This document shows, piece by piece, positions 1 to 64,000 of a stretch of 64,000 nucleotides of DNA. Each line of letters opens with the position of its first letter. The stretch's first letter is position 1. A program made the position numbers and the translations under genes. The DNA comes from a virus. The notes beneath the pieces are model-generated. The model searched no databases, was not told where the DNA came from, and worked only from the letters and a program-made list of their open reading frames with translations. The stretch covers positions 1 through 64,000 of the IMG/VR virus record IMGVR_UViG_3300022602_000039; one strand, written 5' to 3'.

Positions 1-141
1 CATATAAAACCGACTAACACTTTTGATTTGACTGATATAAAACAACAAAAGCAATGCTTTCACTATACCAATCTAAGACCTCTTTGGGCCACAGATAACT
101 TATCTAGACCTAAGAATGGCAGTGATACTATCGATCGTTAA
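1..141 (+). CDS. HNH homing endonuclease, C-terminal part
   Basis: This is the open 3' end of an HNH gene whose 5' part lies outside the window. It encodes the conserved C-terminal block of the HNH family repeated in this window (HIKPxNTFDL, then CFHYTNLRPLW, then RPKNGSD). The histidine and the CFHYTNLRPLW segment belong to the HNH zinc-finger-like catalytic fold. Its stop overlaps the 3' end of the convergent minus-strand gene. Confidence 0.85.
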   Translation, partial: HIKPTNTFDLTDIKQQKQCFHYTNLRPLWATDNLSRPKNGSDTIDR

Positions 142-397
142 TAGCTTTGAGATTATCTTGATAGATTAGTAAAGCTTGAATAATAGCATCTAGATTGCAG
201 TTATCAAAAAGAATCTTTGTACAAGGTTGCGGATTCCTATCAAAGTGACACGGGTCAGTATCCTGGATAGCAAACTCTGACCAATCCTCAGGATTATCAT
301 AATGAGGTCGAATGTAAAGAATCTGATTACATTCGTGAGCATCATTCTCAAAAAGCTCGACTTGGACAGTACTTATAATTCTATTTCTAGTTCGCAT
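128..397 (-). CDS. hypothetical early protein (family A, copy 1)
   Basis: Function not recognised. The 89-residue product is a paralogue of the gene at 9542-9817 (shared STVQVELFE, EWSEFAIxDTDPxHFDRNP and FDNCNLDxII segments). A longer ORF upstream exists, but the start at 397 is chosen because TTGCTT-N17-TACTAT lies exactly 6 nt before it, the geometry seen at dozens of starts here. Its last codons come from the 3' end of the flanking HNH gene. Confidence 0.75.
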   Translation of the reverse strand: MRTRNRIISTVQVELFENDAHECNQILYIRPHYDNPEDWSEFAIQDTDPCHFDRNPQPCTKILFDNCNLDAIIQALLIYQDNLKAINDR

Positions 398-403
398 ACA
401 TAC

Positions 404-432
404 ATAGTAATACATTTTCATTATGAAAGCAA
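404..432 (-). promoter_or_regulatory. early-type promoter, leaderless spacing
   Basis: TTGCTT, 17-nt spacer, TACTAT, then 6 nt to the ATG at 397. The paralogous copy at 9824-9852 keeps the same arrangement. Confidence 0.7.
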
Positions 433-442
433 GAAAAAAAGG

Positions 443-533
443 CCTCCGAAGCACTATTGTCTGTCATGAGCAATAAACTTACCTATAACTATGGTCACAG
501 GAAAGGTGCTTCGGAGGTATAAATATATATGTC
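443..533 (+). ncRNA. structured leader of HNH cassette 1 with mini-ORF and internal late promoter
   Basis: The arms CCTCCGAAGCAC (443-454) and GTGCTTCGGAGG (506-517) pair perfectly over 12 bp. Between them lies a mini-ORF (466-522, 18 codons) starting with the same GTCATGAGCAAT block as the HNH gene itself. TATAAATA (518-525) follows the second arm and points at the HNH start. Five other cassettes keep the fold with different arm sequences, which supports an RNA structure. Readthrough RNA would contain the hairpin, while RNA started at the octamer would not. Confidence 0.75.
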
Positions 534-1349
534 ATGAGCAATCAAACTACCACACAAGAACTCTCTAAAAATAATAAAAGTAAAGATAGAAATAGAGATT
601 ATTACTTACGTAATAAAGAGAAATTAGCAGCTGCAGCAAAAGAACGCTATATCAACAATAGAGAAAGCCGTTTAAAGTACGGTAAAGAATATTACTCAAA
701 AAATAGAGATAAACAAATAAAGTCTTCTACTGACTGTTATAAACGAAATAAAGAAAGACGCCTAGATCTAGCAAAAAAATGGTACCAACAAAATAGAGAT
801 GAGCAAAGAGCAGCTGCAATAGCTAATCATGAGAGAAATCGGGATAAACGTTTAGCACAAATGAAAATATACTGTGCTGAATATAAGAAATCCGGCAGAC
901 AGCGAGCGAAGCATAACGAATATTATAGTAGGAATAAAGAGCGAATTAAAGAATACACCCAAAATCACAGACTCGTTAATAAAGAAGAGATAAGCAAAAG
1001 ATTTAAATATAGGCGAACAAATGACTTACACTTTAAAATGGTTGGTATACTAAGATGTAGATTATTTGCAGCTTTAAGAAAACAAAAAACAAATAAAGAT
1101 ATCAAAACATTAGAATTATTAGGTTGTACTATTGAGGATTTTGTACAATATATTGAAAGACAATGGTTACCGGGTATGAACTGGGAAAACCATACAAGTA
1201 ACGGATGGCATATTGATCATATAAAACCATGCAACACGTTTGATCTAACCAATATAGAAGAGCAAAGGAAATGTTTTCATTATACTAATCTAAGACCTCT
1301 TTGGAGCTTTGATAATAGGTCAAGGCCGCATGATGGTAGCGATGTCTAA
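534..1349 (+). CDS. HNH homing endonuclease with basic YYxxNKE repeats
   Basis: The N-terminal ~150 residues are lysine/arginine-rich repeats of the type YYxxNKExxxxxxKEYY, probably for DNA contact. The C-terminal ~70 residues form the HNH domain (WHIDHIKPCNTFDL then EEQRKCFHYTNLRPLW). It stands alone between two minus-strand phage genes. TATAAATA lies 8 nt upstream of the ATG, suggesting late expression. The target site is unknown. Being free-standing and opposite to its neighbours fits a selfish homing gene. Confidence 0.88.
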   Translation: MSNQTTTQELSKNNKSKDRNRDYYLRNKEKLAAAAKERYINNRESRLKYGKEYYSKNRDKQIKSSTDCYKRNKERRLDLAKKWYQQNRDEQRAAAIANHERNRDKRLAQMKIYCAEYKKSGRQRAKHNEYYSRNKERIKEYTQNHRLVNKEEISKRFKYRRTNDLHFKMVGILRCRLFAALRKQKTNKDIKTLELLGCTIEDFVQYIERQWLPGMNWENHTSNGWHIDHIKPCNTFDLTNIEEQRKCFHYTNLRPLWSFDNRSRPHDGSDV

Positions 1350-1355
1350 AACACT

Positions 1356-1739
1356 TCAAGCTTCTTCTGAAAGAACCTTTTGAGCACAAGCTATGGCATC
1401 ATCAAGGTTATCAAACTCTTGACAATTTACAATCCACTTTGAAGGCTTTCTTCCTCTTCCTGCTACCTCTCTTCCACAATTATCAAGGATAAGAATCTCA
1501 CCAAGAGAAAACACAGGAAGTCTTACATCAATAATATCTTCTTTCGAGAGACCATCATTCTCTTCATCATCATAGACATCATAGAACCTATAAGCTTTGT
1601 AACCACAAGCATTAGCCATAGTCATATTATCTTCTTCTTTTTTTCTGTCTCTTACAAGAAGATCATCATACTTGTTCCCATCTTCGATATGCTTAGGAAC
1701 CCAAGTAATAACTCCAAATGTGTAATCTTTATTCTTCAT
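1356..1739 (-). CDS. hypothetical early protein (family B, copy 1)
   Basis: Function not recognised. It is a 127-residue acidic protein, paralogous to 14602-14976 (both start KDYTFGVITWVPKHIEDGNKYDD and share ANACGYKAYRFYD and FDNLDDAI). A promoter sits 6 nt before the ATG. The gene ends GAA GCT TGA, so its stop lies in what was the -35 box of the next promoter, now cut by the HNH cassette. Confidence 0.8.
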   Translation of the reverse strand: MKNKDYTFGVITWVPKHIEDGNKYDDLLVRDRKKEEDNMTMANACGYKAYRFYDVYDDEENDGLSKEDIIDVRLPVFSLGEILILDNCGREVAGRGRKPSKWIVNCQEFDNLDDAIACAQKVLSEEA

Positions 1740-1745
1740 GCCTTT

Positions 1746-1774
1746 ATACTATATGGATCCTTAGGACACTTCAA
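1746..1774 (-). promoter_or_regulatory. early-type promoter, leaderless spacing
   Basis: TTGAAG-N17-TAGTAT-N6-ATG(1739). The TGA inside TTGAAG is the stop codon of the upstream gene at 1771. Confidence 0.8.
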
Positions 1775-2265
1775 GCTTCTTCTTCTCCAAAGAACTTTAG
1801 ACCTTTGAGTTCTGCTAATGACTTTGCTGCTTGCTTTACTATTATAGTATTAAAAGATTCATCTTCAGCCTTTCCATATCTAAGATAAAGAGCTTGGAAC
1901 AGAGTTGCCAATCGAATAGCTTCATCTCTCTGTTCTTCTACTTTCTTCAACTCATCTCTCTCTTTAAGATACTTCAAACAGATTTGAGGAACAAACCTAC
2001 CAAGATCCTCTACTTCAGCATTCAAGTTAATATAATCAGAGACTTCATTCCACTGATTCATGACCTTTAGAGCTTCTTCTTTCCATTGTCTTAGCTCTTT
2101 ATTTGCATCTCTCAGATCATTAATCTCCCTCTCATCCTCTTGAGTCTTTACCCACAGAGCATCTTTCTCTAGCTTCAAAGCTTCAAACTGTTCAACAAAA
2201 CTCTTCATCTCTTGAACATCTTTTTTGATCTGTTTATGATCTTCTTTAATAAAATTGTGAATCAT
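1771..2265 (-). CDS. coiled-coil early protein
   Basis: Function not recognised. The 164 residues are mostly predicted coiled coil (runs of K/E/L heptads). The N-terminus matches 15933-16319, and the middle and C-terminus (ALWVKTQEDEREINDLRD, then GRFVPQICLKYLKERDEL, then AAKSLAELKGLKFFGEEEA) match 15008-15808, so the family is assembled from shared modules. The start follows a TTGAAT-N17-TAGACT-N6 promoter. Confidence 0.78.
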   Translation of the reverse strand: MIHNFIKEDHKQIKKDVQEMKSFVEQFEALKLEKDALWVKTQEDEREINDLRDANKELRQWKEEALKVMNQWNEVSDYINLNAEVEDLGRFVPQICLKYLKERDELKKVEEQRDEAIRLATLFQALYLRYGKAEDESFNTIIVKQAAKSLAELKGLKFFGEEEA

Positions 2266-2271
2266 TATTAC

Positions 2272-2300
2272 AGTCTATAGAGATTCTAAGGACAATTCAA
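2272..2300 (-). promoter_or_regulatory. early-type promoter, leaderless spacing
   Basis: TTGAAT-N17-TAGACT-N6-ATG(2265); the -35 box overlaps the 3' end of the upstream gene. Confidence 0.75.
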
Positions 2301-2526
2301 GCTTTTTAATTTTATCCCTTAACTCTTTATTTACATCTCTCAGATCATTTATAATCCTCTCATCCTCTTGAGTTTTGACCCACAGAGCATCTCTTTCCAG
2401 CTGAACATCCTTTAGAGTCTTTGTCAATACAGACACAGACAACTCCAAATCAATATCATCATTCATATTCTTTATAGTCTCTGCTCCTCTAAGGATTTGA
2501 TTTATCTTATCTTGGTATCCAATCAT
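2275..2526 (-). CDS. coiled-coil early protein (MIGYQDKIN family)
   Basis: An 83-residue protein, function not recognised. Its first ~20 residues (MIGYQDKINQILRGAET) are shared with 3948-4385 and 15008-15808, and the ALWVKTQEDER module is shared with 1771-2265. The start overlaps the upstream stop (TAATATG), so it is co-transcribed with the genes from 2870 downward. Confidence 0.72.
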   Translation of the reverse strand: MIGYQDKINQILRGAETIKNMNDDIDLELSVSVLTKTLKDVQLERDALWVKTQEDERIINDLRDVNKELRDKIKKLELSLESL

Positions 2527-2527
2527 A

Positions 2528-2764
2528 TTAATACCCCATATTAAGCTCTTGTGCCTGTTTAGTTAACTCATTTAAAGATTGCTTCTTTAGAATTCTCTCA
2601 AACCTATCCCAATCTGTCTCATAGATTCCAGAACCTCCATCCTCTCTTACTAGAACAGTTTGACCATAAATGAAGCTACACCAGAGTTTCTTCTCAACAT
2701 CATTGAGGATGCTGAAGATGTCTTCTTCTCTATAATGAGGATAGGGTTCTTTAATGAGTTCCAT
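2528..2764 (-). CDS. hypothetical early protein
   Basis: A 78-residue protein, function not recognised. Its C-terminus (ELTKQAQELNMGY) matches the end of 28718-28990, so the two are distant paralogues. It lies directly downstream of the small membrane protein gene at 2766-2870 and probably shares its promoter. Confidence 0.72.
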   Translation of the reverse strand: MELIKEPYPHYREEDIFSILNDVEKKLWCSFIYGQTVLVREDGGSGIYETDWDRFERILKKQSLNELTKQAQELNMGY

Positions 2765-2765
2765 T

Positions 2766-2870
2766 TTAGATATGCTTAAAACAAATTACTTCACCAGAGA
2801 TCAGATAATAGACATAGAGTGCTGCAATAGTTGCAATGACTGTATAAAAAAGGTTTTTAAGTTGTTTCAT
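2766..2870 (-). CDS. small membrane protein, 34 aa (copy 1)
   Basis: It encodes a basic N-terminus (MKQLKNLF) followed by one hydrophobic helix (YTVIATIAALYVYYLIS). It is almost identical to 15810-15914. The canonical promoter TTGACA-N17-TATAAT sits exactly 6 nt upstream. Probably a host-membrane effector; this is inferred only from size and position. Confidence 0.75.
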   Translation of the reverse strand: MKQLKNLFYTVIATIAALYVYYLISGEVICFKHI

Positions 2871-2876
2871 AATCTT

Positions 2877-2905
2877 ATTATATATGCTTTAGGAGGAGGT
2901 GTCAA
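2877..2905 (-). promoter_or_regulatory. consensus sigma70 promoter, leaderless spacing
   Basis: TTGACA-N17-TATAAT, a full match to both consensus hexamers, 6 nt before the ATG at 2870. The spacer starts CCTCCTCCTAAAGCA, shared with about ten other cassettes. Confidence 0.88.
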
Positions 2906-3029
2906 GAAAAGAATTTTTACTAAAATCTATTGTTTTTACTGATGAGTAAAAATTCATGTTTTCAGTAAACAATAAACTAGTTATATCACAGTAAACTAGG
3001 TAGATTTACTGTTACAAAGAGATTTACTA
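2906..3029. repeat. cluster of TTTACT/AGTAAA motifs
   Basis: A 124-nt gene-free stretch with at least six copies of TTTACT or its complement AGTAAA. They include a perfect 8-bp hairpin (TTTTTACT-GATG-AGTAAAAA) and paired CAGTAAAC and GATTTACT copies. It could be an operator or iteron-like site, or a hairpin at the end of the gene at 3030. Confidence 0.5.
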
Positions 3030-3254
3030 TTAAATTTCCTTTAATTGTTTGAGAATTTCTTTTTCTCTGTCCATAAGATCTTTCTTCTTTTTTAAGACTG
3101 CACTTGGACTGATGGAAAAATCTGCATCATGTGATGGATTTTTAAGCATCTTAAGCTTACTTTTTATCTGCATTAACTCACTATGTAAATCAGTCTTATT
3201 AGTAGATTCCATAATACTCTCAACTAAATCATCAAACTTCATATTATTTTTCAT
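3030..3254 (-). CDS. small protein with capsid-targeting-like N-terminus
   Basis: A 74-residue protein, function not recognised. It begins MKNNMKFDDLVESIM; the MKFDxLxES block recurs at 10156, 14000 and 16571. The LVE-S step resembles T4 prohead-protease sites, and the block resembles T4 internal-protein capsid-targeting peptides (inference). The rest is lysine-rich and helical. Canonical promoter 6 nt upstream. Confidence 0.7.
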   Translation of the reverse strand: MKNNMKFDDLVESIMESTNKTDLHSELMQIKSKLKMLKNPSHDADFSISPSAVLKKKKDLMDREKEILKQLKEI

Positions 3255-3260
3255 AATCTT

Positions 3261-3289
3261 ATTCTATATGCTTTAGGAGGAGGTGTCAA
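3261..3289 (-). promoter_or_regulatory. early-type promoter, leaderless spacing
   Basis: TTGACA-N17-TAGAAT-N6-ATG(3254). TTGACA carries the stop codon region of the upstream gene at 3286. Confidence 0.85.
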
Positions 3290-3675
3290 GCTTTTTCTTC
3301 AAACTTTCTGGTATTGACAACTGTGTGCTGTGCATTAGCTAATTGCTTTTCAATTTCAAGTCTCATTTTTGCTTCTTTATCAGCACCTTTAACTTTTTGC
3401 TTTTCTGCTTCTTCTAAATCTTTAACACTTATCCACTCAGCCTCTACACCATAATCCCAACCATCTCTATATCCAGCTTCATATCCTTTTATCCAGATAC
3501 TATATTTTAACCAAGGCATTCTAAAACCAAATTCTATAGGTCCAATTTTAAATAATCCAAAATTTGCATACCTAGTATAGTGACATTCAAACTCCACTTT
3601 ATCGGTAATGATGTTCTTAAAACCAGCCCACTTAAAAGTGAATAATGGTGATTTATGTAATTCAAATTTATTCAT
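3286..3675 (-). CDS. hypothetical early protein
   Basis: A 129-residue protein, function not recognised. It is rich in aromatic residues in its first half (FTFKWAGFKNI, GPIEFGFRMPWLKYSIWIKGYEAGYRDGWDYG) with a charged helical C-terminus. The start at 3675 rather than 3711 is chosen because the promoter lies 7 nt upstream of it and would be inside the longer ORF. Confidence 0.7.
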   Translation of the reverse strand: MNKFELHKSPLFTFKWAGFKNIITDKVEFECHYTRYANFGLFKIGPIEFGFRMPWLKYSIWIKGYEAGYRDGWDYGVEAEWISVKDLEEAEKQKVKGADKEAKMRLEIEKQLANAQHTVVNTRKFEEKA

Positions 3676-3682
3676 TGTTCCT

Positions 3683-3711
3683 ATGGTATATGTTTTAGGA
3701 GGAGATGTCAA
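3683..3711 (-). promoter_or_regulatory. early-type promoter
   Basis: TTGACA-N17-TACCAT with 7 nt to the ATG at 3675. Confidence 0.75.
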
Positions 3712-3883
3712 GCTTCTTTATGATAATTTCAAAGATATCTTCGTAACTTGGTGTATCAATAAAAAACGAATTTGCTTTATCGCCTTTTCTGTATACAAAA
3801 GTGCTTGATTGATGACAATCACATAAAGTGTCAAAAATCAATTCTTTTATATCCTCTTCAGTAAATTTGTTTTCTTCGTTCAT
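3695..3883 (-). CDS. hypothetical early protein, 62 aa
   Basis: Function not recognised; acidic N-terminus. The frame runs through the downstream promoter and ends LDISS at the TAA in its spacer, not at the TGA in the -35 box. Its own promoter is degenerate: relative to the family cassette about 7 nt around GCATATAG are missing, leaving TTGTCA with no well-spaced -10. Confidence 0.65.
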   Translation of the reverse strand: MNEENKFTEEDIKELIFDTLCDCHQSSTFVYRKGDKANSFFIDTPSYEDIFEIIIKKLDISS

Positions 3884-3947
3884 AATCTTATTTTTTAGAA
3901 GGAGGTGACAAGAAAAATATTAAAAGGTATATTCAAAATGCCTTAAA

Positions 3948-4385
3948 CTACTCATTGTGGTTGTTTTCTTTGCTGTCAATATACTTTATAATCAATTCTC
4001 TTATTGCATCATCTGTACCTTTGCAAAGCTCTAAAATATCTTCATCAAGGTCTTCTCTATTATTTCTTTTGATACTGTTGTCTTTAGAAATCTCTTGTTC
4101 CATATTGTTTCTTTCTGTGTATAATTTGTACCACTTCTCATTCAGCTCTGGATCAATAGCATTTCCATATTCAAGAGCATCTATAATAGCATTAAAATCT
4201 CCATGACCAGCAGCATTAGCTATAGTCTCCAATGCATCAATAATCTTATTTTCATATATTTTATCCATAGCAACCTTATTATAGTGCTCCTTATCTTCTT
4301 CTGTTAAATTAGGTCTATTTGTCATATTCTTTATAGTTTCTGCTCCTCTAAGGATTTGATTTATCTTATCTTGGTATCCAATCAT
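3948..4385 (-). CDS. hypothetical early protein (MIGYQDKIN family)
   Basis: A 145-residue protein that shares the MIGYQDKINQILRGAET N-terminus with 2275-2526 and 15008-15808 but has a different body (acidic, helical). Function not recognised. It follows the small membrane protein gene at 4390-4518 by 4 nt, so it is probably co-transcribed. Confidence 0.72.
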   Translation of the reverse strand: MIGYQDKINQILRGAETIKNMTNRPNLTEEDKEHYNKVAMDKIYENKIIDALETIANAAGHGDFNAIIDALEYGNAIDPELNEKWYKLYTERNNMEQEISKDNSIKRNNREDLDEDILELCKGTDDAIRELIIKYIDSKENNHNE

Positions 4386-4389
4386 GGTA

Positions 4390-4518
4390 TTAATGAGTTA
4401 AAAATTTCCAATAGGCTAATGCTTTGATTAATTGAAAAGTAATTCCAATAAAAACTAATAAAAAAAGAACAGTCAATACAAATGATATATGTATAATGTC
4501 TTTGGTACTCTTCTTCAT
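4390..4518 (-). CDS. small membrane protein, 42 aa
   Basis: It encodes a charged N-terminus (MKKSTKD), one long hydrophobic helix (ISFVLTVLFLLVFIGITF) and a short tail. Canonical promoter 6 nt upstream. Confidence 0.7.
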   Translation of the reverse strand: MKKSTKDIIHISFVLTVLFLLVFIGITFQLIKALAYWKFLTH

Positions 4519-4524
4519 ATTCTT

Positions 4525-4553
4525 ATTCTATATGCTTTAGGAGGAGGTGTCAA
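4525..4553 (-). promoter_or_regulatory. early-type promoter, leaderless spacing
   Basis: TTGACA-N17-TAGAAT-N6-ATG(4518); the TGA in the -35 box is the stop of the gene at 4550. Confidence 0.85.
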
Positions 4554-5020
4554 GATCTAAATTGTTGAACACCAAATTTAGCTTCTTTAAGTTCTTTTAA
4601 AAATCTTGGATGAATATAACTAATTGATTTGTCTGGATAACATGATTCATCCTCATACTCTGCTCCACATTCAAAACAATAAGGAATTAAGTATTTGGTT
4701 TTAGATTCTAGTTTTTTGATTTCTTCCTTAAGTTCTGTATTCTCTTTTATAAGAGTCTTTCTGTCATATTCAAGTTCATGAACACTACATTGAGCACCAA
4801 ACTTTGAATTATCTAGTTCTTTCTTAAGCCTTTCAATTTCCTTTTCAAGCTCAATATTCTTGAAAATAGATTTAACAATGGCTTCTGCATATTGTTCTAA
4901 TTTATTCTTATCTCTAGACATCATATCACACTCTTTTTTTATAATTTCTATGATAGCATCATCAATATTTTTAGTTAAAAATAGAATTTCTTCATCCAGT
5001 TGATCAGTTTTGTTGTTCAT
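4550..5020 (-). CDS. coiled-coil protein with CxxC pair
   Basis: A 156-residue protein, function not recognised. The middle is a strong coiled coil (EKEIERLKKELDNSKF, KENTELKEEIKKLESK), followed by CFECGAEYEDESC, a possible metal site. The start at 5020 is preferred because it overlaps the stop of the upstream 42-aa gene (ATGA). Confidence 0.7.
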   Translation of the reverse strand: MNNKTDQLDEEILFLTKNIDDAIIEIIKKECDMMSRDKNKLEQYAEAIVKSIFKNIELEKEIERLKKELDNSKFGAQCSVHELEYDRKTLIKENTELKEEIKKLESKTKYLIPYCFECGAEYEDESCYPDKSISYIHPRFLKELKEAKFGVQQFRS

Positions 5021-5145
5021 ATTTTGGGAATGTGGCAAACAATCTCAGCAAAAATCCAAGCCGATCCAGCGATAAGAAACATAATTATCGACGCTGTAAG
5101 AGCAAGGACAATAGCCCCGCCGCAAAAGGTTAAAAAATTTTTCAT
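5017..5145 (-). CDS. small membrane protein, 42 aa
   Basis: It encodes MKNFLTFCGG followed by a long hydrophobic segment (AIVLALTASIIMFLIAGSAWIFAEIV). The stop overlaps the next start (ATGA), indicating an operon. Confidence 0.65.
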   Translation of the reverse strand: MKNFLTFCGGAIVLALTASIIMFLIAGSAWIFAEIVCHIPKI

Positions 5146-5150
5146 TTTTT

Positions 5151-5297
5151 TTACACTATCTTTCTCCAAGAAGTGATGATATTTGTAACTTTTTTATATT
5201 TTATACCATCAATGATGACCTCTTTTGCATCACCAGCGATCATCTGAAAATCATCTTCACAGAATTCCTTATGGGTTGCATCTATTTTCTTTTTCAT
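5151..5297 (-). CDS. hypothetical early protein (EDDF family, copy 1)
   Basis: A 48-residue protein with the core EDDFQMIAGDAKEVIIDGIKYKK and ending ITSWRKIV. Homologous to 23660-23818 and to the remnant at 6076-6387. Function not recognised. Promoter 6 nt upstream. Confidence 0.75.
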   Translation of the reverse strand: MKKKIDATHKEFCEDDFQMIAGDAKEVIIDGIKYKKVTNIITSWRKIV

Positions 5298-5303
5298 ACC
5301 TTT

Positions 5304-5332
5304 ATACTATATGGATCCTTAGGACACTTCAA
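5304..5332 (-). promoter_or_regulatory. early-type promoter, leaderless spacing
   Basis: TTGAAG-N17-TAGTAT-N6-ATG(5297). Confidence 0.8.
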
Positions 5333-5334
5333 GC

Positions 5335-5544
5335 TTAATAATCCCCTGCATCAAGTTCTTCATCCTTTCCTTCAAGACAAATACTATCAATCTTTACAGG
5401 TGCATCATAGACATAATCCTTAGCTAACTCTCTCAAGAGTCTAAAACAAGCTTTACCTAATTCTGGGCCTTTAATATCATCATCAACATCCATCACTTCA
5501 TCCATCTCAATGACAACTCTACCTTGTATTCGAATTGATTTCAT
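5335..5544 (-). CDS. hypothetical early protein (family C, copy 1)
   Basis: A 69-residue protein, paralogous to 14373-14570 (MKxIRxQGRVVIExDExMDVxDD, then ELAKxYxYDAPVxID). Function not recognised. The start overlaps the upstream stop (TAATATG). Confidence 0.75.
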   Translation of the reverse strand: MKSIRIQGRVVIEMDEVMDVDDDIKGPELGKACFRLLRELAKDYVYDAPVKIDSICLEGKDEELDAGDY

Positions 5545-5545
5545 A

Positions 5546-5623
5546 TTAATAAAGATTCTCTAGTCCCCAAGGATCATCTTTTGAATTCCATAAAGGAATC
5601 GAATCATATTCTTCTTTAGTCAT
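5546..5623 (-). CDS. tiny ORF, 25 aa
   Basis: MTKEEYDSIPLWNSKDDPWGLENLY. No Shine-Dalgarno site. Its stop overlaps the next start, which is why it is kept as a probable translated peptide. Confidence 0.45.
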   Translation of the reverse strand: MTKEEYDSIPLWNSKDDPWGLENLY

Positions 5624-5640
5624 ATTATTTTAATAGAGTT

Positions 5641-5811
5641 CTATTGATGTTTTTCAATCTCTTCATTCAACCATTCCACTTGTAAAGATAAAAAATCTAC
5701 ATATTCTTTACTTGTAATTTTTTCATTTGCAAAAAGCTCATAAACAGGAGCTATAGCATCTTCAATCTGGGTACTAACATTATCAAATACTTTTGTAAAT
5801 TGTTTATTCAT
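5641..5811 (-). CDS. hypothetical protein, 56 aa
   Basis: Helical acidic protein (TKVFDNVSTQIEDAIAPVYEL, then VEWLNEEIEKHQ). Function not recognised. A TAGAAT box lies 9 nt upstream but without a clear TTGACA. Confidence 0.55.
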   Translation of the reverse strand: MNKQFTKVFDNVSTQIEDAIAPVYELFANEKITSKEYVDFLSLQVEWLNEEIEKHQ

Positions 5812-5831
5812 GATTTTTATATTCTATATGC

Positions 5832-6044
5832 CTAACTCATTTTTTCTACATATGTATGATAATACTCTAACAAATTAAGATATTGCTTTGAGCTATAATT
5901 GTATTTGTCATTGATTGGTACAATTATAAAATTGAAGTCTTTAAACTTAACAGCTTTTTTAAAGTATTCTTCAAATTCAGTTAAAGCAATGTCAGTTAAT
6001 TTTAATATTGATTGTTTTGTTATGTCTGTTAGTATTTCATTCAT
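5832..6044 (-). CDS. hypothetical early protein, 70 aa
   Basis: Function not recognised. Helical first half and an aromatic C-terminus (YLNLLEYYHTYVEKMS). Canonical promoter 6 nt upstream. Confidence 0.68.
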   Translation of the reverse strand: MNEILTDITKQSILKLTDIALTEFEEYFKKAVKFKDFNFIIVPINDKYNYSSKQYLNLLEYYHTYVEKMS

Positions 6045-6050
6045 AATCTT

Positions 6051-6079
6051 ATTCTATATGCTTTAGGAGGAGGTGTCAA
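6051..6079 (-). promoter_or_regulatory. early-type promoter, leaderless spacing
   Basis: TTGACA-N17-TAGAAT-N6-ATG(6044). The TGA in the -35 box ends the upstream EDDF-family frame. Confidence 0.85.
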
Positions 6080-6387
6080 GAAATCTTTCTCCAAGAAGTA
6101 ATTGTCTGAGTAACCTTTTTGTATTTGACTCCATCAATGATAACCTCATTAACATCTCCAGAAATGATTCTTTGAAAATCGTCCTCACAGATGTATTCTG
6201 ATTTGATTTCCTTTTTAGGTTTATCCACAGCATTACCATAGACCTTAGCATGACCATAGACCAGAGCATTACCATAGACCTTAGCATTACCATAGACCCT
6301 ATCATTACCATAGACCCAAGCATCACCAGAGACCTCAGCATTACCATAGACCCAAGCATCACCAGAGACCCTATGATGGTTCCGATA
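6076..6387 (-). pseudogene. EDDF-family protein fused to VYGNA hexapeptide repeats, no start codon
   Basis: The frame directly after the stop at 6388 reads RVSGDAWVYGNAEVSGDAW and continues as VYGNAK-type hexapeptides, then the EDDF domain (EDDFQRIISGDVNEVIIDG, ending ITSWRKIS). This hexapeptide pattern is known from left-handed beta-helix or bactofilin-like phage proteins. No ATG, GTG or TTG opens the repeat; the first start-like codon is a GTG just before DKPKKE. Either the 5' part was lost, or the upstream TAA is read through. Confidence 0.6.
6230..6385. repeat. 18-bp tandem repeat (8-9 units)
   Basis: Units of the form AGCATTACCATAGACCYW, with variants AGCATCACCAGAGACC and ATCATTACC. On the minus strand each unit encodes one hexapeptide (VYGNAx or VSGDAx). 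The unit length is a multiple of three, so the array can change length without changing frame. Confidence 0.85.
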
Positions 6388-6852
6388 TTATGTGAATATA
6401 AGACGCTTAACCGATGCTTTGCAGTTAACCGCATACGGGCAATCCCTGCAAGCTCTATTATTATTGAGATAGATATCAGGTCGAATGCATGTGCCATTTT
6501 CCGTGCATTTAGTTACTTGCTCCGGTGAATCCTTTAAAAAGACCTCACGAGAAACATATGGTTTGAGAGTTGGAATACTATAGATAACCTCTCCCTGTTC
6601 GTTAGTCTTCTTGTGAAGCTTAACCTTCCGAACCTTCTTCTCCTTGATAGGTTTTGCAGGCTTGGAAGCACTAATACACTTCCGACACTTAAACTCGTCG
6701 AGAAGACTCCAAAGAGTACCGAACTTTTTAATCCGATTCTCGAGATTACTTCCGAACATCGTAACGTCGGTTTCGCATTTATTGCACTGAATCTTCTTAT
6801 TGATAAGATGACCGGTCTTCAGGAAGTGTTCTTGTTGTTCTTTATTTTTCAT
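6388..6852 (-). CDS. zinc-ribbon-like early protein
   Basis: A 154-residue basic protein with three Cys pairs: CNKC (near residue 23), CRKC (near 57) and C-x6-C with CRDCPYAVNC near the C-terminus. It probably binds metal and perhaps nucleic acid (inference). Promoter 6 nt upstream of the ATG. Confidence 0.75.
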   Translation of the reverse strand: MKNKEQQEHFLKTGHLINKKIQCNKCETDVTMFGSNLENRIKKFGTLWSLLDEFKCRKCISASKPAKPIKEKKVRKVKLHKKTNEQGEVIYSIPTLKPYVSREVFLKDSPEQVTKCTENGTCIRPDIYLNNNRACRDCPYAVNCKASVKRLIFT

Positions 6853-6858
6853 ACTATT

Positions 6859-6887
6859 ATTATGGCTGGGTTAAAAGGAAATTACAA
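6859..6887 (-). promoter_or_regulatory. early-type promoter, leaderless spacing
   Basis: TTGTAA-N17-CATAAT-N6-ATG(6852). Confidence 0.72.
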
Positions 6888-6892
6888 GCAAA

Positions 6893-7087
6893 TTATTGAA
6901 TGATTCTCTCGGCATCCATCAAGCGCTGCTCCCTAATGGAACGAAGTGCCCAGGTTGTATCTTTCAGAACATCGATTGTCAAATTAAGAGACTTCTTTAG
7001 ATCTTCAATCTCTTGATAAAGAGCCTCAATTTCTGCAGCAACAGCAGGGTTAATCAATGCTCCTTCGTGGGTGTGCTTAATTTTCAT
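6893..7087 (-). CDS. hypothetical helical early protein
   Basis: A 64-residue protein, function not recognised, mostly helical (AEIEALYQEIEDLKKSLNLTIDVL). The start at 7087 rather than 7147 is set by the promoter, which ends 6 nt before it. Confidence 0.7.
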   Translation of the reverse strand: MKIKHTHEGALINPAVAAEIEALYQEIEDLKKSLNLTIDVLKDTTWALRSIREQRLMDAERIIQ

Positions 7088-7093
7088 ACACCT

Positions 7094-7122
7094 ATTATGG
7101 ATAAGATTAAAGGAAGTAGCAA
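7094..7122 (-). promoter_or_regulatory. early-type promoter, leaderless spacing
   Basis: TTGCTA-N17-CATAAT-N6-ATG(7087). Confidence 0.75.
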
Positions 7123-7173
7123 GCAAATATTTTGTTCTTGCGTACAAATAGAATTCCTATACCATATTTGAAT

Positions 7174-7239
7174 ATGGAAGAAATATTTCTAGGTCTACTT
7201 TGTTTTGTAGCTGTTCTAGCGATTGCACGTTATTGTTAA
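7174..7239 (+). CDS. possible membrane peptide, 21 aa
   Basis: MEEIFLGLLCFVAVLAIARYC, one hydrophobic helix. Upstream TTGCGT-N16-TACCAT on the plus strand could be a promoter. Weak call, based on composition only. Confidence 0.35.
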   Translation: MEEIFLGLLCFVAVLAIARYC

Positions 7240-7252
7240 TAAGTAAATTATT

Positions 7253-7366
7253 ATGCAATTTCTTCATCTAATTCACGATAAATTTCAAACCGGGTTAGCT
7301 ACAGGATTAGCTGCTGCTATTGTTTACCTGTGCTTCAGTACCTGGGGTAGATGGTCTGACGAATAA
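7253..7366 (+). CDS. possible small membrane protein, 37 aa
   Basis: MQFLHLIHDKFQTG followed by a hydrophobic segment (LATGLAAAIVYLCFSTW). It ends 3 nt before the tRNA-Gln 3' end on the other strand. Confidence 0.4.
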   Translation: MQFLHLIHDKFQTGLATGLAAAIVYLCFSTWGRWSDE

Positions 7367-7368
7367 AC

Positions 7369-7444
7369 TGGCTACGAGAGAAGGGTTTGAACCTTCAACC
7401 ACCAAATCCAAATTTTGGGGCTCTACCAATTGAGCTATCTCGTA
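7369..7444 (-). tRNA. tRNA-Gln (UUG)
   Basis: Full cloverleaf with CCA encoded. Acceptor TACGAGA/TCTCGTA, anticodon loop ATTTGGA (UUG at 34-36). U1-A72 and G73 are the usual glutamine identity features. Confidence 0.88.
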
Positions 7445-7529
7445 TTAAATTGTACAGGGTTTGTTTTTATCTCGTTGGCCTGATCCTGTGTTTGCCCTTC
7501 AGTTGGGTGCGACCCAAACATCTCTAAAT

Positions 7530-7605
7530 TGGCTGCCGAGGTAGGGATCGAACCTACGACCATGGTCTTAACAGGACCCCGCTACTACCGCTGAGCTACT
7601 CGGCA
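7530..7605 (-). tRNA. tRNA-Asn (GUU)
   Basis: Acceptor TGCCGAG/CTCGGCA, anticodon loop CTGTTAA (GUU), G73, CCA encoded. Confidence 0.9.
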
Positions 7606-7612
7606 TTATAAA

Positions 7613-7816
7613 TTAATTTCGTTGCTTCCTATCCTCTACCTTTTTTCTAGACTCCTTAGGTACAGTGTTAAGCATAATCTTCTTATTAAGCTTCTCTTCA
7701 GCTACAATAGCATTCCACTCCTCGTCCTTAAGTCCTTTTGGTCTATTGGCAAGGGTCTTATTAACGTTAAAAGCTTTAGAAGCGCGGGTAATAGAAAGGT
7801 TAGGCCAGAAGTGCAT
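7613..7816 (-). CDS. hypothetical basic protein, 67 aa
   Basis: Function not recognised; lysine/arginine-rich (KGLKDEEWNAIVAEEKLNKKI, ending SRKKVEDRKQRN). Lies just upstream of the tRNA pair. Confidence 0.6.
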   Translation of the reverse strand: MHFWPNLSITRASKAFNVNKTLANRPKGLKDEEWNAIVAEEKLNKKIMLNTVPKESRKKVEDRKQRN

Positions 7817-7910
7817 GATGTCAATATATTAGCATCAAATTGATAGATAATCAACTCTAAAAATAAACAAACCTATTAGAAATAAACAGCTCTAATCGTT
7901 GTCTGTGATT

Positions 7911-8300
7911 TTAGCTAGACCATTGCTCCGTTGGTAATACTGGCCAATTCGGACTTGTTATAGGATTAACAGCTAAGGATCTTACAGCTGAGCGATAGGT
8001 TAGAAACTCTGCTTGATTAGTTAGTTTAGGTGATCCTGTTGTGATGTCAGATAACGTTACCCAATCAGTTGCTGCTAATAAGCTCTGTGCTTTTGTCTTA
8101 CAAGCTGCTAATTGTTCTGCTTCAATTGCAGCATCATAAGCTGCAGCATCATAATTAATAACACCGTCTACAAGAGTTAAATAAGGATATTGACTAAAGG
8201 CATATGTATCAGAGATCTTTACAGCGTCAGCTGGAATCAGACTGATTTGTGTTTCGTCAAATCCCCATAATTTATTATTTGTGTCAATGTAATGATTCAT
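7911..8300 (-). CDS. tail fibre assembly-like protein
   Basis: A 129-residue protein. The C-terminal half (KAQSLLAATDWVTLSDI, then LTNQAEFLTYRSAVRSLAVNP, then WPVLPTEQW) has the pattern of phage tail-fibre assembly chaperones. It lies directly downstream of the fibre-like gene at 8304, which is the usual order. Confidence 0.72.
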   Translation of the reverse strand: MNHYIDTNNKLWGFDETQISLIPADAVKISDTYAFSQYPYLTLVDGVINYDAAAYDAAIEAEQLAACKTKAQSLLAATDWVTLSDITTGSPKLTNQAEFLTYRSAVRSLAVNPITSPNWPVLPTEQWSS

Positions 8301-8303
8301 AAA

Positions 8304-8984
8304 TTAACGAAGTTCATACCAATTACTAAACCCAGGCGTTTGAGAGGTCGTGATACTGTATGTACCACCTGCAGGTACAATAGCTGAAGTTGTAGATACG
8401 GGGTAGTAGGCATTAGACGATGATGTTACCCCAACAGTTACACCGTTTACAACTAAGATGAATCCCGCGCTCGCCGCTGCCGGTGATGTAACATTTACCA
8501 TAATTGGTCTATTTGTTGAATTAGTATACGTAGTATTTCGTGCTCTACTAGATGTTACATCTTGCCACGATTGAACTGAAGAGCCAATAGGAGCAGATGA
8601 TAATGTACTGCTATCGGAAAAGGTTATCCCTGCAGAACCAAAAGACATATACGTTGTATTACCTGCAATTGTTTGAATATAAATGGCGCCGGTATTACTC
8701 GGAATTCGTAAAGCAAGATTTGTTTGATCGCCAAAAAACCCTGTATTAACAATTCCGATTCCTGCAGTAGATCCAAATAATCCAGATCCACTAGATTGCA
8801 GTGTAGTTATATTAATAGCACCAGCACTTAAACTCGCACTACTCAAATTAGTTATGGTTGCAGTATTGGTATTTAAACTCGTAGTTGTCAGGTTACCAAA
8901 TGCGTTAACGGTCGCAGCTGTTGTACCATTAACTAGGATATATCCCTGAGGAGCTGTTTGATCTGCTTGTAAGGAAATTGACAT
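8304..8984 (-). CDS. tail fibre-like virion protein
   Basis: A 226-residue protein rich in S, T, N and G, with beta-strand repeats (TTTSLNTNTATITNLSSASL) like phage tail fibres. A distinct C-terminal domain (QSWQDVTSSRARNTTYTN, then NWYELR) is typical of receptor-binding tips. A late-type GATAAATA lies upstream, and its assembly protein follows. Confidence 0.75.
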   Translation of the reverse strand: MSISLQADQTAPQGYILVNGTTAATVNAFGNLTTTSLNTNTATITNLSSASLSAGAINITTLQSSGSGLFGSTAGIGIVNTGFFGDQTNLALRIPSNTGAIYIQTIAGNTTYMSFGSAGITFSDSSTLSSAPIGSSVQSWQDVTSSRARNTTYTNSTNRPIMVNVTSPAAASAGFILVVNGVTVGVTSSSNAYYPVSTTSAIVPAGGTYSITTSQTPGFSNWYELR

Positions 8985-8994
8985 ACTATACGTT

Positions 8995-9002
8995 TATTTA
9001 TC
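8995..9002 (-). promoter_or_regulatory. late-type octamer GATAAATA
   Basis: 10 nt upstream of the ATG at 8984, so a 5-nt leader would result. Confidence 0.5.
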
Positions 9003-9032
9003 ATAAAACATATAGTTTTCAATATATGTTTA

Positions 9033-9308
9033 TTAAGAAAAACTCTTAGCACCTTCTGCTAGAGCTTGGCCGATGGAGGAATAGAAGAGATTCATCTCTG
9101 CTTCATCATAAACCATATAGAACCCTTTGCAAACCTGATCGGCTTTATCCTTAGCTGCATTTATACCAGAGCCAGCGAACGTTTTACCATCTTCGAGTGT
9201 TCTAATCCAATCAGGAAACTCACCAAGATAAGTACAAAACATAGGTTTTTCATACTTGTCAGTAGTAACAGCGTAGTAGTTCTTTTTAATTGTATACTCA
9301 ATACTCAT
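9033..9308 (-). CDS. hypothetical protein, 91 aa
   Basis: Function not recognised; mixed alpha/beta composition. The start overlaps the upstream stop (TAATATG), giving an operon 9817-9033. Confidence 0.68.
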   Translation of the reverse strand: MSIEYTIKKNYYAVTTDKYEKPMFCTYLGEFPDWIRTLEDGKTFAGSGINAAKDKADQVCKGFYMVYDEAEMNLFYSSIGQALAEGAKSFS

Positions 9309-9309
9309 A

Positions 9310-9540
9310 TTATTTCTTTGCTACTCTCTTTACTGGCTTATTAGGATGCTTCTTAATATCCCACCAAATTGCTATAATAGGCACTCCAATAACAAGGAAA
9401 GGTATAACAACAAAAAAGATCAAACAAAGAGACATAGAATAACTACAATCCACAGGAGGTGTTACAGTAATATGACCATGATGAACAACAGGTTTATTGT
9501 CGCCACCTAACACCGAAGACCAAAAAATATATTGAAGCAT
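9310..9540 (-). CDS. membrane protein, 76 aa
   Basis: One strong transmembrane helix (SLCLIFFVVIPFLVIGVPIIAIWW) followed by a basic tail (KKHPNKPVKRVAKK). Translationally coupled to its neighbours by TAATATG overlaps. Confidence 0.68.
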   Translation of the reverse strand: MLQYIFWSSVLGGDNKPVVHHGHITVTPPVDCSYSMSLCLIFFVVIPFLVIGVPIIAIWWDIKKHPNKPVKRVAKK

Positions 9541-9541
9541 A

Positions 9542-9817
9542 TTACAGAGTCTTAATTCTCTTTTGATTATCTCTATAGATAGTTAACGCTTCAATAATGG
9601 AATCAAGATTACAGTTATCAAAGATAATCTTTGTAGCAGGCTTTGGATTCCTATCAAAGTGACCGGGATCGGTATCTTCTATAGCAAACTCTGACCATTG
9701 TTCACCATTATCCTTATAAGGTCGAATGTGGAGAATCTGATTACTCTCTCGAGCATCGCTCTCAAAAAGCTCGACTTGGACAGTACTTGTAATTCTATTT
9801 CTATTTCTAGTTTGCAT
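9542..9817 (-). CDS. hypothetical early protein (family A, copy 2)
   Basis: A 91-residue paralogue of 128-397, also followed on its 5' side by an HNH leader. Start 9817 is set by the promoter with TATTAT 6 nt upstream. Function not recognised. Confidence 0.75.
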   Translation of the reverse strand: MQTRNRNRITSTVQVELFESDARESNQILHIRPYKDNGEQWSEFAIEDTDPGHFDRNPKPATKIIFDNCNLDSIIEALTIYRDNQKRIKTL

Positions 9818-9823
9818 ACATGC

Positions 9824-9852
9824 ATAATAATGCATTTTCATTATGAAAGCAA
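9824..9852 (-). promoter_or_regulatory. early-type promoter, leaderless spacing
   Basis: TTGCTT-N17-TATTAT-N6-ATG(9817). Confidence 0.75.
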
Positions 9853-9862
9853 GAAAAAAAGG

Positions 9863-9953
9863 CCTCCGAAGCACTATTGTCTGTCATGAGCAATAAACTT
9901 ACCTATAACTATGGTCACAAGAAAGGTGCTTCGGAGGTATAAATATATATGTC
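9863..9953 (+). ncRNA. structured leader of HNH cassette 2
   Basis: Near-identical to the leader at 443-533: arms 9863-9874 and 9926-9937, mini-ORF 9886-9942, TATAAATA 9938-9945. The HNH gene it served is truncated. Confidence 0.72.
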
Positions 9954-10088
9954 ATGAGCAATCAAACTACCACACAAGAACTCTCTAAAAATAAGAAAAG
10001 TAAAGATAGAAATAGAGATTATTACTTACGTAATAAAGAGAAATTAACAGCTACAACAATTCCAGTTGTATCCTTTTCAATAGTATAG
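9954..10088 (+). pseudogene. truncated HNH homing endonuclease
   Basis: The first ~33 codons match the HNH at 534-1349 almost base for base. The similarity then stops and the frame ends at 10088 after 44 codons, with no HNH domain. The downstream sequence belongs to an antisense early gene, so the cassette has been cut by deletion or recombination. Confidence 0.8.
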
Positions 10089-10114
10089 TGACTGATATGA
10101 CCTTTAAGAGACAT
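10022..10114 (-). CDS. truncated early gene, 30 aa
   Basis: MSLKGHISHYTIEKDTTGIVVAVN has a proper early promoter 6 nt upstream, but its last codons are antisense to the HNH remnant. It looks like a phage gene that lost its 3' part at the HNH junction. Confidence 0.5.
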   Translation of the reverse strand: MSLKGHISHYTIEKDTTGIVVAVNFSLLRK

Positions 10115-10120
10115 TCCTTA

Positions 10121-10149
10121 ATACTATAGGCATTCTATGGACTAGTCAA
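10121..10149 (-). promoter_or_regulatory. early-type promoter, leaderless spacing
   Basis: TTGACT-N17-TAGTAT-N6-ATG(10114). Confidence 0.8.
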
Positions 10150-10155
10150 GATTTT

Positions 10156-10416
10156 TTACCCAATTAAATTCACATCACTATAATAATGACCAAACTCACT
10201 TAAAAAGGATTCAACTTTTTTAGAATCAGTAATACCTGTTCTTCTGATTAAATCTAAATCTAATTTTCTAACAAGCTCCTTAGCAGCCTCTTCTGTTCTA
10301 CAGACTGCTTTAAATTCATCATTATTTTCGCTGGAGCTAAATACTACAAAAACCTTATTGTCTATATCTTCATTAACAATATTCATATAAGCTTCTGTCA
10401 ATTTGTCAAACTTCAT
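10156..10416 (-). CDS. protein with capsid-targeting-like N-terminus (family D)
   Basis: An 86-residue protein beginning MKFDKLTEAYMN; KLTE-A matches the cleavage consensus of the T4 prohead protease (L-x-E). The body (NKVFVVFSSSENNDEF) is homologous to 14000-14242 (NKVYVVFDGTGEFD). Start 10416 is set by the late octamer GATAAATA 5 nt upstream. Role as an internal head protein is inference. Confidence 0.68.
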   Translation of the reverse strand: MKFDKLTEAYMNIVNEDIDNKVFVVFSSSENNDEFKAVCRTEEAAKELVRKLDLDLIRRTGITDSKKVESFLSEFGHYYSDVNLIG

Positions 10417-10421
10417 ATTAT

Positions 10422-10429
10422 TATTTATC
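10422..10429 (-). promoter_or_regulatory. late-type octamer GATAAATA
   Basis: 5 nt before the ATG at 10416. Confidence 0.6.
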
Positions 10430-10432
10430 TTT

Positions 10433-10624
10433 TTATTCCTTTTTGTATGTGAAATAATGTACTTCATGCTCTGCATAAGCTGCAAAGCTCTTATTACACT
10501 CATCACATTCTACTTCAATAGTATCATTATGCCCTCTAAAATGCTCAAAAGAATCTCCACTCTCATGACCACAATAAGGACAAACTACTTCATCAGTATA
10601 GCTACAATCAATTTCCTTTTCCAT
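10433..10624 (-). CDS. zinc-ribbon protein, 63 aa
   Basis: CPYCGHESGDSFEH followed by VECDECNKSF gives a classic four-cysteine zinc ribbon. The start at 10624 has a Shine-Dalgarno site (AAAGGAG), one of the few in this region. Confidence 0.75.
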   Translation of the reverse strand: MEKEIDCSYTDEVVCPYCGHESGDSFEHFRGHNDTIEVECDECNKSFAAYAEHEVHYFTYKKE

Positions 10625-11027
10625 ATTTCTCCTTTGTTCTATCAAAAGCATTATTATACACTACCTCAATAGGATTACCATCACATCCTAGATACTTTCC
10701 ATTCTCATCAAAGAGCTTATGGAACTCATCAATGATCATCTCATTCTGATAAACATCCCTTGCATACCATTCACCATATTTGCAACCATGTTTCCAAAGA
10801 GAATTCTCTACACTACAGCATCCTTCCTCACCACAGCTTTCACAAACTGGGCAATAAGGGCTTTCTCCAATGTCAATGTCATCTTCTTCCATGTTTATAA
10901 TTCTTGTATTTTGTTCTGAATAATGTTCCTTAATAGCCTTTTCAGCATCTTCATATGAATTATACTCAATACCATCTATAAAGCTCCAGCAATTACTAAA
11001 GTATCTTTGAATTCTAAAATGCTTCAT
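10608..11027 (-). CDS. cysteine-rich hypothetical protein
   Basis: A 139-residue protein with CPVCESCGEEGCCS in the middle, likely metal-binding. Function not recognised. The start overlaps the upstream stop (TAATATG). Confidence 0.7.
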   Translation of the reverse strand: MKHFRIQRYFSNCWSFIDGIEYNSYEDAEKAIKEHYSEQNTRIINMEEDDIDIGESPYCPVCESCGEEGCCSVENSLWKHGCKYGEWYARDVYQNEMIIDEFHKLFDENGKYLGCDGNPIEVVYNNAFDRTKEKYGKGN

Positions 11028-11028
11028 A

Positions 11029-11280
11029 TTAACCAAAAATTACTTTGCCATTATACACAATATCCCAAGGATCTAATTCAAAGTCTCTTTCAGCTTTAAT
11101 ATAGCAATCAGCAATATAGAGACTCTTAAGTGATCTGATATACTCTGACATCTGCATAATCTGATCCAATGCCTTTAGTCCACAGCCAATAGTAATCTCT
11201 TCTTTCTTCTCTTTGATTAGGAGACCTAAAAGAGACTCTCTGATTGCAATCTTTTGTGGTATCCAATTCATATTAGTCAT
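11029..11280 (-). CDS. hypothetical protein, 83 aa
   Basis: Function not recognised. Helical middle (LGLLIKEKKEEITIGCGLKAL). Overlaps the upstream gene by 4 nt (ATGA); a second start exists at 11271. Confidence 0.65.
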   Translation of the reverse strand: MTNMNWIPQKIAIRESLLGLLIKEKKEEITIGCGLKALDQIMQMSEYIRSLKSLYIADCYIKAERDFELDPWDIVYNGKVIFG

Positions 11281-11465
11281 TCATATACCTCCTCATATAT
11301 CAGAGGAAAATTGGTATCTGATACAATGATTAGCTCTGATGTAACCTTTCCAAGACTTTCCCTAGTCTCATTACCATTAAGAATTTTATTAAGATAAACA
11401 ACACCATTTTCCTTTCTATCAAATGATACTAGTTCATTAGTGTCTTTGTTTTTATATGTCTTCAT
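11277..11465 (-). CDS. hypothetical early protein, 62 aa
   Basis: Function not recognised. First gene of the 11465-10433 operon, driven by a canonical leaderless promoter. Confidence 0.7.
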   Translation of the reverse strand: MKTYKNKDTNELVSFDRKENGVVYLNKILNGNETRESLGKVTSELIIVSDTNFPLIYEEVYE

Positions 11466-11471
11466 AATCTT

Positions 11472-11500
11472 ATTCTATATGCTTTAGGAGGAGGTGTCAA
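11472..11500 (-). promoter_or_regulatory. early-type promoter, leaderless spacing
   Basis: TTGACA-N17-TAGAAT-N6-ATG(11465). Its upstream side is now the HNH cassette 3 leader. Confidence 0.85.
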
Positions 11501-11506
11501 GAAGAA

Positions 11507-11596
11507 CCTCCGGGATACGATTGTCTGTCATGATCAATATAATACAAACAGCTATGGCTGTAAGAAATGTACCCCGGAGGCATAAATAATTTAGTC
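11507..11596 (+). ncRNA. structured leader of HNH cassette 3
   Basis: Arms CCTCCGGGATAC (11507-11518) and GTACCCCGGAGG (11569-11580) pair at 11 of 12 positions. An inner hairpin ACAGC-TATG-GCTGT is perfect. Mini-ORF 11530-11589 (19 aa) ends inside CATAAATA (11581-11588). Confidence 0.75.
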
Positions 11597-12385
11597 ATGA
11601 TCACAAATAATACCACGCAAGAATCGTCTGTTGACGAAAAGATATTAAAACACAAAGAAGCTAAAAGAGAGTATTATAGGCAATACGCTTTAAAAAAGAA
11701 AGCTCTTAATCCAAATCATTACAAGGATTGGTATCAAAGAAATAGAGAACGTATTCGTAGTGATGAAGAGAGAACAAAAAGAACTAAAGAATACACTAAA
11801 CAATGGTATCAAGAAAATAGAGAACGCGAATTAAAGAAAGCAAAAGAATATCAAAAGAATAATAGAGAAGTGAGAAGCGAATATGTAAGAAATTGGCTCA
11901 AAGCCAATCCTGACAAATATGAAAAGCATTTAGAAAGCACCACAGAATGGATAAAGAAAAATAAAAAAAGAATAAGAAGCCGTACAAACAAAAAATATCA
12001 AACAGATCCCCAGTATAAGCTTAGCAATACATTAAGAACCCGTATTAATCATGCTGTAAAAAATCATAACGTATGTAAAAGTGCTTCTACTATGAAGCTT
12101 GTAGGGTGTGATATAACTACTTTAAAAGAGCATATCGAATCACAATTCGTAGAGGGAATGAGTTGGGATAACTACAACCATAAAACATGGCATATAGATC
12201 ATATCAAGCCGTGTAATGCTTTTGATTTATCGGATCCTGAGCAGCAAAAACAATGCTTTCATTATACCAATTTGAGACCTCTTTGGGCTACAGATAATTT
12301 AAAAAGACCTAAGGATGGTCGCGATGTTCTTTTGGACGAATCGCCGCTGTCACCCTTATTACCCATTGAGATTCAGTCTCACTAA
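11597..12385 (+). CDS. HNH homing endonuclease with basic repeats
   Basis: A 262-residue protein. Lysine/arginine-rich N-terminal repeats (WYQENRERELKKAKEYQ) precede the HNH core (WHIDHIKPCNAFDL, then QQKQCFHYTNLRPLW). After the usual RPKDGRDV ending the frame runs on into sequence antisense to the convergent gene, overlapping it by 77 nt. This suggests insertion removed both original stop codons. Confidence 0.87.
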   Translation: MITNNTTQESSVDEKILKHKEAKREYYRQYALKKKALNPNHYKDWYQRNRERIRSDEERTKRTKEYTKQWYQENRERELKKAKEYQKNNREVRSEYVRNWLKANPDKYEKHLESTTEWIKKNKKRIRSRTNKKYQTDPQYKLSNTLRTRINHAVKNHNVCKSASTMKLVGCDITTLKEHIESQFVEGMSWDNYNHKTWHIDHIKPCNAFDLSDPEQQKQCFHYTNLRPLWATDNLKRPKDGRDVLLDESPLSPLLPIEIQSH

Positions 12386-13004
12386 CATCCCAGAGAAGAT
12401 TAACAATCTCTGACTTCTCTCCTCTTGGCAAATTAGGCATAGCTTTATCAATGCTCTTCCAAATATCACTCCAATCAGCTGTGTCCTTATTCTCAATAGC
12501 ATTAGCAATCTTCTTCCAAAGCTTCTTAGGGATCTTAAAGTCCTTATGCTCAATTGCTCCTTGAACTACAGGCAAAGGAACACCAGTGTGTGAGTGCGGA
12601 GCGTCGAAATCCCTTGTATAGTCTGCCCATCCGTCGTTCCTCTTAAAAGCTTTGTACCTTCTAAGAGTTTTTTGAACTTCATATCCAAGAGTAGCATCGC
12701 CTACCTTCTCTTGATTGTAAATACCCCAAGAAGCGTCGAGATGACCTCCAAGGTCTGGATCCTTAAAGAGAGTATCTCTTATAAATTTATGACAAGCCCT
12801 CCTATCCTCATAATCGATACAATGATCGAAAGCTTCGCTCAAAGCATAATCAACCTGGCCCAAGCGTAAGCGCTGATACACCTCTAACGCACGGATTATT
12901 ACGTTTAGGTGTTCCTCTTGAAATTCTACAACAACCGGTTGACGTACCTTTTCTTTATAGCTTTTGGCAGCTGCTTTAAGAGTCTTTGCGGCTTTCTTAT
13001 TCAT
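12309..13004 (-). CDS. hypothetical early protein, 231 aa
   Basis: Function not recognised. Its basic N-terminus (AAAKSYKEKVRQPVVVEFQ) is shared with the 33-aa ORF at 14247-14348. Start 13004 is set by the promoter. The 3' end is antisense to the HNH gene. Confidence 0.75.
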   Translation of the reverse strand: MNKKAAKTLKAAAKSYKEKVRQPVVVEFQEEHLNVIIRALEVYQRLRLGQVDYALSEAFDHCIDYEDRRACHKFIRDTLFKDPDLGGHLDASWGIYNQEKVGDATLGYEVQKTLRRYKAFKRNDGWADYTRDFDAPHSHTGVPLPVVQGAIEHKDFKIPKKLWKKIANAIENKDTADWSDIWKSIDKAMPNLPRGEKSEIVNLLWDVSETESQWVIRVTAAIRPKEHRDHP

Positions 13005-13010
13005 ACACCT

Positions 13011-13039
13011 ATAATACATGATATCGTAGGCATCGGCAA
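13011..13039 (-). promoter_or_regulatory. early-type promoter, leaderless spacing
   Basis: TTGCCG-N17-TATTAT-N6-ATG(13004). Confidence 0.75.
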
Positions 13040-13046
13040 GAAGAAA

Positions 13047-13136
13047 CTCCTAGGCGTTGTTGGAACTGCGATGAACACAAACACAAACCGTAGAATGTAT
13101 ACGGAAAGAACGCCTAGGAGCATAAATATTTATGCG
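13047..13136 (+). ncRNA. structured leader of HNH cassette 4
   Basis: Arms CTCCTAGGCGTT (13047-13058) and AACGCCTAGGAG (13109-13120) pair over 12 of 12 positions, with an inner CCGTA/TACGG hairpin. Here the mini-ORF ATG (13071) is in frame with the HNH gene, 66 nt before its start. CATAAATA is at 13121-13128. Confidence 0.75.
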
Positions 13137-14003
13137 ATGAACAACACAACTCAACAACCGTCTACTGTAATAACCAACTGCTTATACTGCAGCAAAGAGT
13201 TTTCTTTTTACCCTCCTTCGCGTAATAGAAGATATTGCTCACGAAAATGTTCGGGGATTCATGCAGCAAGTAAGCGACCATCATTAACCGTAACAGCTAA
13301 CTGTAAAATCTGTAATAAAGAGTTTTCTTTCTTCCAGTGCAAGAAAGCAAAATATTGCTCAATGGCGTGTCGTGCGAAAGGTAGAATAAAGCCAGGTACT
13401 GCAGAACGCAAAAAACAATATGTTTTGGAGCATAAAGAATATCACAGTATAAAGTCTAAAGAGTGTTACGAGAGAAATAAAGAAAGATATAAAGAAAAAG
13501 GTAAAGAAAGGCGTAAGGATCCAGAGTACAAAAAACGAACAGCAGAGTATCAAAGAAACTATCTCAAAGATCCTAAGACTAAAGAGCGCATGAAAGAGTA
13601 CTATAAGGAATATAACGAGCTAACAAAAGATCGTAGAAACGAACTTACTAGAGCTTTATATAGAAAATATATTAAAGATCCAAAGCATAAGATAAAACGT
13701 AAGCTACGTAATAGATTATACAGTGCGTTAAAAGCTAAAAACGCTGAGAAACAATTAAGTGCTATAGCTCTTGTTGGATGCTCTATAGAAGATCTAAAGA
13801 AGCATATAGAATCCCAATGGTTACCAGGGATGACTTGGGAGAATCATACTATAAATGGTTGGCATGTTGATCATATAATGCCTTGTAATACATTTGACTT
13901 AACCAATATAGAAGAACAAAAGAAATGCTTTCACTATACTAATCTGAGACCTCTCTGGGGACCTGATAATGTATCCAGGCCCCATGATGGTAGTGATCTT
14001 TAG
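13137..14003 (+). CDS. HNH homing endonuclease with two zinc fingers
   Basis: A 288-residue protein. Residues ~12-75 hold two Cys4 fingers (CLYCSKEF-x-YCSRKC and CKICNKEF-x-YCSMAC), then basic repeats, then the HNH core (WHVDHIMPCNTFDL, QKKCFHYTNLRPLW). Late octamer 8 nt upstream. Readthrough from the leader mini-ORF would add 22 residues. Confidence 0.88.
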   Translation: MNNTTQQPSTVITNCLYCSKEFSFYPPSRNRRYCSRKCSGIHAASKRPSLTVTANCKICNKEFSFFQCKKAKYCSMACRAKGRIKPGTAERKKQYVLEHKEYHSIKSKECYERNKERYKEKGKERRKDPEYKKRTAEYQRNYLKDPKTKERMKEYYKEYNELTKDRRNELTRALYRKYIKDPKHKIKRKLRNRLYSALKAKNAEKQLSAIALVGCSIEDLKKHIESQWLPGMTWENHTINGWHVDHIMPCNTFDLTNIEEQKKCFHYTNLRPLWGPDNVSRPHDGSDL

Positions 14004-14242
14004 GACACTTCAAACTCTTCAATATAAGCATGAGCTTCACTAACAAGATCTTCTTTGCTCATCTTAAGATAAGGATTCATACTTTTGTTCTTCTTGAGTA
14101 AAATCTCATTTACAACAAAATTAATAGCATTATTCTTTTCAGCAAAAATCTTATAAACACTAGGAGTATCAAACTCCCCTGTACCATCAAATACAACATA
14201 CACTTTATTCATAAAACTTTCAACTAGTTTATCAAACTTCAT
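14000..14242 (-). CDS. protein with capsid-targeting-like N-terminus (family D)
   Basis: An 80-residue paralogue of 10156-10416. It starts MKFDKLVESFMNKVYVVF; LVE-S is a possible prohead-protease site (inference). AATAAATA lies 5 nt upstream of the ATG, which decides the start. The stop overlaps the end of the HNH gene. Confidence 0.68.
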   Translation of the reverse strand: MKFDKLVESFMNKVYVVFDGTGEFDTPSVYKIFAEKNNAINFVVNEILLKKNKSMNPYLKMSKEDLVSEAHAYIEEFEVS

Positions 14243-14246
14243 ATTA

Positions 14247-14348
14247 TTATTTATTCTGAAACTCAATAGTAACAGGCTGTCGAACTTTCTCTTTATAGCT
14301 CTTTGCAGCCTTCTTGAGATTCTTTTTAGCTTGTGCTTTAGTAGTCAT
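14247..14348 (-). CDS. truncated paralogue of 12309-13004, 33 aa
   Basis: Keeps only the basic N-terminal segment (AAKSYKEKVRQPVTIEFQ). Its stop lies in the AATAAATA late octamer of the next gene. Own promoter present, so it may still be expressed. Confidence 0.6.
   Translation of the reverse strand: MTTKAQAKKNLKKAAKSYKEKVRQPVTIEFQNK
14248..14255 (-). promoter_or_regulatory. late-type octamer AATAAATA
   Basis: 5 nt before the ATG at 14242. Confidence 0.6.
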
Positions 14349-14357
14349 TATGCTTTT

Positions 14358-14386
14358 ATAATATATGAATCCTTAGGACTCTTCAA
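14358..14386 (-). promoter_or_regulatory. early-type promoter
   Basis: TTGAAG-N17-TATTAT with 9 nt to the ATG at 14348, giving a 3-nt leader. Confidence 0.7.
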
Positions 14387-14570
14387 GCTCAAAATCTACA
14401 TCACTGATCAGATCAATCTCTACAGGTGCATCATAGATATACTCTTTGGCTAAATCCTTACAAAGTTTGTGACACTCCTTGAACAGAGCTACACCTTTAA
14501 GATCATCCTCTACATCCATGATCTCATCAATCTCAATGACAACTCTGCCTTGTACTCTAATTGCTTTCAT
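14373..14570 (-). CDS. hypothetical early protein (family C, copy 2)
   Basis: A 65-residue paralogue of 5335-5544 (QGRVVIEIDEIMDVEDD). Function not recognised. Confidence 0.75.
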   Translation of the reverse strand: MKAIRVQGRVVIEIDEIMDVEDDLKGVALFKECHKLCKDLAKEYIYDAPVEIDLISDVDFELEES

Positions 14571-14576
14571 TATTAC

Positions 14577-14605
14577 AGTCTATATGATTCTTTAGGACAC
14601 TTCAA
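14577..14605 (-). promoter_or_regulatory. early-type promoter, leaderless spacing
   Basis: TTGAAG-N17-TAGACT-N6-ATG(14570). Confidence 0.8.
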
Positions 14606-14976
14606 GCTTCATCTGAATAAAGAAGCTTCTGAGCACAATCTATAGCATCATCTAGGTTATCAAACTCCTCACAAGTCACAGACCACTTTGATGGTTTTCT
14701 ATTTCTCCCTGCTACCTCTCTTCCAGTAACATCAAGAATAAGAATTTCCCCAAGAGAAAACACAGGAAGACAAACATGAACTACATCTTCCCTTGAGATA
14801 CCATCATTCTCTTCATCATCATAGAACCTATAAGCTTTGTAACCACAAGCATTAGCCATAGTCATTACATCTTCTTCTGTCTTTCTATCTCTTACAAGAA
14901 GATCATCATACTTGTTCCCATCTTCGATATGTTTAGGAACCCAAGTAATAACTCCAAATGTATAATCTTTATTCAT
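14602..14976 (-). CDS. hypothetical early protein (family B, copy 2)
   Basis: A 124-residue paralogue of 1356-1739. Function not recognised. Neighbour order here (B, then coiled coil, then small membrane protein) repeats the order at 1356-2870. Confidence 0.78.
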   Translation of the reverse strand: MNKDYTFGVITWVPKHIEDGNKYDDLLVRDRKTEEDVMTMANACGYKAYRFYDDEENDGISREDVVHVCLPVFSLGEILILDVTGREVAGRNRKPSKWSVTCEEFDNLDDAIDCAQKLLYSDEA

Positions 14977-14982
14977 TTTTAT

Positions 14983-15011
14983 AGTCTATAGGAATTTTTA
15001 GGACACTTCAA
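14983..15011 (-). promoter_or_regulatory. early-type promoter, leaderless spacing
   Basis: TTGAAG-N17-TAGACT-N6-ATG(14976). Confidence 0.8.
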
Positions 15012-15808
15012 GCTTCTTCTTCTCCAAAGAACTTTAGACCTTTGAGTTCTGCTAAAGACTTTGCTGCTCCTTGTACCATCAGAGTATTGTAATGTTCATC
15101 TTCAGCCTTTCCTAGCCTGAGATAAAGAGTTTGGAATAGAGTTGCCAATCGAATAGCTTCATCTCTTTGCTCTTCAACCTCTCTTTGTTGCTTTACACCT
15201 TCTTCAAACAATTCATGCCATCTATTTCTTTCATCAGTTAACACCTTTATTGATTCTTCTAGAAGAATTAACTCATCCCTCTCCTTAAGATACTTCAAAC
15301 AGATCTGAGGAACAAACCTACCAAGATCCTCAACTTCAGCATTCAAGTTAATATAATCAGAGACTTCATTCCACTGATTCATGACCTTTAGAGCTTCTTC
15401 TTTCCATTGCCTCAACTCATTATTCACATCTCTGAGATCATTGATCTCCCTCTCATCCTCTTGAGTTTTGACCCACAGAGCATCTCTTTCTAATTTAAGT
15501 TCATCATACTTCTTAACAAGCTCCTCAACACATGCTAATGTTCCAGGAACACAATAGCTATCTCCTTCAATAAACTCCTTTCCTATAATAGGCTCTAGCA
15601 TCTCTTCAATCTTTGTGTCATCATAAGCCCATTCATCAAAGGCTCTATCAATAAGCTCCTCTTTTTCTTCTAGCTTCTTTTCAAACCATTCAAGCCTAAA
15701 CTCTGGGTTATCATAATCATAAGGACAATTCATATTATTATCTCTTGTGTTCTTTATAGTCTCTGCTCCTCTAAGGATTTGATTTATCTTATCTTGATAT
15801 CCAATCAT
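15008..15808 (-). CDS. coiled-coil early protein, 266 aa
   Basis: Composite of family modules: MIGYQDKIN N-terminus, a unique acidic part (residues ~25-90), then the ALWVKTQEDER coiled coil and the SLAELKGLKFFGEEEA tail of 1771-2265. Function not recognised. The start overlaps the stop of the upstream membrane peptide gene. Confidence 0.75.
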   Translation of the reverse strand: MIGYQDKINQILRGAETIKNTRDNNMNCPYDYDNPEFRLEWFEKKLEEKEELIDRAFDEWAYDDTKIEEMLEPIIGKEFIEGDSYCVPGTLACVEELVKKYDELKLERDALWVKTQEDEREINDLRDVNNELRQWKEEALKVMNQWNEVSDYINLNAEVEDLGRFVPQICLKYLKERDELILLEESIKVLTDERNRWHELFEEGVKQQREVEEQRDEAIRLATLFQTLYLRLGKAEDEHYNTLMVQGAAKSLAELKGLKFFGEEEA

Positions 15809-15809
15809 A

Positions 15810-15914
15810 TTAGAGATGCTTAAAACAAATTACTTCACCAGAGATCAGATAATAGACATAGAGTGCTGCAATAGTTGCAATGACTGTATAAAAAAGGTTC
15901 TTAAGTTGTTTCAT
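15810..15914 (-). CDS. small membrane protein, 34 aa (copy 2)
   Basis: Nearly identical to 2766-2870, with the same single hydrophobic helix and the same promoter. Confidence 0.75.
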   Translation of the reverse strand: MKQLKNLFYTVIATIAALYVYYLISGEVICFKHL

Positions 15915-15920
15915 AATCTT

Positions 15921-15949
15921 ATTCTATATGCTTTAGGAGGAGGTGTCAA
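15921..15949 (-). promoter_or_regulatory. early-type promoter, leaderless spacing
   Basis: TTGACA-N17-TAGAAT-N6-ATG(15914). Confidence 0.85.
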
Positions 15950-16319
15950 GCTTTTCTTCTTTTGAAACAGGTGTAATAGCACTCTGAACAATCTCTGGAA
16001 ACTCTCTGAGAATAGGAATCAATACTTTTGGTATAGGTGTATTCTCTACAATAACTTTTGCAAGCACTTCATGTTTGCTTCTCCAATAAGATGCATTTTC
16101 AGAATATTTATGAGCAGTTTTTTCCCAAACTTCCTTTAGTTTTTTCCACTGATCAACAGCATCCCTTAGCTGATTAATCTCCCTCTCATCCTCTTGAGTT
16201 TTGACCCATAGAGCATCTTTCTCTAGCTTCAAAGCTTCAAACTGTTCAACAAAACTCTTCATCTCTTGAACATCTTCTTTGATCTGTTTATGATCTTCTT
16301 TAATAAAATTGTGAATCAT
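15933..16319 (-). CDS. coiled-coil early protein
   Basis: A 128-residue protein that shares the MIHNFIKEDHKQIK N-terminus and ALWVKTQEDEREI module with 1771-2265, then diverges. The frame runs through the downstream -35 box and ends LDTSS at the TAA inside the promoter spacer. Confidence 0.72.
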   Translation of the reverse strand: MIHNFIKEDHKQIKEDVQEMKSFVEQFEALKLEKDALWVKTQEDEREINQLRDAVDQWKKLKEVWEKTAHKYSENASYWRSKHEVLAKVIVENTPIPKVLIPILREFPEIVQSAITPVSKEEKLDTSS

Positions 16320-16323
16320 AATC

Positions 16324-16539
16324 TTATTCTAAAATATGATTCTTAATCATCTCAAGAAGAGAATCAATACTCTCTTTAACTGAACCTTCAATCTTAATTA
16401 CTGTCTTTAAAACATTGCCTTCAAAGCCCTTCATTGGATCATTTGGATCCTTTGGAACTGGCAATGCACTATCTCCATCCCAATAAATGAGACTGATGAG
16501 ATTGTTATTCCTATCAATTGATATTTTATAATTGTCCAT
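16324..16539 (-). CDS. hypothetical early protein, 71 aa
   Basis: Function not recognised. Promoter 6 nt upstream; ends 4 nt before the next start. Confidence 0.7.
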   Translation of the reverse strand: MDNYKISIDRNNNLISLIYWDGDSALPVPKDPNDPMKGFEGNVLKTVIKIEGSVKESIDSLLEMIKNHILE

Positions 16540-16545
16540 TATTAT

Positions 16546-16574
16546 AGTCTATATGCTTTAGGAGGAGGTGTCAA
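16546..16574 (-). promoter_or_regulatory. early-type promoter, leaderless spacing
   Basis: TTGACA-N17-TAGACT-N6-ATG(16539). Confidence 0.82.
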
Positions 16575-17179
16575 GCAAAATAGATTTTAAAGAGATCATC
16601 CCTTGTTGTAACAAATGTTGGATGAGTTGGTACATCCTTGTTAACATTATGCCAATAATTATCAAAGTCATTAGGATTATATGAAATTTCATTCTTAATT
16701 GAACCTCTTAGAACTGTTACCTTTAATCCTTTTTGAATACAATTATTTAGAAGCTTTCTATAAAACTCAATACCAAGTTTATTAGCTGTTTTATCAGAGA
16801 TTAGTGATGTATAATATTTTGGTAAAAAGTTAAGAATAAAGTTTCTAATCAAACCTGTATTACTGTCTGTATTCCTCTGCCACACACCTCTACTAAAATT
16901 ATTACCTTTATTAGATGCAATCTCCATAAAAGCATCTGTTAGATTATCTTTTACAAGACAAAATGTTACTTGATCCTCATTAAACCCATCTTGAACTTTG
17001 TATACATCCCAATTCTGAAATTTGTCAAATGGTTTATTATCTGTAATAATTTTTTGAGTTACTTCTCTATTATGTTTAATGTCATTCATTTGCTCATTAA
17101 ACACAGCATCATAGTACATAGGACTTTCAACAAAGAAAGATGTTTGTAAATATGATTCTATAGCCTCATCAAATTTCAT
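16571..17179 (-). CDS. hypothetical protein with capsid-targeting-like N-terminus
   Basis: A 202-residue protein starting MKFDEAIESYLQTSFFVESP, the motif also seen at 3030, 10156 and 14000. Mixed alpha/beta composition, function not recognised. The promoter lies 11 nt upstream, so a short leader is expected. Delivery in the capsid with the DNA is a hypothesis from the N-terminus only. Confidence 0.7.
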   Translation of the reverse strand: MKFDEAIESYLQTSFFVESPMYYDAVFNEQMNDIKHNREVTQKIITDNKPFDKFQNWDVYKVQDGFNEDQVTFCLVKDNLTDAFMEIASNKGNNFSRGVWQRNTDSNTGLIRNFILNFLPKYYTSLISDKTANKLGIEFYRKLLNNCIQKGLKVTVLRGSIKNEISYNPNDFDNYWHNVNKDVPTHPTFVTTRDDLFKIYFA

Positions 17180-17190
17180 TATTGATACTT

Positions 17191-17219
17191 ATTCTATATG
17201 CTTTAGGAGGAGGTGTCAA
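17191..17219 (-). promoter_or_regulatory. early-type promoter
   Basis: TTGACA-N17-TAGAAT with 11 nt to the ATG at 17179. Confidence 0.8.
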
Positions 17220-17379
17220 GAAACACATCAATAATACCAAAAGGAACATTCAACTCACCAATTTTGCAAACTGGAGTCGGAGGTTCATCATTGTATTGAT
17301 ATGGACTAAATGTTGGTAGCAATTGAATATACTTTAATGCTGCTGGATCTACTGTTATTTTGCTGTTTTGTGTGTTCAT
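17203..17379 (-). CDS. hypothetical early protein, 58 aa
   Basis: Proline-rich (LLPTFSPYQYNDEPPTPVC). Reads through the downstream -35 box to end LDTSS at TAA. Promoter 6 nt upstream. Confidence 0.65.
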   Translation of the reverse strand: MNTQNSKITVDPAALKYIQLLPTFSPYQYNDEPPTPVCKIGELNVPFGIIDVFLDTSS

Positions 17380-17385
17380 AATCTT

Positions 17386-17414
17386 ATTCTATATGCTTTA
17401 GGAGGAGGTGTCAA
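17386..17414 (-). promoter_or_regulatory. early-type promoter, leaderless spacing
   Basis: TTGACA-N17-TAGAAT-N6-ATG(17379). Confidence 0.85.
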
Positions 17415-17889
17415 GGTTATTATCTTTCAATTCATTCCAAGTAAACTCATCTAAGGAATCTCTATTCTCTTCAGATAAAACTGTTTCAATAAAAGCATCA
17501 CAATCAGAACAGAATAGATCTTTATTTCCTGCTTGATTTGTTACAATATAGCATCTGTAATGTCCACATCCTTCAGCAACTGTTGGTACAAAATCTTTAG
17601 GAATGTTATCATCCAACCACTCTTTTGGTCTCTCTGTAAACTTTCCTTCTTCTCCTAAGAGACTATAATAAGCTGTCTCCAATCCAATAAGCATACCATA
17701 CATATACTCATTGCAGTTGTAGTTGCCATTCTGCTTTTGGATGTCAATAAGACCTTTAATCTTTTCTGCTGCTTCTTTCATATGAATCTTATCAATAGCT
17801 CCCTCAAATACTGTTCTAATATGTTCTCCTTCAACTTTCATATCATTGATAAAGTCATTGACTGTAAAGGTTGGTGTTTGTTCTTTCAT
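17398..17889 (-). CDS. hypothetical protein, possible metal-binding
   Basis: A 163-residue protein, function not recognised. CGHYRCYI followed by FCSDCDAF suggests a C/H metal site near the C-terminus. Ends LDTSS in the promoter spacer. Overlaps the upstream gene by 35 nt. Confidence 0.7.
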   Translation of the reverse strand: MKEQTPTFTVNDFINDMKVEGEHIRTVFEGAIDKIHMKEAAEKIKGLIDIQKQNGNYNCNEYMYGMLIGLETAYYSLLGEEGKFTERPKEWLDDNIPKDFVPTVAEGCGHYRCYIVTNQAGNKDLFCSDCDAFIETVLSEENRDSLDEFTWNELKDNNLDTSS

Positions 17890-18151
17890 ATCTAATCTCT
17901 GTTCCTTCTGTTGATGTATTTACAAAACCATCAGCACAATCTGGTCCTTTATATGGCTTCCATTTGTCATGTTGTATAGGACCAGTAAACCTCTCATCCA
18001 AATAAGGACTATGACCTGTCCACACAAGCTTCTCAATTAGCTTCTGAATGATAATAGACTGATCCATAATACAGTCACTGTTATGATTAACAAGCTTTTG
18101 AAGCTCATCAATCTTTTTAGTTAGTTCATCTAATTGTTGTGGGATGTTCAT
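17855..18151 (-). CDS. hypothetical protein, coiled-coil N-terminus
   Basis: A 98-residue protein. Helical start (LDELTKKIDELQKLVNHNSD), then an aromatic/proline-rich tail. Function not recognised. Confidence 0.68.
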   Translation of the reverse strand: MNIPQQLDELTKKIDELQKLVNHNSDCIMDQSIIIQKLIEKLVWTGHSPYLDERFTGPIQHDKWKPYKGPDCADGFVNTSTEGTEIRYERTNTNLYSQ

Positions 18152-18154
18152 AAA

Positions 18155-18277
18155 TTAATCCTTATCAAAGAATCCAAGCATAGCTAATGCAAGTAACCCT
18201 ACTCCTGTTCCTAGAACAAAAAGAAAAGGACACCAAAAGCAAAGCTCTAAAATTAAATCTCTAGTTTGTGGAGTCAT
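18155..18277 (-). CDS. small membrane protein, 40 aa
   Basis: MTPQTRDLILEL then one hydrophobic segment (CFWCPFLFVLGTGVGLLALAML). Start 18277 is chosen because it lies just after the upstream stop (TAAAAATAATATG). Confidence 0.65.
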   Translation of the reverse strand: MTPQTRDLILELCFWCPFLFVLGTGVGLLALAMLGFFDKD

Positions 18278-18284
18278 ATTATTT

Positions 18285-18524
18285 TTACCAGGCTGGAAGG
18301 TTCTTACTAATGTCCCATCCCTCTGCTTCATATTTCTTTTCAAGTCTTTCTAGGATAGGCTTTAGAAAGTCATTGAGTTCTTTACTTGTACAATTCTCTT
18401 CACAGCTTAGATAATAGAACATACCTTTATAATAAGTCTCCCAGTAATATCCTTTCCCTCTTAATTGACCAATCATTGTAGATGGCAAACCTGTAGCATC
18501 ATAAAATATCTTTTTCTTCTTCAT
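18285..18524 (-). CDS. hypothetical protein, 79 aa
   Basis: Function not recognised; basic start (MKKKKIFYDATG) and a helical acidic tail. Confidence 0.68.
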   Translation of the reverse strand: MKKKKIFYDATGLPSTMIGQLRGKGYYWETYYKGMFYYLSCEENCTSKELNDFLKPILERLEKKYEAEGWDISKNLPAW

Positions 18525-18525
18525 A

Positions 18526-18867
18526 CTATGATGCTAATCTATTTCCTGGTTTATATCCAGCAGCTTGTAAAACTTCATCTCTAGCTTCCAATAACTTTTC
18601 AGATGGTAAAAAATAAGGCTCAACACATCTTAGAAGCTTATCAATAGCTTTACCTAAGTCTTCTCTCCTTTCTTCATAAATGAGTCTATGAAGATCTTTA
18701 GCCAATCTATCCTTAATGAGTTCCTCTGCTATTTTATTACCAGTCATTGTCAGAGGTTCTTGATAATACTCTGCAAAGAATTCAAGTTTAGCTCTATGTC
18801 TAATCCTACCACTATTAGTAAATTCTGTAGTGTATTGAATCTTATCTGTAAAGTCTTTGTCTTTCAT
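18526..18867 (-). CDS. hypothetical protein, 113 aa
   Basis: Function not recognised; helical and charged. Part of the 18955-17398 run of closely spaced genes. Confidence 0.7.
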   Translation of the reverse strand: MKDKDFTDKIQYTTEFTNSGRIRHRAKLEFFAEYYQEPLTMTGNKIAEELIKDRLAKDLHRLIYEERREDLGKAIDKLLRCVEPYFLPSEKLLEARDEVLQAAGYKPGNRLAS

Positions 18868-18868
18868 T

Positions 18869-18955
18869 TTATTTTACAAAAAGAGTTGCTACATAAATTA
18901 ACATTAGCACAATAGATACTATACCAAAGATAACTTTAAATAACTCAAAGTCCAT
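18869..18955 (-). CDS. membrane peptide, 28 aa
   Basis: MDFELFKVIFGIVSIVLMLIY is a single hydrophobic helix. The stop (TAAAATG) touches the next start. Confidence 0.55.
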   Translation of the reverse strand: MDFELFKVIFGIVSIVLMLIYVATLFVK

Positions 18956-18956
18956 T

Positions 18957-19427
18957 TTAGACTCCTACATATTCCAAAAGATATTCAATCTCCTTTTTAA
19001 TGTTAACAACAATACTAGTATTTCTTTCAATAGTAGCACACAGAGGAATCGAGTGTTGAGGCTTAATGTCTTGTGGATCATCACAAGCTGGAGCTACGAA
19101 TGTAACAGGCTCAAGCTTCTTAACCAATTTTTGAATAAGATCATATGTATGATGAATATTCTCTTCTAGGTTCATCAGAGCATCATCAACAGGACTAGCT
19201 TTCTTTGCAGCAAGATTAGGCTCATCATTCCAGCAACTAGTGGAAACAGATAATTTATCTTTTGTTTGTTTGTGATACTCTTCTTGAAGCATTTTTATAT
19301 ACTCATCAGTTGAAACTTCAGGAGAATAACTTGTTTGACCTTGTGCTGCTTGTTTTTGAAGAATCCTCTCTACTACAGATTCAATAAATTCCTCAGTGTT
19401 GTTTTGGAGTTTTGGGTTCTTAGCCAT
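18957..19427 (-). CDS. hypothetical early protein, 156 aa
   Basis: Function not recognised; helical N-terminus (EEFIESVVERILQKQA). First gene of a long run, with a near-consensus promoter 6 nt upstream. Confidence 0.72.
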   Translation of the reverse strand: MAKNPKLQNNTEEFIESVVERILQKQAAQGQTSYSPEVSTDEYIKMLQEEYHKQTKDKLSVSTSCWNDEPNLAAKKASPVDDALMNLEENIHHTYDLIQKLVKKLEPVTFVAPACDDPQDIKPQHSIPLCATIERNTSIVVNIKKEIEYLLEYVGV

Positions 19428-19433
19428 AAAATG

Positions 19434-19461
19434 ATTATATGTTAATTTGTTCTATTGTCAA
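19434..19461 (-). promoter_or_regulatory. consensus sigma70 promoter, leaderless spacing
   Basis: TTGACA-N16-TATAAT-N6-ATG(19427). Confidence 0.85.
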
Positions 19462-19485
19462 GAATTATTCCTGTTTGTACTCATA

Positions 19486-19683
19486 CTAACCTACCTTAAA
19501 GAAATGTAGTCCTAAATTACCAATGTTGCATTGTATAGCAACAAATCTTGTACTCTTCTTAGGACTAGAATACTCATAGTTATGTGTACCAAAGAATCTT
19601 ACAAAAGGTCTCCAAGAGACTCTAAATGTATATTTGGTATTGAATAGAACTGTACTATAGTCAATTAAAAATGTTTCTTCCAT
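19486..19683 (-). CDS. hypothetical protein, 65 aa
   Basis: Function not recognised; beta-rich composition. Confidence 0.65.
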   Translation of the reverse strand: MEETFLIDYSTVLFNTKYTFRVSWRPFVRFFGTHNYEYSSPKKSTRFVAIQCNIGNLGLHFFKVG

Positions 19684-19684
19684 A

Positions 19685-19900
19685 TTACTTTTTTCTCTTT
19701 ACATTTACTGTGATCTCTACATCTAAGTCTCTTAGATCTTGTAAATTCATAAAAGGATATGGTGTTGGTAGCTTAAAATTACTATCTGGAATGTTATCAC
19801 CAACTCCCCAAAGAGTCATATGTGTTTTAGGATAATGAAATATACCATCATCATTATTTGTTTCTATTTCACTAACCTTTGCAAAGATTTTGTATTTCAT
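19685..19900 (-). CDS. hypothetical protein, 71 aa
   Basis: Function not recognised. Start 19900 (MKYKIFAKV) is preferred over 19960 because it overlaps the end of the membrane-protein gene by the usual few bases. Confidence 0.65.
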   Translation of the reverse strand: MKYKIFAKVSEIETNNDDGIFHYPKTHMTLWGVGDNIPDSNFKLPTPYPFMNLQDLRDLDVEITVNVKRKK

Positions 19901-20106
19901 TTCAAAAAGTATAATACAGTAAAGTAAAGTGTCCAGACAAAAAAGGCAAAGATGAGGCAAAAGAATCCAAGTAATGCTGTACCCAGATCACCAAGCCAAG
20001 TACTACCAGCATCATTTAGATTTATCAGACCAAAGATAACACAAGCAATGGATAGAATAATAGGAATCCAAATGGATGAGAATGAAATTGTAAGTGCTAG
20101 GATCAT
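19897..20106 (-). CDS. membrane protein with two helices, 69 aa
   Basis: Two hydrophobic segments (SSIWIPIILSIACVIFGLI and TALLGFFCLIFAFFVWTLYF) separated by a polar loop (NLNDAGSTWLGD). Confidence 0.7.
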   Translation of the reverse strand: MILALTISFSSIWIPIILSIACVIFGLINLNDAGSTWLGDLGTALLGFFCLIFAFFVWTLYFTVLYFLK

Positions 20107-20107
20107 A

Positions 20108-20386
20108 TTAATTTACAGCCTTTTCTGTTGTCTCATCATAAGCAAAGTTTTCCATCTGCTTAATATATCTCAAAGCTGTCTGATGTCTAGTCTCATTTTC
20201 ATAACAACTAGAAACATTTAGAATTAGCTCATAGTAAAGATCAGAAAGTTTTTCATACTTCTTTCTATTAACAACCCCATCAAATGCTTCTACATTATGC
20301 ATCTCCATCCAATTATATAGCCTTTTAGCAGCAGCAATGATATCTGGTGGTACATCATTTACAGGTAGATAGATGTCATTGTTCAT
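20108..20386 (-). CDS. hypothetical protein, 92 aa
   Basis: Function not recognised; helical. Overlaps the upstream gene by 4 nt (ATGA-type). Confidence 0.68.
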   Translation of the reverse strand: MNNDIYLPVNDVPPDIIAAAKRLYNWMEMHNVEAFDGVVNRKKYEKLSDLYYELILNVSSCYENETRHQTALRYIKQMENFAYDETTEKAVN

Positions 20387-20604
20387 AGATTAAATGCTTT
20401 CTCTACCTCTTTATCAAACTTGTTGAGAGCAGAAATTATAATATCTCTTTTATTAATATCATATGGTTCTAACTCTTCAGCTAAAGTAGTAATAAACTCT
20501 GTTGTAGCTTTCATTACATTACTTCTAATAACAGAAAGCTCATCATGTTCTTCTAGTCCAGTTAGAACTTCTTTTAGGAAATTTTTAATCTCTTCTCTTT
20601 TCAT
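20383..20604 (-). CDS. hypothetical protein, 73 aa
   Basis: Function not recognised; helical, acidic. Confidence 0.66.
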   Translation of the reverse strand: MKREEIKNFLKEVLTGLEEHDELSVIRSNVMKATTEFITTLAEELEPYDINKRDIIISALNKFDKEVEKAFNL

Positions 20605-20605
20605 A

Positions 20606-20827
20606 TTAATAAGGGTATGATTCTATGGCACTCCACATATCTCCATTCAGTTCTTCATCTTCTTCTCTTACATCTCTTTCACAAGCTACTGCAAACCATT
20701 TAGGGATCTTTACTGTCTTTACATTCTCATGTAGCCAACAGATATAACTTGGATCAATGTCTCCAACTTCATCTAAAGTCTTTCCTTTATACTTTCCAAA
20801 GTCTAAAACTGTTTCTAAGCTTTTCAT
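20606..20827 (-). CDS. exonuclease-X-C-terminal-like (DUF3820-type) protein
   Basis: A 73-residue protein. LDFGKYKGKTLDEVGDIDPSY followed by ICWL is the signature of the small domain found at the C-terminus of exodeoxyribonuclease X and in stand-alone DUF3820 proteins. No nuclease domain accompanies it. Confidence 0.72.
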   Translation of the reverse strand: MKSLETVLDFGKYKGKTLDEVGDIDPSYICWLHENVKTVKIPKWFAVACERDVREEDEELNGDMWSAIESYPY

Positions 20828-20851
20828 ATTATTTCTTCTTTTGATAACATA

Positions 20852-20974
20852 TTATTTGAGAACATGCTGAATTCCATCAGCAAGTTTTTCAAATACTCCT
20901 GTTCCATAGAGAACACTAGCTATTACAATTCCGAGAAAGATTTGAAATACTGGATCTGGATTTTTATTCTTCAT
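20852..20974 (-). CDS. small membrane protein, 40 aa
   Basis: One hydrophobic helix (FQIFLGIVIASVLYGTGVF). Promoter 6 nt upstream. Confidence 0.62.
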   Translation of the reverse strand: MKNKNPDPVFQIFLGIVIASVLYGTGVFEKLADGIQHVLK

Positions 20975-20980
20975 ACCTTT

Positions 20981-21009
20981 AGTGTATAGAGATTTTCAGG
21001 ACAATGCAA
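20981..21009 (-). promoter_or_regulatory. early-type promoter, leaderless spacing
   Basis: TTGCAT-N17-TACACT-N6-ATG(20974). Confidence 0.72.
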
Positions 21010-21014
21010 GAAAA

Positions 21015-21182
21015 TTATTTCTTCCACCAATCAGCACTATCTTCATCCTTTTTAGTGTGCTCTTCAATATACTTTTTTGCTTCTACAATTATCTTTGCAC
21101 AATTCTTTGCAAGAGCATCTGTTTGCCTATTAACTAATTCTTTAAGCCTTTTATTCTCTTCAAGAAGCTCTTCGTAAGTCAT
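21015..21182 (-). CDS. helical early protein, 55 aa
   Basis: Coiled-coil-like (EELLEENKRLKELVNRQTDAL), ending DWWKK. Promoter 6 nt upstream. Confidence 0.65.
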   Translation of the reverse strand: MTYEELLEENKRLKELVNRQTDALAKNCAKIIVEAKKYIEEHTKKDEDSADWWKK

Positions 21183-21188
21183 ATTCTT

Positions 21189-21217
21189 ATTCTATATGTT
21201 TTAGGAGAAGATGTCAA
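21189..21217 (-). promoter_or_regulatory. early-type promoter, leaderless spacing
   Basis: TTGACA-N17-TAGAAT-N6-ATG(21182). Confidence 0.85.
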
Positions 21218-21565
21218 CTATAAAGGAGGCTGAATCCTTCCAATCTTATACAGCCAATAAGGAAATGGTGTCATATGCCACACTTCAATAATTTTATTCT
21301 TTAGCTTCTTATGCCACTTCTTTTGCTCATGAAAATAAATTGCTACATCAGAATTTACTAAAGCCAAATCATGTAAAGCTTTTTTTGGGTCATTCTCATG
21401 CTCCTTACTATAAATGTGCCAAGTTATTAATTCTTCAATAACAGCTTCCTTCCACTTACGAAGCTTATAGACTTCAGGATCAGTCCAATCTACCCCACAA
21501 ACACATTCGTGTTCACCATGTGCATGACACTTACAGCCTTTACCTTCGTAGTATTCGTCAATCAT
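21218..21565 (-). CDS. cysteine/histidine-rich hypothetical protein
   Basis: A 115-residue protein. CKCHAHGEHECVCG near the N-terminus is a likely metal site, followed by a basic helical part. The start at 21565 overlaps the upstream stop (ATGA). Confidence 0.7.
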   Translation of the reverse strand: MIDEYYEGKGCKCHAHGEHECVCGVDWTDPEVYKLRKWKEAVIEELITWHIYSKEHENDPKKALHDLALVNSDVAIYFHEQKKWHKKLKNKIIEVWHMTPFPYWLYKIGRIQPPL

Positions 21566-21750
21566 AGGAATAGTTGTTCTTCGCAATCTTTATACAGTTT
21601 AGATAGCTTCTCTTGGATATCAATAAGATTTTTTAGAATCTTTTTAGCTTCATCATCTAAAGGATTATCTAGACAAATATCTTGAAGAGCTTTAATTTTC
21701 TCGTCTTGTTCATTACACCAGAGAGCAATTGAGTACGGTGTATCTTCCAT
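21562..21750 (-). CDS. hypothetical early protein, 62 aa
   Basis: Function not recognised; helical. Start 21750 is set by the promoter; the longer upstream ORF is antisense to the HNH leader. Confidence 0.66.
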   Translation of the reverse strand: MEDTPYSIALWCNEQDEKIKALQDICLDNPLDDEAKKILKNLIDIQEKLSKLYKDCEEQLFL

Positions 21751-21758
21751 TACTAATA

Positions 21759-21787
21759 ATACTATAGACAGAAGCAGGAAAGAGCAA
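21759..21787 (-). promoter_or_regulatory. early-type promoter
   Basis: TTGCTC-N17-TAGTAT with 8 nt to the ATG at 21750. Confidence 0.72.
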
Positions 21788-21796
21788 GATAAAAAG

Positions 21797-21887
21797 GTCT
21801 CCAGGTGCTGTATCTTCTGCAATGAATGATCACACAACTCGTAGTATGTATACGAAAAGAGCACCTGAAGACATAAATATATATGCA
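21797..21887 (+). ncRNA. structured leader of HNH cassette 5
   Basis: Arms GTCTCCAGGTGC (21797-21808) and GCACCTGAAGAC (21861-21872) pair at 11 of 12 positions, with an inner TCGTA/TACGA hairpin. Mini-ORF start 21822 is in frame with the HNH start, 66 nt upstream. CATAAATA at 21872-21879. Confidence 0.72.
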
Positions 21888-22106
21888 ATGAATGATGATT
21901 TAACCACACAAGAACTGTCTAAAAAGGAAGAAAAAGATAAGCAATACTTTCGTAATTGGTATTTAGCTAACAAAGAACGTTTAGCTAAAATGGGAAAAGA
22001 GAGGAGACAAAGGACCGAAAATAAGGAAAGATCTCGTGTTTATTGCGCTAAGAAAAGAGCTACTACAGAACACAAACAATACATGAGAGAGTATTTAGAA
22101 GTATAG
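21888..22106 (+). pseudogene. truncated HNH endonuclease (basic repeats only)
   Basis: Keeps 72 residues of the family N-terminus (TTQELSKKEEKDKQYFRNWY) and stops before the HNH domain. The 13-bp TTCTGCAATGAAT in its leader (21815-21827) recurs just after it (22146-22158), so the remnant is flanked by a direct repeat. Confidence 0.75.
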
Positions 22107-22162
22107 ATGAATTCATAATACAAAGCAAGCCTATACGCAACCAGTTTCTGCAATGAATTTCA

Positions 22163-22366
22163 CTAACAAACTTCAGGTAAAATAAGCTCGTTATCTTTAA
22201 TAAACTGCTCGACAACAGCTAAATCATTGTCATAAAATATATTAAACGGTGTAGATATTGTACCAAAAGTTTGCTCTGGCCCTTGAAAAATAATATTATC
22301 GGATCGCCAACATACAGCATATTCCCCGCTTAAAGTAACCGTTGTGTTGTTTAATTGTGTAGCCAT
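22163..22366 (-). CDS. hypothetical protein downstream of LRR tail protein
   Basis: A 67-residue protein, function not recognised. Placed where tail-fibre accessory proteins usually sit, 3' of the LRR gene. Confidence 0.65.
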   Translation of the reverse strand: MATQLNNTTVTLSGEYAVCWRSDNIIFQGPEQTFGTISTPFNIFYDNDLAVVEQFIKDNELILPEVC

Positions 22367-22370
22367 AAAA

Positions 22371-23261
22371 TTATCCTGGTATTGCCGATGATCCTAGAGT
22401 AACTGACCAACCCTGTGGTGAAGCTGTTAAATAATTAACGTAAGAATAAATTGCTCCGTTTATGGGCCCAGCAGCTGAAGAGGATAGTGCTGGCATATTC
22501 GGTCCACCTAAATTAATAGTACCACTAAGAGTGTTATATTGAGAAACCATTGTAGCAAAAGCAGACAAACAATAATATACACCTGTTAGTGTAAAATAAT
22601 TATTATGTGCATCAAAACTTTTTAATGTTTTAGGAACTGGATTTAAATTAAATCCTGACAATTGATTGATATAAACCCAAAATGTATTTAGGTTTGTACA
22701 ACCACTGAGTGAAGGTATTGTTCCATTTATTTTTATTGATCCATTTTGTTTAAAACAATAGTATAATGCAAGATTAGGCAAATAACCAAAAGGTGGTATT
22801 GGTCCTGAAAAATAATTATCGTCAAATCTAAATGTAGTAGATGTTGCGGTTGAATTCGGTAATACAGGTAAAGATCCAGACATACTAGAGTTATAAACCG
22901 AAAAGTTTTGTAGGTTGGTAAGTGCGGTTAATGGTGGGAGACTCCCAGTAATAGAATAATGGCTTATCCCTATATTGAAATATGTGAGATTAATTCTTGA
23001 ACTTAAAGTTGAAAAATATGATGAAAAATCACCCGGTATATAACTTCCATAAGTATAAAAATATGTTAGATTTGGACAATTATCAAATCCCGGTTTTAAT
23101 GTTACAAAGTTGTTTGAAATTCCACCACCAGTATTAAATGATGTAAGATTTGGAAAAAATGATATATCAACAGTTCCTGAGAGAGGTGGATTCGAAGACC
23201 CTAAATTTATAGAAATAATTGAATCTGTAACGCTTCTAGGTAATAATGAAATAATTGCCAT
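22371..23261 (-). CDS. leucine-rich-repeat virion or adhesin protein
   Basis: A 296-residue protein with irregular LRRs (GSLPPLTALTNLQNFSVYN, SGSLPVLPN, GTIPSLSGCTNLNTFWVY), rich in N, S, T and G. LRR domains of this type occur in phage tail adhesins. The reading frame is the same as that of the gene at 23265 and is separated from it only by TAA-GTC, so both may be one protein. Confidence 0.75.
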   Translation of the reverse strand: MAIISLLPRSVTDSIISINLGSSNPPLSGTVDISFFPNLTSFNTGGGISNNFVTLKPGFDNCPNLTYFYTYGSYIPGDFSSYFSTLSSRINLTYFNIGISHYSITGSLPPLTALTNLQNFSVYNSSMSGSLPVLPNSTATSTTFRFDDNYFSGPIPPFGYLPNLALYYCFKQNGSIKINGTIPSLSGCTNLNTFWVYINQLSGFNLNPVPKTLKSFDAHNNYFTLTGVYYCLSAFATMVSQYNTLSGTINLGGPNMPALSSSAAGPINGAIYSYVNYLTASPQGWSVTLGSSAIPG

Positions 23262-23264
23262 GAC

Positions 23265-23477
23265 TTAATATGTTTTACTTACAGACGAAAATGCAGGTGC
23301 AAGTGTTGATGAACCGTCTCCCCAATAAATATATGTACTACCATTTATTGTTCCAATTTGAACCCCTGATAGCCCCGTGCCAGTAGTAGGAGTAGGAAAT
23401 GACCACAAAGGAATAATCGAATTTCCTGAGAAAACTCTTTGTAATCGAAATTGACCCTGTAGTTGAAGTGATGACAT
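23265..23477 (-). CDS. N-terminal part of the LRR tail protein, ends at in-frame TAA
   Basis: A 70-residue protein. TYIYWGDGSSTLAPAFSSVSKTY is the first half of a PKD/BspA-like WGDGS domain, whose expected next strand is supplied in frame after the stop (VMAIISLLP). See the in-frame stop at 23265-23267. Confidence 0.65.
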   Translation of the reverse strand: MSSLQLQGQFRLQRVFSGNSIIPLWSFPTPTTGTGLSGVQIGTINGSTYIYWGDGSSTLAPAFSSVSKTY

Positions 23478-23521
23478 ATTAAAATATATTTAATTAATAA
23501 AATTACTTTTTAAACGGTTTA

Positions 23522-23629
23522 TTAGAATGCTTTTTTGTATCCTACCATTTGAATCATATGCCAATCTAAATCCTTTTTAAGACTCTCAATAAGGGTTGTG
23601 CATTTTGTTGTTTCTACTTCGTATTTCAT
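23522..23629 (-). CDS. hypothetical protein, 35 aa
   Basis: MKYEVETTKCTTLIESLKKD and so on; function not recognised. Its promoter combines early and late elements. Confidence 0.58.
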   Translation of the reverse strand: MKYEVETTKCTTLIESLKKDLDWHMIQMVGYKKAF

Positions 23630-23634
23630 AATCT

Positions 23635-23663
23635 TATTTATAAGCTTTAGGAGGAGGTGTCAA
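23635..23663 (-). promoter_or_regulatory. hybrid early/late promoter
   Basis: The usual cassette (TTGACA, CCTCCTCCTAAAGC spacer) has become TATAAATA-N5-ATG(23629), a perfect T4-like late octamer, by small changes where other copies read TATAGAAT. Confidence 0.7.
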
Positions 23664-23818
23664 GAAATCTTTCTCCAAGAAGTAATTGTCTGAGTAACCT
23701 TCTTATATTTTACTCCATCAATGATAACCTCATTAACATCTCCAGAAATGATTCTTTGAAAATCGTCCTCACAGATGTATTCTGATTTAATTTCCTCTTT
23801 AGGCGTATCCACAGACAT
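23660..23818 (-). CDS. hypothetical protein (EDDF family, copy 3)
   Basis: A 52-residue protein: MSVDTPKEEIKSEYICEDDF, ending ITSWRKIS. Start 23818 overlaps the upstream gene end. Closest relative is the remnant at 6076. Confidence 0.72.
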   Translation of the reverse strand: MSVDTPKEEIKSEYICEDDFQRIISGDVNEVIIDGVKYKKVTQTITSWRKIS

Positions 23819-23819
23819 A

Positions 23820-23930
23820 TTAAAATTGCTTAAAGGAACATCTTGAGCATTCAAGATGTGGATCCTCGTAGATATGATATACACGATCAAATCTATGACC
23901 AAAGAGAAGACAGAGTAGTCTTTTAATCAT
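23820..23930 (-). CDS. small zinc-finger-like protein, 36 aa
   Basis: MIKRLLCLLFGHRFDR followed by LECSRCSF; a GH-x-CxxC arrangement common in small phage proteins. The start overlaps the upstream stop (TAGTATG). Confidence 0.65.
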   Translation of the reverse strand: MIKRLLCLLFGHRFDRVYHIYEDPHLECSRCSFKQF

Positions 23931-23931
23931 A

Positions 23932-24369
23932 CTAGGATCCCCACACAAATTCAATAAACGTAACTCCATCAGGTCTTGGATCGAGAACCCTAAAACCTTC
24001 CAAAAATAAGCACGCTGTCGATCCGTCGCTATCGTCTATAAGCTGTCGACCAGCCTCGTTAATAATCTCAGACCAACGCGGATTAATCATAATTTCACTA
24101 TTAATCTGCTTGTCGCTGATCCTCCAATAATTACTATAAAAAATAACTTGACCAGGAAATACCGGCTCATCTGACCAAATATCAGGATGATCAACAATCC
24201 AATTATTAAGGTCTCCTTTATCGTCTTTGTTTGTTTCAAACATTGAGAATGACAGACCGACGTTACCTTGTGCGCTCTTATGCTTACACATGGCTTTGGT
24301 AACCTTCTCCAGGGTAGAGTAGGTAGAGGTAGCGGTATATTCTAGCAAGGGTGCGTTTTCAATTTTCAT
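23932..24369 (-). CDS. hypothetical protein, 145 aa
   Basis: Function not recognised; folded-protein composition with several tryptophans. Promoter 6 nt upstream. Confidence 0.72.
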   Translation of the reverse strand: MKIENAPLLEYTATSTYSTLEKVTKAMCKHKSAQGNVGLSFSMFETNKDDKGDLNNWIVDHPDIWSDEPVFPGQVIFYSNYWRISDKQINSEIMINPRWSEIINEAGRQLIDDSDGSTACLFLEGFRVLDPRPDGVTFIEFVWGS

Positions 24370-24375
24370 ACTATC

Positions 24376-24404
24376 AGTATATTGGAAACCGATAGGAATT
24401 ACAA
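24376..24404 (-). promoter_or_regulatory. early-type promoter, leaderless spacing
   Basis: TTGTAA-N17-TATACT-N6-ATG(24369). Confidence 0.75.
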
Positions 24405-24692
24405 GCTAGAAATTGAATGAGAGACGAGCGAATCAATCCTAAAAGAACGCCAGGCCTTTTTCTCTAGATCCCAAACAGCAATGTTTGTTTCACTCTGCTT
24501 CTTATCCTTTGTAGCATCTTCATCCTCATGCTTCTCAACAACAGGGAGGTGTTCGGCTTTAAGAGTACAAAGCATTGTTCTTTCAGTACCGTCCTTCTTT
24601 GTAAAGACAACAGAGAGGACATTTTCAAGAAGGAGCTTCTTGAGATCGTTTCTTAGGGATTGGTATAGGTTGGTTCCAGTTGTATCAGTCAT
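24399..24692 (-). CDS. SH3-like barrel phage protein
   Basis: A 97-residue protein. VVFTKKDGTERTMLCTL and NIAVWDLEKKAWRSFRID are the hallmark strands of a small SH3-like protein widespread in T4-type cyanophages and other myoviruses. Exact role unknown. Confidence 0.75.
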   Translation of the reverse strand: MTDTTGTNLYQSLRNDLKKLLLENVLSVVFTKKDGTERTMLCTLKAEHLPVVEKHEDEDATKDKKQSETNIAVWDLEKKAWRSFRIDSLVSHSISSL

Positions 24693-24698
24693 CCTATC

Positions 24699-24727
24699 AA
24701 TATAGTTGAGCTCTTAATGAACTACAA
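24699..24727 (-). promoter_or_regulatory. early-type promoter, leaderless spacing
   Basis: TTGTAG-N17-TATATT-N6-ATG(24692). Confidence 0.72.
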
Positions 24728-24729
24728 GC

Positions 24730-25047
24730 TTATTTTTCTAAATTCTTTTTAGCTTGATCGAAGTTAAACTTGATATCCTTTACAGTCTCTTTAGTATATG
24801 GATCAAGCTTCTCTTTAAACGATTCGTAATCAGTAAGATCGTGAACAGTAAAATGAGGTAGAGGCTTAGTGTGCTTAAACTTATTCTCCTGATGATTATG
24901 ATAGGTAAATAAAAATACTACACCGAAGAATAAAACACCAAGGACAACTGTTTTAAAAGCACCTGCAATAATTCTCTCAATAATCCAAATAGAAACAACA
25001 GCGAGAAGAACGGTTAATATAATTTCAATGGGATTAGAGTAGTCCAT
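24730..25047 (-). CDS. membrane protein with two helices, 105 aa
   Basis: Hydrophobic segments IEIILTVLLAVVSIWIIERI and TVVLGVLFFGVVFLFTY, then a soluble helical tail. Function not recognised. Confidence 0.7.
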   Translation of the reverse strand: MDYSNPIEIILTVLLAVVSIWIIERIIAGAFKTVVLGVLFFGVVFLFTYHNHQENKFKHTKPLPHFTVHDLTDYESFKEKLDPYTKETVKDIKFNFDQAKKNLEK

Positions 25048-25049
25048 TT

Positions 25050-25454
25050 TTATTTTGCGTCTGGGTTATAAAGCATGTCGTGAGACGCTGTTGAGATATC
25101 GTATTTACTGTAAGTAATACTTGTATCGTTATTAGTAAAGTTAGGATCCATATCAGCTGCACTATAATCTTCATTCTGTTCTTTATATAGCTCAAGACCC
25201 TCTCTAAGAACATTATTGATAACATCGTTAGCGGAGATATCCTCATCAAGAGACTTCTTGATAATCATCTCAAGTACCTCTCTAGGCCATTCACCTATAT
25301 TAAGCTCAACCTTTACATATGGTCGAAGCTCTACAGCTCCATCATCCTTGAGTTTAACCTCATATCGCTGACCACGCTCAAGGCCTAGCTCTTGAACTTC
25401 CTCATCAGAGAATTGAATAAACAGTTCGTTAGTTGGTTGTAGGGTTTTCTTCAT
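25050..25454 (-). CDS. hypothetical protein, AbrB-like N-terminus
   Basis: A 134-residue protein. The N-terminal strand pattern FIQFSDEEVQELGLERGQRY followed by EVKLKDDGAVEL resembles SpoVT/AbrB swapped-hairpin domains; the rest is helical and acidic. Weak functional assignment. The start overlaps the APS kinase stop. Confidence 0.65.
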   Translation of the reverse strand: MKKTLQPTNELFIQFSDEEVQELGLERGQRYEVKLKDDGAVELRPYVKVELNIGEWPREVLEMIIKKSLDEDISANDVINNVLREGLELYKEQNEDYSAADMDPNFTNNDTSITYSKYDISTASHDMLYNPDAK

Positions 25455-26005
25455 ATTATTACTGGTGTGTGCATTCTAGTATAGATGATACCGACAGCTC
25501 TTTCAACTGTCATTTTACCATAAAGTGTAGATTTTGGATGTATTCTAATTTCAGGAAACTCTGGTGGTTCATACGGAGAATCAATTCCAGTAAAGTCTTT
25601 AATCTCTCCAGCTCGAACCTTTTTATACAAACCTTTAGGGTCTCTCTCTTCACAAATCTCAAGAGGTGTATCCATAAAGACTTCAAAAAATCTTGCGTTC
25701 GCATACTTTGTAATCATATCTCGTGCTTCATCCCTCATTGAACGGAGAGGGGAGATCATAGCGACAATAACAAGATCAGCCTTCTGAAATGTTAGCATAT
25801 TCTTAGCACAGTAAATAGCTTCAGAAACCATTCTCTGTCTACTCTTCATATCAAACCCTTTTGGTTTGTCATACTTTGATCTAAGAATATCACCATCAAC
25901 AATACCTGTTCGATATTGATCCTTGCACTTTTCATACAAAGCATTGGCAACAGTTGTTTTACCAGCCCCAGATAATCCTGTGAGCCAGACGACAGTAGGT
26001 CTCAT
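25451..26005 (-). CDS. cysC: adenylyl-sulfate (APS) kinase
   Basis: A 184-residue protein. Walker A GLSGAGKTT near residue 10, the DGD-x-LR segment, and the APS-kinase block FFEVFMDTPLEICEERDPKG, then RAGEIKDFTGIDSPYEPPE. The enzyme phosphorylates APS to PAPS, the sulfate donor. A sulfotransferase is encoded at 51845. No ATP sulfurylase is visible, so APS would come from the host. Confidence 0.92.
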   Translation of the reverse strand: MRPTVVWLTGLSGAGKTTVANALYEKCKDQYRTGIVDGDILRSKYDKPKGFDMKSRQRMVSEAIYCAKNMLTFQKADLVIVAMISPLRSMRDEARDMITKYANARFFEVFMDTPLEICEERDPKGLYKKVRAGEIKDFTGIDSPYEPPEFPEIRIHPKSTLYGKMTVERAVGIIYTRMHTPVII

Positions 26006-26232
26006 CAGTCAAGTGTTATATTATTTTCTTCCATCAACTTATGAAGTTCATTTCTTACTAATTCCATAGTATCAGTAAGAAGCTCAGGAACTCCTTCAGC
26101 AGGATATTTGATATATTTTCTTAGATACTGATCAAGGTCCCAAAGAACAGAACGATATTTACTAGCATTAACTGCTTGTTCAAATTCGTACTGATCTTCG
26201 TTCAAATCAAACTCTAGAATTGCTTTAGGCAT
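26005..26232 (-). CDS. conserved phage protein, 75 aa
   Basis: AILEFDLNEDQYEFEQAVNA, then LWDLDQYLRKYIKY, then HKLMEENNITLD matches a small family common in tailed phages; role unknown. Overlaps the APS kinase start by one base. Confidence 0.75.
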   Translation of the reverse strand: MPKAILEFDLNEDQYEFEQAVNASKYRSVLWDLDQYLRKYIKYPAEGVPELLTDTMELVRNELHKLMEENNITLD

Positions 26233-26233
26233 A

Positions 26234-27568
26234 TTATTTTTCTCCTCGTTCTATTTTATATACATTGCATGGACAAATCCACTTTTTTTCTTTTTGAAAT
26301 TCATTAGGATGTATTTTTGAAAGTGATTCGGTAAATTCTGTAGTTCTCTTTAAAAGCTCTTCAGCATCAAACTCTACCTCTCTCTGCTTTGCTTGAACAG
26401 CATCCTGCATAGCAACTTTAGTTGTACTCCATTTCTCAACCTGCTTTTCATCTAAAGGATCTTCACTATTAAGTTCAGATTCAACAAACTCCTTAATGTT
26501 CTTATCATAAACACTCCAATGAATAGGGTACATAGGATGCTTTTGTTCTTCTGTCTTCTCGATCATTAATCCTTCTTTACAGAAGCCACAACCACCAAAG
26601 TAATTAGTATCATGAGCTACTTTATAGCCACACTTGTTACAGACATAACTGGTTTCAGTTCCATCATACGAATTACCCTCTACAGGATCTTCACTATTAA
26701 GTTCAGATTCAACAAACTCCTTAATGTTCTTATCATAACCACTCCAATGAATAGGGTACATAGGATGCTTTTGCTCTTCTGTCTTCTCGGATACATAATC
26801 AACAATATCATCCTCTAGCTTTTTAATCTGAGCTTTCTGCTCATCAATAGTACTCTTACCACCTTCAATAATTTTATGAAGAGCTGTAACTTGAAGATTT
26901 AACTTTTCATTCTCCTCTTTAAGAGCCTTAACTTCTGTATGCCAATTAGTGCTCATTTCATTAATCTCGCTTCTTAGCTCTTCATTAATCTTTTTGAGAA
27001 CAATAACATCATAGTCAAGTGAGTGATTTATTAGATCATCACTAAACTTAGAATCATCGAATTTCTTCTTCAATGCTTCAATCTCTTTATTAGCTGCATT
27101 GAGCTGATGCTTAAATTCATCTCTTTCTTGAGAACACTTCTTATAATTGTTCTGAACAATCTGAAGCTTTGCTTCCATATACTTCAAACCACCCATTGTA
27201 ACAAAACCATTATACTTCTCAAGAAGTTCAGTGTTTCTATTCTTCAACACAGCATAGTCATTCTTAAGAGTAAAGAGCTGATCCTGTAGATCTCTATTTA
27301 CATCACTATCAATCTCATTAACTCTTTCCATCAACTCAACATTCTCTTTCTTGAGATGTCTAAGACCATTAACTTCTTTTACAAGCTCATCAACAGTATC
27401 TGCTTTTTCATCATATAACTTTCTCCAATTTTTATTGCCTATTTTCCAGCCTTCAAGCTCATTCTTAAGCCCTTGATTCTCAGTTAAGAGCTTTCCTATA
27501 AACTGTGTGAGCTCATCAGTTGGTGCACAATTACCAGGACCACCAAACTTTGAAAATAAATTGAACAT
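26234..27568 (-). CDS. large coiled-coil protein with zinc motif
   Basis: A 444-residue protein. Long coiled coil (residues ~15-270), then two copies of a ~33-residue segment (EKTEEQKHPMYPIHWS, KNIKEFVESELNSEDP) flanking CNKCGYKVAHD-x-CGFC, a four-cysteine zinc site. Function not recognised; the architecture suggests a scaffold or nucleic-acid-associated protein. Promoter 6 nt upstream. Confidence 0.75.
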   Translation of the reverse strand: MFNLFSKFGGPGNCAPTDELTQFIGKLLTENQGLKNELEGWKIGNKNWRKLYDEKADTVDELVKEVNGLRHLKKENVELMERVNEIDSDVNRDLQDQLFTLKNDYAVLKNRNTELLEKYNGFVTMGGLKYMEAKLQIVQNNYKKCSQERDEFKHQLNAANKEIEALKKKFDDSKFSDDLINHSLDYDVIVLKKINEELRSEINEMSTNWHTEVKALKEENEKLNLQVTALHKIIEGGKSTIDEQKAQIKKLEDDIVDYVSEKTEEQKHPMYPIHWSGYDKNIKEFVESELNSEDPVEGNSYDGTETSYVCNKCGYKVAHDTNYFGGCGFCKEGLMIEKTEEQKHPMYPIHWSVYDKNIKEFVESELNSEDPLDEKQVEKWSTTKVAMQDAVQAKQREVEFDAEELLKRTTEFTESLSKIHPNEFQKEKKWICPCNVYKIERGEK

Positions 27569-27574
27569 ACCTAA

Positions 27575-27602
27575 ATGATATATTCATTTTAAATGATGTC
27601 AA
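27575..27602 (-). promoter_or_regulatory. early-type promoter, leaderless spacing
   Basis: TTGACA-N16-TATCAT-N6-ATG(27568). Confidence 0.78.
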
Positions 27603-27734
27603 GATTTAAATTTTGCTTTTATCTTTTTAATAAAAGCTTCTATCTCTGGAATAAAACAAACTACAAGAAATAAGCCAAACAAGGATATAGCTATAGATAA
27701 CAGTACTAAAAATATAACTAAAAGTAGATGCATA
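27599..27734 (-). pseudogene. small membrane protein with probable 1-nt frameshift
   Basis: From the ATG at 27734 the frame is only 35 codons. A run of five T after codon 3 shifts it. With four T the frame would continue through a membrane helix and a lysine-rich tail (IEAFIKKIKAKFKS) to a TGA inside the -35 box at 27599, exactly where other genes here stop. It may be a sequencing error or a real mutation. Confidence 0.5.
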
Positions 27735-27736
27735 AA

Positions 27737-27934
27737 TTAAATTTCGTAAAACCAACTCTTCTTAAACTTCTCAAACTCTCTTATCCATATATTAAACTTT
27801 CTAAGTCTTCTACCAGCCTTTCTGCCCTTCTTCTTTACTTTCTTTAAACCCTTAAAGATCATTAAAAAGAACAATAACATACCTACAGCAAACAAACCCA
27901 TTGTTACATGACCAATGAGTGTAAAGGGATCCAT
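27737..27934 (-). CDS. membrane protein with basic tail, 65 aa
   Basis: One helix (VTMGLFAVGMLLFFLMIF) then a strongly basic stretch (KGLKKVKKKGRKAGRRLRKF). Confidence 0.68.
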   Translation of the reverse strand: MDPFTLIGHVTMGLFAVGMLLFFLMIFKGLKKVKKKGRKAGRRLRKFNIWIREFEKFKKSWFYEI

Positions 27935-27942
27935 ATTATTAT

Positions 27943-28113
27943 TTAATATATCTCCTTATACTCTATATAGCTCTCTAAAATTTCATCTTCAAATTTAAAC
28001 TGAAGACAGCTCTTGCCTTCATGCATATATCTCTGAATAGCTGTAACCTGAGATAAAGGAACCCATTGTTCAATATCTTCTACCCATACACAAGCTATCT
28101 TTACACCATGCAT
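27943..28113 (-). CDS. hypothetical protein, 56 aa
   Basis: MHGVKIACVWVEDIEQWVPL, then KFEDEILESYIEY; function not recognised. No Shine-Dalgarno site. Confidence 0.58.
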   Translation of the reverse strand: MHGVKIACVWVEDIEQWVPLSQVTAIQRYMHEGKSCLQFKFEDEILESYIEYKEIY

Positions 28114-28121
28114 AAAAGTAT

Positions 28122-28496
28122 TTAATACATCTCGTTAGGAACAAGTTCTAAGACTTTCTTTCTAACTTCTTCTAATTGTTCAAGGTTATACTTCTCATGC
28201 TGATCCCATTCAAGGTCACCATAATGCTCAACATACCAAGCCAATTCATCTAGAATTGAGTTCTTTAAAAGCTTAATCAATTCCACCTGACACTCTTCAT
28301 AGGTATCAAAACTTGTCTCTTCATATCTAGGATTAACAAAACCATGATGAGCTACTGTCCACTGACCAGGTTTCCCATATGAAAAGGTCTGTGTTATATA
28401 GAAATGACAATCTCTATCCTTATGCCAAGAGCCACCACTTAAAATAGAAAGATACCAAATTTCATTTAATTCGGCAATTTTATCTAGATTGGTCAT
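28122..28496 (-). CDS. hypothetical protein, 124 aa
   Basis: Function not recognised; many H, W and Y residues. Overlaps the preceding gene by 17 nt. Confidence 0.68.
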   Translation of the reverse strand: MTNLDKIAELNEIWYLSILSGGSWHKDRDCHFYITQTFSYGKPGQWTVAHHGFVNPRYEETSFDTYEECQVELIKLLKNSILDELAWYVEHYGDLEWDQHEKYNLEQLEEVRKKVLELVPNEMY

Positions 28497-28716
28497 AATC
28501 TTCATAAGGATATTCTGTTTCTAGTACTGAATTTACATCAATGTCCATATCAATTTTAATAGGTTTTCCTACTATGTGATTGCTTTCATCAACTGCTCTA
28601 ATAATAATAAATCTAGGATTAGTTATAGACTTTTGAACCATACCTGCACCAATAATGTGTATTACATCATTGCCTATACCACCATCTGAATCATACTCTA
28701 CTCTTACTGCTTTCAT
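28480..28716 (-). CDS. hypothetical protein, 78 aa
   Basis: Function not recognised; beta-rich. Start 28716 overlaps the upstream stop (TAATATG). Confidence 0.67.
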   Translation of the reverse strand: MKAVRVEYDSDGGIGNDVIHIIGAGMVQKSITNPRFIIIRAVDESNHIVGKPIKIDMDIDVNSVLETEYPYEDYDQSR

Positions 28717-28717
28717 A

Positions 28718-28990
28718 TTAGTATCCCATATCAAGCTCTTGAGCCTGTTTTGTTAATTCATCTAATGACCCAGCCCTTTCTTCTTTCCATATAAGGTTTA
28801 AAATATGGTCCTGAAAAGTTGTATAGTCATAAGCATAAATCTCCCATTCATCAAAGCCTGCATCCTGAACTGTCTTACCTCTCATATAATTCTCCCACAA
28901 AGGGATTAACTCTTCAGGTAGAGCTCTTAGAATATCTTTTTCAAAGATACATCCATTTTCATTGGCTCTAAGATTAGGTGCTTGTTTCAT
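28718..28990 (-). CDS. hypothetical protein, paralogue of 2528-2764
   Basis: A 90-residue protein; the ending SLDELTKQAQELDMGY matches 2528-2764. Function not recognised. Confidence 0.7.
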   Translation of the reverse strand: MKQAPNLRANENGCIFEKDILRALPEELIPLWENYMRGKTVQDAGFDEWEIYAYDYTTFQDHILNLIWKEERAGSLDELTKQAQELDMGY

Positions 28991-29304
28991 ATTAATCCCT
29001 CCTCTCTCAAAACTTTATTAATGATCTCAGGATCACTGTTTTCAGCTCTCCTTTTTCTTCGCTCTTCTCTAGTCTTATCAGCTTTGGGTGTGTATAGAAG
29101 ATTCCAGAACTTAGCATTAATGAGCTCTTGTTGTCTTTTATCAGACAACTCTCCATTCCCAGATCTGTGTGAATAAGACCAAGCATCAGCATTCTGCACA
29201 AGCTCTTGAATAGCTAGATTGTCCATACAACAAACAGCCATATTAATCTTATGCAAGAATGCCTCATACACTTTAACTTTTTGTTTTAGGGTTGGATTCT
29301 TCAT
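28987..29304 (-). CDS. hypothetical early protein, 105 aa
   Basis: Function not recognised; helical with a basic stretch (KADKTREERRKRRAENSD). Confidence 0.7.
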   Translation of the reverse strand: MKNPTLKQKVKVYEAFLHKINMAVCCMDNLAIQELVQNADAWSYSHRSGNGELSDKRQQELINAKFWNLLYTPKADKTREERRKRRAENSDPEIINKVLREEGLI

Positions 29305-29311
29305 TTCCTAT

Positions 29312-29340
29312 ATAGTATAGAAAATTCAAGGACAAATCAA
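29312..29340 (-). promoter_or_regulatory. early-type promoter
   Basis: TTGATT-N17-TACTAT with 7 nt to the ATG at 29304. Confidence 0.72.
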
Positions 29341-29756
29341 GCTAAATATTCTAGTCCTTCAATATATTTTTTCTTTTGTTTTTCAGATGGTGTATCATTA
29401 AGATTATATTTCATATCAGCAATCTTCACAGCCCTAGCAATAGGATTGTTTTTTATTGAAGAAAGATACATCATATAATCTATTCCCTTTGTCTTTGTTA
29501 ATCTGTTTACAGCATCAACAACTTTATCAGGCATTCCAATTTTTGACAAGTCATTAAGATTATAACTTGTATCCTCTACAACATCATGAAGATATGCAGC
29601 TGCAATATTTTCTGGAGTCTGAGGCTGAACAGATCTTGCCACACCATCTACATGATTAAAGTATGATGTTTTACCATCCCTGCGAAATTGACCTGTATGA
29701 GCCATTTGTGCAAAATTTCTAGCTGTTACAATTAACTCAAGCCCTTTTTCTTTCAT
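29337..29756 (-). CDS. HD-domain hydrolase, alarmone (p)ppGpp hydrolase-like
   Basis: A 139-residue protein. AHTGQFRRDGKTSYFNHVDGV, then AAAYLHDVVEDTSY, then KIADMKYNL follow the SpoT/MESH1-type HD pattern (H, HD-x-x-ED, late D). A stand-alone single-domain form as in MESH1-like proteins. It could lower host (p)ppGpp, but other substrates are possible. Confidence 0.82.
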   Translation of the reverse strand: MKEKGLELIVTARNFAQMAHTGQFRRDGKTSYFNHVDGVARSVQPQTPENIAAAYLHDVVEDTSYNLNDLSKIGMPDKVVDAVNRLTKTKGIDYMMYLSSIKNNPIARAVKIADMKYNLNDTPSEKQKKKYIEGLEYLA

Positions 29757-29768
29757 TTTAATATTTAA

Positions 29769-30434
29769 TTAATTTACTTCTGGTTTATGATGATCAAATG
29801 TTATCTGATCATAGGTTCTAAATTTAGCTCTAAGCTCCCCAAATGAAATAGGCTCAGGACAAACCTCTACTCCTACATCTATTGTTTTTGCTTTATAAAG
29901 AAGTTTTCCTAGCTCAGACTTATAAAGATTGCCATGGGAGTGACTATGAAGATGCCAGGCTCCTTTATGCTGACCATTCCAAGTAGCCTGAGCATAATGA
30001 TTAAGAACTATAGCCTGTCCATTCACTACAACCTCTAGATAGTTTGGAACAAAATGAATCAGCTTCTCATGACCATCAACATTAAGAACATTCTCATGCA
30101 ATGAATCAAAGATCTGCTTATATCCAGCCTGATGGTTACCAGGGAGAATATAGAGCTCTTTAAAGTTAAGTCTGTTAAAAAGCTTCAATAGCCTCTCATC
30201 AGCCTTATAGCCAAAGATAGTGTCACCTAGAAGGAAACCAATAGTGTTCTTATTAGCTTTTGTGTTCCAGTTCTTAATCAGACCCTCATCATGCTCAGCT
30301 GAGCTGTTATAACCTCTAGTCTTCCAGATAGGTATATCCCATTTTGGGTCATGACCATAATGTAAGCAGCCTTGGAAGAGCACATCATGATCCTTAGCAG
30401 TAATCTTAACAGGTTTATAGAAGTACTCTTTCAT
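29769..30434 (-). CDS. calcineurin-like metallophosphoesterase
   Basis: A 221-residue protein. Motifs in order: FQGCLHYGHD (a variant first motif), FLLGDTIFG, YILPGNHQ and HLHSHSHG. Start 30434 is set by the promoter; the longer ORF would include it. Substrate unknown; the first motif lacks the usual D-x-H, so ligand geometry may differ. Confidence 0.8.
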   Translation of the reverse strand: MKEYFYKPVKITAKDHDVLFQGCLHYGHDPKWDIPIWKTRGYNSSAEHDEGLIKNWNTKANKNTIGFLLGDTIFGYKADERLLKLFNRLNFKELYILPGNHQAGYKQIFDSLHENVLNVDGHEKLIHFVPNYLEVVVNGQAIVLNHYAQATWNGQHKGAWHLHSHSHGNLYKSELGKLLYKAKTIDVGVEVCPEPISFGELRAKFRTYDQITFDHHKPEVN

Positions 30435-30442
30435 TACGACCG

Positions 30443-30471
30443 ATTGTAAGAGCTTATTGTGGAATACGCAA
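30443..30471 (-). promoter_or_regulatory. early-type promoter
   Basis: TTGCGT-N17-TACAAT with 8 nt to the ATG at 30434. Confidence 0.7.
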
Positions 30472-30480
30472 GCAGGAAAG

Positions 30481-30571
30481 GCTCTCAAGGTGCGATCGTC
30501 AGTCATGAACAATATAATACCAACTGGCTATGGCCAGGGAAATGCACCTTGAGAGCTTAAATATTTAAGTC
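30481..30571 (+). ncRNA. structured leader of HNH cassette 6
   Basis: Arms GCTCTCAAGGTGC (30481-30493) and GCACCTTGAGAGC (30544-30556) pair over all 13 positions; inner hairpin CTGGC-TATG-GCCAG. Mini-ORF 30505-30552 (15 aa). CTTAAATA at 30556-30563. Confidence 0.77.
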
Positions 30572-31291
30572 ATGAACGTAACTAATACCACACAAGAACT
30601 CTCTACACGAAGAGAAAAAAGTAAAGAATATTACCGTAAGTATAGAGAGCGGATTAGAGCTTGGAGTAAGGCTCATATAGAAGCTAACAAAGAACGTTAC
30701 AATGCATCATCTCGGGAATATCACCATAAAAATAAAGAGAAGTGTAATTTAGCGTGTAAAGAGTACGATAAAAAGCATAAAGAAGAGCTTAAGCAAAAAA
30801 GAGCTGAACAATACAGACTTAATAAAGCGAAAATGTCTAAAAAGCGTAGTGAAGAGTATTTTGCTAATCACGAGGAAAATAAAAGAAAAGCAAGAGAGAA
30901 GAGAAACGCTAATAAAGAAATACGAAACAAAAAACGTAAAGAGCGTTATAAGACAGACATACAATATAAACTTTCAAATCTTATACGTGTTCGCATATAC
31001 AGCGCAATAAAACAATCGCAAGCAAAAAAGTGCGAAAAGGTTGAATATCTTATAGGTTGCAGTCTTGCAGTGTTAAAGTCACATCTTGAAGCTCAATTCG
31101 AACCTGGTATGAATTGGAATAATAACACTCAATATGGTTGGCATATTGATCACATTATACCTATATGTACTTTTGATCTTCAAGATACGGAACAACAAAA
31201 AACATGCTTCCATTATTCTAATTTACGCCCTCTATGGGCTATAGATAATCTATCAAGACCAAAGAACGGTAGCGATGTATATTCAGACTAA
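30572..31291 (+). CDS. HNH homing endonuclease with basic repeats
   Basis: A 239-residue protein: basic repeats (EYYRKYRERIRAWSKAH, RKEKRNANKEIRNKKRKERY), then the HNH core (WHIDHIIPICTFDL, QQKTCFHYSNLRPLW). Inserted between two minus-strand phage genes. Confidence 0.88.
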   Translation: MNVTNTTQELSTRREKSKEYYRKYRERIRAWSKAHIEANKERYNASSREYHHKNKEKCNLACKEYDKKHKEELKQKRAEQYRLNKAKMSKKRSEEYFANHEENKRKAREKRNANKEIRNKKRKERYKTDIQYKLSNLIRVRIYSAIKQSQAKKCEKVEYLIGCSLAVLKSHLEAQFEPGMNWNNNTQYGWHIDHIIPICTFDLQDTEQQKTCFHYSNLRPLWAIDNLSRPKNGSDVYSD

Positions 31292-31304
31292 GGACAGAGC
31301 AAGC

Positions 31305-31586
31305 TTAAACTTTCCAAGTTGTTTTACCACCACCTGAATGACCACAGGTCTCACAGGACTCTCCTTCATCTGCCTCCCAATCATCATATTGAATACAGCT
31401 AAGAAGGCTCTCTACATTACTTGTATTATCCTTAATGGCTTCCTTAACTTTGAGTAAAAGGTAATCAATTAACTCATCATTCTGTTCAAGGTACTGACCC
31501 TCCTTAAGCCACTCTCCGTTAACAGACCATGATGGACCATAACAGGACTTTTCATCCTTAACAATTGTGTATTTTATATCACTCAT
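31305..31586 (-). CDS. hypothetical protein, 93 aa
   Basis: Function not recognised; C-terminal ESCETCGHSGGGKTTW may bind metal. Overlaps the upstream gene by 8 nt. Confidence 0.68.
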   Translation of the reverse strand: MSDIKYTIVKDEKSCYGPSWSVNGEWLKEGQYLEQNDELIDYLLLKVKEAIKDNTSNVESLLSCIQYDDWEADEGESCETCGHSGGGKTTWKV

Positions 31587-31845
31587 CTAATTTGTATTTG
31601 TTTGTATTACCAAATCTATCTTTAGTAAAGATTTTAAAAGCTTCTAAGATCTGTTCTTCAAATTCTATCTGATCCTGTTCATCCACAACATCAACCATAC
31701 AGTCTAGGATTGCTGTTAAGAAACCAGCTACTTGAGTACTAGATACACCCTCTTCAAAATCTAGAGTCCTAACAGCTGGATTACCCTTATACAGGCCAGC
31801 TATTAGAACTGGTACAAAATCATCTTCGTTTGCTTTATTGCTCAT
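31579..31845 (-). CDS. hypothetical acidic protein, 88 aa
   Basis: Function not recognised. A Shine-Dalgarno AAGGAG precedes the ATG, unlike most genes here. Confidence 0.7.
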   Translation of the reverse strand: MSNKANEDDFVPVLIAGLYKGNPAVRTLDFEEGVSSTQVAGFLTAILDCMVDVVDEQDQIEFEEQILEAFKIFTKDRFGNTNKYKLDE

Positions 31846-31966
31846 TTCTCTCCTTCCATATTATATCAAATAACCAATAAGGCAAATAAGCATAACTAAG
31901 AATATAGAATCTCTTTCTCCAAGACAATCCTTCAGTTATGTTCAGAAATCTTTTAAGGAATTTCAT
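31835..31966 (-). CDS. small membrane-associated protein, 43 aa
   Basis: MKFLKRFLNITEGLSWRKRF then a hydrophobic aromatic stretch (YILSYAYLPYWLFDIIW). Overlaps both neighbours. Confidence 0.58.
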   Translation of the reverse strand: MKFLKRFLNITEGLSWRKRFYILSYAYLPYWLFDIIWKERNEQ

Positions 31967-32312
31967 CACCTAAAAGCTTTTTGTACAAATTATTACAAGA
32001 GATCCTATACTCACACTCCATAGGATCTCTTGCCTCAATGGCATTGAAATACTGCTCATCATTCTCAATAAACTCTTCTTTTAACTGCTTTTTAAAATCA
32101 GGGTTGAGCTTAGCACTAATCAACTCAAGAATAGGTTTAACATCTAGATCTGATAAATGTAAAGTAATTTCAGAGTTATCATATTCTGAACCATAATTAA
32201 ACTCAAGCTTTAGAGTTACAGGAGGATGATAGAGATCACCAAAAGGTTGACCTGTAAAGTCTGAAAAATAAGTTGCTTCTTCGCAAGATTTTGGAACTAA
32301 TATTTTTTTCAT
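31953..32312 (-). CDS. hypothetical protein, 119 aa
   Basis: Function not recognised; mixed alpha/beta. Overlaps the phosphatase stop by 4 nt. Confidence 0.7.
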   Translation of the reverse strand: MKKILVPKSCEEATYFSDFTGQPFGDLYHPPVTLKLEFNYGSEYDNSEITLHLSDLDVKPILELISAKLNPDFKKQLKEEFIENDEQYFNAIEARDPMECEYRISCNNLYKKLLGDEIP

Positions 32313-33181
32313 GATTTGTTTAAAGAGTTATAGATATTATCATAAGCTCCAAGAGAAGCCCACTGCTGTTTCTTCAGCGCTTTCTGCTCCTCTTGGAATT
32401 TTCTTTCTGATTCTTGATAAAAGTTCTCTACTCCTGTATCGATGATATTATAGGTACCATCTTCTAGGATTTCAAGAACTTGTTGAAGACCACAATCAAT
32501 ATCAATACAGAGTCCCTTATTTCGAGTCTCTTCTACATCGATACCATGACGCATTGGAGTATGTCCATATACCTGTTTGATACCTGATTGGTCATTCCAG
32601 TATGAACCTGTATAAGGTTCTTGAAAATGATCTCGCCAAACCGCGCCACCGACCCGATGAATGCCCCCCCTACACTTTCCAGCTCCAGCTAGTTCGTTAC
32701 TAAAGATTCTCGCATCAAAATCCTGTTGTATCTTCTTGAGCTTAATATTAATTATCTCATTATCCATACCATAAGGCGGGCTTGAGAACCAAAACGGATG
32801 AAAGCCAGCATGAGAAAACCAAAAGCCATTTTCAAAGTGAGCTATCTTAATCTTATCCCAATCTTCATTGGTCATAACTCTATTGATAGCATCATCCTTA
32901 GCAGGTGAATATCCTGAACAATTGTAAATCTGTCTACTACCGCGAATATTTCTATAGTCGTAATTGATATCATGGTTACCCATTAGCATAATATGATTAT
33001 CTTTACTGATAAAATCCTTGACCCACCTAGCAGTTTGATCTGCTTCAATAGCAGAATCACCAAAATTATCAAACGCGTCACCGCAGAAAATAATTGTATG
33101 GGTATTATCGTACTTATCGACAATAGCACTCGCTTCTGCGATATGATTATGAATGTCAGAAAACGCTAAAATTTTGGCCAT
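32309..33181 (-). CDS. serine/threonine-type metallophosphatase
   Basis: A 290-residue protein. Motifs FSDIHNH, FCGDAFDNFGD, MLMGNHD, FSHAGFH and YGHTPMRHG match the PPP/calcineurin-like phosphatase active site completely. Target unknown. Near-consensus promoter 6 nt upstream. Confidence 0.9.
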   Translation of the reverse strand: MAKILAFSDIHNHIAEASAIVDKYDNTHTIIFCGDAFDNFGDSAIEADQTARWVKDFISKDNHIMLMGNHDINYDYRNIRGSRQIYNCSGYSPAKDDAINRVMTNEDWDKIKIAHFENGFWFSHAGFHPFWFSSPPYGMDNEIINIKLKKIQQDFDARIFSNELAGAGKCRGGIHRVGGAVWRDHFQEPYTGSYWNDQSGIKQVYGHTPMRHGIDVEETRNKGLCIDIDCGLQQVLEILEDGTYNIIDTGVENFYQESERKFQEEQKALKKQQWASLGAYDNIYNSLNKS

Positions 33182-33187
33182 AATATA

Positions 33188-33215
33188 ATTATATTAGTTT
33201 TTAACTTAGAGGCAA
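33188..33215 (-). promoter_or_regulatory. early-type promoter, leaderless spacing
   Basis: TTGCCT-N16-TATAAT-N6-ATG(33181). Confidence 0.78.
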
Positions 33216-33228
33216 GGAGAATATTGCA

Positions 33229-33366
33229 ATGATTGGTATAGATATTAATATGAATAATGATATAATTTTTCACGACTATATGCATGCAAAGTATCAGGAA
33301 TACTTAGAACATAAGATATCAATAAAAAAGAACAAGAAAGGCTTTAATAAGACCATACCATATTAA
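33229..33366 (+). CDS. possible plus-strand ORF, 45 aa
   Basis: MIGIDINMNNDIIFHDYMHA and so on, with AAGGAG ~10 nt upstream. It overlaps the better supported minus ORF 33319-33423, so it may be spurious. Confidence 0.3.
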   Translation: MIGIDINMNNDIIFHDYMHAKYQEYLEHKISIKKNKKGFNKTIPY

Positions 33367-33423
33367 CCCGCCAATGGCCATAGCACAAATCCAAGCTACT
33401 AGAGGTATAAAATCCCTATTCAT
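33319..33423 (-). CDS. membrane peptide, 34 aa
   Basis: MNRDFIPLVAWICAMAIGGL continues hydrophobic to LFY. A good promoter (TTGCCT-N17-TACTAT, N8) precedes it. Confidence 0.55.
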   Translation of the reverse strand: MNRDFIPLVAWICAMAIGGLIWYGLIKAFLVLFY

Positions 33424-33431
33424 AAATTTAA

Positions 33432-33460
33432 ATAGTATATGCTATTATATAAATAGGCAA
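33432..33460 (-). promoter_or_regulatory. early-type promoter
   Basis: TTGCCT-N17-TACTAT with 8 nt to the ATG at 33423. Confidence 0.68.
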
Positions 33461-33467
33461 GAATTAA

Positions 33468-33809
33468 TTATACGCGGTTGCTTATAAGCAATCCGTGCTT
33501 GGAGAGAGAATCGTACCCTGCTACATTGAATATAATAATATCGAATGTACCAACACTACTAAAGCTAGGAATAGTGACATAGAGGTGATTATCGTCTGTA
33601 GTATAGAAGTAGTTAGCAGGTAGCTGATATCCAGAAAATGATGGAAACGCTGTTAAAGCGCTCGGATTTGTTGTTCCTATACTAACAGCACACAGTGATG
33701 GAAACTGTATACTACCAGAACTTAAGTAAACCTGTTGAAGATTTCTATATTGTTGTCCCTCAAGGAGAATTGAAGCTGTTTGCGGATATACTATCGTTAG
33801 GTAGTTCAC
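33468..33809 (-). CDS. virion protein, Ig/IPT-like
   Basis: A 113-residue beta-rich protein (ILLEGQQYRNLQQVYLSSGS, then YVTIPSFSSVGTFDIIIFNVA), resembling IPT/Ig-like phage structural domains. GTG start at 33809 is chosen from AATAAATA 6 nt upstream; a TTG lies 6 nt further up. Confidence 0.68.
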   Translation of the reverse strand: MNYLTIVYPQTASILLEGQQYRNLQQVYLSSGSIQFPSLCAVSIGTTNPSALTAFPSFSGYQLPANYFYTTDDNHLYVTIPSFSSVGTFDIIIFNVAGYDSLSKHGLLISNRV

Positions 33810-33815
33810 TACCAA

Positions 33816-33823
33816 TATTTATT
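33816..33823 (-). promoter_or_regulatory. late-type octamer AATAAATA
   Basis: 6 nt before the GTG at 33809; overlaps the stop of the upstream gene. Confidence 0.6.
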
Positions 33824-34058
33824 CTTCCTCTTTCTTTATACCGTTTCGTTCGTAATCTCTAACTGCATTCACAATTTGTTGCATCAGTACCTGATCTGGT
33901 GCAAAATTAAAAGAATCACTTTTTAACATATTTCCAACAGCCATTCTATCTTCTGTGTAGAATTCTGAGAGAGTTAATGTTGATTCATCCACATCATTAT
34001 ATAACTTAATAACTCTACGATTTACTATATCTGTATTTGCACTTATTACCTTAATCAT
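33819..34058 (-). CDS. hypothetical protein, 79 aa
   Basis: Function not recognised; acidic tail. Close to virion genes. Confidence 0.67.
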   Translation of the reverse strand: MIKVISANTDIVNRRVIKLYNDVDESTLTLSEFYTEDRMAVGNMLKSDSFNFAPDQVLMQQIVNAVRDYERNGIKKEEE

Positions 34059-34221
34059 ATATACCTGAATTTATCTCAACCTGTCTCGAACGGCAAGCTC
34101 GTAACATTGCTTTTGTTTGTTGTAGCTCAGTTTTTAGTTCAACAACTTGTTGTTCTAAATATTCATTCTTACGCGATAAATCAGCAATAGCTTCTGTTAA
34201 AATTACTTCCCTATCATTCAT
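34051..34221 (-). CDS. coiled-coil protein, 56 aa
   Basis: LSRKNEYLEQQVVELKTELQ forms a coiled coil; function not recognised. Overlaps the next start. Confidence 0.62.
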   Translation of the reverse strand: MNDREVILTEAIADLSRKNEYLEQQVVELKTELQQTKAMLRACRSRQVEINSGIYD

Positions 34222-34223
34222 AG

Positions 34224-34559
34224 TTATTCATTAAGTTTAGATATAGCATCCTTAAGACCCAATTCTATATCTTCAAGATCATCCATCTTTATATTTAACT
34301 TCTGTGCCTTATTCCTATCAGGCAAATTAAATCCCTTATCCTCATAGTAGTACTCTTCAATATATTGATTTTGTTCTTGTAAAAAAGACTCTAATTTATC
34401 TAAATAGATAACATTAAAAATTTTTTCAAAATCTGTCTTACCAGGAAAAAGAACTGTCGATACATAATAAACCCCAGCCATTTCATCGAGTTCCTCAATG
34501 GATGACCAGGGATAATTATTATTGGGTATCTCTTTAAAGCGGATTGATACCTGCTTCAT
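34224..34559 (-). CDS. hypothetical protein, 111 aa
   Basis: Function not recognised; ends 2 nt before the next gene. Confidence 0.68.
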   Translation of the reverse strand: MKQVSIRFKEIPNNNYPWSSIEELDEMAGVYYVSTVLFPGKTDFEKIFNVIYLDKLESFLQEQNQYIEEYYYEDKGFNLPDRNKAQKLNIKMDDLEDIELGLKDAISKLNE

Positions 34560-34562
34560 TTC

Positions 34563-34760
34563 TTACAACCAGCCGCCGTTTTGTACAGGAGGCTGAGCCT
34601 TCTTAACAACAGTGTTGTTATAGGCAGCGTAAATCTTCTGAAGATTACCATCAAGGGTAAGAATATTCTTTTGAAGACCTGCGACAGTCTCGTTGAGGGT
34701 GTTGATCTGAAGCTGAAGACTTGCAAGAGCTTCTTCGGTTGTTGCGGCGGGTTTTGTCAT
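34563..34760 (-). CDS. coiled-coil virion-type protein, 65 aa
   Basis: ALASLQLQINTLNETVAGLQ is a heptad coiled coil; the alanine/threonine-rich style and higher GC codons resemble structural genes in this window. Confidence 0.68.
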   Translation of the reverse strand: MTKPAATTEEALASLQLQINTLNETVAGLQKNILTLDGNLQKIYAAYNNTVVKKAQPPVQNGGWL

Positions 34761-34802
34761 ATAAGGTTATTTACAAATTAAAGCTATTAAAAGCAACTTA
34801 TT

Positions 34803-35117
34803 TTAATTAAAATGATCCCAATCATCATTACCGTCATTAAGATCAAGCTCATTTTGTGTAGCTTTTCTCCATTGAGTATCTGTAACAATAGGGCCGAGAC
34901 AATATTCAACTGTTTCCTTGAGTTCAGTTAAATCCTTTGCATAGTAATTAAAGTCTCTACCGGTTCTATCAGTATGAATAAGACTTACCGTTTCATCTGC
35001 CAAATTATATTCAGCAATCACTTCACCCTTTCCTTGAACAAATAGCTTATACATCTCGATATTATTTTGAGCGCTATCGTATAGGAATACGTCGTTAAGA
35101 TACTCTTTTACAGTCAT
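34803..35117 (-). CDS. hypothetical protein, 104 aa
   Basis: Function not recognised; acidic C-terminus (ELDLNDGNDDWDHFN). Confidence 0.68.
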   Translation of the reverse strand: MTVKEYLNDVFLYDSAQNNIEMYKLFVQGKGEVIAEYNLADETVSLIHTDRTGRDFNYYAKDLTELKETVEYCLGPIVTDTQWRKATQNELDLNDGNDDWDHFN

Positions 35118-35191
35118 GTTTATTATGATTTATAGTTATGGTTCATTTTTAAGATTTATATATTAAAAAGAAATAAATGAATATGCAAGAT

Positions 35192-37654
35192 TTATTTTTT
35201 AAGAATTATAAGAACCTTATCCTTTAGACCAATTTTATATTTGTTCTTTAAATTACCCTTTAAAAGTTCTTCAGCTAGGAAATCTTCAATCTCGTGTTCA
35301 ACTAATCGACGAACACCACGAGCTCCATATTGTTTATCATATTTGTTATCAACAAGATATTCAAGAACATCATCATTAATAGTAAGGGTTAATTTATGAT
35401 TTTGCTCAATACGATCAAGAATTTTTTTAGCTTCTAAAGCAATAACAGATTTAATACTATCTTTATCTAATTTATTGAATATTATAAGCCCATCTAGGCG
35501 GTTTAAAAGTTCAGGTTTAAAATGGCTCTTTGCCTGTTCAAGTACTTTCTCTCGGGCACTCGTTGAGACTTCAGGTAGTTTATGCGCGTTAAATCCCATA
35601 GCAACATCCTTTGTACTCGTCATTACTTCGGCTCCAAGATTAGAAGTCATAATAATAATAGTATGTCTGAAGTCTACTTTTCTACCTTCACCATCGGTGA
35701 GTGTTCCATCTTCAAGAACCTGAAGAAGAAAATGGAGTACATCCGGATGTGCTTTTTCAATTTCATCCAATAATACAACACTGTAGGGATTACGGCGAAT
35801 CTTTTCAGTCAATTGACCGCCTTCTCCATAACCTATATATCCCGGAGGTGCACCAATAAGCCTAGAGAGTGCAAATTTTTCCATATATTCTGACATATCT
35901 ATCTTTACTAACGCATCCTTATTCTTATAAACAATGTCAGCAATAGTCTGTGCCAAATACGTCTTGCCAACACCAGTTGGACCAAAGAAAATGAATGATC
36001 CAGTGGGACGCTTTGGATCTTTAAGGTCTAATCTACCTTTCTTTAATATTCGTGATACCTCTTTTATGGCTTCATCTTGACCGATAATAGTAGAAGATAA
36101 AGTTGATTCTAAACGAAGCAATTCTTCTTTGCCTGTTTCACGAAGTTCAGTCAACGGAATACCCGTAATAGTTGAAAGAGTTGTTAATACATCCTCTCGT
36201 TCAATAGTAATATCGGAGCGTTCTTTTTTATCTAAAAATTCTTTCTTTATTTGATCACGTTTCTTAACTAAGTTTTTTTCTTTGTCTCGCATCTTAGCTG
36301 CTTTCTCAAAGTCCTGTTTAGCCACCAATCTCTCCTTTTCAAGTGCTAATTCTTTAATTTGTTCGTTAAGTTTAAGAACTTCATCAGAAGTAGAGAGTGC
36401 ATTGATTTTAGCTCTTGATCCTGTTTCATCCATAATATCAATGGCTTTATCAGGTAGATATCTAGATGGCAGATAACGATCGGAATACTTTACCATATCT
36501 ACAATTACATTATTTGGAATAATTACCCCGTGGTGAGTCTCATAATGTGGACGGATACCTTTAAGAATTTCAATAGCTTGATCTACTGTTGGGGGGTTAA
36601 CCGTTATGGATTGAAAGCGACGTTCTAAGGCATTGTCCTTTTCTATATATTTTCTGTATTCATTAAACGTTGTAGCACCAATGCATTGAACTTCTCCACG
36701 ACTTAGAGCAGGTTTAAGAATATTAGAAGCATCCATTGTGCCCTCAGCACTACCTGCACCTACCATTGTATGTAATTCATCAATAAAGAGAATTATATTT
36801 CTTTTTTCTTTTACCTCCTGCATTACTGCTTTAATCCGTTCTTCAAATTGACCACGAAACTTAGTACCAGCAACCATTAGAGTAAGATCAAGAGAAAGAA
36901 CTCGTTTGTTAGCAATAATAGAAGGTACATCTCCATCAACAATTTTTTGTGCTAAACCTTCAACAATTGCAGTTTTTCCGACTCCTGCTTCACCAATGAG
37001 AACAGGATTATTTTTTGTTCGACGACAAAGAATCTGAATCATTCGCTCAATTTCTTTTTCACGGCCTACAACAGGATCAATTTTATTTTCTTTAGCGAGT
37101 TTAGTAATGTCGCGTGCAAAGACATCTAAAGCTGTTTGCTTCCCGTCAGTTCTATTTCCACCACCTGCACCTACTGATTGAAATTTATCTTCATCCTCGT
37201 CTTCATCCTCATCAAAAGGAAGAACTGATGGGTTAAGTTCTTTAACAATTTCTTGACGAACAATATTAAGATCAACATTGAGCTTGTGAAGCACAGAAGC
37301 TGCCATACCATCCTTCTCTTTAATAAGACCGAGAAGAAGATGTTCGGTTCCAATATAAGTATGACCAAGTGCTTTAGCCTCGCGACCAGCTAATACAAGA
37401 ACTTTGTTAGCACGAGGGGAATAAATTAAATTTGGCACTACCTTTTTGCTATTGGCAGCATTCCTCTCTATAGTTTCAAATATATCATTTAGATTATTAA
37501 TAATCTTCTTAAGAACATTAACAGCAAGACCCTGATTTAAACGGAGAATACCAAGTAAAATGTGCTCTGTACCTACGTATCCGCTCTGTAAACGTTCAGC
37601 TTCCTTCTTTGCTAAAGCTAAGGCCTGTTGTGCTCTTGGTGTTAAGTTATTCAC
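35192..37654 (-). CDS. clpC: ClpC-type AAA+ unfoldase
   Basis: An 820-residue protein. Two Clp_N repeats (residues ~1-145, [11 protein letters not shown] and [12 protein letters not shown]), AAA-1 with GEAGVGKTA, a UVR-like middle ([20 protein letters not shown]), AAA-2 with GPTGVGKT and [20 protein letters not shown], then the C-terminal small domain. MGF in the D2 loop corresponds to the ClpP-docking (I/L/V)GF loop. It could redirect host ClpP or act as a disaggregase. GTG start. No clpP is seen in the window. Confidence 0.93.
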
Positions 37655-37703
37655 GCGTTTAGAATATTTTAATATATATAATTAAATTATCTATCGTGAT
37701 TAC

Positions 37704-37958
37704 TTAAGCGCAGACTGATTTGCTAAAGTTCTTTACCGCACTTCTTGATCCATTTGGAATAAAATATTTTTTATTCTGTTCGTAGAAATCAGCTGAAACA
37801 ATTTGTATCTCCCCACCAGTTTTATGATCAAACGCCATAAAGGCTTTTCTTGGCTTAACGACATTATGCTTGTGAGCACAAGCTGAACAGAATACTGTAC
37901 TTGGAAGTACTTCTAAACGTTCAGGTTCAATACTATTTTGACAGATACGGCAATTCAT
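37704..37958 (-). CDS. zinc-finger protein, DksA/TraR-like finger
   Basis: An 84-residue protein. CRICQNSIEPERLEVLPSTV followed by FCSACAHKHN is the C4 finger seen in DksA/TraR-type proteins, with a divergent C-terminal half. It might act on RNA polymerase; not certain. Confidence 0.68.
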   Translation of the reverse strand: MNCRICQNSIEPERLEVLPSTVFCSACAHKHNVVKPRKAFMAFDHKTGGEIQIVSADFYEQNKKYFIPNGSRSAVKNFSKSVCA

Positions 37959-37966
37959 ATTCCAAT

Positions 37967-37995
37967 AGTATATTGGAAATCATACAATCAGGCAA
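37967..37995 (-). promoter_or_regulatory. early-type promoter
   Basis: TTGCCT-N17-TATACT with 8 nt to the ATG at 37958. Confidence 0.7.
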
Positions 37996-38003
37996 CTCTA
38001 ATA

Positions 38004-41000
38004 TTATGCTGCTTTGATTACAACGTATTTGAATGTAGGGGCATCTGCATTCATTGTTGCACCAGATAACGAGCGTACGTAAATTGTTGCAGAGCCTGCT
38101 CCAGGTGTTGCAGCTACATTGTATAGGCCAAAAGCTTGTATATTTGTACCACTAGTTTGTGTAAAGAGAATATTATCGTTGGTACTAATAAATGAATTAT
38201 TGAATATAAAACTCGTTAATTGGTATGCGGTGGTTGTAGCTGCACTGAATAATTGTATACTACCCATTGGAGCATTCAGAGTAACAGTGGTACCTCTTGA
38301 TGCTGTTTGAGTAACAGAACTAGATCCACCAGATAAGTAAATAGAACCTGCAGTAATTCCACCTGATAGATTAATATTATTAGCAACAATACTAGAAGCA
38401 ACATTAAGGTATGTATTTACATATACACCGCTTAAAAAATTCAACGCTAATGTATTAGTACCGTTACCGTTTAAATTTGATCCATCGGTTAAGACAGTTT
38501 GACTAGCGTTACCGGATATAGCATTTGTATAAACAGTATTTGAAGCACTTAGTGTGGAAGCATAAACAGTACCAGATGCATTTATTGTAGTTGCACTTAA
38601 CGTATTAGTGTTTAATGCATTTGTATAAACAGTATTTGAAGCACTTAGTGTGGAAGCATAAACAGTACCGGTAACAGTTAATCCTGCATTAGAAATAGTA
38701 GCTCTTGTATTGCTTGCAGACAACGTACCACCGGTAAAGAAATTAATATTACCGGTACCTGCAGTGCCTAAAGCAAGATTATTATTAGTTGTATAAAGAT
38801 AACCATCGCCAGGTCCTACTGTCGTAAAATTAGGGGTAAAAAGATTACCATTATAATTTGTACTGGCTATACCTAAATCAATATAATTTACACCGTCGTT
38901 GTTGTAAAGTGAAATATCTGCACTAGCGCTGACTCCAGGTACTGTATTTTGTATTGATTTAAATACTGATCCACTTGCTGCACCTACTAGAGTTAATAAA
39001 TTTGTATTAAAAGGATTTATAGCTGAATTTGGTGAACTAATAGTACCTGATGATAGACTGATATTACCTGTAGCACTAATTGAACCTGCTATGGTTAATG
39101 CTTGATTCGGAAGAGCTACATTAATACCAACGTTGCCACCAATATTTGCACTACTCTGAACACTTAAATTATTAACATATGTGAAATTGGATTGTGATGC
39201 GCTTAAATTTGAACCAAGAAGGAATGTATTAGGGTATGATGTGTAGTTAGCTGAACCACCAGCGATGAATGAATAACCAGCAGAAGCTGTATTAGCAACA
39301 CCACTACCGATAAAGTCAAAAGCACTTAATGTAACATTACTCAATCCATTTAAAATAGTTGAATAACATCCGCCGGCAATGTTTAAGCAACCATTAAGAA
39401 CGGTATCACGTGTACAATTTGCAACGTTGCAAACACCACCAATAACAGCACTATCAGTATTAATAGCGCAATTACATGTACCGGTTGCGACAAATGAGCT
39501 ATTACATGTAGCTTGGTTATTACGACCGGCTAGGATTACTGATCCAGATCCTGACGCTATATTTCCACACCCTGCACCAACAAATGAGCGGTAACCAGAA
39601 GCTGTATTAGCACACCCTGCAACAACAGCAGCATAATTACCAGATCCTGTTACACAGTTATTAATACCACCAAGAATAGCAGAGTATGGTCCACTAGCAC
39701 TTAAACTCTTACCTCCACCAATTGTTGAATAAATGCCAGAGGTTGTATTACTCAAACCACCACCGATGCTTGAACCAGATCCTGAAGCAACATTTCCATA
39801 ACCACCGCCAATACTAGTTGCCCAGTTTATAGCACAATTTGACCAACCACCGGCAACAACAGCGTAGCCAGATAAAGCTTGATTGACATTACCGCCACCA
39901 ACGGTAGCCCAAGCAGAAGCTGCTACGTTAACAGTACCACCGTTAATGTTTGAATAAAGACCAGATGCAACGTTATAAAACCCGCCTGCAACTACATCAC
40001 CTGCACTTAATGCTTTGTTGTTACTACCACCAAGTATAGCAGAAAAGAATCCAGATGCATTATTTGCCGAACCTGCTGCTACAATTGAATAAGCTCCAGA
40101 TGCTGTATTACTACCACTTACAGGTACAATAGAGGCAGTAAGTGAGGTATTATTATTAAAGAATCTATACGGGCTTGTATTACCACCTACAACGCCTTGA
40201 CCACTAAAGATGGTACCAGTAGCACTAATGTTGCCAACAATAGTTAAATTTGTTGCACTTAGTCCACCACTCGCAGTAAGATTGTTAAGATATAAAGTTG
40301 TAGCGGTTACAGCTGTAAGATAGGAATATGCTGTTGACCAGTTAGAACTTAATGATGAAACAGTGCCGTAAGTGGATTGCCAGTTAGCACTATTTGCTGT
40401 TAAAGTTGTAACAGCTGTATAGTCTGCAAGCCAATTACCGCTTTGAGTGTTTACCGTAGTATAGACTGTATTCCAGCTAGCACTATTTGCCGTAACTGTT
40501 GTATAAGTACTTTGCCAGTTAGCTGAATTAGCAGTTAAATTTGTATATCCTGAATTCCAGAGGTTTGAATTTCCACCTGAAGCATAATGTATATTATTAG
40601 TACTAAGAATACCATTTACAGTTAATGGTGCGATAGGATTGGTTGTGTTAATACCAACGTAACCGGCACTTGTAATAACTACTACCGTATTACCGCTTAA
40701 TGTACCATTTGTGAAAAAATTGATATTATTACTATTTGCTGTACCAATGTCGAGATTACCACCAACAGCGTAAATGTATGAATCACTAGGCTGGGTTACT
40801 GTAAACGCCGGTGTAACTGCATTACCGTTATACTGTGTACTTGTAATACCGATATCTAAATACGCTAACCCTTGATCATTTGTTAAAACTAAATCTGTAC
40901 TCGCACTAACAGAGGGTGCAAGATTTTGTATTTGATTGAATACAGAACCTTGCGCTGACAATGCAACGGTAAGCGGTAACGCATTGCCGGTAGCAATAGC

Positions 41001-41699
41001 AGGTTGTGTTATAAAAACAGCTGATGTAGAGATAACACCCTGTGCAGTTAAATTATTAACATATGTTGTGTTTGCTTGAGATGCACTTAATCCAGAGCCG
41101 AGAATAAAGGTATTTGGATAACTTGTGTAATTACCAGATCCACCGGCAATAAAAGAATAACCTGCTATAGCTGTATTGTTACCAAAGCCTCCAGGTATGA
41201 TTGATGTAGATAATGTCGGTGTAGATCCAGCTGTTTTATAAACCGAAGCTGGTAGATTAGTAATTGCTGATCCATCACCGTGCAATGCAGCTGCATAAAC
41301 TTGGCCTTGAGAAGAGAGGTTATTTACATACGTATAATTCGGTGATGGTGCACTAATGTTTGAACCGAGTATAAACGTATTTGACTGACTATTTGTTGTA
41401 TTACTTTGACCGCCAACAATAGCTGAATAATTACCGGATGCAGTGTTATTTATACCACCGAGAATTCCTGCAGCACTACCTGTAACTGTATTCTTATTAA
41501 CTAATGGCTGAAAACTACTAAGTGTTGGATTATATACCGGTACACTTAAAAACGTTCCTAACGAAGTGGCTACAGCGCCTGCAGAAATCTGTGCAGTCGT
41601 TGAGAAATTACTAAAGAAACTACTATTTACAACCGGAAACACATCACCAGGATTTACTGCTGAAATCGGTGTGAGATCCGTAATTCTTAAATTAGCCAT
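38004..41699 (-). CDS. long tail fibre with YadA-head-like repeats
   Basis: A 1231-residue protein. The N-terminus (MANLRITDLTPISAVNPGDV) resembles virion-attachment domains. The middle holds tandem ~14-residue repeats of the type GGxxNxASGxYSxIxGG (YadA/Hep_Hag head pattern, roughly residues 530-860, and shorter runs near 80 and 180) plus ANSANWQSTY repeats. A beta-rich C-terminus follows. It probably forms a trimeric adhesin for host recognition. Late octamer upstream. Confidence 0.88.
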   Translation of the reverse strand: MANLRITDLTPISAVNPGDVFPVVNSSFFSNFSTTAQISAGAVATSLGTFLSVPVYNPTLSSFQPLVNKNTVTGSAAGILGGINNTASGNYSAIVGGQSNTTNSQSNTFILGSNISAPSPNYTYVNNLSSQGQVYAAALHGDGSAITNLPASVYKTAGSTPTLSTSIIPGGFGNNTAIAGYSFIAGGSGNYTSYPNTFILGSGLSASQANTTYVNNLTAQGVISTSAVFITQPAIATGNALPLTVALSAQGSVFNQIQNLAPSVSASTDLVLTNDQGLAYLDIGITSTQYNGNAVTPAFTVTQPSDSYIYAVGGNLDIGTANSNNINFFTNGTLSGNTVVVITSAGYVGINTTNPIAPLTVNGILSTNNIHYASGGNSNLWNSGYTNLTANSANWQSTYTTVTANSASWNTVYTTVNTQSGNWLADYTAVTTLTANSANWQSTYGTVSSLSSNWSTAYSYLTAVTATTLYLNNLTASGGLSATNLTIVGNISATGTIFSGQGVVGGNTSPYRFFNNNTSLTASIVPVSGSNTASGAYSIVAAGSANNASGFFSAILGGSNNKALSAGDVVAGGFYNVASGLYSNINGGTVNVAASAWATVGGGNVNQALSGYAVVAGGWSNCAINWATSIGGGYGNVASGSGSSIGGGLSNTTSGIYSTIGGGKSLSASGPYSAILGGINNCVTGSGNYAAVVAGCANTASGYRSFVGAGCGNIASGSGSVILAGRNNQATCNSSFVATGTCNCAINTDSAVIGGVCNVANCTRDTVLNGCLNIAGGCYSTILNGLSNVTLSAFDFIGSGVANTASAGYSFIAGGSANYTSYPNTFLLGSNLSASQSNFTYVNNLSVQSSANIGGNVGINVALPNQALTIAGSISATGNISLSSGTISSPNSAINPFNTNLLTLVGAASGSVFKSIQNTVPGVSASADISLYNNDGVNYIDLGIASTNYNGNLFTPNFTTVGPGDGYLYTTNNNLALGTAGTGNINFFTGGTLSASNTRATISNAGLTVTGTVYASTLSASNTVYTNALNTNTLSATTINASGTVYASTLSASNTVYTNAISGNASQTVLTDGSNLNGNGTNTLALNFLSGVYVNTYLNVASSIVANNINLSGGITAGSIYLSGGSSSVTQTASRGTTVTLNAPMGSIQLFSAATTTAYQLTSFIFNNSFISTNDNILFTQTSGTNIQAFGLYNVAATPGAGSATIYVRSLSGATMNADAPTFKYVVIKAA

Positions 41700-41706
41700 A
41701 TACCAT

Positions 41707-41714
41707 TATTTATG
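41707..41714 (-). promoter_or_regulatory. late-type octamer CATAAATA
   Basis: 7 nt before the ATG at 41699. Confidence 0.72.
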
Positions 41715-41732
41715 GTACAAGCTATAAAAAGG

Positions 41733-41969
41733 TTAAATAACTACTGCCATTCCTTTGTCAGAATTCCAATCTTGGAAATTATACTTAGTAAATCGTGTTT
41801 GTATTTTTTGTTTTTTAGGCTTACTTTCCTTAATCCTATAAGGAAAATCATTGGTATAATGCCACCAATATTCTTTTAAATGTTTGTTCACCTCTCCCAT
41901 TGTCTTATAAGGTGAACAGAGCGATGGAGCCCAATTCTTCCCTGTCCATCGCTCTATTACGTAAGTCAT
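41733..41969 (-). CDS. hypothetical protein, 78 aa
   Basis: MTYVIERWTGKNWAPSLCSP and so on; aromatic and basic. Function not recognised. Start 41969 is preferred to 41996 because the latter overlaps the upstream ORF further. Confidence 0.68.
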   Translation of the reverse strand: MTYVIERWTGKNWAPSLCSPYKTMGEVNKHLKEYWWHYTNDFPYRIKESKPKKQKIQTRFTKYNFQDWNSDKGMAVVI

Positions 41970-41973
41970 TTGA

Positions 41974-42120
41974 TTATTTCCGCTTTTTACCAGCATCCGA
42001 GCGTTGAGCTCGATACTTCGTCTTACAGCTTGCTGGCTTTCCAGCGTTCAATTGACGACGGAGAAACGCTGCAGTTTCATACCGACGTGAACTTCCCTTA
42101 ATGACTTGAACCCACGGCAT
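41974..42120 (-). CDS. small basic protein starting inside a truncated tRNA
   Basis: A 48-residue ORF: MPWVQVIKGSSRRYETAAFL, then RRQLNAGKPASC and a basic tail. Function not recognised. Its first codons are the T-stem/T-loop of a broken tRNA-Asp, and its GC-rich codons look like real coding sequence. The true start may be further downstream. Confidence 0.5.
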   Translation of the reverse strand: MPWVQVIKGSSRRYETAAFLRRQLNAGKPASCKTKYRAQRSDAGKKRK

Positions 42121-42164
42121 CATGCGTGACAGGCATGCGCTCTAACCAGCTGAGCTACAACTCC
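42099..42164 (-). pseudogene. tRNA-Asp (GUC) lacking its 3' end
   Basis: Acceptor 5' strand (GGAGTTG), D-arm, anticodon arm CATGC-CTGTCAC-GCATG (GUC) and the 5' half of the T-arm up to TTCAAGTC are intact. The T-stem 3' strand, acceptor 3' strand and CCA are missing, replaced by the 48-aa ORF. Confidence 0.78.
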
Positions 42165-42170
42165 GTTATT

Positions 42171-42243
42171 TCGTGATGGAGAGACTCGAACTCTCGGTTC
42201 CTTGCTCCCAAAGCAAGTGCCATAGCCGCTAGGCGACATCACG
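42171..42243 (-). tRNA. tRNA-Pro (UGG)
   Basis: Acceptor CGTGATG/CATCACG, loop TTTGGGA (UGG, G37), A73; CCA not encoded. Confidence 0.9.
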
Positions 42244-42256
42244 TTAAACTGTTATT

Positions 42257-42330
42257 TAGGACTAGCTGGGTTCGAACCAGCGACCCTGCGCTTATCAAGC
42301 GCATGCTCTGACCAGCTGAGCTATAGTCCT
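42257..42330 (-). tRNA. tRNA-Ile (GAU)
   Basis: Acceptor AGGACTA/TAGTCCT, anticodon arm TGCGC-TTGATAA-GCGCA (GAU); CCA not encoded. Confidence 0.9.
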
Positions 42331-42335
42331 GAAAA

Positions 42336-42411
42336 TGGTACGCGAGGAGGGATTTGAACCCCCGACATTTTCCGTGTAAAGGAAACGCTACTACCCCTGA
42401 GCTACTCGCGC
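42336..42411 (-). tRNA. tRNA-Val (UAC)
   Basis: Acceptor GCGCGAG/CTCGCGT with a G1-U72 wobble, anticodon arm TTTCC-TTTACAC-GGAAA (UAC), CCA encoded. Confidence 0.88.
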
Positions 42412-42458
42412 AATATTATTAATATATAAGCTTATTATTGTATATGCAATATAAAAGA

Positions 42459-42533
42459 TGGTGGAACCGTCGAGATTTGAACTCGAAACCAATTCGTTAA
42501 AAGCGAACTGCTCTACCGTTGAGCTACGATTCC
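42459..42533 (-). tRNA. tRNA-Lys (UUU)
   Basis: Acceptor GGAATCG/CGGTTCC, anticodon loop CTTTTAA (UUU), CCA encoded. Confidence 0.9.
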
Positions 42534-42537
42534 AAAA

Positions 42538-42613
42538 TGGTGGAACTGCAAGGAATCGAACCTTGTTCTAAACGTCCGTAGCGTTTCGTGATATTCCATT
42601 TCACTACAGTTCC
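42538..42613 (-). tRNA. tRNA-Arg (ACG)
   Basis: Acceptor GGAACTG/CAGTTCC, anticodon arm AAACG-CTACGGA-CGTTT (ACG), CCA encoded. Confidence 0.88.
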
Positions 42614-42631
42614 AAATTAGTGCTCAGGGAG

Positions 42632-42705
42632 AGACTCGGGTGGGAGTCGAACCCACAAAATTCTGCTCCTAAGGCAGACGGATATGCCAATTCTCCTACC
42701 GAGGC
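42632..42705 (-). tRNA. tRNA with anticodon UAG (Leu), short variable loop
   Basis: Anticodon arm TCTGC-CTTAGGA-GCAGA gives UAG (reads CUN, leucine), but the variable loop is only 5 nt, whereas bacterial leucine tRNAs have a long arm. Acceptor pair 2-71 is a C-U mismatch and CCA is not encoded. Charging specificity is uncertain. Confidence 0.7.
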
Positions 42706-43178
42706 GTTATTTTTTTAATGTATGATTTCTTAGCTGCTGTCGGGCAACCGTCTTTATATTTATATCTGTTTTTTCTGTATGTATCAGTTTGACTGTGACA
42801 GTTAGGACATAAAAGACGTATATTTTCTCTTCTGTTATCCAACCTATCACCGTTAATATGATCTAATTCTATAGTAATTTCTTTTCCCTGCCAGCTTTTT
42901 ATACCGCATAAAGAGCATTTATTTTCTCTCTCTCTAAAAACCCATTTGCGCAACGTTGTGCTTGGAATAAATTTTTTTGTAGTAAACACATCTGCTTCTG
43001 TTTTATAAGATTTGGGCTTTACTCTACCTTTTCCAGCAGGATTAGGATCAAATAAATCATACTCTTCAGCTTTAGTTTTAAAGACACTATAACTGCACTT
43101 AAGATATCTTGCAGCTGCCTGCATTGATAGTGTTGCAGCTATGGCACCCTTTATTTGTTCGTATGAAAAGTTTCTCAT
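42696..43178 (-). CDS. HNH endonuclease (homing type)
   Basis: A 160-residue protein. The N-terminal part (QAAARYLKCSYSVFKTKAEE) is a putative DNA-binding helix-turn-helix. The C-terminal HNH (CSLCGIK, IELDHINGDRLDNRRENIRL, CPNCHSQTDTY) is complete. Late octamer 5 nt upstream. Its 3' end overlaps the 5' end of the adjacent tRNA by 10 nt. Confidence 0.88.
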   Translation of the reverse strand: MRNFSYEQIKGAIAATLSMQAAARYLKCSYSVFKTKAEEYDLFDPNPAGKGRVKPKSYKTEADVFTTKKFIPSTTLRKWVFRERENKCSLCGIKSWQGKEITIELDHINGDRLDNRRENIRLLCPNCHSQTDTYRKNRYKYKDGCPTAAKKSYIKKITPR

Positions 43179-43183
43179 ACGGT

Positions 43184-43191
43184 TATTTATG
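43184..43191 (-). promoter_or_regulatory. late-type octamer CATAAATA
   Basis: 5 nt before the ATG at 43178. Confidence 0.72.
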
Positions 43192-43232
43192 TTAGACGTA
43201 TTAATTATATTGTAATACGTCTAACATTTAAA

Positions 43233-43517
43233 TTATTTACCTCGGATTACAATAATTTGAGGTTGTTGTGGTGGTACAACAATGGGGGCTGCGTAATAGG
43301 TCGGATAATAACCACCGTAGCAAGGATAATACCCACCGTAATAAGGATAATATCCACCATAGTAACCACCCCATCCGCCTACAAATCCGCCTCCCCAGCA
43401 TCCTCCTCGATAATACCCACCGCCATAGTACCCACCACCGCAGTAGTAGGCTTTGGCTGGCATCAAGCTACAGAGAAAGAGTGTAACAAGAGCAATAGCG
43501 AGTGTTTTGAGTTTCAT
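43233..43517 (-). CDS. secreted glycine/tyrosine-rich protein
   Basis: A 94-residue protein. Signal peptide (KLKTLAIALVTLFLCSLMPA, predicted cleavage after AKA), then YYCGGGYYGGGYYRGGCWGG-type repeats and a PPQQPQIIVIRGK tail. Exported to the envelope of the infected cell; function unknown. Start 43517 is set by the promoter and signal peptide. Confidence 0.75.
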   Translation of the reverse strand: MKLKTLAIALVTLFLCSLMPAKAYYCGGGYYGGGYYRGGCWGGGFVGGWGGYYGGYYPYYGGYYPCYGGYYPTYYAAPIVVPPQQPQIIVIRGK

Positions 43518-43523
43518 ATGAGT

Positions 43524-43552
43524 ATTATGGCTATATTTAGTTGTATATGCAA
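43524..43552 (-). promoter_or_regulatory. early-type promoter, leaderless spacing
   Basis: TTGCAT-N17-CATAAT-N6-ATG(43517). Confidence 0.74.
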
Positions 43553-43557
43553 GCAAA

Positions 43558-43640
43558 ATGGTGAGGACGGTTGGGATCGAACCAACATACTCCAGTTACA
43601 CATTTAACGACCGCTTAGAAGGCGGGTGTGATACGTCCCC
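43558..43640 (-). tRNA. aberrant tRNA-Arg (UCU) without D-arm
   Basis: Acceptor GGGGACG/CGTCCTC, T-arm GTTGG-TTCGATC-CCAAC and CCA are intact. The anticodon arm CCGC-CTTCTAA-GCGG gives UCU. Only 8-9 nt separate the acceptor from the anticodon stem, so no D-arm fits, and ~24 nt with a small hairpin lie before the T-arm. Possibly a rearranged, non-functional gene. Confidence 0.65.
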
Positions 43641-43646
43641 GTAAGT

Positions 43647-43853
43647 TTAATATTTAAACAAATCTAGAATACCTTTTTGTTTATCTAATTCCGTAATAAA
43701 ACCTTCGTCTTCAAGATATTTTTTAATACTATCCCAAGCTCGTTCTTCAAGAAAACCTCGTGTCTGAACTGCAACCTGAGTACCGTTAACTTCACAATTA
43801 AACTCCATACCACTATAAACAATAGTAAAAGAATATTGATTATGTTTTTTCAT
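43647..43853 (-). CDS. hypothetical protein, 68 aa
   Basis: Function not recognised; mixed alpha/beta. The ATG overlaps the upstream stop. Confidence 0.66.
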   Translation of the reverse strand: MKKHNQYSFTIVYSGMEFNCEVNGTQVAVQTRGFLEERAWDSIKKYLEDEGFITELDKQKGILDLFKY

Positions 43854-44023
43854 TGACGATGAAGCTCAGCAGTTGGTAGAGGCCTATATGTACGAATGAA
43901 ATTCCTGATAGGAGTACTAAAAATAAGACATGTTGATACTACGATGAGTATAGCTAGAGAACAGCTAAAGACAAGCTTCATCTTTAGTGTTTGTTTTAAT
44001 TCTGGTTGTTGTTTAAGTTGCAT
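43850..44023 (-). CDS. membrane protein, 57 aa
   Basis: MQLKQQPELKQTLKMK then one helix (LVFSCSLAILIVVSTCLIFS) and a basic tail. The stop overlaps the next start (ATGA). Confidence 0.62.
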   Translation of the reverse strand: MQLKQQPELKQTLKMKLVFSCSLAILIVVSTCLIFSTPIRNFIRTYRPLPTAELHRQ

Positions 44024-44035
44024 ATATAAAAAATG

Positions 44036-44056
44036 GTACCTGTGGTCGGATTCGAA
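44036..44056 (-). repeat. orphan tRNA 3' half
   Basis: Minus-strand TTCGAAT-CCGAC-CACAGGT-A-CCA is the T-loop, T-stem 3' strand, acceptor 3' strand and CCA of a tRNA with no 5' half here. It lies 5' of the endonuclease at 44086. Confidence 0.65.
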
Positions 44057-44072
44057 AATAAAGATTCAAAAG

Positions 44073-44080
44073 CATAAATA
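44073..44080 (+). promoter_or_regulatory. late-type octamer CATAAATA
   Basis: 5 nt before the ATG at 44086. Confidence 0.72.
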
Positions 44081-44085
44081 TTATT

Positions 44086-44799
44086 ATGCCTTGTTTATTT
44101 CCTATTAATATAGCTCAATCTGTTAAGAAGTGCGACGGAAAAATTATAAAATTTAAATGTGATGGTTGTGGAGAAATATACCTAAAAAGTAAAGTATATT
44201 GGTATCATAATGTCATTAACAAGAAACGCACGGTTTCTTTTTGTACTAAACAATGTGAAATGAAATATAGGTTTGTACGATGTGGTAGTATTAATGGTAA
44301 ATGTAAACAGTGTGAAAAGAATATAGTTGTGAGAAAACGTGATCAAAAGCTACGAAAAAATCACTTCTGCTCTAAAAGTTGCGCCGCTACATACAACAAT
44401 ACACATAAGCAATCAGGTACCCGCCGCTCAAGACTCGAAAAATGGATTGAGGAACAGCTTATTATTCTATATCCGAATATACAATTTAAGTTTAACAAAA
44501 AAGATGATATTGAATCAGAACTCGATATCTATATACCACATTTAAAGTTAGCGTTTGAGCTTAATGGTATATTTCATTACGAACCAATTTTTGGTAAGCA
44601 GTTACTTGAAAAAATGGAAAATAATGATCAACGAAAAATGCAAGCGTGTTTAGAACGAGGTATTGAACTTTGTATTATTAATACATCTCAGCAAACATAT
44701 TTTAAATCACGTACATCGCAAAAATATTTAGATATTATAACTAATATTATTAATAATAAAATGGTGGTCCTACCCGGGGTCGAACCGGGAAGCCTTTAG
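44086..44799 (+). CDS. homing endonuclease, zinc fingers plus EDxHD (Vsr-like) nuclease
   Basis: A 237-residue protein. Two to three Cys pairs in the first ~110 residues (CDGCGEIY, FCTKQC, CKQCEKN, FCSKSCAATYNN), then an EDxHD/PD-(D/E)xK core (ESELDIYIPHLKLAFELNG, FHYEPIFGKQLL). The last ~18 codons are antisense to the 3' end of tRNA-Leu. Probably homes into tRNA loci. Confidence 0.85.
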   Translation: MPCLFPINIAQSVKKCDGKIIKFKCDGCGEIYLKSKVYWYHNVINKKRTVSFCTKQCEMKYRFVRCGSINGKCKQCEKNIVVRKRDQKLRKNHFCSKSCAATYNNTHKQSGTRRSRLEKWIEEQLIILYPNIQFKFNKKDDIESELDIYIPHLKLAFELNGIFHYEPIFGKQLLEKMENNDQRKMQACLERGIELCIINTSQQTYFKSRTSQKYLDIITNIINNKMVVLPGVEPGSL

Positions 44800-45046
44800 G
44801 GCAGCGGATTTTACTTACCACTATAGCTTTCGCTACTCTTTCGATTTGTGGTCTGGACTATGCCTTTACCTTTGTATTGCTACTTTAGGTAGATGATTAT
44901 AGTCTCTACACCTTCTCATTTCTGAGCTTGGCTCGGCGTTGGGAGGTTAAACCGTTCACCGAATTTACATCTTACTAATATAGAATTTCTTCTATACCGA
45001 CCCCTTACTTGTAGTCCGCTGTGTTTGCCAATTTCACCATAGGACC
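44762..45046 (-). tRNA. tRNA-Leu (UAA) split by a group I intron
   Basis: Exon 1 is 45013-45046, exon 2 is 44762-44813. Joined they give acceptor GGTCCTA/TAGGACC, anticodon arm GCGGA-CTTAAAA-TCCGC (UAA), a long variable arm (GCCCTAAAGGCTT), T-arm CCCGG-TTCGACC-CCGGG and CCA. Intron at 44814-45012. Confidence 0.88.
44814..45012 (-). other. group I intron in tRNA-Leu
   Basis: A 199-nt intron without ORF. P1: exon GACU pairs with intron GGUC leaving the conserved U-G at the 5' splice site. P7: GACTAT with ATAGTC. P9 hairpin TAGC-GAAA-GCTA closed by ACCAC/GTGGT, and terminal G before the 3' exon. AACGCCGAGCCAAGCTC fits the P6/J6/7-P3 region. It lies between U33 and U34 of the anticodon loop. Confidence 0.82.
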
Positions 45047-45096
45047 ATATTTTATTAAAGTTTTATTTTTTAAAAATTATTCATACCTCCTCTTTA

Positions 45097-45420
45097 TTAA
45101 TACCATTTTAAGTGCACTGGCTTATTATGGCAATCAAGAAATTCACCCTGTTTAAACTCTATACACTTATAGGTACCCATCTCTTCTAGGAAGAGTTTAT
45201 CCCCAGATGTCATAGGGTTAACATACCGCATTCCATCTTTAGTAATGGGAGCATTATTACAAATATATCCAAGTTCACAAGCTGCTTTAAGAAGAGACTT
45301 ATCCTTACCGGTTCGTGATACTTTCTTCTGAGCGCGTTCAACAATACGATGGGATTTACGAAAGGATTTTTCAAGCTCTTTAGCCTTTACGTCAATGTCT
45401 TTAAGGATATATTGTTTCAT
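45097..45420 (-). CDS. hypothetical basic protein, 107 aa
   Basis: Function not recognised; basic helical first half (SFRKSHRIVERAQKKVSRTG). Located between two tRNAs. Confidence 0.7.
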   Translation of the reverse strand: MKQYILKDIDVKAKELEKSFRKSHRIVERAQKKVSRTGKDKSLLKAACELGYICNNAPITKDGMRYVNPMTSGDKLFLEEMGTYKCIEFKQGEFLDCHNKPVHLKWY

Positions 45421-45426
45421 TTAAAA

Positions 45427-45503
45427 TGGTGGGCCGGGTCGGAATTGCACCGACAGTCTCTACCGTTATGAGCAGTGTGTTTTAACTATTAAACTACCAG
45501 CCC
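45427..45503 (-). tRNA. tRNA with CAU anticodon (Met or Ile2)
   Basis: Acceptor GGGCTGG/CCGGCCC, T-arm GTCGG/CCGAC, anticodon loop CTCATAA (CAU), CCA encoded. The anticodon stem has one mismatch at 27-43. Whether it is elongator Met or lysidine-modified Ile cannot be told. Confidence 0.85.
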
Positions 45504-45528
45504 CAGATTGATTTATAGTTCGAATGTG

Positions 45529-45536
45529 ATTAAATA
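45529..45536 (+). promoter_or_regulatory. late-type octamer ATTAAATA
   Basis: 5 nt before the ATG at 45542. Confidence 0.62.
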
Positions 45537-45541
45537 ATAAT

Positions 45542-46033
45542 ATGAATTGTTTAAAATGCAATAAAGAACTTACAAGTAGATGGTCTAAGCGCTTTTGTAA
45601 TAAAAGTTGCGCGGCTAGCTATAATGGTAGAGTACATCCTAAGCGTAGTAAAGAGAGATTGAAATGGCCTAAGTGTAGAGAGTGTAGTAATACTGTTGTT
45701 GCAAAATATTACAAATATTGTAGGGAGTGTATTGAAAAGCGAAAACATTATCACGGTACACCTGCTGACGAGCAAACAATCGCACTTGCTTCCAGAAGAG
45801 GCGGTGCTAATCGATATGATATAATCAGAGCTCATGCACGTAGGATTTATAAAAAAGAATTAGAAGGTAGTTGTGAGAAGTGTAATTATAATAAACATGT
45901 TGAGCTTTGCCACATTAAGCCTATTTCCTCATTTGATAAAAATATAACAATAGCAGAAGTTAATAAGAGAGAAAATATTTTATTCTTATGTCCAAATTGT
46001 CATTGGGAATTTGATCATATATTACCGGAATAG
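45542..46033 (+). CDS. HNH homing endonuclease with N-terminal zinc finger
   Basis: A 163-residue protein. CLKCNKELTSRWSKRFCNKS, then CAASYN form the N-terminal finger; CRECSNTV a second; the HNH core is CEKCNYNKHVELCHIKPISS and LCPNCHWEFDH. The first ~25 residues resemble the neighbouring EDxHD enzymes. A T-loop-like TTCGAA lies 5' of its promoter. Confidence 0.87.
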   Translation: MNCLKCNKELTSRWSKRFCNKSCAASYNGRVHPKRSKERLKWPKCRECSNTVVAKYYKYCRECIEKRKHYHGTPADEQTIALASRRGGANRYDIIRAHARRIYKKELEGSCEKCNYNKHVELCHIKPISSFDKNITIAEVNKRENILFLCPNCHWEFDHILPE

Positions 46034-46147
46034 ATAATACAACTCAAGCAAAAAAAGAAGTACACCCAATCCTATTGTACTCCATACAGTAACAGGGTGT
46101 TCCCAGATGTTCTGAATAAAGATACGAATAGGATTGAGCTTAATCAT
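46022..46147 (-). CDS. membrane protein, 41 aa
   Basis: MIKLNPIRIFIQNIWEHP then a helix (TVWSTIGLGVLLFLLELYYLF). Start overlaps the upstream stop (TAATG). Confidence 0.6.
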   Translation of the reverse strand: MIKLNPIRIFIQNIWEHPVTVWSTIGLGVLLFLLELYYLFR

Positions 46148-46308
46148 TACTCCTTATCCTCGTCGAGGATTTCCTTAATCTCCTCGTTAAGACGCTTAAT
46201 CTCATCACCGAAAGCTTTAGCTGAAGCCTTCTTACGATGTTTTGTATCTTCGAGTTCTTGGACGAGTTGATAGACTCGCTGTTCTTTACTTGGTTTTGGT
46301 TCTGTCAT
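46147..46308 (-). CDS. helical protein, 53 aa
   Basis: KPSKEQRVYQLVQELEDTKH, then FGDEIKRLNEEIKEILDEDK; coiled-coil-like, function not recognised. Confidence 0.62.
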   Translation of the reverse strand: MTEPKPSKEQRVYQLVQELEDTKHRKKASAKAFGDEIKRLNEEIKEILDEDKE

Positions 46309-46313
46309 AAAGT

Positions 46314-46580
46314 CTAGCCCCCAGCAATCGCCGGTACAATAGAGATGATATCATTCTCTTGAATATCGTTTGTAGATAGAAATCTCATATCTTCATCGTT
46401 TACAAATATATTAATAAATCTACGAATCTCACCATTCTCATCATAGAGTCTTTCCTTGATATCGGGGTAGGAAAGACAGAGAAGCTGTAAACACTCATCT
46501 AGTGTCTTACCAAACGTTTTGATCTCTTCGCTTCCTCCAACGAGTTTTCTTAACGGTACTGGAATTCTAATTGTTGCCAT
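46314..46580 (-). CDS. MoaD/ThiS-like sulfur-carrier (ubiquitin-fold) protein
   Basis: An 88-residue protein. Beta-grasp pattern ending IQENDIISIVPAIAGG; the C-terminal Gly-Gly is the activation site in MoaD, ThiS and related carriers. No E1-like adenylating enzyme is in the window. It may use host MoeB/ThiF or act in tail assembly or tRNA thiolation (inference). Confidence 0.85.
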   Translation of the reverse strand: MATIRIPVPLRKLVGGSEEIKTFGKTLDECLQLLCLSYPDIKERLYDENGEIRRFINIFVNDEDMRFLSTNDIQENDIISIVPAIAGG

Positions 46581-46585
46581 AAATT

Positions 46586-46593
46586 TATTTAAA
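46586..46593 (-). promoter_or_regulatory. late-type octamer TTTAAATA
   Basis: 5 nt before the ATG at 46580. Confidence 0.55.
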
Positions 46594-46639
46594 GTTGGAA
46601 GTGGGTGCGGGAATCGAACTTGTATCTATCCGGCTGTTC
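46594..46639 (-). repeat. orphan tRNA 3' half plus junction repeat
   Basis: Minus-strand TTCGATT-CCCGC-ACCCACT-T-CCA is a tRNA 3' end without its partner strands. TATCTATCCG at 46623-46632 recurs at 47338-47347 inside the tRNA on the other side of the endonuclease. Confidence 0.62.
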
Positions 46640-46647
46640 AATAAATA
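46640..46647 (+). promoter_or_regulatory. late-type octamer AATAAATA
   Basis: 5 nt before the ATG at 46653, which fixes the start. Confidence 0.7.
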
Positions 46648-46652
46648 ATAAT

Positions 46653-47357
46653 ATGAAATGCACAAATTGCAACAATGAACTTATACACCGTGATCAAAAA
46701 AAATTTTGTTGTCGGTCATGCGCGGCTTCTTATAACAATAAGATCAAGGGACCTAGGTCAATCACTACAAGGGAAAAAACGAGTAAGACATTAAAAGATC
46801 GTGCCGATAAATTAGGTAGAAAACACCCTAAGAATGGATCAATGTTTGTAAGAGTATGTCGTATATGTAAAACAGAATTTTTGCATGTGAAATATAGCAA
46901 GAATTTATGCAGCTATAAATGTCAGGTTGAACTGAAAAGATTTTTTAATAAGCAGGTTCAAGCTCAAGGTAGAGGTATATGGGCAAAACGTAGTCGAAGC
47001 AAGGGCGAAAAATTACTCGCTGAAAAATTAGCTAAAATTGGAGCTAACGTTATAACAAACAAGCACATGTTTAGTGGCTACGATGCAGATATAATTTTAC
47101 CGGATTATAAGTTAGCCATACATTGGAACGGTGCTTGGCACTGGAAGCCCTTAAGAGGTGAGCAGTTACTCAAAAAGATAAAAGCACGGGATGAAGAACG
47201 ATATAAAGCTGTTGAACAGGCAGGGTATATAAACCTTATAATTATAGACCATAAATTCACCACAGCGGAGCAAGCTGCCGATATACACTTTCGAAAGCTG
47301 GTGCGCTTGCTCGGACTTGAACCGAGACCAGGGGATTATCTATCCGAACAGGTATAA
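46653..47357 (+). CDS. homing endonuclease, zinc finger plus EDxHD (Vsr-like) nuclease
   Basis: A 234-residue protein. CTNCNNELIHRDQKKFCCRS and CRICKTEF-x-LCSYKC fingers, then the nuclease core (SKGEKLLAEKLAKIG, YDADIILPDYKLAIHWNGAW, HWKPLRGEQLLKK). The C-terminal ~20 codons are antisense to the tRNA at 47299. Flanked by the 10-bp direct repeat TATCTATCCG. Confidence 0.85.
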   Translation: MKCTNCNNELIHRDQKKFCCRSCAASYNNKIKGPRSITTREKTSKTLKDRADKLGRKHPKNGSMFVRVCRICKTEFLHVKYSKNLCSYKCQVELKRFFNKQVQAQGRGIWAKRSRSKGEKLLAEKLAKIGANVITNKHMFSGYDADIILPDYKLAIHWNGAWHWKPLRGEQLLKKIKARDEERYKAVEQAGYINLIIIDHKFTTAEQAADIHFRKLVRLLGLEPRPGDYLSEQV

Positions 47358-47388
47358 GCTGTCCTGCTCTACATTAAGCTACAAGCGC
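47299..47388 (-). tRNA. tRNA-Ile-like (UAU) with expanded variable region
   Basis: Acceptor GCGCTTG/CAAGCGC, T-arm CTCGG-TTCAAGT-CCGAG, anticodon arm GACAG-CTTATAC-CTGTT (UAU), CCA encoded. About 20 nt lie between anticodon and T stems, including CGGATAGATA, the junction repeat of the adjacent endonuclease insertion. UAU would read AUA. Confidence 0.72.
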
Positions 47389-47428
47389 AAAAAAATTACA
47401 TTAACCCACCATTTCCATCTATTATAGA

Positions 47429-47872
47429 TTATCGCTCTAAGTGGGCAAGCTGTTTCCTTAGCTCTTTATTCTCTTTCTTGAGCTTTTCAATTTCAGATGC
47501 TTCATTAAGTCGGGCCTGATACCAACCAATACGCTTCTGTTTAACATACTCAATAATATCTCTAATTTCTTGATAATCATTAGGTACAAAGATCTCAGTT
47601 ACACCTTTAATCTTTTGATCAAGCCAGAGATTCTTCGGATACATTCTCTTAAGCTCTTCTTCAGCTTCTAGTACCTCTCTAGTTGGACCGTAAGCTGTTG
47701 TCATAATCTTTATATCCCAGAGATTGTACTCCTCATTTAGAAAGCGATGGGCAGCATCATACTTCCCTGTAACCCCTATTTTATAAAAACTCTTTACATC
47801 TTCTGTCTTCGATGTAAAACGTGCGAGATAGAGTTTAATATTTTTATATCTAAGGAGCTGTTCTTGAAACAT
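47429..47872 (-). CDS. T5orf172/MUG113-type GIY-YIG-like protein
   Basis: A 147-residue protein. KLYLARFTSKTEDVKSFYKI, then GVTGKYDAAHRF, then VLEAEEELKRMY and GVTEIFVPND follow the T5orf172/MUG113 pattern, with a C-terminal coiled coil. Start 47872 is set by the promoter. Confidence 0.75.
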   Translation of the reverse strand: MFQEQLLRYKNIKLYLARFTSKTEDVKSFYKIGVTGKYDAAHRFLNEEYNLWDIKIMTTAYGPTREVLEAEEELKRMYPKNLWLDQKIKGVTEIFVPNDYQEIRDIIEYVKQKRIGWYQARLNEASEIEKLKKENKELRKQLAHLER

Positions 47873-47879
47873 ACCCCAT

Positions 47880-47908
47880 ATTATGCTATCACTCGTCTGC
47901 AGAGTCAA
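47880..47908 (-). promoter_or_regulatory. early-type promoter
   Basis: TTGACT-N17-CATAAT with 7 nt to the ATG at 47872. Confidence 0.74.
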
Positions 47909-48131
47909 GCAATTTCTTTAACTCTTTCATTTCATAATCATGGCGTGCTTTAAGTTCATCACACTCACGATTAAACTCTTTTAATTTCTTCTTGTTAGGT
48001 TTCGTTAAATTTATATCACAACCACTTTCAAAAATATAATCATTTATCTTCTCAGATAATTCATCCATCTTATCCTGAATCCAATCAAGATTATTATAGA
48101 TAGCAATTATCTTTTGAATAGTTTCAATCAT
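47889..48131 (-). CDS. coiled-coil protein, 80 aa
   Basis: Charged helical protein (NKKKLKEFNRECDELKARHD); function not recognised. Overlaps the metalloprotease stop (ATGA). Confidence 0.68.
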   Translation of the reverse strand: MIETIQKIIAIYNNLDWIQDKMDELSEKINDYIFESGCDINLTKPNKKKLKEFNRECDELKARHDYEMKELKKLLDSADE

Positions 48132-48892
48132 CTGTTCTCGTAATCTTTAAGATTAGTATATAGCCAATTTAGCTTATTAATGAAACGTTGATATTCTTTC
48201 TTTACCTTAGGGTTGTCCTTATTATCGTATAGATACTCTACAAATTCATGCTTACCGATCTTCTGAATTAAATCCCCTAAATGATTATCTGGTACGTCAC
48301 CACCACGAATAAATTCTTCTAATTCCTTTAGAATTTCTTTTCTCTCTTCTGGAGTTTCTGCTGCTGTATACTGATCTTCAATTACCTGAATAATATTGGT
48401 AACGTAATTATGAACCTCAACAGGATCAGTATAATAATCTAATTTACTTCTTTCGTAATGCTTACCAACGTTTTTATAAGGCTGTTTAGCATGATTTATT
48501 TCATGAACGAGTGCATCCTTAATAACAGCTCTATCATACTTTAGCTTGTAGTAATGAAGGATAATATACTCTTCATTAGTATCAGCATCATAGATATATG
48601 TACCTTTATCTAAAGATTTCTTATCAAATCCAACGTAAACAGGAATCTTCTTATCTACCTTATCCTCATCGTCGTAGAATTCAGCAATGCCTACTGTTAC
48701 AAATCCCTTGTCGTTAATAAACTTCTTATAAACTCTCTCAGGGCCTAGGCTAATAATCTTTGCTACTGGCATCTTTAATCTCTTTGGATCAAAGAGATTC
48801 ATATAAAAATCTACTATCTTGTTTACACTCTGTTGTTCAACTCCAGATAACCTATAAACACGCTCTAATACAAATTGTTTAAACGATAGCAT
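48128..48892 (-). CDS. putative zinc metalloprotease with capsid-targeting-like N-terminus
   Basis: A 254-residue protein. HEINH (near residue 134) within ALVHEINHAKQPYKN is a metalloprotease HExxH motif. The N-terminus MLSFKQFVLER closely resembles the T4 capsid-targeting peptide MKTYQEFIAE, which the prohead protease cleaves after E. An internal head protein injected with the DNA is therefore a hypothesis. Start 48892 (ATG) is preferred over TTG at 48898. Confidence 0.78.
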   Translation of the reverse strand: MLSFKQFVLERVYRLSGVEQQSVNKIVDFYMNLFDPKRLKMPVAKIISLGPERVYKKFINDKGFVTVGIAEFYDDEDKVDKKIPVYVGFDKKSLDKGTYIYDADTNEEYIILHYYKLKYDRAVIKDALVHEINHAKQPYKNVGKHYERSKLDYYTDPVEVHNYVTNIIQVIEDQYTAAETPEERKEILKELEEFIRGGDVPDNHLGDLIQKIGKHEFVEYLYDNKDNPKVKKEYQRFINKLNWLYTNLKDYENR

Positions 48893-48901
48893 TAACAATA
48901 C

Positions 48902-49084
48902 TTATCGACTAAACTTTATCTTTTTATGCATAGCTTTCTCTTTGCGCTTTTTCTTTTGAGTAGGAGTCTCAAAATATCTCTTAGCGCGTACAGTTTCTAG
49001 AACAGCATCTACATCCATTTTGTTCTTTAAACGCTTAAGTGTGCGATCGATATCTTCTCCCTTTCTTGGTACTACTGAATGCAT
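48902..49084 (-). CDS. rpsU: ribosomal protein bS21
   Basis: A 60-residue protein. KGEDIDRTLKRLKNKMDVDA, then ETVRAKRYFETPTQKKKRKE match bS21 (basic, 60-70 residues, RxxxYxxPxxxRxR pattern). bS21 sits on the 30S platform near the anti-Shine-Dalgarno region and has been reported in other phages. A late octamer pair lies upstream. Confidence 0.93.
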   Translation of the reverse strand: MHSVVPRKGEDIDRTLKRLKNKMDVDAVLETVRAKRYFETPTQKKKRKEKAMHKKIKFSR

Positions 49085-49097
49085 AAATTATTGAAAT

Positions 49098-49109
49098 TAT
49101 TTATAAATA
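49098..49109. promoter_or_regulatory. bidirectional late-type octamers
   Basis: TATTTATAAATA contains TATAAATA on both strands (minus 49098-49105, plus 49102-49109). The plus copy lies 7 nt before the ATG at 49117, the minus copy 13 nt before bS21. Confidence 0.68.
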
Positions 49110-49116
49110 GTTATGT

Positions 49117-49404
49117 ATGAATTTTAAGAAATATCCAATAAATCGCTTTGCATCAGCAAGTATCAAATTATTTCTTTATATATCAATAGCGTCACTATCA
49201 TCGTTATTATCAGACTTTTCTCACTATTCTGATGATGTGCATGTTCATGATATTAATGATATGCGTTGGATCACAATCGCTATCAATGCTATTGTTCAGG
49301 GGTTAATTGCATGGAGAGCCTTCATCGATGGTTCTGTTGAACGTATTCATGAAAAGGAAAGAGAAGAGGAAGCTCTTGAACATACAGATACACACTTGCA
49401 TTAA
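49117..49404 (+). CDS. membrane protein, 95 aa
   Basis: Hydrophobic segments SIKLFLYISIASLSSLL and WITIAINAIVQGLIAWRAFI with a His/Asp-rich loop and acidic tail. One of few plus-strand phage genes; possibly a holin-like or virion membrane protein (not certain). Confidence 0.68.
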   Translation: MNFKKYPINRFASASIKLFLYISIASLSSLLSDFSHYSDDVHVHDINDMRWITIAINAIVQGLIAWRAFIDGSVERIHEKEREEEALEHTDTHLH

Positions 49405-49415
49405 TAATCTACAAC

Positions 49416-49423
49416 CATAAATC
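49416..49423 (+). promoter_or_regulatory. late-type octamer CATAAATC
   Basis: 5 nt before the ATG at 49429; one mismatch to the consensus. Confidence 0.55.
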
Positions 49424-49428
49424 TTTTT

Positions 49429-49617
49429 ATGTCAGACTCAATTACTACATTCAAGACAATTACTGAAACATTTGTAACCGAAGCTACTAAGTTCTATGGT
49501 GGCAATAACGCCGCAGGAACACGCGCACGTAAGGCTCTTCAAGAGCTTATTAAGTTTGCACGAGCCGAGCGTAAAGCAATCCAGGAAGCCAAAGTTGCTC
49601 GTAAAGAAGCTAAGTAA
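49429..49617 (+). CDS. histone H1-like (Hc1-type) DNA-binding protein
   Basis: A 62-residue protein. TKFYGGNNAAGTRARKALQE, then LIKFARAERKAIQEAK matches the small bacterial histone-H1-like family (conserved NxAAGTRxRK). Alanine/lysine-rich and helical. Probably compacts DNA; could be packaged. Confidence 0.82.
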   Translation: MSDSITTFKTITETFVTEATKFYGGNNAAGTRARKALQELIKFARAERKAIQEAKVARKEAK

Positions 49618-49637
49618 AACAACTTCAATATATAAAT

Positions 49638-49667
49638 TAAAACCCGGTCTTAAGACCGGGTTTTTTA
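49638..49667. terminator. bidirectional rho-independent terminator
   Basis: AAAACCCGGTCTTAAGACCG continuing GGTTTTTT is a perfect hairpin with A and T tracts, between convergent genes. Confidence 0.92.
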
Positions 49668-49877
49668 TTGTTCAGAATTAAAATCTAGAATTTCACCATC
49701 TGCAGGATCTCTTACAAATCCTTCTTTAACAAGATATTCAATAACTGTTAACAATTCATTATCAGGTATTTCTCTATCCTCATCTACACATTCTACAAAA
49801 ACCTCTACTTCACCATCCTCTTCTAGTACATCAATTTTGTACTCGATATTCTTAAGAGCTATTTCGAAGGTTTTCAT
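49665..49877 (-). CDS. hypothetical acidic protein, 70 aa
   Basis: Function not recognised. Its stop overlaps the terminator T-tract. Confidence 0.68.
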   Translation of the reverse strand: MKTFEIALKNIEYKIDVLEEDGEVEVFVECVDEDREIPDNELLTVIEYLVKEGFVRDPADGEILDFNSEQ

Positions 49878-49911
49878 TACAGTAATAGCTCTGCTATATT
49901 AATATTTAATG

Positions 49912-50121
49912 CTATACACCAAGCATCTTAAGTGCCTTTGGAGCTGTTACCATATTAAGAAAAAATTCTTTACCGTCCTTTGCATAAAGGACACCATAAG
50001 CTGTTGAATTACTTAGCTCTTGTTTTTGTACAGACTTTATACGTATCCAGCCTTGGAGGATAAATTCCTCTTGAGCTTGGGCGAGTATACGGAGATCGTG
50101 CTTTAATTCATCGAAATTCAT
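49912..50121 (-). CDS. hypothetical protein, 69 aa
   Basis: Function not recognised; helical N-terminus, beta-rich C-terminus. Confidence 0.67.
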   Translation of the reverse strand: MNFDELKHDLRILAQAQEEFILQGWIRIKSVQKQELSNSTAYGVLYAKDGKEFFLNMVTAPKALKMLGV

Positions 50122-50154
50122 GGTGTTATACTTTATTGGTAAATGTTATTAAAT

Positions 50155-50409
50155 CTAGAGTAATTCTAACTGTTCTGGAGTTTTTTCTAATTCATCCCCT
50201 TCATTCCAGTTATCTCCACAGCAATCGCATTTATATTTGATAGCTTTACCGACTACGTTATCCTTGATCTTCTTATCAATGAGATCAAGGATCTGAGTTA
50301 CAATGCCAGTACTACCGTAGTGTTCGCAATCAGGGTTACAATTTCTAACCCGATCACCAACCTTAAATTTATCTACAGATTGCTTGTGGAAGTCTTTAAA
50401 ACTAAGCAT
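50155..50409 (-). CDS. zinc-binding protein with capsid-targeting-like N-terminus
   Basis: An 84-residue protein. Starts MLSFKDFHKQ, as in the metalloprotease; CNPDCEHYG and CDCCGDNW give Cys pairs in a KOW-like context (FKVGDRVRN). Late octamer 5 nt upstream. Confidence 0.72.
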   Translation of the reverse strand: MLSFKDFHKQSVDKFKVGDRVRNCNPDCEHYGSTGIVTQILDLIDKKIKDNVVGKAIKYKCDCCGDNWNEGDELEKTPEQLELL

Positions 50410-50414
50410 ACAGA

Positions 50415-50422
50415 TATTTATG
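50415..50422 (-). promoter_or_regulatory. late-type octamer CATAAATA
   Basis: 5 nt before the ATG at 50409. Confidence 0.74.
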
Positions 50423-50436
50423 TATGCTAGTTTAGA

Positions 50437-50817
50437 TTACTTCTTTTTCTTCTTGGCAATAAACTTACCGCTCTTCTTACAACGAGCTTGCTTTATAGGT
50501 CTCTTAAGTTCCTTAACTGTCTTCTTATTAACGGTAAGTTTCAACGGTTTATTCTGACTCTGAATGGTACAATCAATAAGATAATCCATACGCTCAAAGA
50601 GATAGTCCTTGTTTCCAGCGTACCGTCCGTTAAGAAGAAGCTTCATCTCCATGGCAATATCACGTAGTGCGCTATTCTTGGTAATACCTTCTGTAATAAA
50701 ATTCTCTCTGTTTGTGGCCATCTGCCTATTAACATAGAGCGTATTACCAATTCTGTTCAATGTTGTGGAATTTGAACGAAGGGTATAGTCAATAATGGAA
50801 TCAATGATGTTTGTCAT
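50437..50817 (-). CDS. hypothetical basic protein, 126 aa
   Basis: Function not recognised; helical with a very basic tail (CKKSGKFIAKKKKK). Start 50817 is set by the promoter; the longer ORF would contain it. Confidence 0.7.
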   Translation of the reverse strand: MTNIIDSIIDYTLRSNSTTLNRIGNTLYVNRQMATNRENFITEGITKNSALRDIAMEMKLLLNGRYAGNKDYLFERMDYLIDCTIQSQNKPLKLTVNKKTVKELKRPIKQARCKKSGKFIAKKKKK

Positions 50818-50824
50818 ATTTCTA

Positions 50825-50853
50825 GTTATAGATTGAAGAGAAGGAATATGCAA
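50825..50853 (-). promoter_or_regulatory. early-type promoter
   Basis: TTGCAT-N17-TATAAC with 7 nt to the ATG at 50817. Confidence 0.65.
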
Positions 50854-50904
50854 CTCCTTTTTAATTTCTATTGATTCTTATATAATATAGGTTAAATTTA
50901 AGAT

Positions 50905-51843
50905 ATGGATAAATTCGCTATCTTTCACATTGATGGTGGTTGTGGTAAGAACATTGTAGCTACCTCAGTCGTCAAGTCTATTAAAGCTGCTTACCCTGAA
51001 CACAAGCTCATAGTTGTGACAGCATGGCCTGAAGTGTTTATACATAACCCTCATATTCATCGTGTTTATAAGTTTGGTAATCTTCCATACTTCTACGATG
51101 ATTATATTGATGGAAAGGATTCAAAGATCTTTAGAATGGAGCCGTATCACTCTGAAGATCTTCTCTATCGTCGTAAGTCATTAGCTGGTATTTGGTGTGA
51201 TATTTTTGGTATACCTTGTATTGATGATAAACCAAACATCTTCCTTACTGAACGTGAAATTCTTTTTACTCAACAGCAGCTACAAAAAGACGGTCCTGTT
51301 CTTTTAGTTCAATCCTCAGGTGGTGCCGAACAACAAGGTCATCCTTATTCATGGTCAAGAGATCTTCCACCGCCATTTGCCCAGGAAGTTGTTGATGCCG
51401 TTCGTGGTAGCTTTAGTAAAGTTCTTCACGTACGTAGAGATAATCAACCGGAGATAACTAATACAATTAAAATTACCGATGGCTTTAGAAGTCTCTTCTG
51501 TTATGTAGCACTCGCTGACAAGATTCTTGCTATAGATTCGTTTGCCCAACATGCAGCGGCAGCCTTTAATCGCCCAGCAGTCGTAGGATGGATATCTAAC
51601 TCACCTATTGTATTCGGTCATGATATACATACTAATATCGTTGCTACCGGTCACGAGTCTTTCCGTCACCGTATTGATAGCTATCTAGAGTCTGATGATT
51701 GGACTGGCGGTCGTTTCCATGAATGTCCATATGATAATATTTCTACAATGTTTGATAAAGATCAGTTCGTAGAAGCCCTTCTTGGTTCAAAGTCTGGTGA
51801 ATTACTATTTGATATGCCACCAATGGCTACTACAATAATCTAA
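50905..51843 (+). CDS. glycosyltransferase family 9-like protein
   Basis: A 312-residue protein. HIDGGCGKNIVATSVVKSIK is the N-terminal nucleotide-sugar fold of heptosyltransferase-like (GT9) enzymes. VLLVQSSGG and ADKILAIDSFAQHAAAAFNR match the C-terminal donor-binding half. Plus strand, with the sulfotransferase gene starting 1 nt after its stop, so they form an operon. Acceptor unknown: host surface glycan, virion or DNA base. Confidence 0.78.
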   Translation: MDKFAIFHIDGGCGKNIVATSVVKSIKAAYPEHKLIVVTAWPEVFIHNPHIHRVYKFGNLPYFYDDYIDGKDSKIFRMEPYHSEDLLYRRKSLAGIWCDIFGIPCIDDKPNIFLTEREILFTQQQLQKDGPVLLVQSSGGAEQQGHPYSWSRDLPPPFAQEVVDAVRGSFSKVLHVRRDNQPEITNTIKITDGFRSLFCYVALADKILAIDSFAQHAAAAFNRPAVVGWISNSPIVFGHDIHTNIVATGHESFRHRIDSYLESDDWTGGRFHECPYDNISTMFDKDQFVEALLGSKSGELLFDMPPMATTII

Positions 51844-51844
51844 T

Positions 51845-52663
51845 ATGATATTCTTTAACTCTTCCATGCCTCGTAGCATGAGTACACTTCTTCAGTGTAT
51901 TCTTAATCAGAATCCTGATATCGCAGCTACACCTACTGATCCTGTATTAGAGTATCTTTACGGTGCTAGAATGAATTATACAAATACTCCAGAAGTTAAG
52001 GCTATTGATCCTGAGCTTGCAGCAAGAGCTTGGAGAGGGTTCTGCTGGGGCGGTCTCGAGAACTACGCAACAGTGTATTCAGAGAAGCCTCATCTTTGTA
52101 TTAAGACTCGAGGCGGTACGATACACTACCGTTGGTTTGAATCTTTTATGCCATATAAGCCTAAGATGATTTGTATGGTAAGAAATCTAAAAAGCATCTT
52201 TTCTTCTATGGAAAAGCTCTACCGTAAGAATCAAGAGCACCATCAAGCTATTCAGAATCATGCAGAGATGAAAGGGACATCAACGGCAAAGCGTATTGAT
52301 AGTTGGTGTGCTTCACCTCCTGTTGGTCTTGCTCTAGAGCGTTTACAGCAGTGCTTCCTTGAAGGAATAAATCAAGAAGTTCTATATATTCGTGCTGAAG
52401 ATTTAACTTCATACCCAGAAAGAGAAATGAATAAGATCTACCAGTATCTTGAGCTCACACCTTTCAAGCACGATTTTAATAATGTAGAGCAATCAATCAA
52501 GGAAGACGATTCAGTTTACGGGTTAACATCCGACCTTCATACTATCCGTCAATCTGTTCAGCCTTTAACACCTGACTACAGTACGATTCTTGGTAAGCAG
52601 ATCTGTGATTGGATTGATAATAACTTTGCTTGGTATCAGCAAGGTTTTGGCTATACTAAATAA
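51845..52663 (+). CDS. PAPS-dependent sulfotransferase
   Basis: A 272-residue protein. SSMPRSMSTLLQ near the N-terminus is the 5'-phosphosulfate loop and CMVRNLKSIFSSM the 3'-phosphate site (R and S). FDLT-like C-terminal helices are present. With APS kinase (25451) and the glycosyltransferase just upstream, it suggests a sulfated glycan or protein. Substrate unknown. Confidence 0.85.
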   Translation: MIFFNSSMPRSMSTLLQCILNQNPDIAATPTDPVLEYLYGARMNYTNTPEVKAIDPELAARAWRGFCWGGLENYATVYSEKPHLCIKTRGGTIHYRWFESFMPYKPKMICMVRNLKSIFSSMEKLYRKNQEHHQAIQNHAEMKGTSTAKRIDSWCASPPVGLALERLQQCFLEGINQEVLYIRAEDLTSYPEREMNKIYQYLELTPFKHDFNNVEQSIKEDDSVYGLTSDLHTIRQSVQPLTPDYSTILGKQICDWIDNNFAWYQQGFGYTK

Positions 52664-53503
52664 CAATATGTCACAATTAAAATTTAGTGTAACTGAGGAT
52701 GGAAAGAAGTTAGTTACTTTTGATATTACTGAAGAAAGATTTGCAGTATTCGGATCAAAAGATAATGTTTGACTACCGCCACCACCGCCACTAAAAATTG
52801 TAGCTAGATCAACACCACCTGAAAGATACTGACCGGTTACGTTTAATGTACCGTTCATTGTACCACCGTTAGCAAATTGTTGAGCTACCGAACCACCACC
52901 TCCACCGAGTTCAAGAATGCGACGTGCGTGCTTATTAACTTGCTCTTCAATTAATTTCTTAATATCCTCAATCTTTTCCGGGTCCTTTACGTTAGCAATC
53001 TTTGAAGTAAGCTTGTCAAACTCATCAACGTAATTATCTGTAGGGTTTTTGGCAGTAGGTGGTGTAGTTTGTCTCTCAAGCTCTTGAATATAATCATTAT
53101 TAATTACAGGAGCCTTTGGTTCCTCTACCGGTAATTCTTGTTCCTTTATTTCCTCTTGTATCGGCAATTCAACTGGAGGAATAACTGTTTCCTTCGGTGG
53201 TGAAGTTAATATGTTTTTTAATTTACCGAGAAAATCACCAAAATTATCTTTTTCTTCTACTACCTCTGTTATATCCTCCTCAACAACAGGTTGGTCTTGT
53301 ATAACAGGCGTTTCTGCAGGAACTGTAGGGAGATGTGCTTCAACTTGTTTAGCTATCTTCTCTTGTAAATTAGCTAAAGTAACAGCAAGAGGTGTAACAG
53401 TTTCCGGAGCTTCAAGCCCTTCCATAATGGCTCTATGCTCTTTCTCAACATTAATCTTCTCTGAAAGATTAGATAGAAAGCTTAATAACGGATCTTGTTC
53501 CAC
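52565..53503 (-). CDS. virion protein, 3' end rearranged
   Basis: A 312-residue ORF. Acidic, proline-rich linkers (VPAETPVIQDQPVVEEDITE), then GGGGSVAQQFANGGTMNGTL and SGGGGGSQTLSFDPNTANLS, a motif usual in phage fibres and normally followed by more repeats. From about 52,735 downward the frame is antisense to plus-strand genes, so the true C-terminus was probably replaced. GTG start. Confidence 0.75.
   Translation of the reverse strand: MEQDPLLSFLSNLSEKINVEKEHRAIMEGLEAPETVTPLAVTLANLQEKIAKQVEAHLPTVPAETPVIQDQPVVEEDITEVVEEKDNFGDFLGKLKNILTSPPKETVIPPVELPIQEEIKEQELPVEEPKAPVINNDYIQELERQTTPPTAKNPTDNYVDEFDKLTSKIANVKDPEKIEDIKKLIEEQVNKHARRILELGGGGGSVAQQFANGGTMNGTLNVTGQYLSGGVDLATIFSGGGGGSQTLSFDPNTANLSSVISKVTNFFPSSVTLNFNCDILLFSIAKTLLIPSKVIINPITDLLTKNRTVVRC
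52668..52772 (+). CDS. small plus-strand protein, 34 aa, possibly truncated
   Basis: MSQLKFSVTEDGKKLVTFDI, then TEERFAVFG. Protein-like strand pattern. Its last third is antisense to the 3' end of the virion gene, so the original C-terminus may be lost. Confidence 0.5.
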   Translation: MSQLKFSVTEDGKKLVTFDITEERFAVFGSKDNV

Positions 53504-53508
53504 GCTAT

Positions 53509-53516
53509 TATTTACA
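53509..53516 (-). promoter_or_regulatory. late-type octamer TGTAAATA
   Basis: 5 nt before the GTG at 53503. Confidence 0.6.
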
Positions 53517-53531
53517 TCAAAAAACTAAGAA

Positions 53532-53978
53532 TTATATAGCTTTACTCCTTATAATCTTGTTTATATACTGTCTTAAATGTTTACTATAATCAATAGATTC
53601 AGTAGTGTCAATATTACTAGTTGAAACACTCTCACGTATAAACGTTGGTGTTGTTACTTCATGAAAATCTGAAGGTAGATCAAAGGCTGCTGTATTAATT
53701 GTTGATTCTGGAAGCTCACCGTCTTCACAAACCACAAGCTTAAACTTTACGTTATCAAATACCTCACCATCTGACAATTTTATACTGGTAACAAGAAACT
53801 TTTCTCCAGAATCTTCAGTTATATAACTATGAATAAATTCCTTGTTCTTTGTTACAATATTAGCAACATTATTAAGACTCTCTTCTAGAGGACGACAAAA
53901 GATAATATTTTCTGCCTCTTCTGTGTCTACAAAATTGCAGGTTACACGGTTATCTATTAAAATCTCACTAAAATGCAC
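53532..53978 (-). CDS. hypothetical virion-associated protein
   Basis: A 148-residue protein, function not recognised. GTG start fixed by CATAAATA 5 nt upstream. Sits between virion and nucleotide-metabolism genes. Confidence 0.7.
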   Translation of the reverse strand: MHFSEILIDNRVTCNFVDTEEAENIIFCRPLEESLNNVANIVTKNKEFIHSYITEDSGEKFLVTSIKLSDGEVFDNVKFKLVVCEDGELPESTINTAAFDLPSDFHEVTTPTFIRESVSTSNIDTTESIDYSKHLRQYINKIIRSKAI

Positions 53979-53983
53979 ATGAG

Positions 53984-53991
53984 TATTTATG
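53984..53991 (-). promoter_or_regulatory. late-type octamer CATAAATA
   Basis: 5 nt before the GTG at 53978. Confidence 0.74.
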
Positions 53992-54424
53992 AAAGAAAAA
54001 CAGAATTCAATGATGAAGATAACTGTATTATTTCAATGCCGTAATCCTTTGCAATATTCTCTGGTGAATAGGATTCATCAAACTTGTACGACTCTACATA
54101 AACAATTTTCTTAATTCCGTAAGCTGCTAATGTTTTTAAACAATCATTACAAGGAGCATGTGTAATGGCAGCAAGATAACACTCACCTGGTTTAATCATT
54201 CGACAGGCATTTACTTCTGCATGAATTACGCGTTTGTGTTTCTCTACTCGATTATGCCAATCAATCTCAACTCCTGATGGTGCTCCGTTATACCCTAGAC
54301 TTGCAACTGTATGATCAGGTCGTAATAAACAGCATCCAACTTTCGTTCTTGGATCTTCAGATCTTAATGCTGCAACCATCGCTAATTGAATAGCATATTC
54401 ATCCCACGATATTCTCTTACTCAT
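53987..54424 (-). CDS. dCMP deaminase
   Basis: A 145-residue protein. Zinc motifs VIHAEVNAC (HAE) and HAPCNDCLKTLA (PCxxC) of the cytidine/deoxycytidylate deaminase family; GYNGAPSG binds nucleotide. It supplies dUMP for thymidylate. The start at 54424 overlaps the upstream stop (ATGA). Confidence 0.92.
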   Translation of the reverse strand: MSKRISWDEYAIQLAMVAALRSEDPRTKVGCCLLRPDHTVASLGYNGAPSGVEIDWHNRVEKHKRVIHAEVNACRMIKPGECYLAAITHAPCNDCLKTLAAYGIKKIVYVESYKFDESYSPENIAKDYGIEIIQLSSSLNSVFLS

Positions 54425-54999
54425 AGCTTTAAAAAGATGTCCCATTCAGGGATGTTTTTGTGATTGTTAATATAGAACATTGTTGGTACAGCTCTTGGTT
54501 CGTATGGTTGACGAATGAGCTTGAGACCTGCTTCCTCAGGTGTTCTATTACCCTTTTTATGATTTACTTCTTTATGAGAAAGAACGCAATTTGTCCATGT
54601 TGTTCTACCGCCCTTACTCCTTGGTAAAACGTGATCAATATTGGCTTCGTTTGGTGTTAGCTTCTTACCTGTATACTGACAAACTCCACCATCTCTATTC
54701 CAGATAGCTTTCGAAGAGAACTTCGGTCTTCTCTTTGGTACTTGATTGTATTCACATAATACAATGACCTTAGGGACCTTTATTTTACCACGTACAGTAC
54801 TAATGTATTCAGCCTTCTCATCAAAAGGTAAGGAGATCCAATTCTCCCACGAATACGGCACCATGTTATCATACCCTACGATATCTAAACCCGTAGCGTT
54901 ACCAACGTACATCATTGATAGAGCTTCAGCTGCTGACTTTACATGGATGGCTTGCCAGCTTCTATTTAAAATAAGAACAGATTCACTTGTTAGGTTCAT
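54421..54999 (-). CDS. HNH endonuclease, DNA-modification/repair type
   Basis: A 192-residue protein. CQYTGKKLTPNEANIDHVLP, then SKGGRTTWTNCVLSHKEVNH, then KKGNRTPEEAGLKL is the conserved HNH core of a widespread bacterial and phage family distinct from the homing enzymes here. Co-directional and coupled to dCMP deaminase, so likely a resident gene. Confidence 0.85.
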   Translation of the reverse strand: MNLTSESVLILNRSWQAIHVKSAAEALSMMYVGNATGLDIVGYDNMVPYSWENWISLPFDEKAEYISTVRGKIKVPKVIVLCEYNQVPKRRPKFSSKAIWNRDGGVCQYTGKKLTPNEANIDHVLPRSKGGRTTWTNCVLSHKEVNHKKGNRTPEEAGLKLIRQPYEPRAVPTMFYINNHKNIPEWDIFLKL

Positions 55000-55003
55000 A
55001 AAA

Positions 55004-55234
55004 TTAAAATGATATTTTAAAAGTCGTAAATGTCAAGACACGATTTACTGTAAAGTCTTTTACAAACTCACCTGTCAGGATGAAATTTGTTGTCTTTAGT
55101 CTATATGTTGATTCAGTGTGATTATTAATAATATCAATATTATTGATATACGGGTAGTCGGCAGGTGATAGAACCACATTGGTGTCTGCAAAACAGGCAC
55201 AACACAAGAATAAAAACACTAACAATGTTCTCAC
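55004..55234 (-). CDS. exported protein, 76 aa
   Basis: Signal peptide MRTLLVFLFLCCACFA, cleavage likely before DTN. The rest is beta-rich; function not recognised. Confidence 0.7.
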   Translation of the reverse strand: MRTLLVFLFLCCACFADTNVVLSPADYPYINNIDIINNHTESTYRLKTTNFILTGEFVKDFTVNRVLTFTTFKISF

Positions 55235-55257
55235 TTCTTCTTATATTTATTACTTTT

Positions 55258-55374
55258 AAATTTCTTTAAATGAGGTATATACTCAGGCGGATAGTATTTT
55301 TTTCTTAACTCTAAATACCACTTTTTGTCTTCAGGAGAGACAATTACGTTTTTATCAACATTGTAAATACTCAT
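55258..55374 (-). CDS. hypothetical basic protein, 38 aa
   Basis: MSIYNVDKNVIVSPEDKKWY, then LELRKKYYPPEYIPHLKK; function not recognised. Overlaps the upstream gene by 20 nt. Confidence 0.55.
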
Positions 55375-55651
55375 ATACATCCGGAGTTACCTGCTCCTTT
55401 GCTTCCTCTGAAAGAACATTATCAATCCATGAAAGAGCTTCTCTCTTTTTACCTTCACGAATCATCTCTGATATTGCATTAAGCTCTTTAAAGTTTTTCT
55501 CTACGTAATGCTTACGGTTACCCCATTTTTCGGCTAATAGCAGGGTAGCGTTACCAATTAAGCACTGATTCTTATACCACTGATAAACATGGGAAGCAAA
55601 ATTATCGGCAAGAAAATATGCCTCAATATCAAAGTCGTTATCCTCGTCCAT
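55355..55651 (-). CDS. hypothetical protein, 98 aa
   Basis: Function not recognised; helical. Start 55651 fits the short overlap with the upstream gene. Confidence 0.68.
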   Translation of the reverse strand: MDEDNDFDIEAYFLADNFASHVYQWYKNQCLIGNATLLLAEKWGNRKHYVEKNFKELNAISEMIREGKKREALSWIDNVLSEEAKEQVTPDVYEYLQC

Positions 55652-55871
55652 TGCCTTTAACAAAAAATTTAATTTTAGCAAACGTCATATCTTTATCAGT
55701 GATAATGTATCGAAACGGTTTGTTTTTGTATTTTTCCTGCTCGATGTAGATAGCGCGTTTAATTATAGATTCACGCTCTTCATAGGTAGGTTCATACTTA
55801 AAGACAATTGTCTGTGTGTATGAACGTTCGTTCTTTACGGGTTTCTTTGCTTTAGTAGCTTGTTTAGCCAT
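55638..55871 (-). CDS. hypothetical basic protein, 77 aa
   Basis: MAKQATKAKKPVKNERSYTQ and so on; function not recognised. Confidence 0.68.
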   Translation of the reverse strand: MAKQATKAKKPVKNERSYTQTIVFKYEPTYEERESIIKRAIYIEQEKYKNKPFRYIITDKDMTFAKIKFFVKGNGRG

Positions 55872-55897
55872 ACCCACTATAATAGGGGTATTATAAA

Positions 55898-56269
55898 TTA
55901 GTTCAAGCGAATACTTTCAGGTTTTGTAGAACGGATATAAACTTCACCGTATACTTCTAAAATACCCATGGCAGCTTGAAACTCACGCTGGGACATCTTA
56001 TCCCAATTCTTAAGCTTTCTATATGTTTCATCAGCCATCATCTTAAAGTGTTTATCTCTATCTTCACTCTTTGCATGCTTAATTGCATCCTTGTATGGTC
56101 TTAGTTTAGCTTTATAGTGAATAGCTGTCAACAGGCTGTAACCGCCCTTCTTACGGGTCATCTTCTCAATCTTAATAGCACCAGCTAGACGCTTATGAAG
56201 AAATTCTAAAAAACTCTCCGCTGTATTCAACCCAGACTTAACTGCTTCCATTAATGCTTCTAATCTCAT
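55898..56269 (-). CDS. hypothetical basic helical protein, 123 aa
   Basis: Function not recognised. Late octamer 5 nt upstream, embedded in the 3' end of nrdA. Confidence 0.7.
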   Translation of the reverse strand: MRLEALMEAVKSGLNTAESFLEFLHKRLAGAIKIEKMTRKKGGYSLLTAIHYKAKLRPYKDAIKHAKSEDRDKHFKMMADETYRKLKNWDKMSQREFQAAMGILEVYGEVYIRSTKPESIRLN

Positions 56270-56274
56270 AGAAG

Positions 56275-56282
56275 TATTTATG
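56275..56282 (-). promoter_or_regulatory. late-type octamer CATAAATA
   Basis: 5 nt before the ATG at 56269; contains the nrdA stop codon (GCA TAA). Confidence 0.75.
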
Positions 56283-57927
56283 CTTCACAGTTTGCACAAG
56301 CTAGAATAGAACGAGCTAATTCTTGAGCTGGGTTCGCCGAACGCTGATAATACAGTGCTTTGATTCCTTGCTCCCATGCAAATATCATAAGTTCATTAAC
56401 GTCCTTAGGCTTTGTATTCGGTGGAATCATTACGTTCAATGATTGACCTTGATCGATGTATTTCTGACGACCGGCAGCTTGGATAATAATCTCCTTCTGA
56501 GAGATTTCACCGAATGTCTTAAAGACATCCTTTTCAGCCTGAGTTAGGAAATCAAGATGTTGAACTGATCCACCCTTCTTTAGGATAGACATCCATGTTT
56601 CGTCATCATGCTTTCCTTTCTCCTTGAGAAGGTGCTTAAGATATGGGTTCTTAAAAGTAAACTTACCCTTAGCTAGATCCTTAACAAAGTAGTTACTGTT
56701 TAAAGGTTCGATAGACGGGCTTACCTGACCAAGAATAAACGAACTTGAAGTAGTTGGAGCTACGGCCAACGTTGTTGTATTTCTACGACCATATCCCTTA
56801 AGAAGTGGTGGTTCGCCGAATTCCTTAGCAAGCTCTACAGAAGCTTTATCTGCCTTATCTCTAATTATCTTCCAAATCTGACCATTGAGAAGCTTAGCCT
56901 GCATTGATTCGAATGCAATCATCTTCTGTTGAAGAAGTGAATGCCACCCTAGAACTCCAACACCGATTGCTCGTTGATTAATAGCAAAGTTTCTTGGATG
57001 ATTCATGAACTTCATTCCATCGGTTTTATTGATGAACTCAGTCATGACTGCATCGAGGAAATAAACAAGGGTTTCAACAGCATCTGTTTCCTTCCAGTCT
57101 TCCCAACGCTCAAGATTAAGTGAAGAAAGATCACAGACAAACGATTCATCAATACCGTTAGAGAGCATGATCTCTGAGCACAAATTACTATGATGAATCT
57201 TTAATCCCTTATCTTTATAAACTTGAGGTGCTTGATTATTGGCATTATCTGTAAAGAAGATATAAGGGTAACCTGATTCAAAGCGCTTCTTAATAACTTG
57301 TCCCCAGATGGCGCGTTTTTCCTTATCACCCTCCATCATGGATTTCATCCATTCATCGGTAATACAAACACCAATAGAAAGATTCTGAATATCATCACCT
57401 TCACCTCTGATCTTAAGGAATTCCTCAATGTCAGCATGATCAATAGGGAGGTAAGCTGCAAACGAACCACGACGTACATTACCTTGGGAAATGTAATTTG
57501 TTAATGACTCAAAAACAGTTAACTGGTGGTGAACACCCGTTGCTTCACCGCCGGAGGAAATCTTAGCACCTCTTGGTCTAATGGCACCAAAGTATCCTGA
57601 CGTACCACCACCGACCTTTGACATAACACCAACTTCAGACATCTTATAAAGGATATCGTCCATATCATCATTTACATAAGAACCAAAACAACTAATTGGT
57701 AACCCGCGATCACGACCAAAATTACTCCAAATAGGTGATGATAAGGAATAAAATCCCTTGTGCATATAATCCTCAAACTTATGAGCAAATCCCTTAATCT
57801 TTAAGAGCTTTTCAGCTGTCTTTGCGATGTCGGTAATACGTTGTTCGGCAGTTTCTCCTTCTAGAAGGTAACCACGTTCGAGAAACTTTCTCGAATCCTT
57901 ATTAAGCCAGTAGATATCCTTATGCAT
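56278..57927 (-). CDS. nrdA: ribonucleotide reductase class I, large subunit
   Basis: A 549-residue protein without an N-terminal ATP cone. Catalytic residues in order: PISCFGS (first active-site Cys), HHSNLCSEIML (N, C, E), FVCDLSSLNL (second Cys), ALYYQRS (Tyr pair for radical transfer), and C-terminal CANCEA for re-reduction. Works with NrdB encoded just upstream (57964). Lack of the cone suggests no dATP control at that site. Confidence 0.95.
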   Translation of the reverse strand: MHKDIYWLNKDSRKFLERGYLLEGETAEQRITDIAKTAEKLLKIKGFAHKFEDYMHKGFYSLSSPIWSNFGRDRGLPISCFGSYVNDDMDDILYKMSEVGVMSKVGGGTSGYFGAIRPRGAKISSGGEATGVHHQLTVFESLTNYISQGNVRRGSFAAYLPIDHADIEEFLKIRGEGDDIQNLSIGVCITDEWMKSMMEGDKEKRAIWGQVIKKRFESGYPYIFFTDNANNQAPQVYKDKGLKIHHSNLCSEIMLSNGIDESFVCDLSSLNLERWEDWKETDAVETLVYFLDAVMTEFINKTDGMKFMNHPRNFAINQRAIGVGVLGWHSLLQQKMIAFESMQAKLLNGQIWKIIRDKADKASVELAKEFGEPPLLKGYGRRNTTTLAVAPTTSSSFILGQVSPSIEPLNSNYFVKDLAKGKFTFKNPYLKHLLKEKGKHDDETWMSILKKGGSVQHLDFLTQAEKDVFKTFGEISQKEIIIQAAGRQKYIDQGQSLNVMIPPNTKPKDVNELMIFAWEQGIKALYYQRSANPAQELARSILACANCEA

Positions 57928-57963
57928 ATAGTCTTATTTTAATAGCTAGTTTAAAGATAACAA

Positions 57964-58938
57964 CTAGAATAGATCGTCTTCTGAAAAAGATTGTGACTTC
58001 TTGGAGTACTCAACCGGGCGACTGTGAAAGAAGTCGGTCATATTGTTGCCATGAAGCTCTTCTTCAAACCAGGTTGAAGCTTTTAATAATTCAGTATCAA
58101 CTTCAAAGGGTTTGTGAAAGCCAATACCTTCTAATGAATGATTAATTCTGTTCTTAATGAATTCTTTAAGAAGAGGTGCATTGAGATTCTCTTCATTGAT
58201 ATCATTGAGCATCCAGTCAACAATCTTAGCTTCAGCCTTGAATGCCTCGTGTGCTTCGTGAATAATCTTATCTTCAAGCTCTTGATCAAATAATTCAGGA
58301 TATTCTTCGCGAATTACGTTAATAATCTTCGTACCAACAAGCCCGTGAATATTCTCTTCATTGCGGGTATATTTTACTTGCTGGTCGGTATCCTTAAGAA
58401 CATTCTTAAAGCGTGCAAACCAATTAATTACGTAAAACTGACTGAAGAGTGATACGTTCTCAATAAGAAGAGTGAAGAGTGCAATAGCATAGAGATACTG
58501 CTTCTTTGAATCCTTAAAGCAACGCTTTGTATACTTCTTAAGATACTTTACTCGACCCTGAATCCAAGGGAGTTCTAAGTTCTTTTCAAAGATATCCTCA
58601 AGACCGAGAACAGAAAGTAAACGCTCGTAAGCATTATTATGAATAACTTCTGTATTAGCCATTACATACCCAAGATCATAAATCGAAGGATGTGGAAGAT
58701 TATCACCTAAACGTGCCCAAAATGTCTTTACTGAGACTTCAATCTGACCAATAGCAGACAATACTCTAATAATAGCTTCTCTTTCTTGATCGGATAAATT
58801 AACCTTAAACTGTTGGATATCGGATTTAAAACTAAATTCCTTATCTGTCCAGAATCCATTATGCATTGCTTCAATGAACTCCTCTGTCCATTTATAATTG
58901 TTTGGTTTGCGGCTAATTTGTTCGTCAAAGATCTTCAT
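57964..58938 (-). CDS. nrdB: ribonucleotide reductase class I, small subunit
   Basis: A 324-residue protein. Diiron ligands: ANTEVIHNNAYERL gives E, H and the radical Tyr with canonical E-x2-H-x3-Y spacing; IENVSLFSQF and RNEENIHGLVG supply the second set. The first ligand position holds E (QIEVSVKTFW) rather than the D of the E. coli enzyme. Ends EDDLF, the usual contact peptide for NrdA. Confidence 0.95.
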   Translation of the reverse strand: MKIFDEQISRKPNNYKWTEEFIEAMHNGFWTDKEFSFKSDIQQFKVNLSDQEREAIIRVLSAIGQIEVSVKTFWARLGDNLPHPSIYDLGYVMANTEVIHNNAYERLLSVLGLEDIFEKNLELPWIQGRVKYLKKYTKRCFKDSKKQYLYAIALFTLLIENVSLFSQFYVINWFARFKNVLKDTDQQVKYTRNEENIHGLVGTKIINVIREEYPELFDQELEDKIIHEAHEAFKAEAKIVDWMLNDINEENLNAPLLKEFIKNRINHSLEGIGFHKPFEVDTELLKASTWFEEELHGNNMTDFFHSRPVEYSKKSQSFSEDDLF

Positions 58939-59031
58939 TGTTGTTATAATTTATTAAAAAAACGGTGGTGATCCTGAAGGTCGGATGAACCTTTTTAGAT
59001 CAATTCTTATACGAGTATAGAATAAATACCC

Positions 59032-59253
59032 TTATTTATCAAGGTTGTTTTCTGGCAATTTCCAGATGAAATACCCTACCTTTTCATCGTAGTCTAGGGA
59101 AAGAGCCATGCATTTTTGATATCCTGACCAGCATACACTGCAAACAAGCTTACGTGTAATTTCACTCCAATCTGTCCAGCAGATTATCCTCCAAAAAACA
59201 TCACCAAGATAATAAAAGAATAGGGCTAGAAATTTATAATACAAATGTTTCAT
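59032..59253 (-). CDS. conserved small phage protein, 73 aa
   Basis: LYYKFLALFFYYLGDVFWRI, then ALSLDYDEKVGYFIWKLP; the ending is typical of a small family in T4-type phages of unknown role. Promoter upstream. Confidence 0.72.
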   Translation of the reverse strand: MKHLYYKFLALFFYYLGDVFWRIICWTDWSEITRKLVCSVCWSGYQKCMALSLDYDEKVGYFIWKLPENNLDK

Positions 59254-59259
59254 GTATGT

Positions 59260-59288
59260 ATAATAATGGCTATTTTTACTATTGACAG
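59260..59288 (-). promoter_or_regulatory. early-type promoter, leaderless spacing
   Basis: CTGTCA-N17-TATTAT-N6-ATG(59253); weaker -35. Confidence 0.62.
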
Positions 59289-59452
59289 TGATAATTTAAA
59301 TAACGTTGAGCGGCTTTAGCTGTCAAACCACCCTTACCTTTAAGTCTGCGTGCTTTAGAACAAGTTAATTTACCTTTAACCTGGCGTTTAAGAATACCAG
59401 GATGACGTGGTTCATCTATACTCTTCTCTAAAACATACTCTTTAAATGTCAT
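59279..59452 (-). CDS. basic protein with capsid-targeting-like N-terminus, 57 aa
   Basis: MTFKEYVLEKSIDEPRHPGI, then basic (KLTCSKARRLKGKGGLTAKA). The first nine residues match the T4 capsid-targeting pattern (MKTYQEFIAE). Late octamer 5 nt upstream. Candidate internal head protein (inference). Confidence 0.68.
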   Translation of the reverse strand: MTFKEYVLEKSIDEPRHPGILKRQVKGKLTCSKARRLKGKGGLTAKAAQRYLNYHCQ

Positions 59453-59457
59453 AAGAG

Positions 59458-59465
59458 TATTTATG
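59458..59465 (-). promoter_or_regulatory. late-type octamer CATAAATA
   Basis: 5 nt before the ATG at 59452. Confidence 0.74.
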
Positions 59466-59502
59466 GGGTAGCGATAAGTAGGAGTCGAGAATAAGTAATG
59501 AT

Positions 59503-60357
59503 ATGATCAAAGAAATTAGTAAATTAAAAAATGCTGATATATTATCTGTTGCATGTAGTTTTTGCAATAAAGAATTTAAACGCAAGGTACGGGATATACG
59601 AGCATCGATACGGCGTCGTGGCAGTGATGCCAACAAAATGTATTGTAGTGCTATATGTTCAAATAAAGTAAAAAATAGATCTATAACTACAGAATGCAAA
59701 CAGTGTGGTGAGAGTGTATCGCTGTGGTTGTGTCAAATAAATTCTAAGTATAGAAAATCACAAAATGCATTTTGTAGTACAAAATGTGCAGCAACATATA
59801 ATAATAAGCAGCGATATGTAAATTATATCCCGAAAGTTAAAGACAAAAAAATTAAACACAAGACATGTTATCAGCGTATATGCATACATTGTAACATAGA
59901 ATATACAACACAAAATAAAATATCATCATATTGTTCTGGTCGTTGTAGAAACTTAAATTTAAAGTTGCACAGTTTTGCACATAAGAGTAGCGGTAAATCT
60001 CGTTCAAAGATCGAAGAATATCTCGAACAAAAACTAACAACAGACTATCCAAATTTAGAAATAAAATTTAATGATAAAGATACTATATATTATGAATTAG
60101 ATATACATATTCCAAAGTATAATTTAGCGTTTGAATTAAATGGTGTATTCCATTATCTACCTATCTATGGAGAGGAGACGCTTAAGAAAACGCAGTATAA
60201 GGATCAACAAAAACTACTACGATGTAAAGAAAAAAATATAGATCTACATGTTATAAACCTCGGCAACACATGTTTTTCAAAAGAAAGAGGGGATATAATT
60301 TATAATACTATTATTGATATTATAAAATCACGCTCGGGACAGAGTCGAACTGTCTAA
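59503..60357 (+). CDS. homing endonuclease, zinc fingers plus EDxHD (Vsr-like) nuclease
   Basis: A 284-residue homologue of 44086-44799. Fingers CSFCNKEF, CKQCGESV, FCSTKCAATYNN and CIHCNIEY-x-YCSGRC; nuclease core (SRSKIEEYLEQKLTTDYPNL, YELDIHIPKYNLAFELNG, FHYLPIYGEETLKK). The final codons are antisense to tRNA-Cys. A T-loop-like GTCGA precedes it. Confidence 0.86.
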   Translation: MIKEISKLKNADILSVACSFCNKEFKRKVRDIRASIRRRGSDANKMYCSAICSNKVKNRSITTECKQCGESVSLWLCQINSKYRKSQNAFCSTKCAATYNNKQRYVNYIPKVKDKKIKHKTCYQRICIHCNIEYTTQNKISSYCSGRCRNLNLKLHSFAHKSSGKSRSKIEEYLEQKLTTDYPNLEIKFNDKDTIYYELDIHIPKYNLAFELNGVFHYLPIYGEETLKKTQYKDQQKLLRCKEKNIDLHVINLGNTCFSKERGDIIYNTIIDIIKSRSGQSRTV

Positions 60358-60401
60358 AAGTTCTTTTGCAGAGAACCGCCTAGCCGTTTAGCTTCCGAGC
60401 G
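60330..60401 (-). tRNA. tRNA-Cys (GCA)
   Basis: Acceptor CGCTCGG/CCGAGCG, anticodon arm GTTCT-CTGCAAA-AGAAC (GCA), U73 as usual for Cys; CCA not encoded. Confidence 0.9.
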
Positions 60402-60412
60402 ATATTTAAAAT

Positions 60413-60503
60413 TGGAGGAAGTGGTAGGATTCGAACCCACGGTACCATTTCTGGTACTTCGCATTTCAAGTGCGACGCATTATGACCACTCTGCCACACT
60501 TCC
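60413..60503 (-). tRNA. tRNA-Ser (UGA)
   Basis: Acceptor GGAAGTG/CACTTCC, anticodon arm TCGCA-CTTGAAA-TGCGA (UGA), long variable arm GTACC-AGAAAT-GGTAC, CCA encoded. Confidence 0.9.
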
Positions 60504-60548
60504 ATTCATTTATATTAGATTATTTAAGAGATAAGTCAAGAAAAAAAT

Positions 60549-60638
60549 TGGAAGGAGCGGTGGGATTCGAACCCACGGAACCGATTAAGGTTCGGGAATT
60601 TAGTAAATTCCTGCTTTCGGCCTCTCAGCCACACTCCC
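60549..60638 (-). tRNA. tRNA-Ser (ACU), unusual A34
   Basis: Long variable arm (GAACC-TTAATC-GGTTC), acceptor GGGAGTG/CGCTCCT, CCA encoded. Anticodon arm GGAAT-TTACTAA-ATTCC gives ACU instead of the usual GCU. Confidence 0.78.
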
Positions 60639-60693
60639 ATAAAAAATATATTATATAGTGCTCCAGGTGCTCAATCCAGAACTAAATTAAACT

Positions 60694-61168
60694 TTATTTA
60701 ACCTCGATACTGATATTATGTACCTCCGGTTTCACGACAGGGACCTTAACTCGTAGTAGCCCGTCTGTGTATGTTGATGAGATGTTCTTAACGTCCGTAT
60801 TGTCATTAAGAGAGAAGGACAACTGTCCCTTTCTACGGCTAATGCCTTTACGATGGAAGACAACTGTCTCATCATATTCGACCTCTTCCTCTTTATTAGT
60901 ATTAATGTGGAGTTTACCCTCCTTAACATTAACAGTAATATTATCCTTACCAACCCCTGCCAATGCTACCTCAATGTAGTACGCATATGGATTTCCATCA
61001 GGGTCGGTTTCCGATACAATGTTATAAGGATAGGTCGCGTTTGGAACATCAAACGCTTTATCAAGATCCTTGATAACGCTACTTAACCAACTTTCGTTAA
61101 ACAGGCCTGGAAGTTGGCTATAACCAAGTCCTGTTGCCGGAATGACCCGGCCTAGTGTGTATTGTCAT
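60694..61168 (-). pseudogene. Hsp20 (alpha-crystallin) chaperone, frameshifted at the start codon
   Basis: About 156 residues of small heat-shock protein are open (LDKAFDVPNATYPYNIVSET, YYIEVALAGVGKDNITVNVK, GQLSFSLNDNTDVKN). The only ATG with a Shine-Dalgarno site (AAAGGAG, ATG at 61168) is in another frame and meets TAG after 16 codons. Adding two bases in the ACA run at codon 2 would give MTQYTLGRVIPATG and restore the gene. Confidence 0.75.
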
Positions 61169-61232
61169 ATTTTTTCTCCTTTGTTAAGCGAGTTAATATG
61201 TTTGCTTTAGTCCCAAATGTGAGCACCTGAGC

Positions 61233-61240
61233 TATAAATA
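61233..61240 (+). promoter_or_regulatory. late-type octamer TATAAATA
   Basis: Perfect octamer 16 nt before the GTG at 61257; a 3-codon ATG ORF lies between. Confidence 0.62.
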
Positions 61241-61256
61241 ATTATGCTTTAAGATT

Positions 61257-61826
61257 GTGAAAAATCAAGAAAATAATAAAAAATATTATATTTACGGTTA
61301 TATTGATCCTGAAAATAACAATGAATTGTTTTATATAGGTAAAGGCTGCAGGTACCGTTATAGAAATATTAGCACGCGAATGTGTAATAGATTATTATAT
61401 AAGAAGCTTGTAACGTTACTAGAAACATACAATATTGATAGTATTACAAAAAAGATTGCAGTAAATTTATCTGAAGATGAAGCGTACGCTCTTGAAATAC
61501 AATTAATAGCAAAAATAGGAAGACGAAACATTGGATCTGGTACTTTACTCAATTTAACACCAGGTGGTGATGGTTTAGTTGGTGTTGCGAACTTAAACAG
61601 TTACTATAAGAGTAAGCCTTGTCGGTTGATTTGTAGTGATGGTCGTGAATGGCTATTTGAAAGTAAGCAGGATGCTATTAGAAAAGGATTTCCGGGGCAT
61701 ATTATAGAAAAAGCTATAAAAACCGGTTCACATACATTAGGCAATAGCACCTATAAAAGAATAAAAAACAGTAAAGCAACTATACAGTTTAAAAATGGTG
61801 ATACAATCACATACATGCGTTTATAG
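61257..61826 (+). CDS. GIY-YIG homing endonuclease
   Basis: A 189-residue protein. YYIYGYIDPENNNELFYIGK is the GIY-YIG strand pair; R in RYRYRNIS and E in ALEIQLI are the catalytic candidates; NLTPGGDG ends the domain. The C-terminal ~70 residues look like a DNA-binding repeat. GTG start. Inserted divergently from the broken hsp20. Confidence 0.88.
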   Translation: MKNQENNKKYYIYGYIDPENNNELFYIGKGCRYRYRNISTRMCNRLLYKKLVTLLETYNIDSITKKIAVNLSEDEAYALEIQLIAKIGRRNIGSGTLLNLTPGGDGLVGVANLNSYYKSKPCRLICSDGREWLFESKQDAIRKGFPGHIIEKAIKTGSHTLGNSTYKRIKNSKATIQFKNGDTITYMRL

Positions 61827-61840
61827 ATTTCTATAATCAA

Positions 61841-62515
61841 TTAAATTTTGATTTTTTGTCTGTAAACTTTAAAGTTCTCTTTTAGTTCTTTTACCACATT
61901 ATTGTAGTTCTTTTGTTCAGCCTTAGTACGCTTCTTCTTATCTTTAAGAGTATAAAATTCTGTTGTAAGGTAGGCTTGAATCTCGTCGTCCATGACAGAT
62001 CTATCATAGCCTAATTCAAGAAGAACATCTTCAGCCTTTTTACGGAGAGAGCGATGAAGCTTTTTAAGAATCTTAAGAGTGTTCTCTTTATATTCCTTAT
62101 CTAAGAAAAAGAGAGCATGACAGCATTCATGTTCAATTGTACTGACGTCAGTATTTGAACCAATTAGATAATAATGATTACTTTCAATTTCTGTTACAAT
62201 CTTATTATGGATATTAAGAATAATATCATCATAGATATTATAATCTTCAATTTTGTAATCGTAAAGACTAGCAACAATAGGCCCAGGAATATTAAACCCT
62301 CCCCAATCCATAGGGTAGGTAAATGACCCTTCATTCTTCTTCGAATAAACAGCCATTAATTCAATAAGTGTAAATCTCTTTCCACGAATTTGCTTAAACG
62401 GCGATTCATAGAATTCTTGTACTCTACAAAAGGTCATAGCAAGATCATACATATCCTCTATCTTACAGAGATAGATACCAGGGTATAGCTTTTTAAGTGA
62501 ATATTTGATCTTCAT
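61841..62515 (-). CDS. putative metalloprotease (HECCH)
   Basis: A 224-residue protein. STIEHECCHALFFLDKEY contains HExxH, followed by MDDEIQAYLTTEFYTL, a possible third-ligand segment. Basic C-terminus. Not closely like 48128-48892 apart from the HExxH context. Confidence 0.72.
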   Translation of the reverse strand: MKIKYSLKKLYPGIYLCKIEDMYDLAMTFCRVQEFYESPFKQIRGKRFTLIELMAVYSKKNEGSFTYPMDWGGFNIPGPIVASLYDYKIEDYNIYDDIILNIHNKIVTEIESNHYYLIGSNTDVSTIEHECCHALFFLDKEYKENTLKILKKLHRSLRKKAEDVLLELGYDRSVMDDEIQAYLTTEFYTLKDKKKRTKAEQKNYNNVVKELKENFKVYRQKIKI

Positions 62516-62530
62516 TTTTTATTTATTCTT

Positions 62531-62605
62531 TGGCATTCCCGACGGGATTTGAACCCGTGCCAGGTCTGTGAAAGAGACCGGTGCTAACCACTACACTACG
62601 GGAAC
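62531..62605 (-). tRNA. tRNA-Glu (UUC)
   Basis: Acceptor GTTCCCG/CGGGAAT, anticodon arm GGTCT-CTTTCAC-AGACC (UUC), G73, CCA encoded. Confidence 0.9.
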
Positions 62606-62607
62606 CA

Positions 62608-62656
62608 GAAAAAGACCGGGCGTGAGATAGCTTGCATGTGCAGAGGCCCGCCCGGT
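62608..62656 (-). terminator. rho-independent terminator
   Basis: On the minus strand ACCGGGCG and CGCCCGGT (8 bp) are followed by CTTTTTCT, directly downstream of the DUF932-like gene. Confidence 0.82.
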
Positions 62657-62669
62657 TTACTTTACTTAC

Positions 62670-63767
62670 TTATGCTTCGAGATTAGCAGGAGCAACATCA
62701 CGGAACGGATCCGGTGCAACCGCTGCAAAATCAGGTCCCTTGAAGAAGAGATCAGACGCTAGGCGATTGAGCTCCATACGGAAGGCAATATTCTCATCCG
62801 TAACATGATGGGTAGCGACATTAGTCAAGTTATTGAACAAGTCATACGCATTAACGTTTGAGTTCGCTGTTGACTGCCAGCGAGTACCCTTCTTAGCAAC
62901 ATCAATACCAATAGTCTTATAACGACCCTTGATCTCGTTATCGTTAAACATCTCTACGGCAAGCTCCTTATCAAGATCCATAACAAGCTTACGTGCGTTG
63001 TAGTACTCACGGATAGAAGCGTTATTATCACGTAGACGATTTGCGTTAGCTGAGACTTCTTCACGGAGAACGTCACCGGTCATAAACTTACGAACCTGGG
63101 TATCAAAGGTACGCTGACTGAAGTCTGCACTATCAATGAAGCGCTGGGCCATACGATGAACAGCGGGCATTCCGTTCGAACAAACAAGACGGAGAAGATA
63201 AGGATAGAACTGTGACTTATTCATCGAGAAGTTCATTCCAAAACCACCCTTCCACATATCACGACCATCTCCGAAAACATCAATATCGGAATCTGGATTC
63301 TTGAAGTTAATTCCAATACTAATGTTCATAGGATCGAAGTTAAAATCCCGAAGCTCGAGATTGTTCTCGTTATCCCTCAAAAAGGCCTCAGTATAACGAA
63401 GGCCTGCGGAAAGATCAATCTGACGCTCTTCCTTAATAGGACGGTCAAAGAGATTGACAATCTCATTATTGTGGTTGTTAACAATCGCAGTTACACGCTT
63501 GTTCTTCTTGATGTTCGTAAGAGCATTATGGAGTGGTGCCCACTGGGAGCTGTCATCCTTAATCTCGTTAACAAGCTGATCCTTAACTCCAAGAACTCCG
63601 AGGAGACTCTTAAGAGAATTATTAGCTAGTCGGTTATTGTTGTAGGAGAAGTTATTACCGTTCTTCTCGATGGACTCAATATCCAGAGGTGCGAGGGTGT
63701 AGCCTTGCAACGTCTGGCGAATATCATTGCTCTTGGCAACGAACTTATCTAGTGTTGTTGTACTCAT
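62670..63767 (-). CDS. DUF932-like phage protein, 365 aa
   Basis: FYPYLLRLVCSNGMPAVHRM has the R-x-VCSNG signature of DUF932 proteins. Codon use is richer in GC and the start has a strong Shine-Dalgarno site (AAAGGAG, 5 nt before ATG). With its own terminator, it looks highly expressed. Role unknown; DUF932 proteins are common in large phages and plasmids. Confidence 0.75.
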   Translation of the reverse strand: MSTTTLDKFVAKSNDIRQTLQGYTLAPLDIESIEKNGNNFSYNNNRLANNSLKSLLGVLGVKDQLVNEIKDDSSQWAPLHNALTNIKKNKRVTAIVNNHNNEIVNLFDRPIKEERQIDLSAGLRYTEAFLRDNENNLELRDFNFDPMNISIGINFKNPDSDIDVFGDGRDMWKGGFGMNFSMNKSQFYPYLLRLVCSNGMPAVHRMAQRFIDSADFSQRTFDTQVRKFMTGDVLREEVSANANRLRDNNASIREYYNARKLVMDLDKELAVEMFNDNEIKGRYKTIGIDVAKKGTRWQSTANSNVNAYDLFNNLTNVATHHVTDENIAFRMELNRLASDLFFKGPDFAAVAPDPFRDVAPANLEA

Positions 63768-63849
63768 GACTCCTTTATATTACGGGCACTCGATTAGGAA
63801 TTCCAGAATTATTTTTAAATTCCGGAAAGTAATTTGTATTTTACTATAA

Positions 63850-63891
63850 AATCAAAGAGAAACCCCTACCACCTGATCAGGGTAGTAGGGG
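63850..63891 (-). terminator. rho-independent terminator of an upstream transcript
   Basis: On the minus strand CCCCTACTACC and GGTGGTAGGGG pair over 11 positions (one G-U), followed by TTTCTCTTT. It separates the DUF932-like gene from whatever lies beyond the window edge. Confidence 0.8.
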
Positions 63892-64000
63892 TGAGTTCGA
63901 ACTCTGCTTTCCATTTCTTTATCTCTCTGCATTTTAGGGAGAGCGACTCCTTTCCGGACTTGAGACCGGCAACTGGTAGCATTACTAAAGAAATTTGTGG
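63866..64000 (-). other. unassigned sequence at the window edge
   Basis: An open frame of 44 codons runs off the edge and stops inside the terminator hairpin. It also contains small hairpins (CCGG-TCTCAAGT-CCGG, CTCT/AGAG). It may be the 3' end of a gene or of a structured RNA; nothing decides this. Confidence 0.25.

Follow-up and report, generated by a model that had tools for sequence, protein, structure and literature searches.

The window, which is the whole 64,000-nt stretch analysed here and part of a 130-kb phage record, carries several endonuclease genes placed among tRNA genes and tRNA fragments. The original prediction was that these enzymes home into the T-loop of tRNA genes and bring a new tRNA 3' half with them. 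A megablast search of the window against named phages returned no match. The features concerned are listed below.

42098-42160 (-), truncated tRNA-Asp, missing everything beyond about C61 (Rfam tRNA 31.7 bits, model 5-66)
44034-44056 (-), orphan tRNA 3' half, T54 to CCA (PWM 23.5 bits; T-stem 5' strand absent)
44086-44799 (+), EDxHD-like (Vsr/PD-(D/E)XK-type) nuclease with N-terminal zinc fingers, family E2 (family alignment A4)
44762-45046 (-), tRNA-Leu(UAA) with an intron of ~199 nt (ARAGORN, only when introns are allowed)
45427-45503 (-), intact tRNA-Met (ARAGORN and Rfam)
45542-46033 (+), HNH nuclease with the shared N-terminal zinc finger (Pfam HNH_2, 1.3e-6)
46596-46618 (-), tRNA 3' remnant, T-loop to CCA (PWM 20.4 bits; T-stem lost)
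46653-47357 (+), second EDxHD-like nuclease, family E1 (Vsr 0.027, below cut-off)
47299-47388 (-), tRNA-Ile(UAU) overlapping the 3' end of the 46653 nuclease (ARAGORN and Rfam)
59464-59488 (-), possible decayed T-loop half before 59503 (sequence reading only, below threshold)
59503-60357 (+), EDxHD-like nuclease, family E2 (48% identity to 44086; family alignment A4)
60330-60401 (-), tRNA-Cys overlapping the 3' end of the 59503 nuclease by 27 nt (ARAGORN)

Nucleases and tRNA remnants of the window

The 44086 and 59503 nucleases share 48% identity across 104 residues. The AlphaFold2 model of the 44086 nuclease has a pLDDT of 87, and Foldseek placed I-Bth0305I (3r3p) at rank 3 (prob 0.99, TMt 0.64, E 0.059). 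Residues E13, E40, D42, E53 and H59 are invariant in alignment A5 and are candidates for the conserved acidic/His motif of EDxHD enzymes. PHROG homing-endonuclease matches came at 1.2e-7 and 1.3e-6, while the sub-threshold Vsr match was confined to the E1 member. A PDB sequence search with the nuclease profile gave nothing useful and did not match I-Bth0305I, and tblastn searches of phages and plasmids with the nucleases returned remote matches or none.

As noted, the last codons of three nuclease frames overlap an intact tRNA, running antisense to its 3' part: 44086-44799 at tRNA-Leu(UAA), 46653-47357 at tRNA-Ile(UAU) and 59503-60357 at tRNA-Cys. A close relative of the 59503 nuclease (L100) also occupies a tRNA-Cys site. 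The 46653 nuclease is 56% identical to that of L015, which likewise abuts tRNA-Ile(UAU). No intron family in Rfam matched the intron of tRNA-Leu.

Orphan T-loop halves had been proposed before both 44086 and 46653, and the first of these stands. The PWM score of the 44034-44056 orphan exceeds the median of real tRNAs; only 1/5 T-stem pairs can form, and T instead of G53 precedes T54. It forms 3/7 acceptor pairs with the tRNA-Leu behind 44086, which rules it out as the former end of that tRNA. The window's own copies thus lack a neighbour-specific match between orphan and tRNA, and because of this mismatch the window alone could not prove the T-loop idea. The remnant before 46653 is less clean. 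On the tRNA strand it is flanked by CAGCCGGATAGA, which looks D-arm-like (read by eye, unscored), so this may be a tRNA with an internal deletion and not a clean T-loop half.

The T-loop-like TTCGA noted before 45542 did not hold up: it has neither acceptor nor CCA and produced no hit, and the HNH gene simply follows the intact tRNA-Met by 38 nt. Upstream of HNH homologues (relatives L020-L051) lie whole or oddly shaped tRNAs whose T-stems are mostly intact, ruling these out as T-loop halves. A flank-versus-flank repeat search of the HNH and E1 loci found nothing. The GTCGA before 59503 lies at the expected distance from the gene and scores below threshold. The tRNA-Asp at 42098-42160, thought to break at the same point, keeps its 5' part and T-loop (GGGTTCAAGTC); it is indeed truncated near the T-loop, with homology ending just after C61, a near and not an exact coincidence. 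Decayed or odd tRNAs of the window lie at 42098, 43562 and 46596.

Survey of the E2 family

A total of 110 distinct relatives of the 44086/59503 nucleases were sampled. tRNAs are present in 102/110 loci, and in 71/108 an antisense tRNA ends -66 to +150 nt from the nuclease stop. This tRNA is complete without splicing the nuclease out. Orphan halves beside other nucleases of the family, which had been suggested as a check, were found: 38/110 loci have a displaced tRNA 3' half whose break lies at T54. The other 72/110 have no recognisable T54 half, and decay is assumed there. Across 103 E2 loci (590 kb), 22/36 T54-broken halves lie antisense, 2-65 nt before the nuclease start, against 0.14 expected. 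Between the tRNA halves there is room for the nuclease ORF only, with no integrase.

In 28 pairs, the orphan was compared with the tRNA at the opposite end of the same nuclease gene. The orphan acceptor strand forms 5.18/7 pairs with the 5' acceptor of that tRNA (permuted, 3.60 +/- 0.21), and acceptor identity is 4.96/8 (permuted, 2.54 +/- 0.26; 0/5000 permutations as good). On the E2 tree the tRNA isotype changes 35 times, compared with 40.1 +/- 1.4 when labels are shuffled; this tree replaced one built on the CAATYNN core alone, which dropped 65/110 rows.

Direct repeats and empty sites

Direct repeats from T54 to N73 are 20/20 nt in L086, L145 and L179 and 19/20 nt in L126 and L151, and L142 has an 18/18-nt repeat. 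These 18-20-nt repeats occur in tRNAs of several isotypes, and in recent phage insertions both tRNA 3' halves are identical.

Empty sites, another suggested check, were found both among other phages and within tRNA arrays of cyanobacteria, as homologous tRNA genes and not as the same locus of a sister phage. The tRNA-Met core of L179 occurs in 80 phage contigs, with the nuclease in L179's own only; most of the others carry the TTG and TAG trinucleotides, which also flank orphans. For L145, the search for an empty site turned up no contigs beyond its own two. In cyanobacteria, the tRNA-Leu(CAG) gene is occupied at six loci and adjoins unrelated sequence at about 25, and L189 and L191 show reciprocal occupation at His and Leu. 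An unusual T-loop base, G60, is present in 5/6 intact halves at the cyanobacterial Leu sites; the L192 orphan and most of the empty genes lack it, which suggests that the inner 3' half was imported from elsewhere. A conserved 70-nt module lies behind the cyanobacterial tRNA-Leu.

Insertion at the T-loop and its alternatives

The T54 breakpoints, the match between orphan and neighbouring acceptor, the 18-20-nt repeats and the empty sites lend good support to the T-loop idea for family E2. As read from the sequences, the E2 gene interrupts a tRNA gene at the T54 boundary and lies antisense to it; one flank holds the displaced T54-N73 half, and the opposite flank holds a complete tRNA with the second copy as its 3' half. 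It is probable that these nucleases are free-standing homing endonucleases living inside tRNA-gene T-loops, with the tRNA 3' half re-supplied. The enzyme would recognise and cut the conserved T-loop, and repair against an occupied copy would install the gene and a fresh tRNA 3' half, so that the tRNA stays functional. A ribozyme or an encoded CCA would then set the new 3' end, and the displaced half would decay. In the window, 44086, and probably 59503 too, would be an older copy of this element. The predicted insertion with a re-supplied half thus applies to the EDxHD-like family of 44086/59503, is not supported for the HNH gene 45542 and is doubtful for 46653. Neither nuclease-free relatives retaining the same orphan halves nor cleavage sites outside tRNA genes, the results named beforehand as contrary, were encountered.

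Several observations count against homing. The window's own orphan is unlike its tRNA-Leu, a majority of E2 loci (72/110) show no T54 half, the empty sites are homologous genes and not sister-phage loci, and exact repeats restore an intact T-loop in the occupied site, which poses a re-cutting problem. A strict model in which a donor half enters the same tRNA also does not account for the frequent isotype changes.

These changes would fit target-site duplication, a possible but rather unlikely origin of the repeats. Here, a pair of nicks 20 nt apart, one at T54 and one behind N73, or the filling-in of a staggered break, would double the 20-nt 3' half of any tRNA at each insertion, and the element would carry no tRNA sequence of its own. 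The repeats have the same two boundaries, T54 and N73, in six loci (20 nt in five, 18 nt in the sixth) with tRNAs of several isotypes, and the recent cases are explained equally well by duplication during insertion and by the import of a donor half. However, no homing endonuclease is known to us to make a 20-nt staggered cut; the cyanobacterial Leu halves with G60 look imported; and identical donor and recipient alleles would yield exact repeats too.

It is improbable that the leader TTCGAA serves the nuclease as an operator or promoter and looks like a T-loop only by coincidence. TTCGAA-like words do recur in E2 leaders, at some loci without an acceptor half, and L075 has a perfect TTCGAA palindrome, but this reading leaves the acceptor, N73 and the trailer matching the neighbouring tRNA unaccounted for, as well as the 20-nt repeats. 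An operator or promoter role and a T-loop origin are compatible, and both could hold at once.

Least probable is that nothing homes into tRNAs, phage tRNA islands being insertion and loss hot spots with ordinary decay beside nucleases, as the odd tRNAs in the window and the HNH-family genes adjoining whole tRNAs might suggest, since decay cannot give a fixed T54 breakpoint, a single orientation and a fixed start-codon distance (22 vs 0.14 expected), or an orphan matching the tRNA on the nuclease's far side (0/5000). This explanation is largely refuted for family E2 and is the default for 45542 and 46653.

HDV-like ribozymes in E2 elements

A subset of the T-loop elements carries an HDV-like (theta-type) ribozyme starting exactly after N73. 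In 11 loci it lies exactly between the nuclease and the tRNA 3' end, and its first model base adjoins N73 in 11/11. The HDV double pseudoknot (P1, P2, P3, P1.1 and P4 counted) is supported by covariation in these 11 loci, with 91.5% of cells paired vs 74.5% when shuffled and a score of 0.557 vs 0.231. The catalytic C opening J4/2 is present in 10/11 ribozymes and is A in L137. The L142 ribozyme matches RF02682 at E 0.00099, below gathering.

Such a nuclease adjoins 12/14 ribozymes (11 phage records). The ribozyme also accompanies an HNH_3 gene in L322 and an unassigned zinc-finger ORF behind a tmRNA in L343. We lean, with modest confidence, towards a composite tRNA-gene mobile element of homing endonuclease, HDV-like ribozyme and tRNA 3' half, in which the ribozyme travels as cargo, restores the 3' end of the tRNA that was invaded and is used by several unrelated nuclease families (EDxHD-like, HNH_3 and the zinc-finger ORF); homing would then account for a large part of how theta ribozymes have spread among phages.

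Comparison with known systems

SegB of phages T4/T6 is a free-standing GIY-YIG homing endonuclease that cuts inside tRNA genes at the motif RAWTSGAAC, with tRNA-Tyr amplification as its demonstrated role (PMC13096335). E2 elements share with it the phage tRNA region, and the SegB motif can be read as the antisense of a tRNA T-loop. The E2 fold is unrelated, and Pfam and PHROGs searches found no GIY-YIG domain in 44086 or 59503. T54-bounded insertion, a re-supplied 3' half and a ribozyme characterise E2 elements, and none is described for SegB in the sections covered (PMC13096335).

In fungal mitochondria, mORF elements (Allomyces atp6; Glomus atp6, atp9, cox2 and nad3) insert an endonuclease gene plus a replacement 3' end; the native 3' end is displaced but persists, and the hybrid gene is expressed (PMC3630166). 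E2 elements similarly have a nuclease gene flanked by a duplicate gene 3' end and empty alleles in relatives, in their case as homologous tRNA genes. The mORF elements differ in occupying mitochondrial protein genes, encoding LAGLIDADG or GIY-YIG enzymes and having no ribozyme (PMC3630166), whereas E2 elements lie in tRNA genes of phages and cyanobacteria.

Islander genomic islands use tyrosine integrases at tRNA genes, with the T-loop as one crossover sub-site; as in E2, the tRNA is regenerated and a displaced tRNA fragment marks the far end (PMC4383910). Unlike these islands, E2 units measure about 0.7-0.9 kb and contain one nuclease gene only.

The ribozymes resemble theta ribozymes (PMC10879173) in the HDV-like double pseudoknot and in starting immediately behind the tRNA 3' end, but here they sit mostly within a homing-endonuclease element and once behind tmRNA. 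The words "endonuclease" and "homing" do not occur in that paper (PMC10879173). The predicted catalytic fold may resemble that of I-Bth0305I and EDxHD homing endonucleases, 3r3p being the best nuclease match among solved structures (E 0.059); the extra N-terminal zinc fingers, the lack of an intron and the T-loop location set E2 apart. Unlike group I intron-borne homing endonucleases, the E2 gene is not in a self-splicing intron of its target, and the intron of the window's tRNA-Leu contains no nuclease gene. The parts are thus known (SegB, theta ribozymes, fungal mitochondrial elements re-supplying gene ends), and their combination appears to be undescribed.

Implications

The T-loop is a target common to nearly every tRNA, and a parasite inserting there would avoid harm because the displaced piece is re-supplied. 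Such an element, apparently widespread in phages and found in some cyanobacteria, would let parasite and tRNA supply travel together; the originally proposed spreading of tRNAs is better described as spreading through tRNA genes while keeping the tRNAs intact. This accounts for orphan tRNA halves and for nuclease genes running antisense into tRNAs, and many theta ribozymes would have their origin in such elements. The elements may also be linked to anti-phage systems that attack tRNAs, a setting in which the copying or relocation of tRNA genes by mobile units is important (compare SegB). They provide a testable reason why phage tRNA clusters go with endonuclease genes.

Nuclease genes and tRNAs in the window

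The virus record containing the window is 130,033 bp long. The phage's tRNA genes, approximately 20 of them, lie on the minus strand, and the plus strand carries several nuclease genes. Those named in the original prediction (44086, 45542, 46653, and 59503, by start position) are all four real reading frames. Nucleases 44086 and 59503 share 48% identity across 104 residues and are related (E2 family); 46653 is a more distant relative, with a homologue just beyond the window edge (L016:1062). 45542 is an HNH enzyme that shares no more than the N-terminal zinc finger. When 44086 is modelled with AlphaFold2 (mean pLDDT 87, pTM 0.57), I-Bth0305I (3r3p) ranks third among the structural matches and first among nucleases (prob 0.99, TMt 0.64, E 0.059). 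44086 likely belongs to the EDxHD family.

As had been predicted, three of the nuclease frames overlap, in antisense orientation, the 3' portion of a tRNA, namely tRNA-Leu(UAA), tRNA-Cys, and tRNA-Ile(UAU). The tRNA-Leu(UAA) behind 44086 carries an intron of ~199 nt (ARAGORN, introns allowed). Displaced tRNA 3' halves (orphans, T54 to N73/CCA, antisense before the nuclease start) were scored with a position weight matrix trained on 361 tRNAs from the collected loci, giving 23.5 bits at 44034-44056 and 20.4 bits for the possible half at 46596-46618.

Other features of the window, its record and the collected loci (L-numbers)
Window 42696-43178 (-): HNH gene in the tRNA island, its end overlapping the tRNA-Leu(UAG) 5' end
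Window 61257-61826 (+): probable GIY-YIG gene, in tRNA islands
Window 44762-45046; L015:2567-2890; L085; L104: intron-containing tRNAs adjoining the nucleases studied here, in several phages; the window intron matches no Rfam intron family
G000:66256-66702 (-) = L016:2757-3203: phage tmRNA (Rfam 111 bits), missed by ARAGORN; its tag, read by eye, seems to end ...ALLAA
Window 63919-63988 (-) = L016:420-489: weak hit to the twister-P1 ribozyme, which at 32.4 bits (E 0.00019) stays under the gathering score of 67.2
Window 43562-43643 (-); L025:2869-2946, L026:2861-2939, L027:993-1069; L033, L039, L042, L043, L029, L095: tRNA-Arg(UCU) without a normal D-arm

This recurrent tRNA-Arg(UCU) often lies directly before HNH-family nucleases. 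Its short D region contributes 3-4 nt that pair, across the anticodon arm, with the long variable region (covariation 0.607 vs 0.114 shuffled, 10 sequences); next comes TAAYTGGA, which could replace G18G19.

Location and breakpoint of E2 nucleases

Relatives of the window nucleases were drawn from viral and genome contigs, yielding 110 distinct E2 loci. tRNAs are present in 102 of these, and in 71/108 the 3' end of an antisense tRNA lies near the nuclease stop, at most 66 nt before it (within the frame) or 150 nt after it. Two kinds of upstream half occur. Those of HNH-family genes mostly keep 4-5 T-stem pairs and G53, and are whole or odd tRNAs. Those of E2 genes have lost the T-stem, mostly carry a T immediately ahead of T54, and are followed by an AT-rich leader. 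A scan of 590 kb at ≥13 bits retrieved 36 T54-broken halves. Of these, 22, against an expectation of 0.14, are in antisense orientation and have their T-loop 2-65 nt ahead of the start of an E2 gene.

A comparison was possible in 28 loci that have an orphan as well as a downstream tRNA. Here the acceptor strand of the orphan can pair with the tRNA's 5' acceptor strand at 5.18/7 positions (3.60 ± 0.21 permuted) and agrees with the tRNA's own 3' acceptor strand at 4.96/8 (2.54 ± 0.26 permuted); none of 5000 locus permutations was as high for either. By this comparison, the orphan half belongs to the tRNA across the nuclease. Local alignment of nuclease-gene flanks recovered repeats bounded by T54 and N73 with 20/20 identity in L086, L145, and L179, 19/20 in L126 and L151, and 18/18 in L142. 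The window orphan at 44034-44056 mismatches its tRNA-Leu (3/7 acceptor positions), which we assume reflects an older insertion or later rearrangement.

Empty and occupied sites

The L179 tRNA-Met core has exact copies in 80 viral contigs, with the nuclease only in L179's own contig. Most other contigs carry TTG (35) or TAG (26) before N73; TTG also precedes the L179 orphan and is the commonest orphan flank overall. In the tRNA arrays of cyanobacteria, the element sits beside tRNA-Leu(CAG) in L191, L192, L194, L195, L263, and L265, and ~25 genomes have this tRNA with unrelated sequence alongside. L189 and L191 are reciprocal: L189 has the element at His but not at Leu, L191 at Leu but not at His. 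E2 nucleases occur in 11/293 genomes of this cyanobacterial order.

A conserved module of ~70 nt (TTAGGT...ACCTAA hairpin, ...CTCAAATCGTAATAAGTCAACTC) lies directly behind the cyanobacterial tRNA-Leu, beside the nuclease; the search found no HDV-like fold in it.

L191:2872-2946, L192:2872-2947, L194, L195, L263, L265: ~70-nt tRNA-Leu module

HDV-like ribozyme at the tRNA/nuclease junction

At 11 of the E2 loci, N73 is immediately followed by an element of ~75 nt that extends into the nuclease 3' end. Its pairs are those of the HDV double pseudoknot (P1, P2, P3, P1.1, P4), with pairing in 91.5% of cells (74.5 ± 1.8 shuffled) and covariation of 0.557 (0.231 ± 0.028 shuffled; slid controls ≤0.144). 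P1.1 alternates G-C/C-G, and P2 shows double changes in 6/7 pairs. The L142 copy matches RF02682 below the gathering score. A covariance model gave 12 strong matches in 662 kb, window and record included, 11 of them at E2 junctions, and none in 236 kb of other loci or in the window's record. The 11 parent records hold 14 copies, 12 of which are next to an E2 gene. No nuclease immediately follows the copies at L137:3575 and L206:1501.

At L322:6016-6690, tRNA-Met, an HDV-like ribozyme, and an HNH_3 gene are followed by a tRNA-Met remnant, a layout resembling E2 loci, but the nuclease is unrelated and on the tRNA strand. Another HDV-like ribozyme, L343:6453-6525 (-), lies exactly behind a tmRNA (6526-6880); the ORF after it, of 190 aa, contains a zinc-finger-like motif and matches nothing in Pfam.

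Theta ribozymes are already known at phage tRNA 3' ends, in a paper that does not mention endonucleases (PMC10879173). No paper joining theta ribozymes and homing endonucleases was found in a literature search covering few subscription journals. SegB cuts within phage tRNA genes at the motif RAWTSGAAC (PMC13096335), which we read as the antisense of the T-loop, and integrase islands regenerate tRNAs (PMC4383910).

Proposed mechanism

Location, breakpoint, duplication, empty alleles, and the ribozyme fold are shown by the sequences themselves. Two routes fit: homing with a donor half, like fungal mitochondrial elements (PMC3630166), and duplication at insertion. Imported halves are favoured by a T-loop base that the cyanobacterial Leu sites have in common. 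tRNA isotype changes 35 times in 57 rows on an E2 tree of few columns and weak support (40.1 ± 1.4 shuffled); because these changes are frequent, some ability to enter new tRNAs is weakly favoured. In the proposed mechanism, the nuclease would cleave the tRNA T-loop, repair copying would install the element, the rebuilt tRNA would be functional, and the ribozyme may self-cleave.
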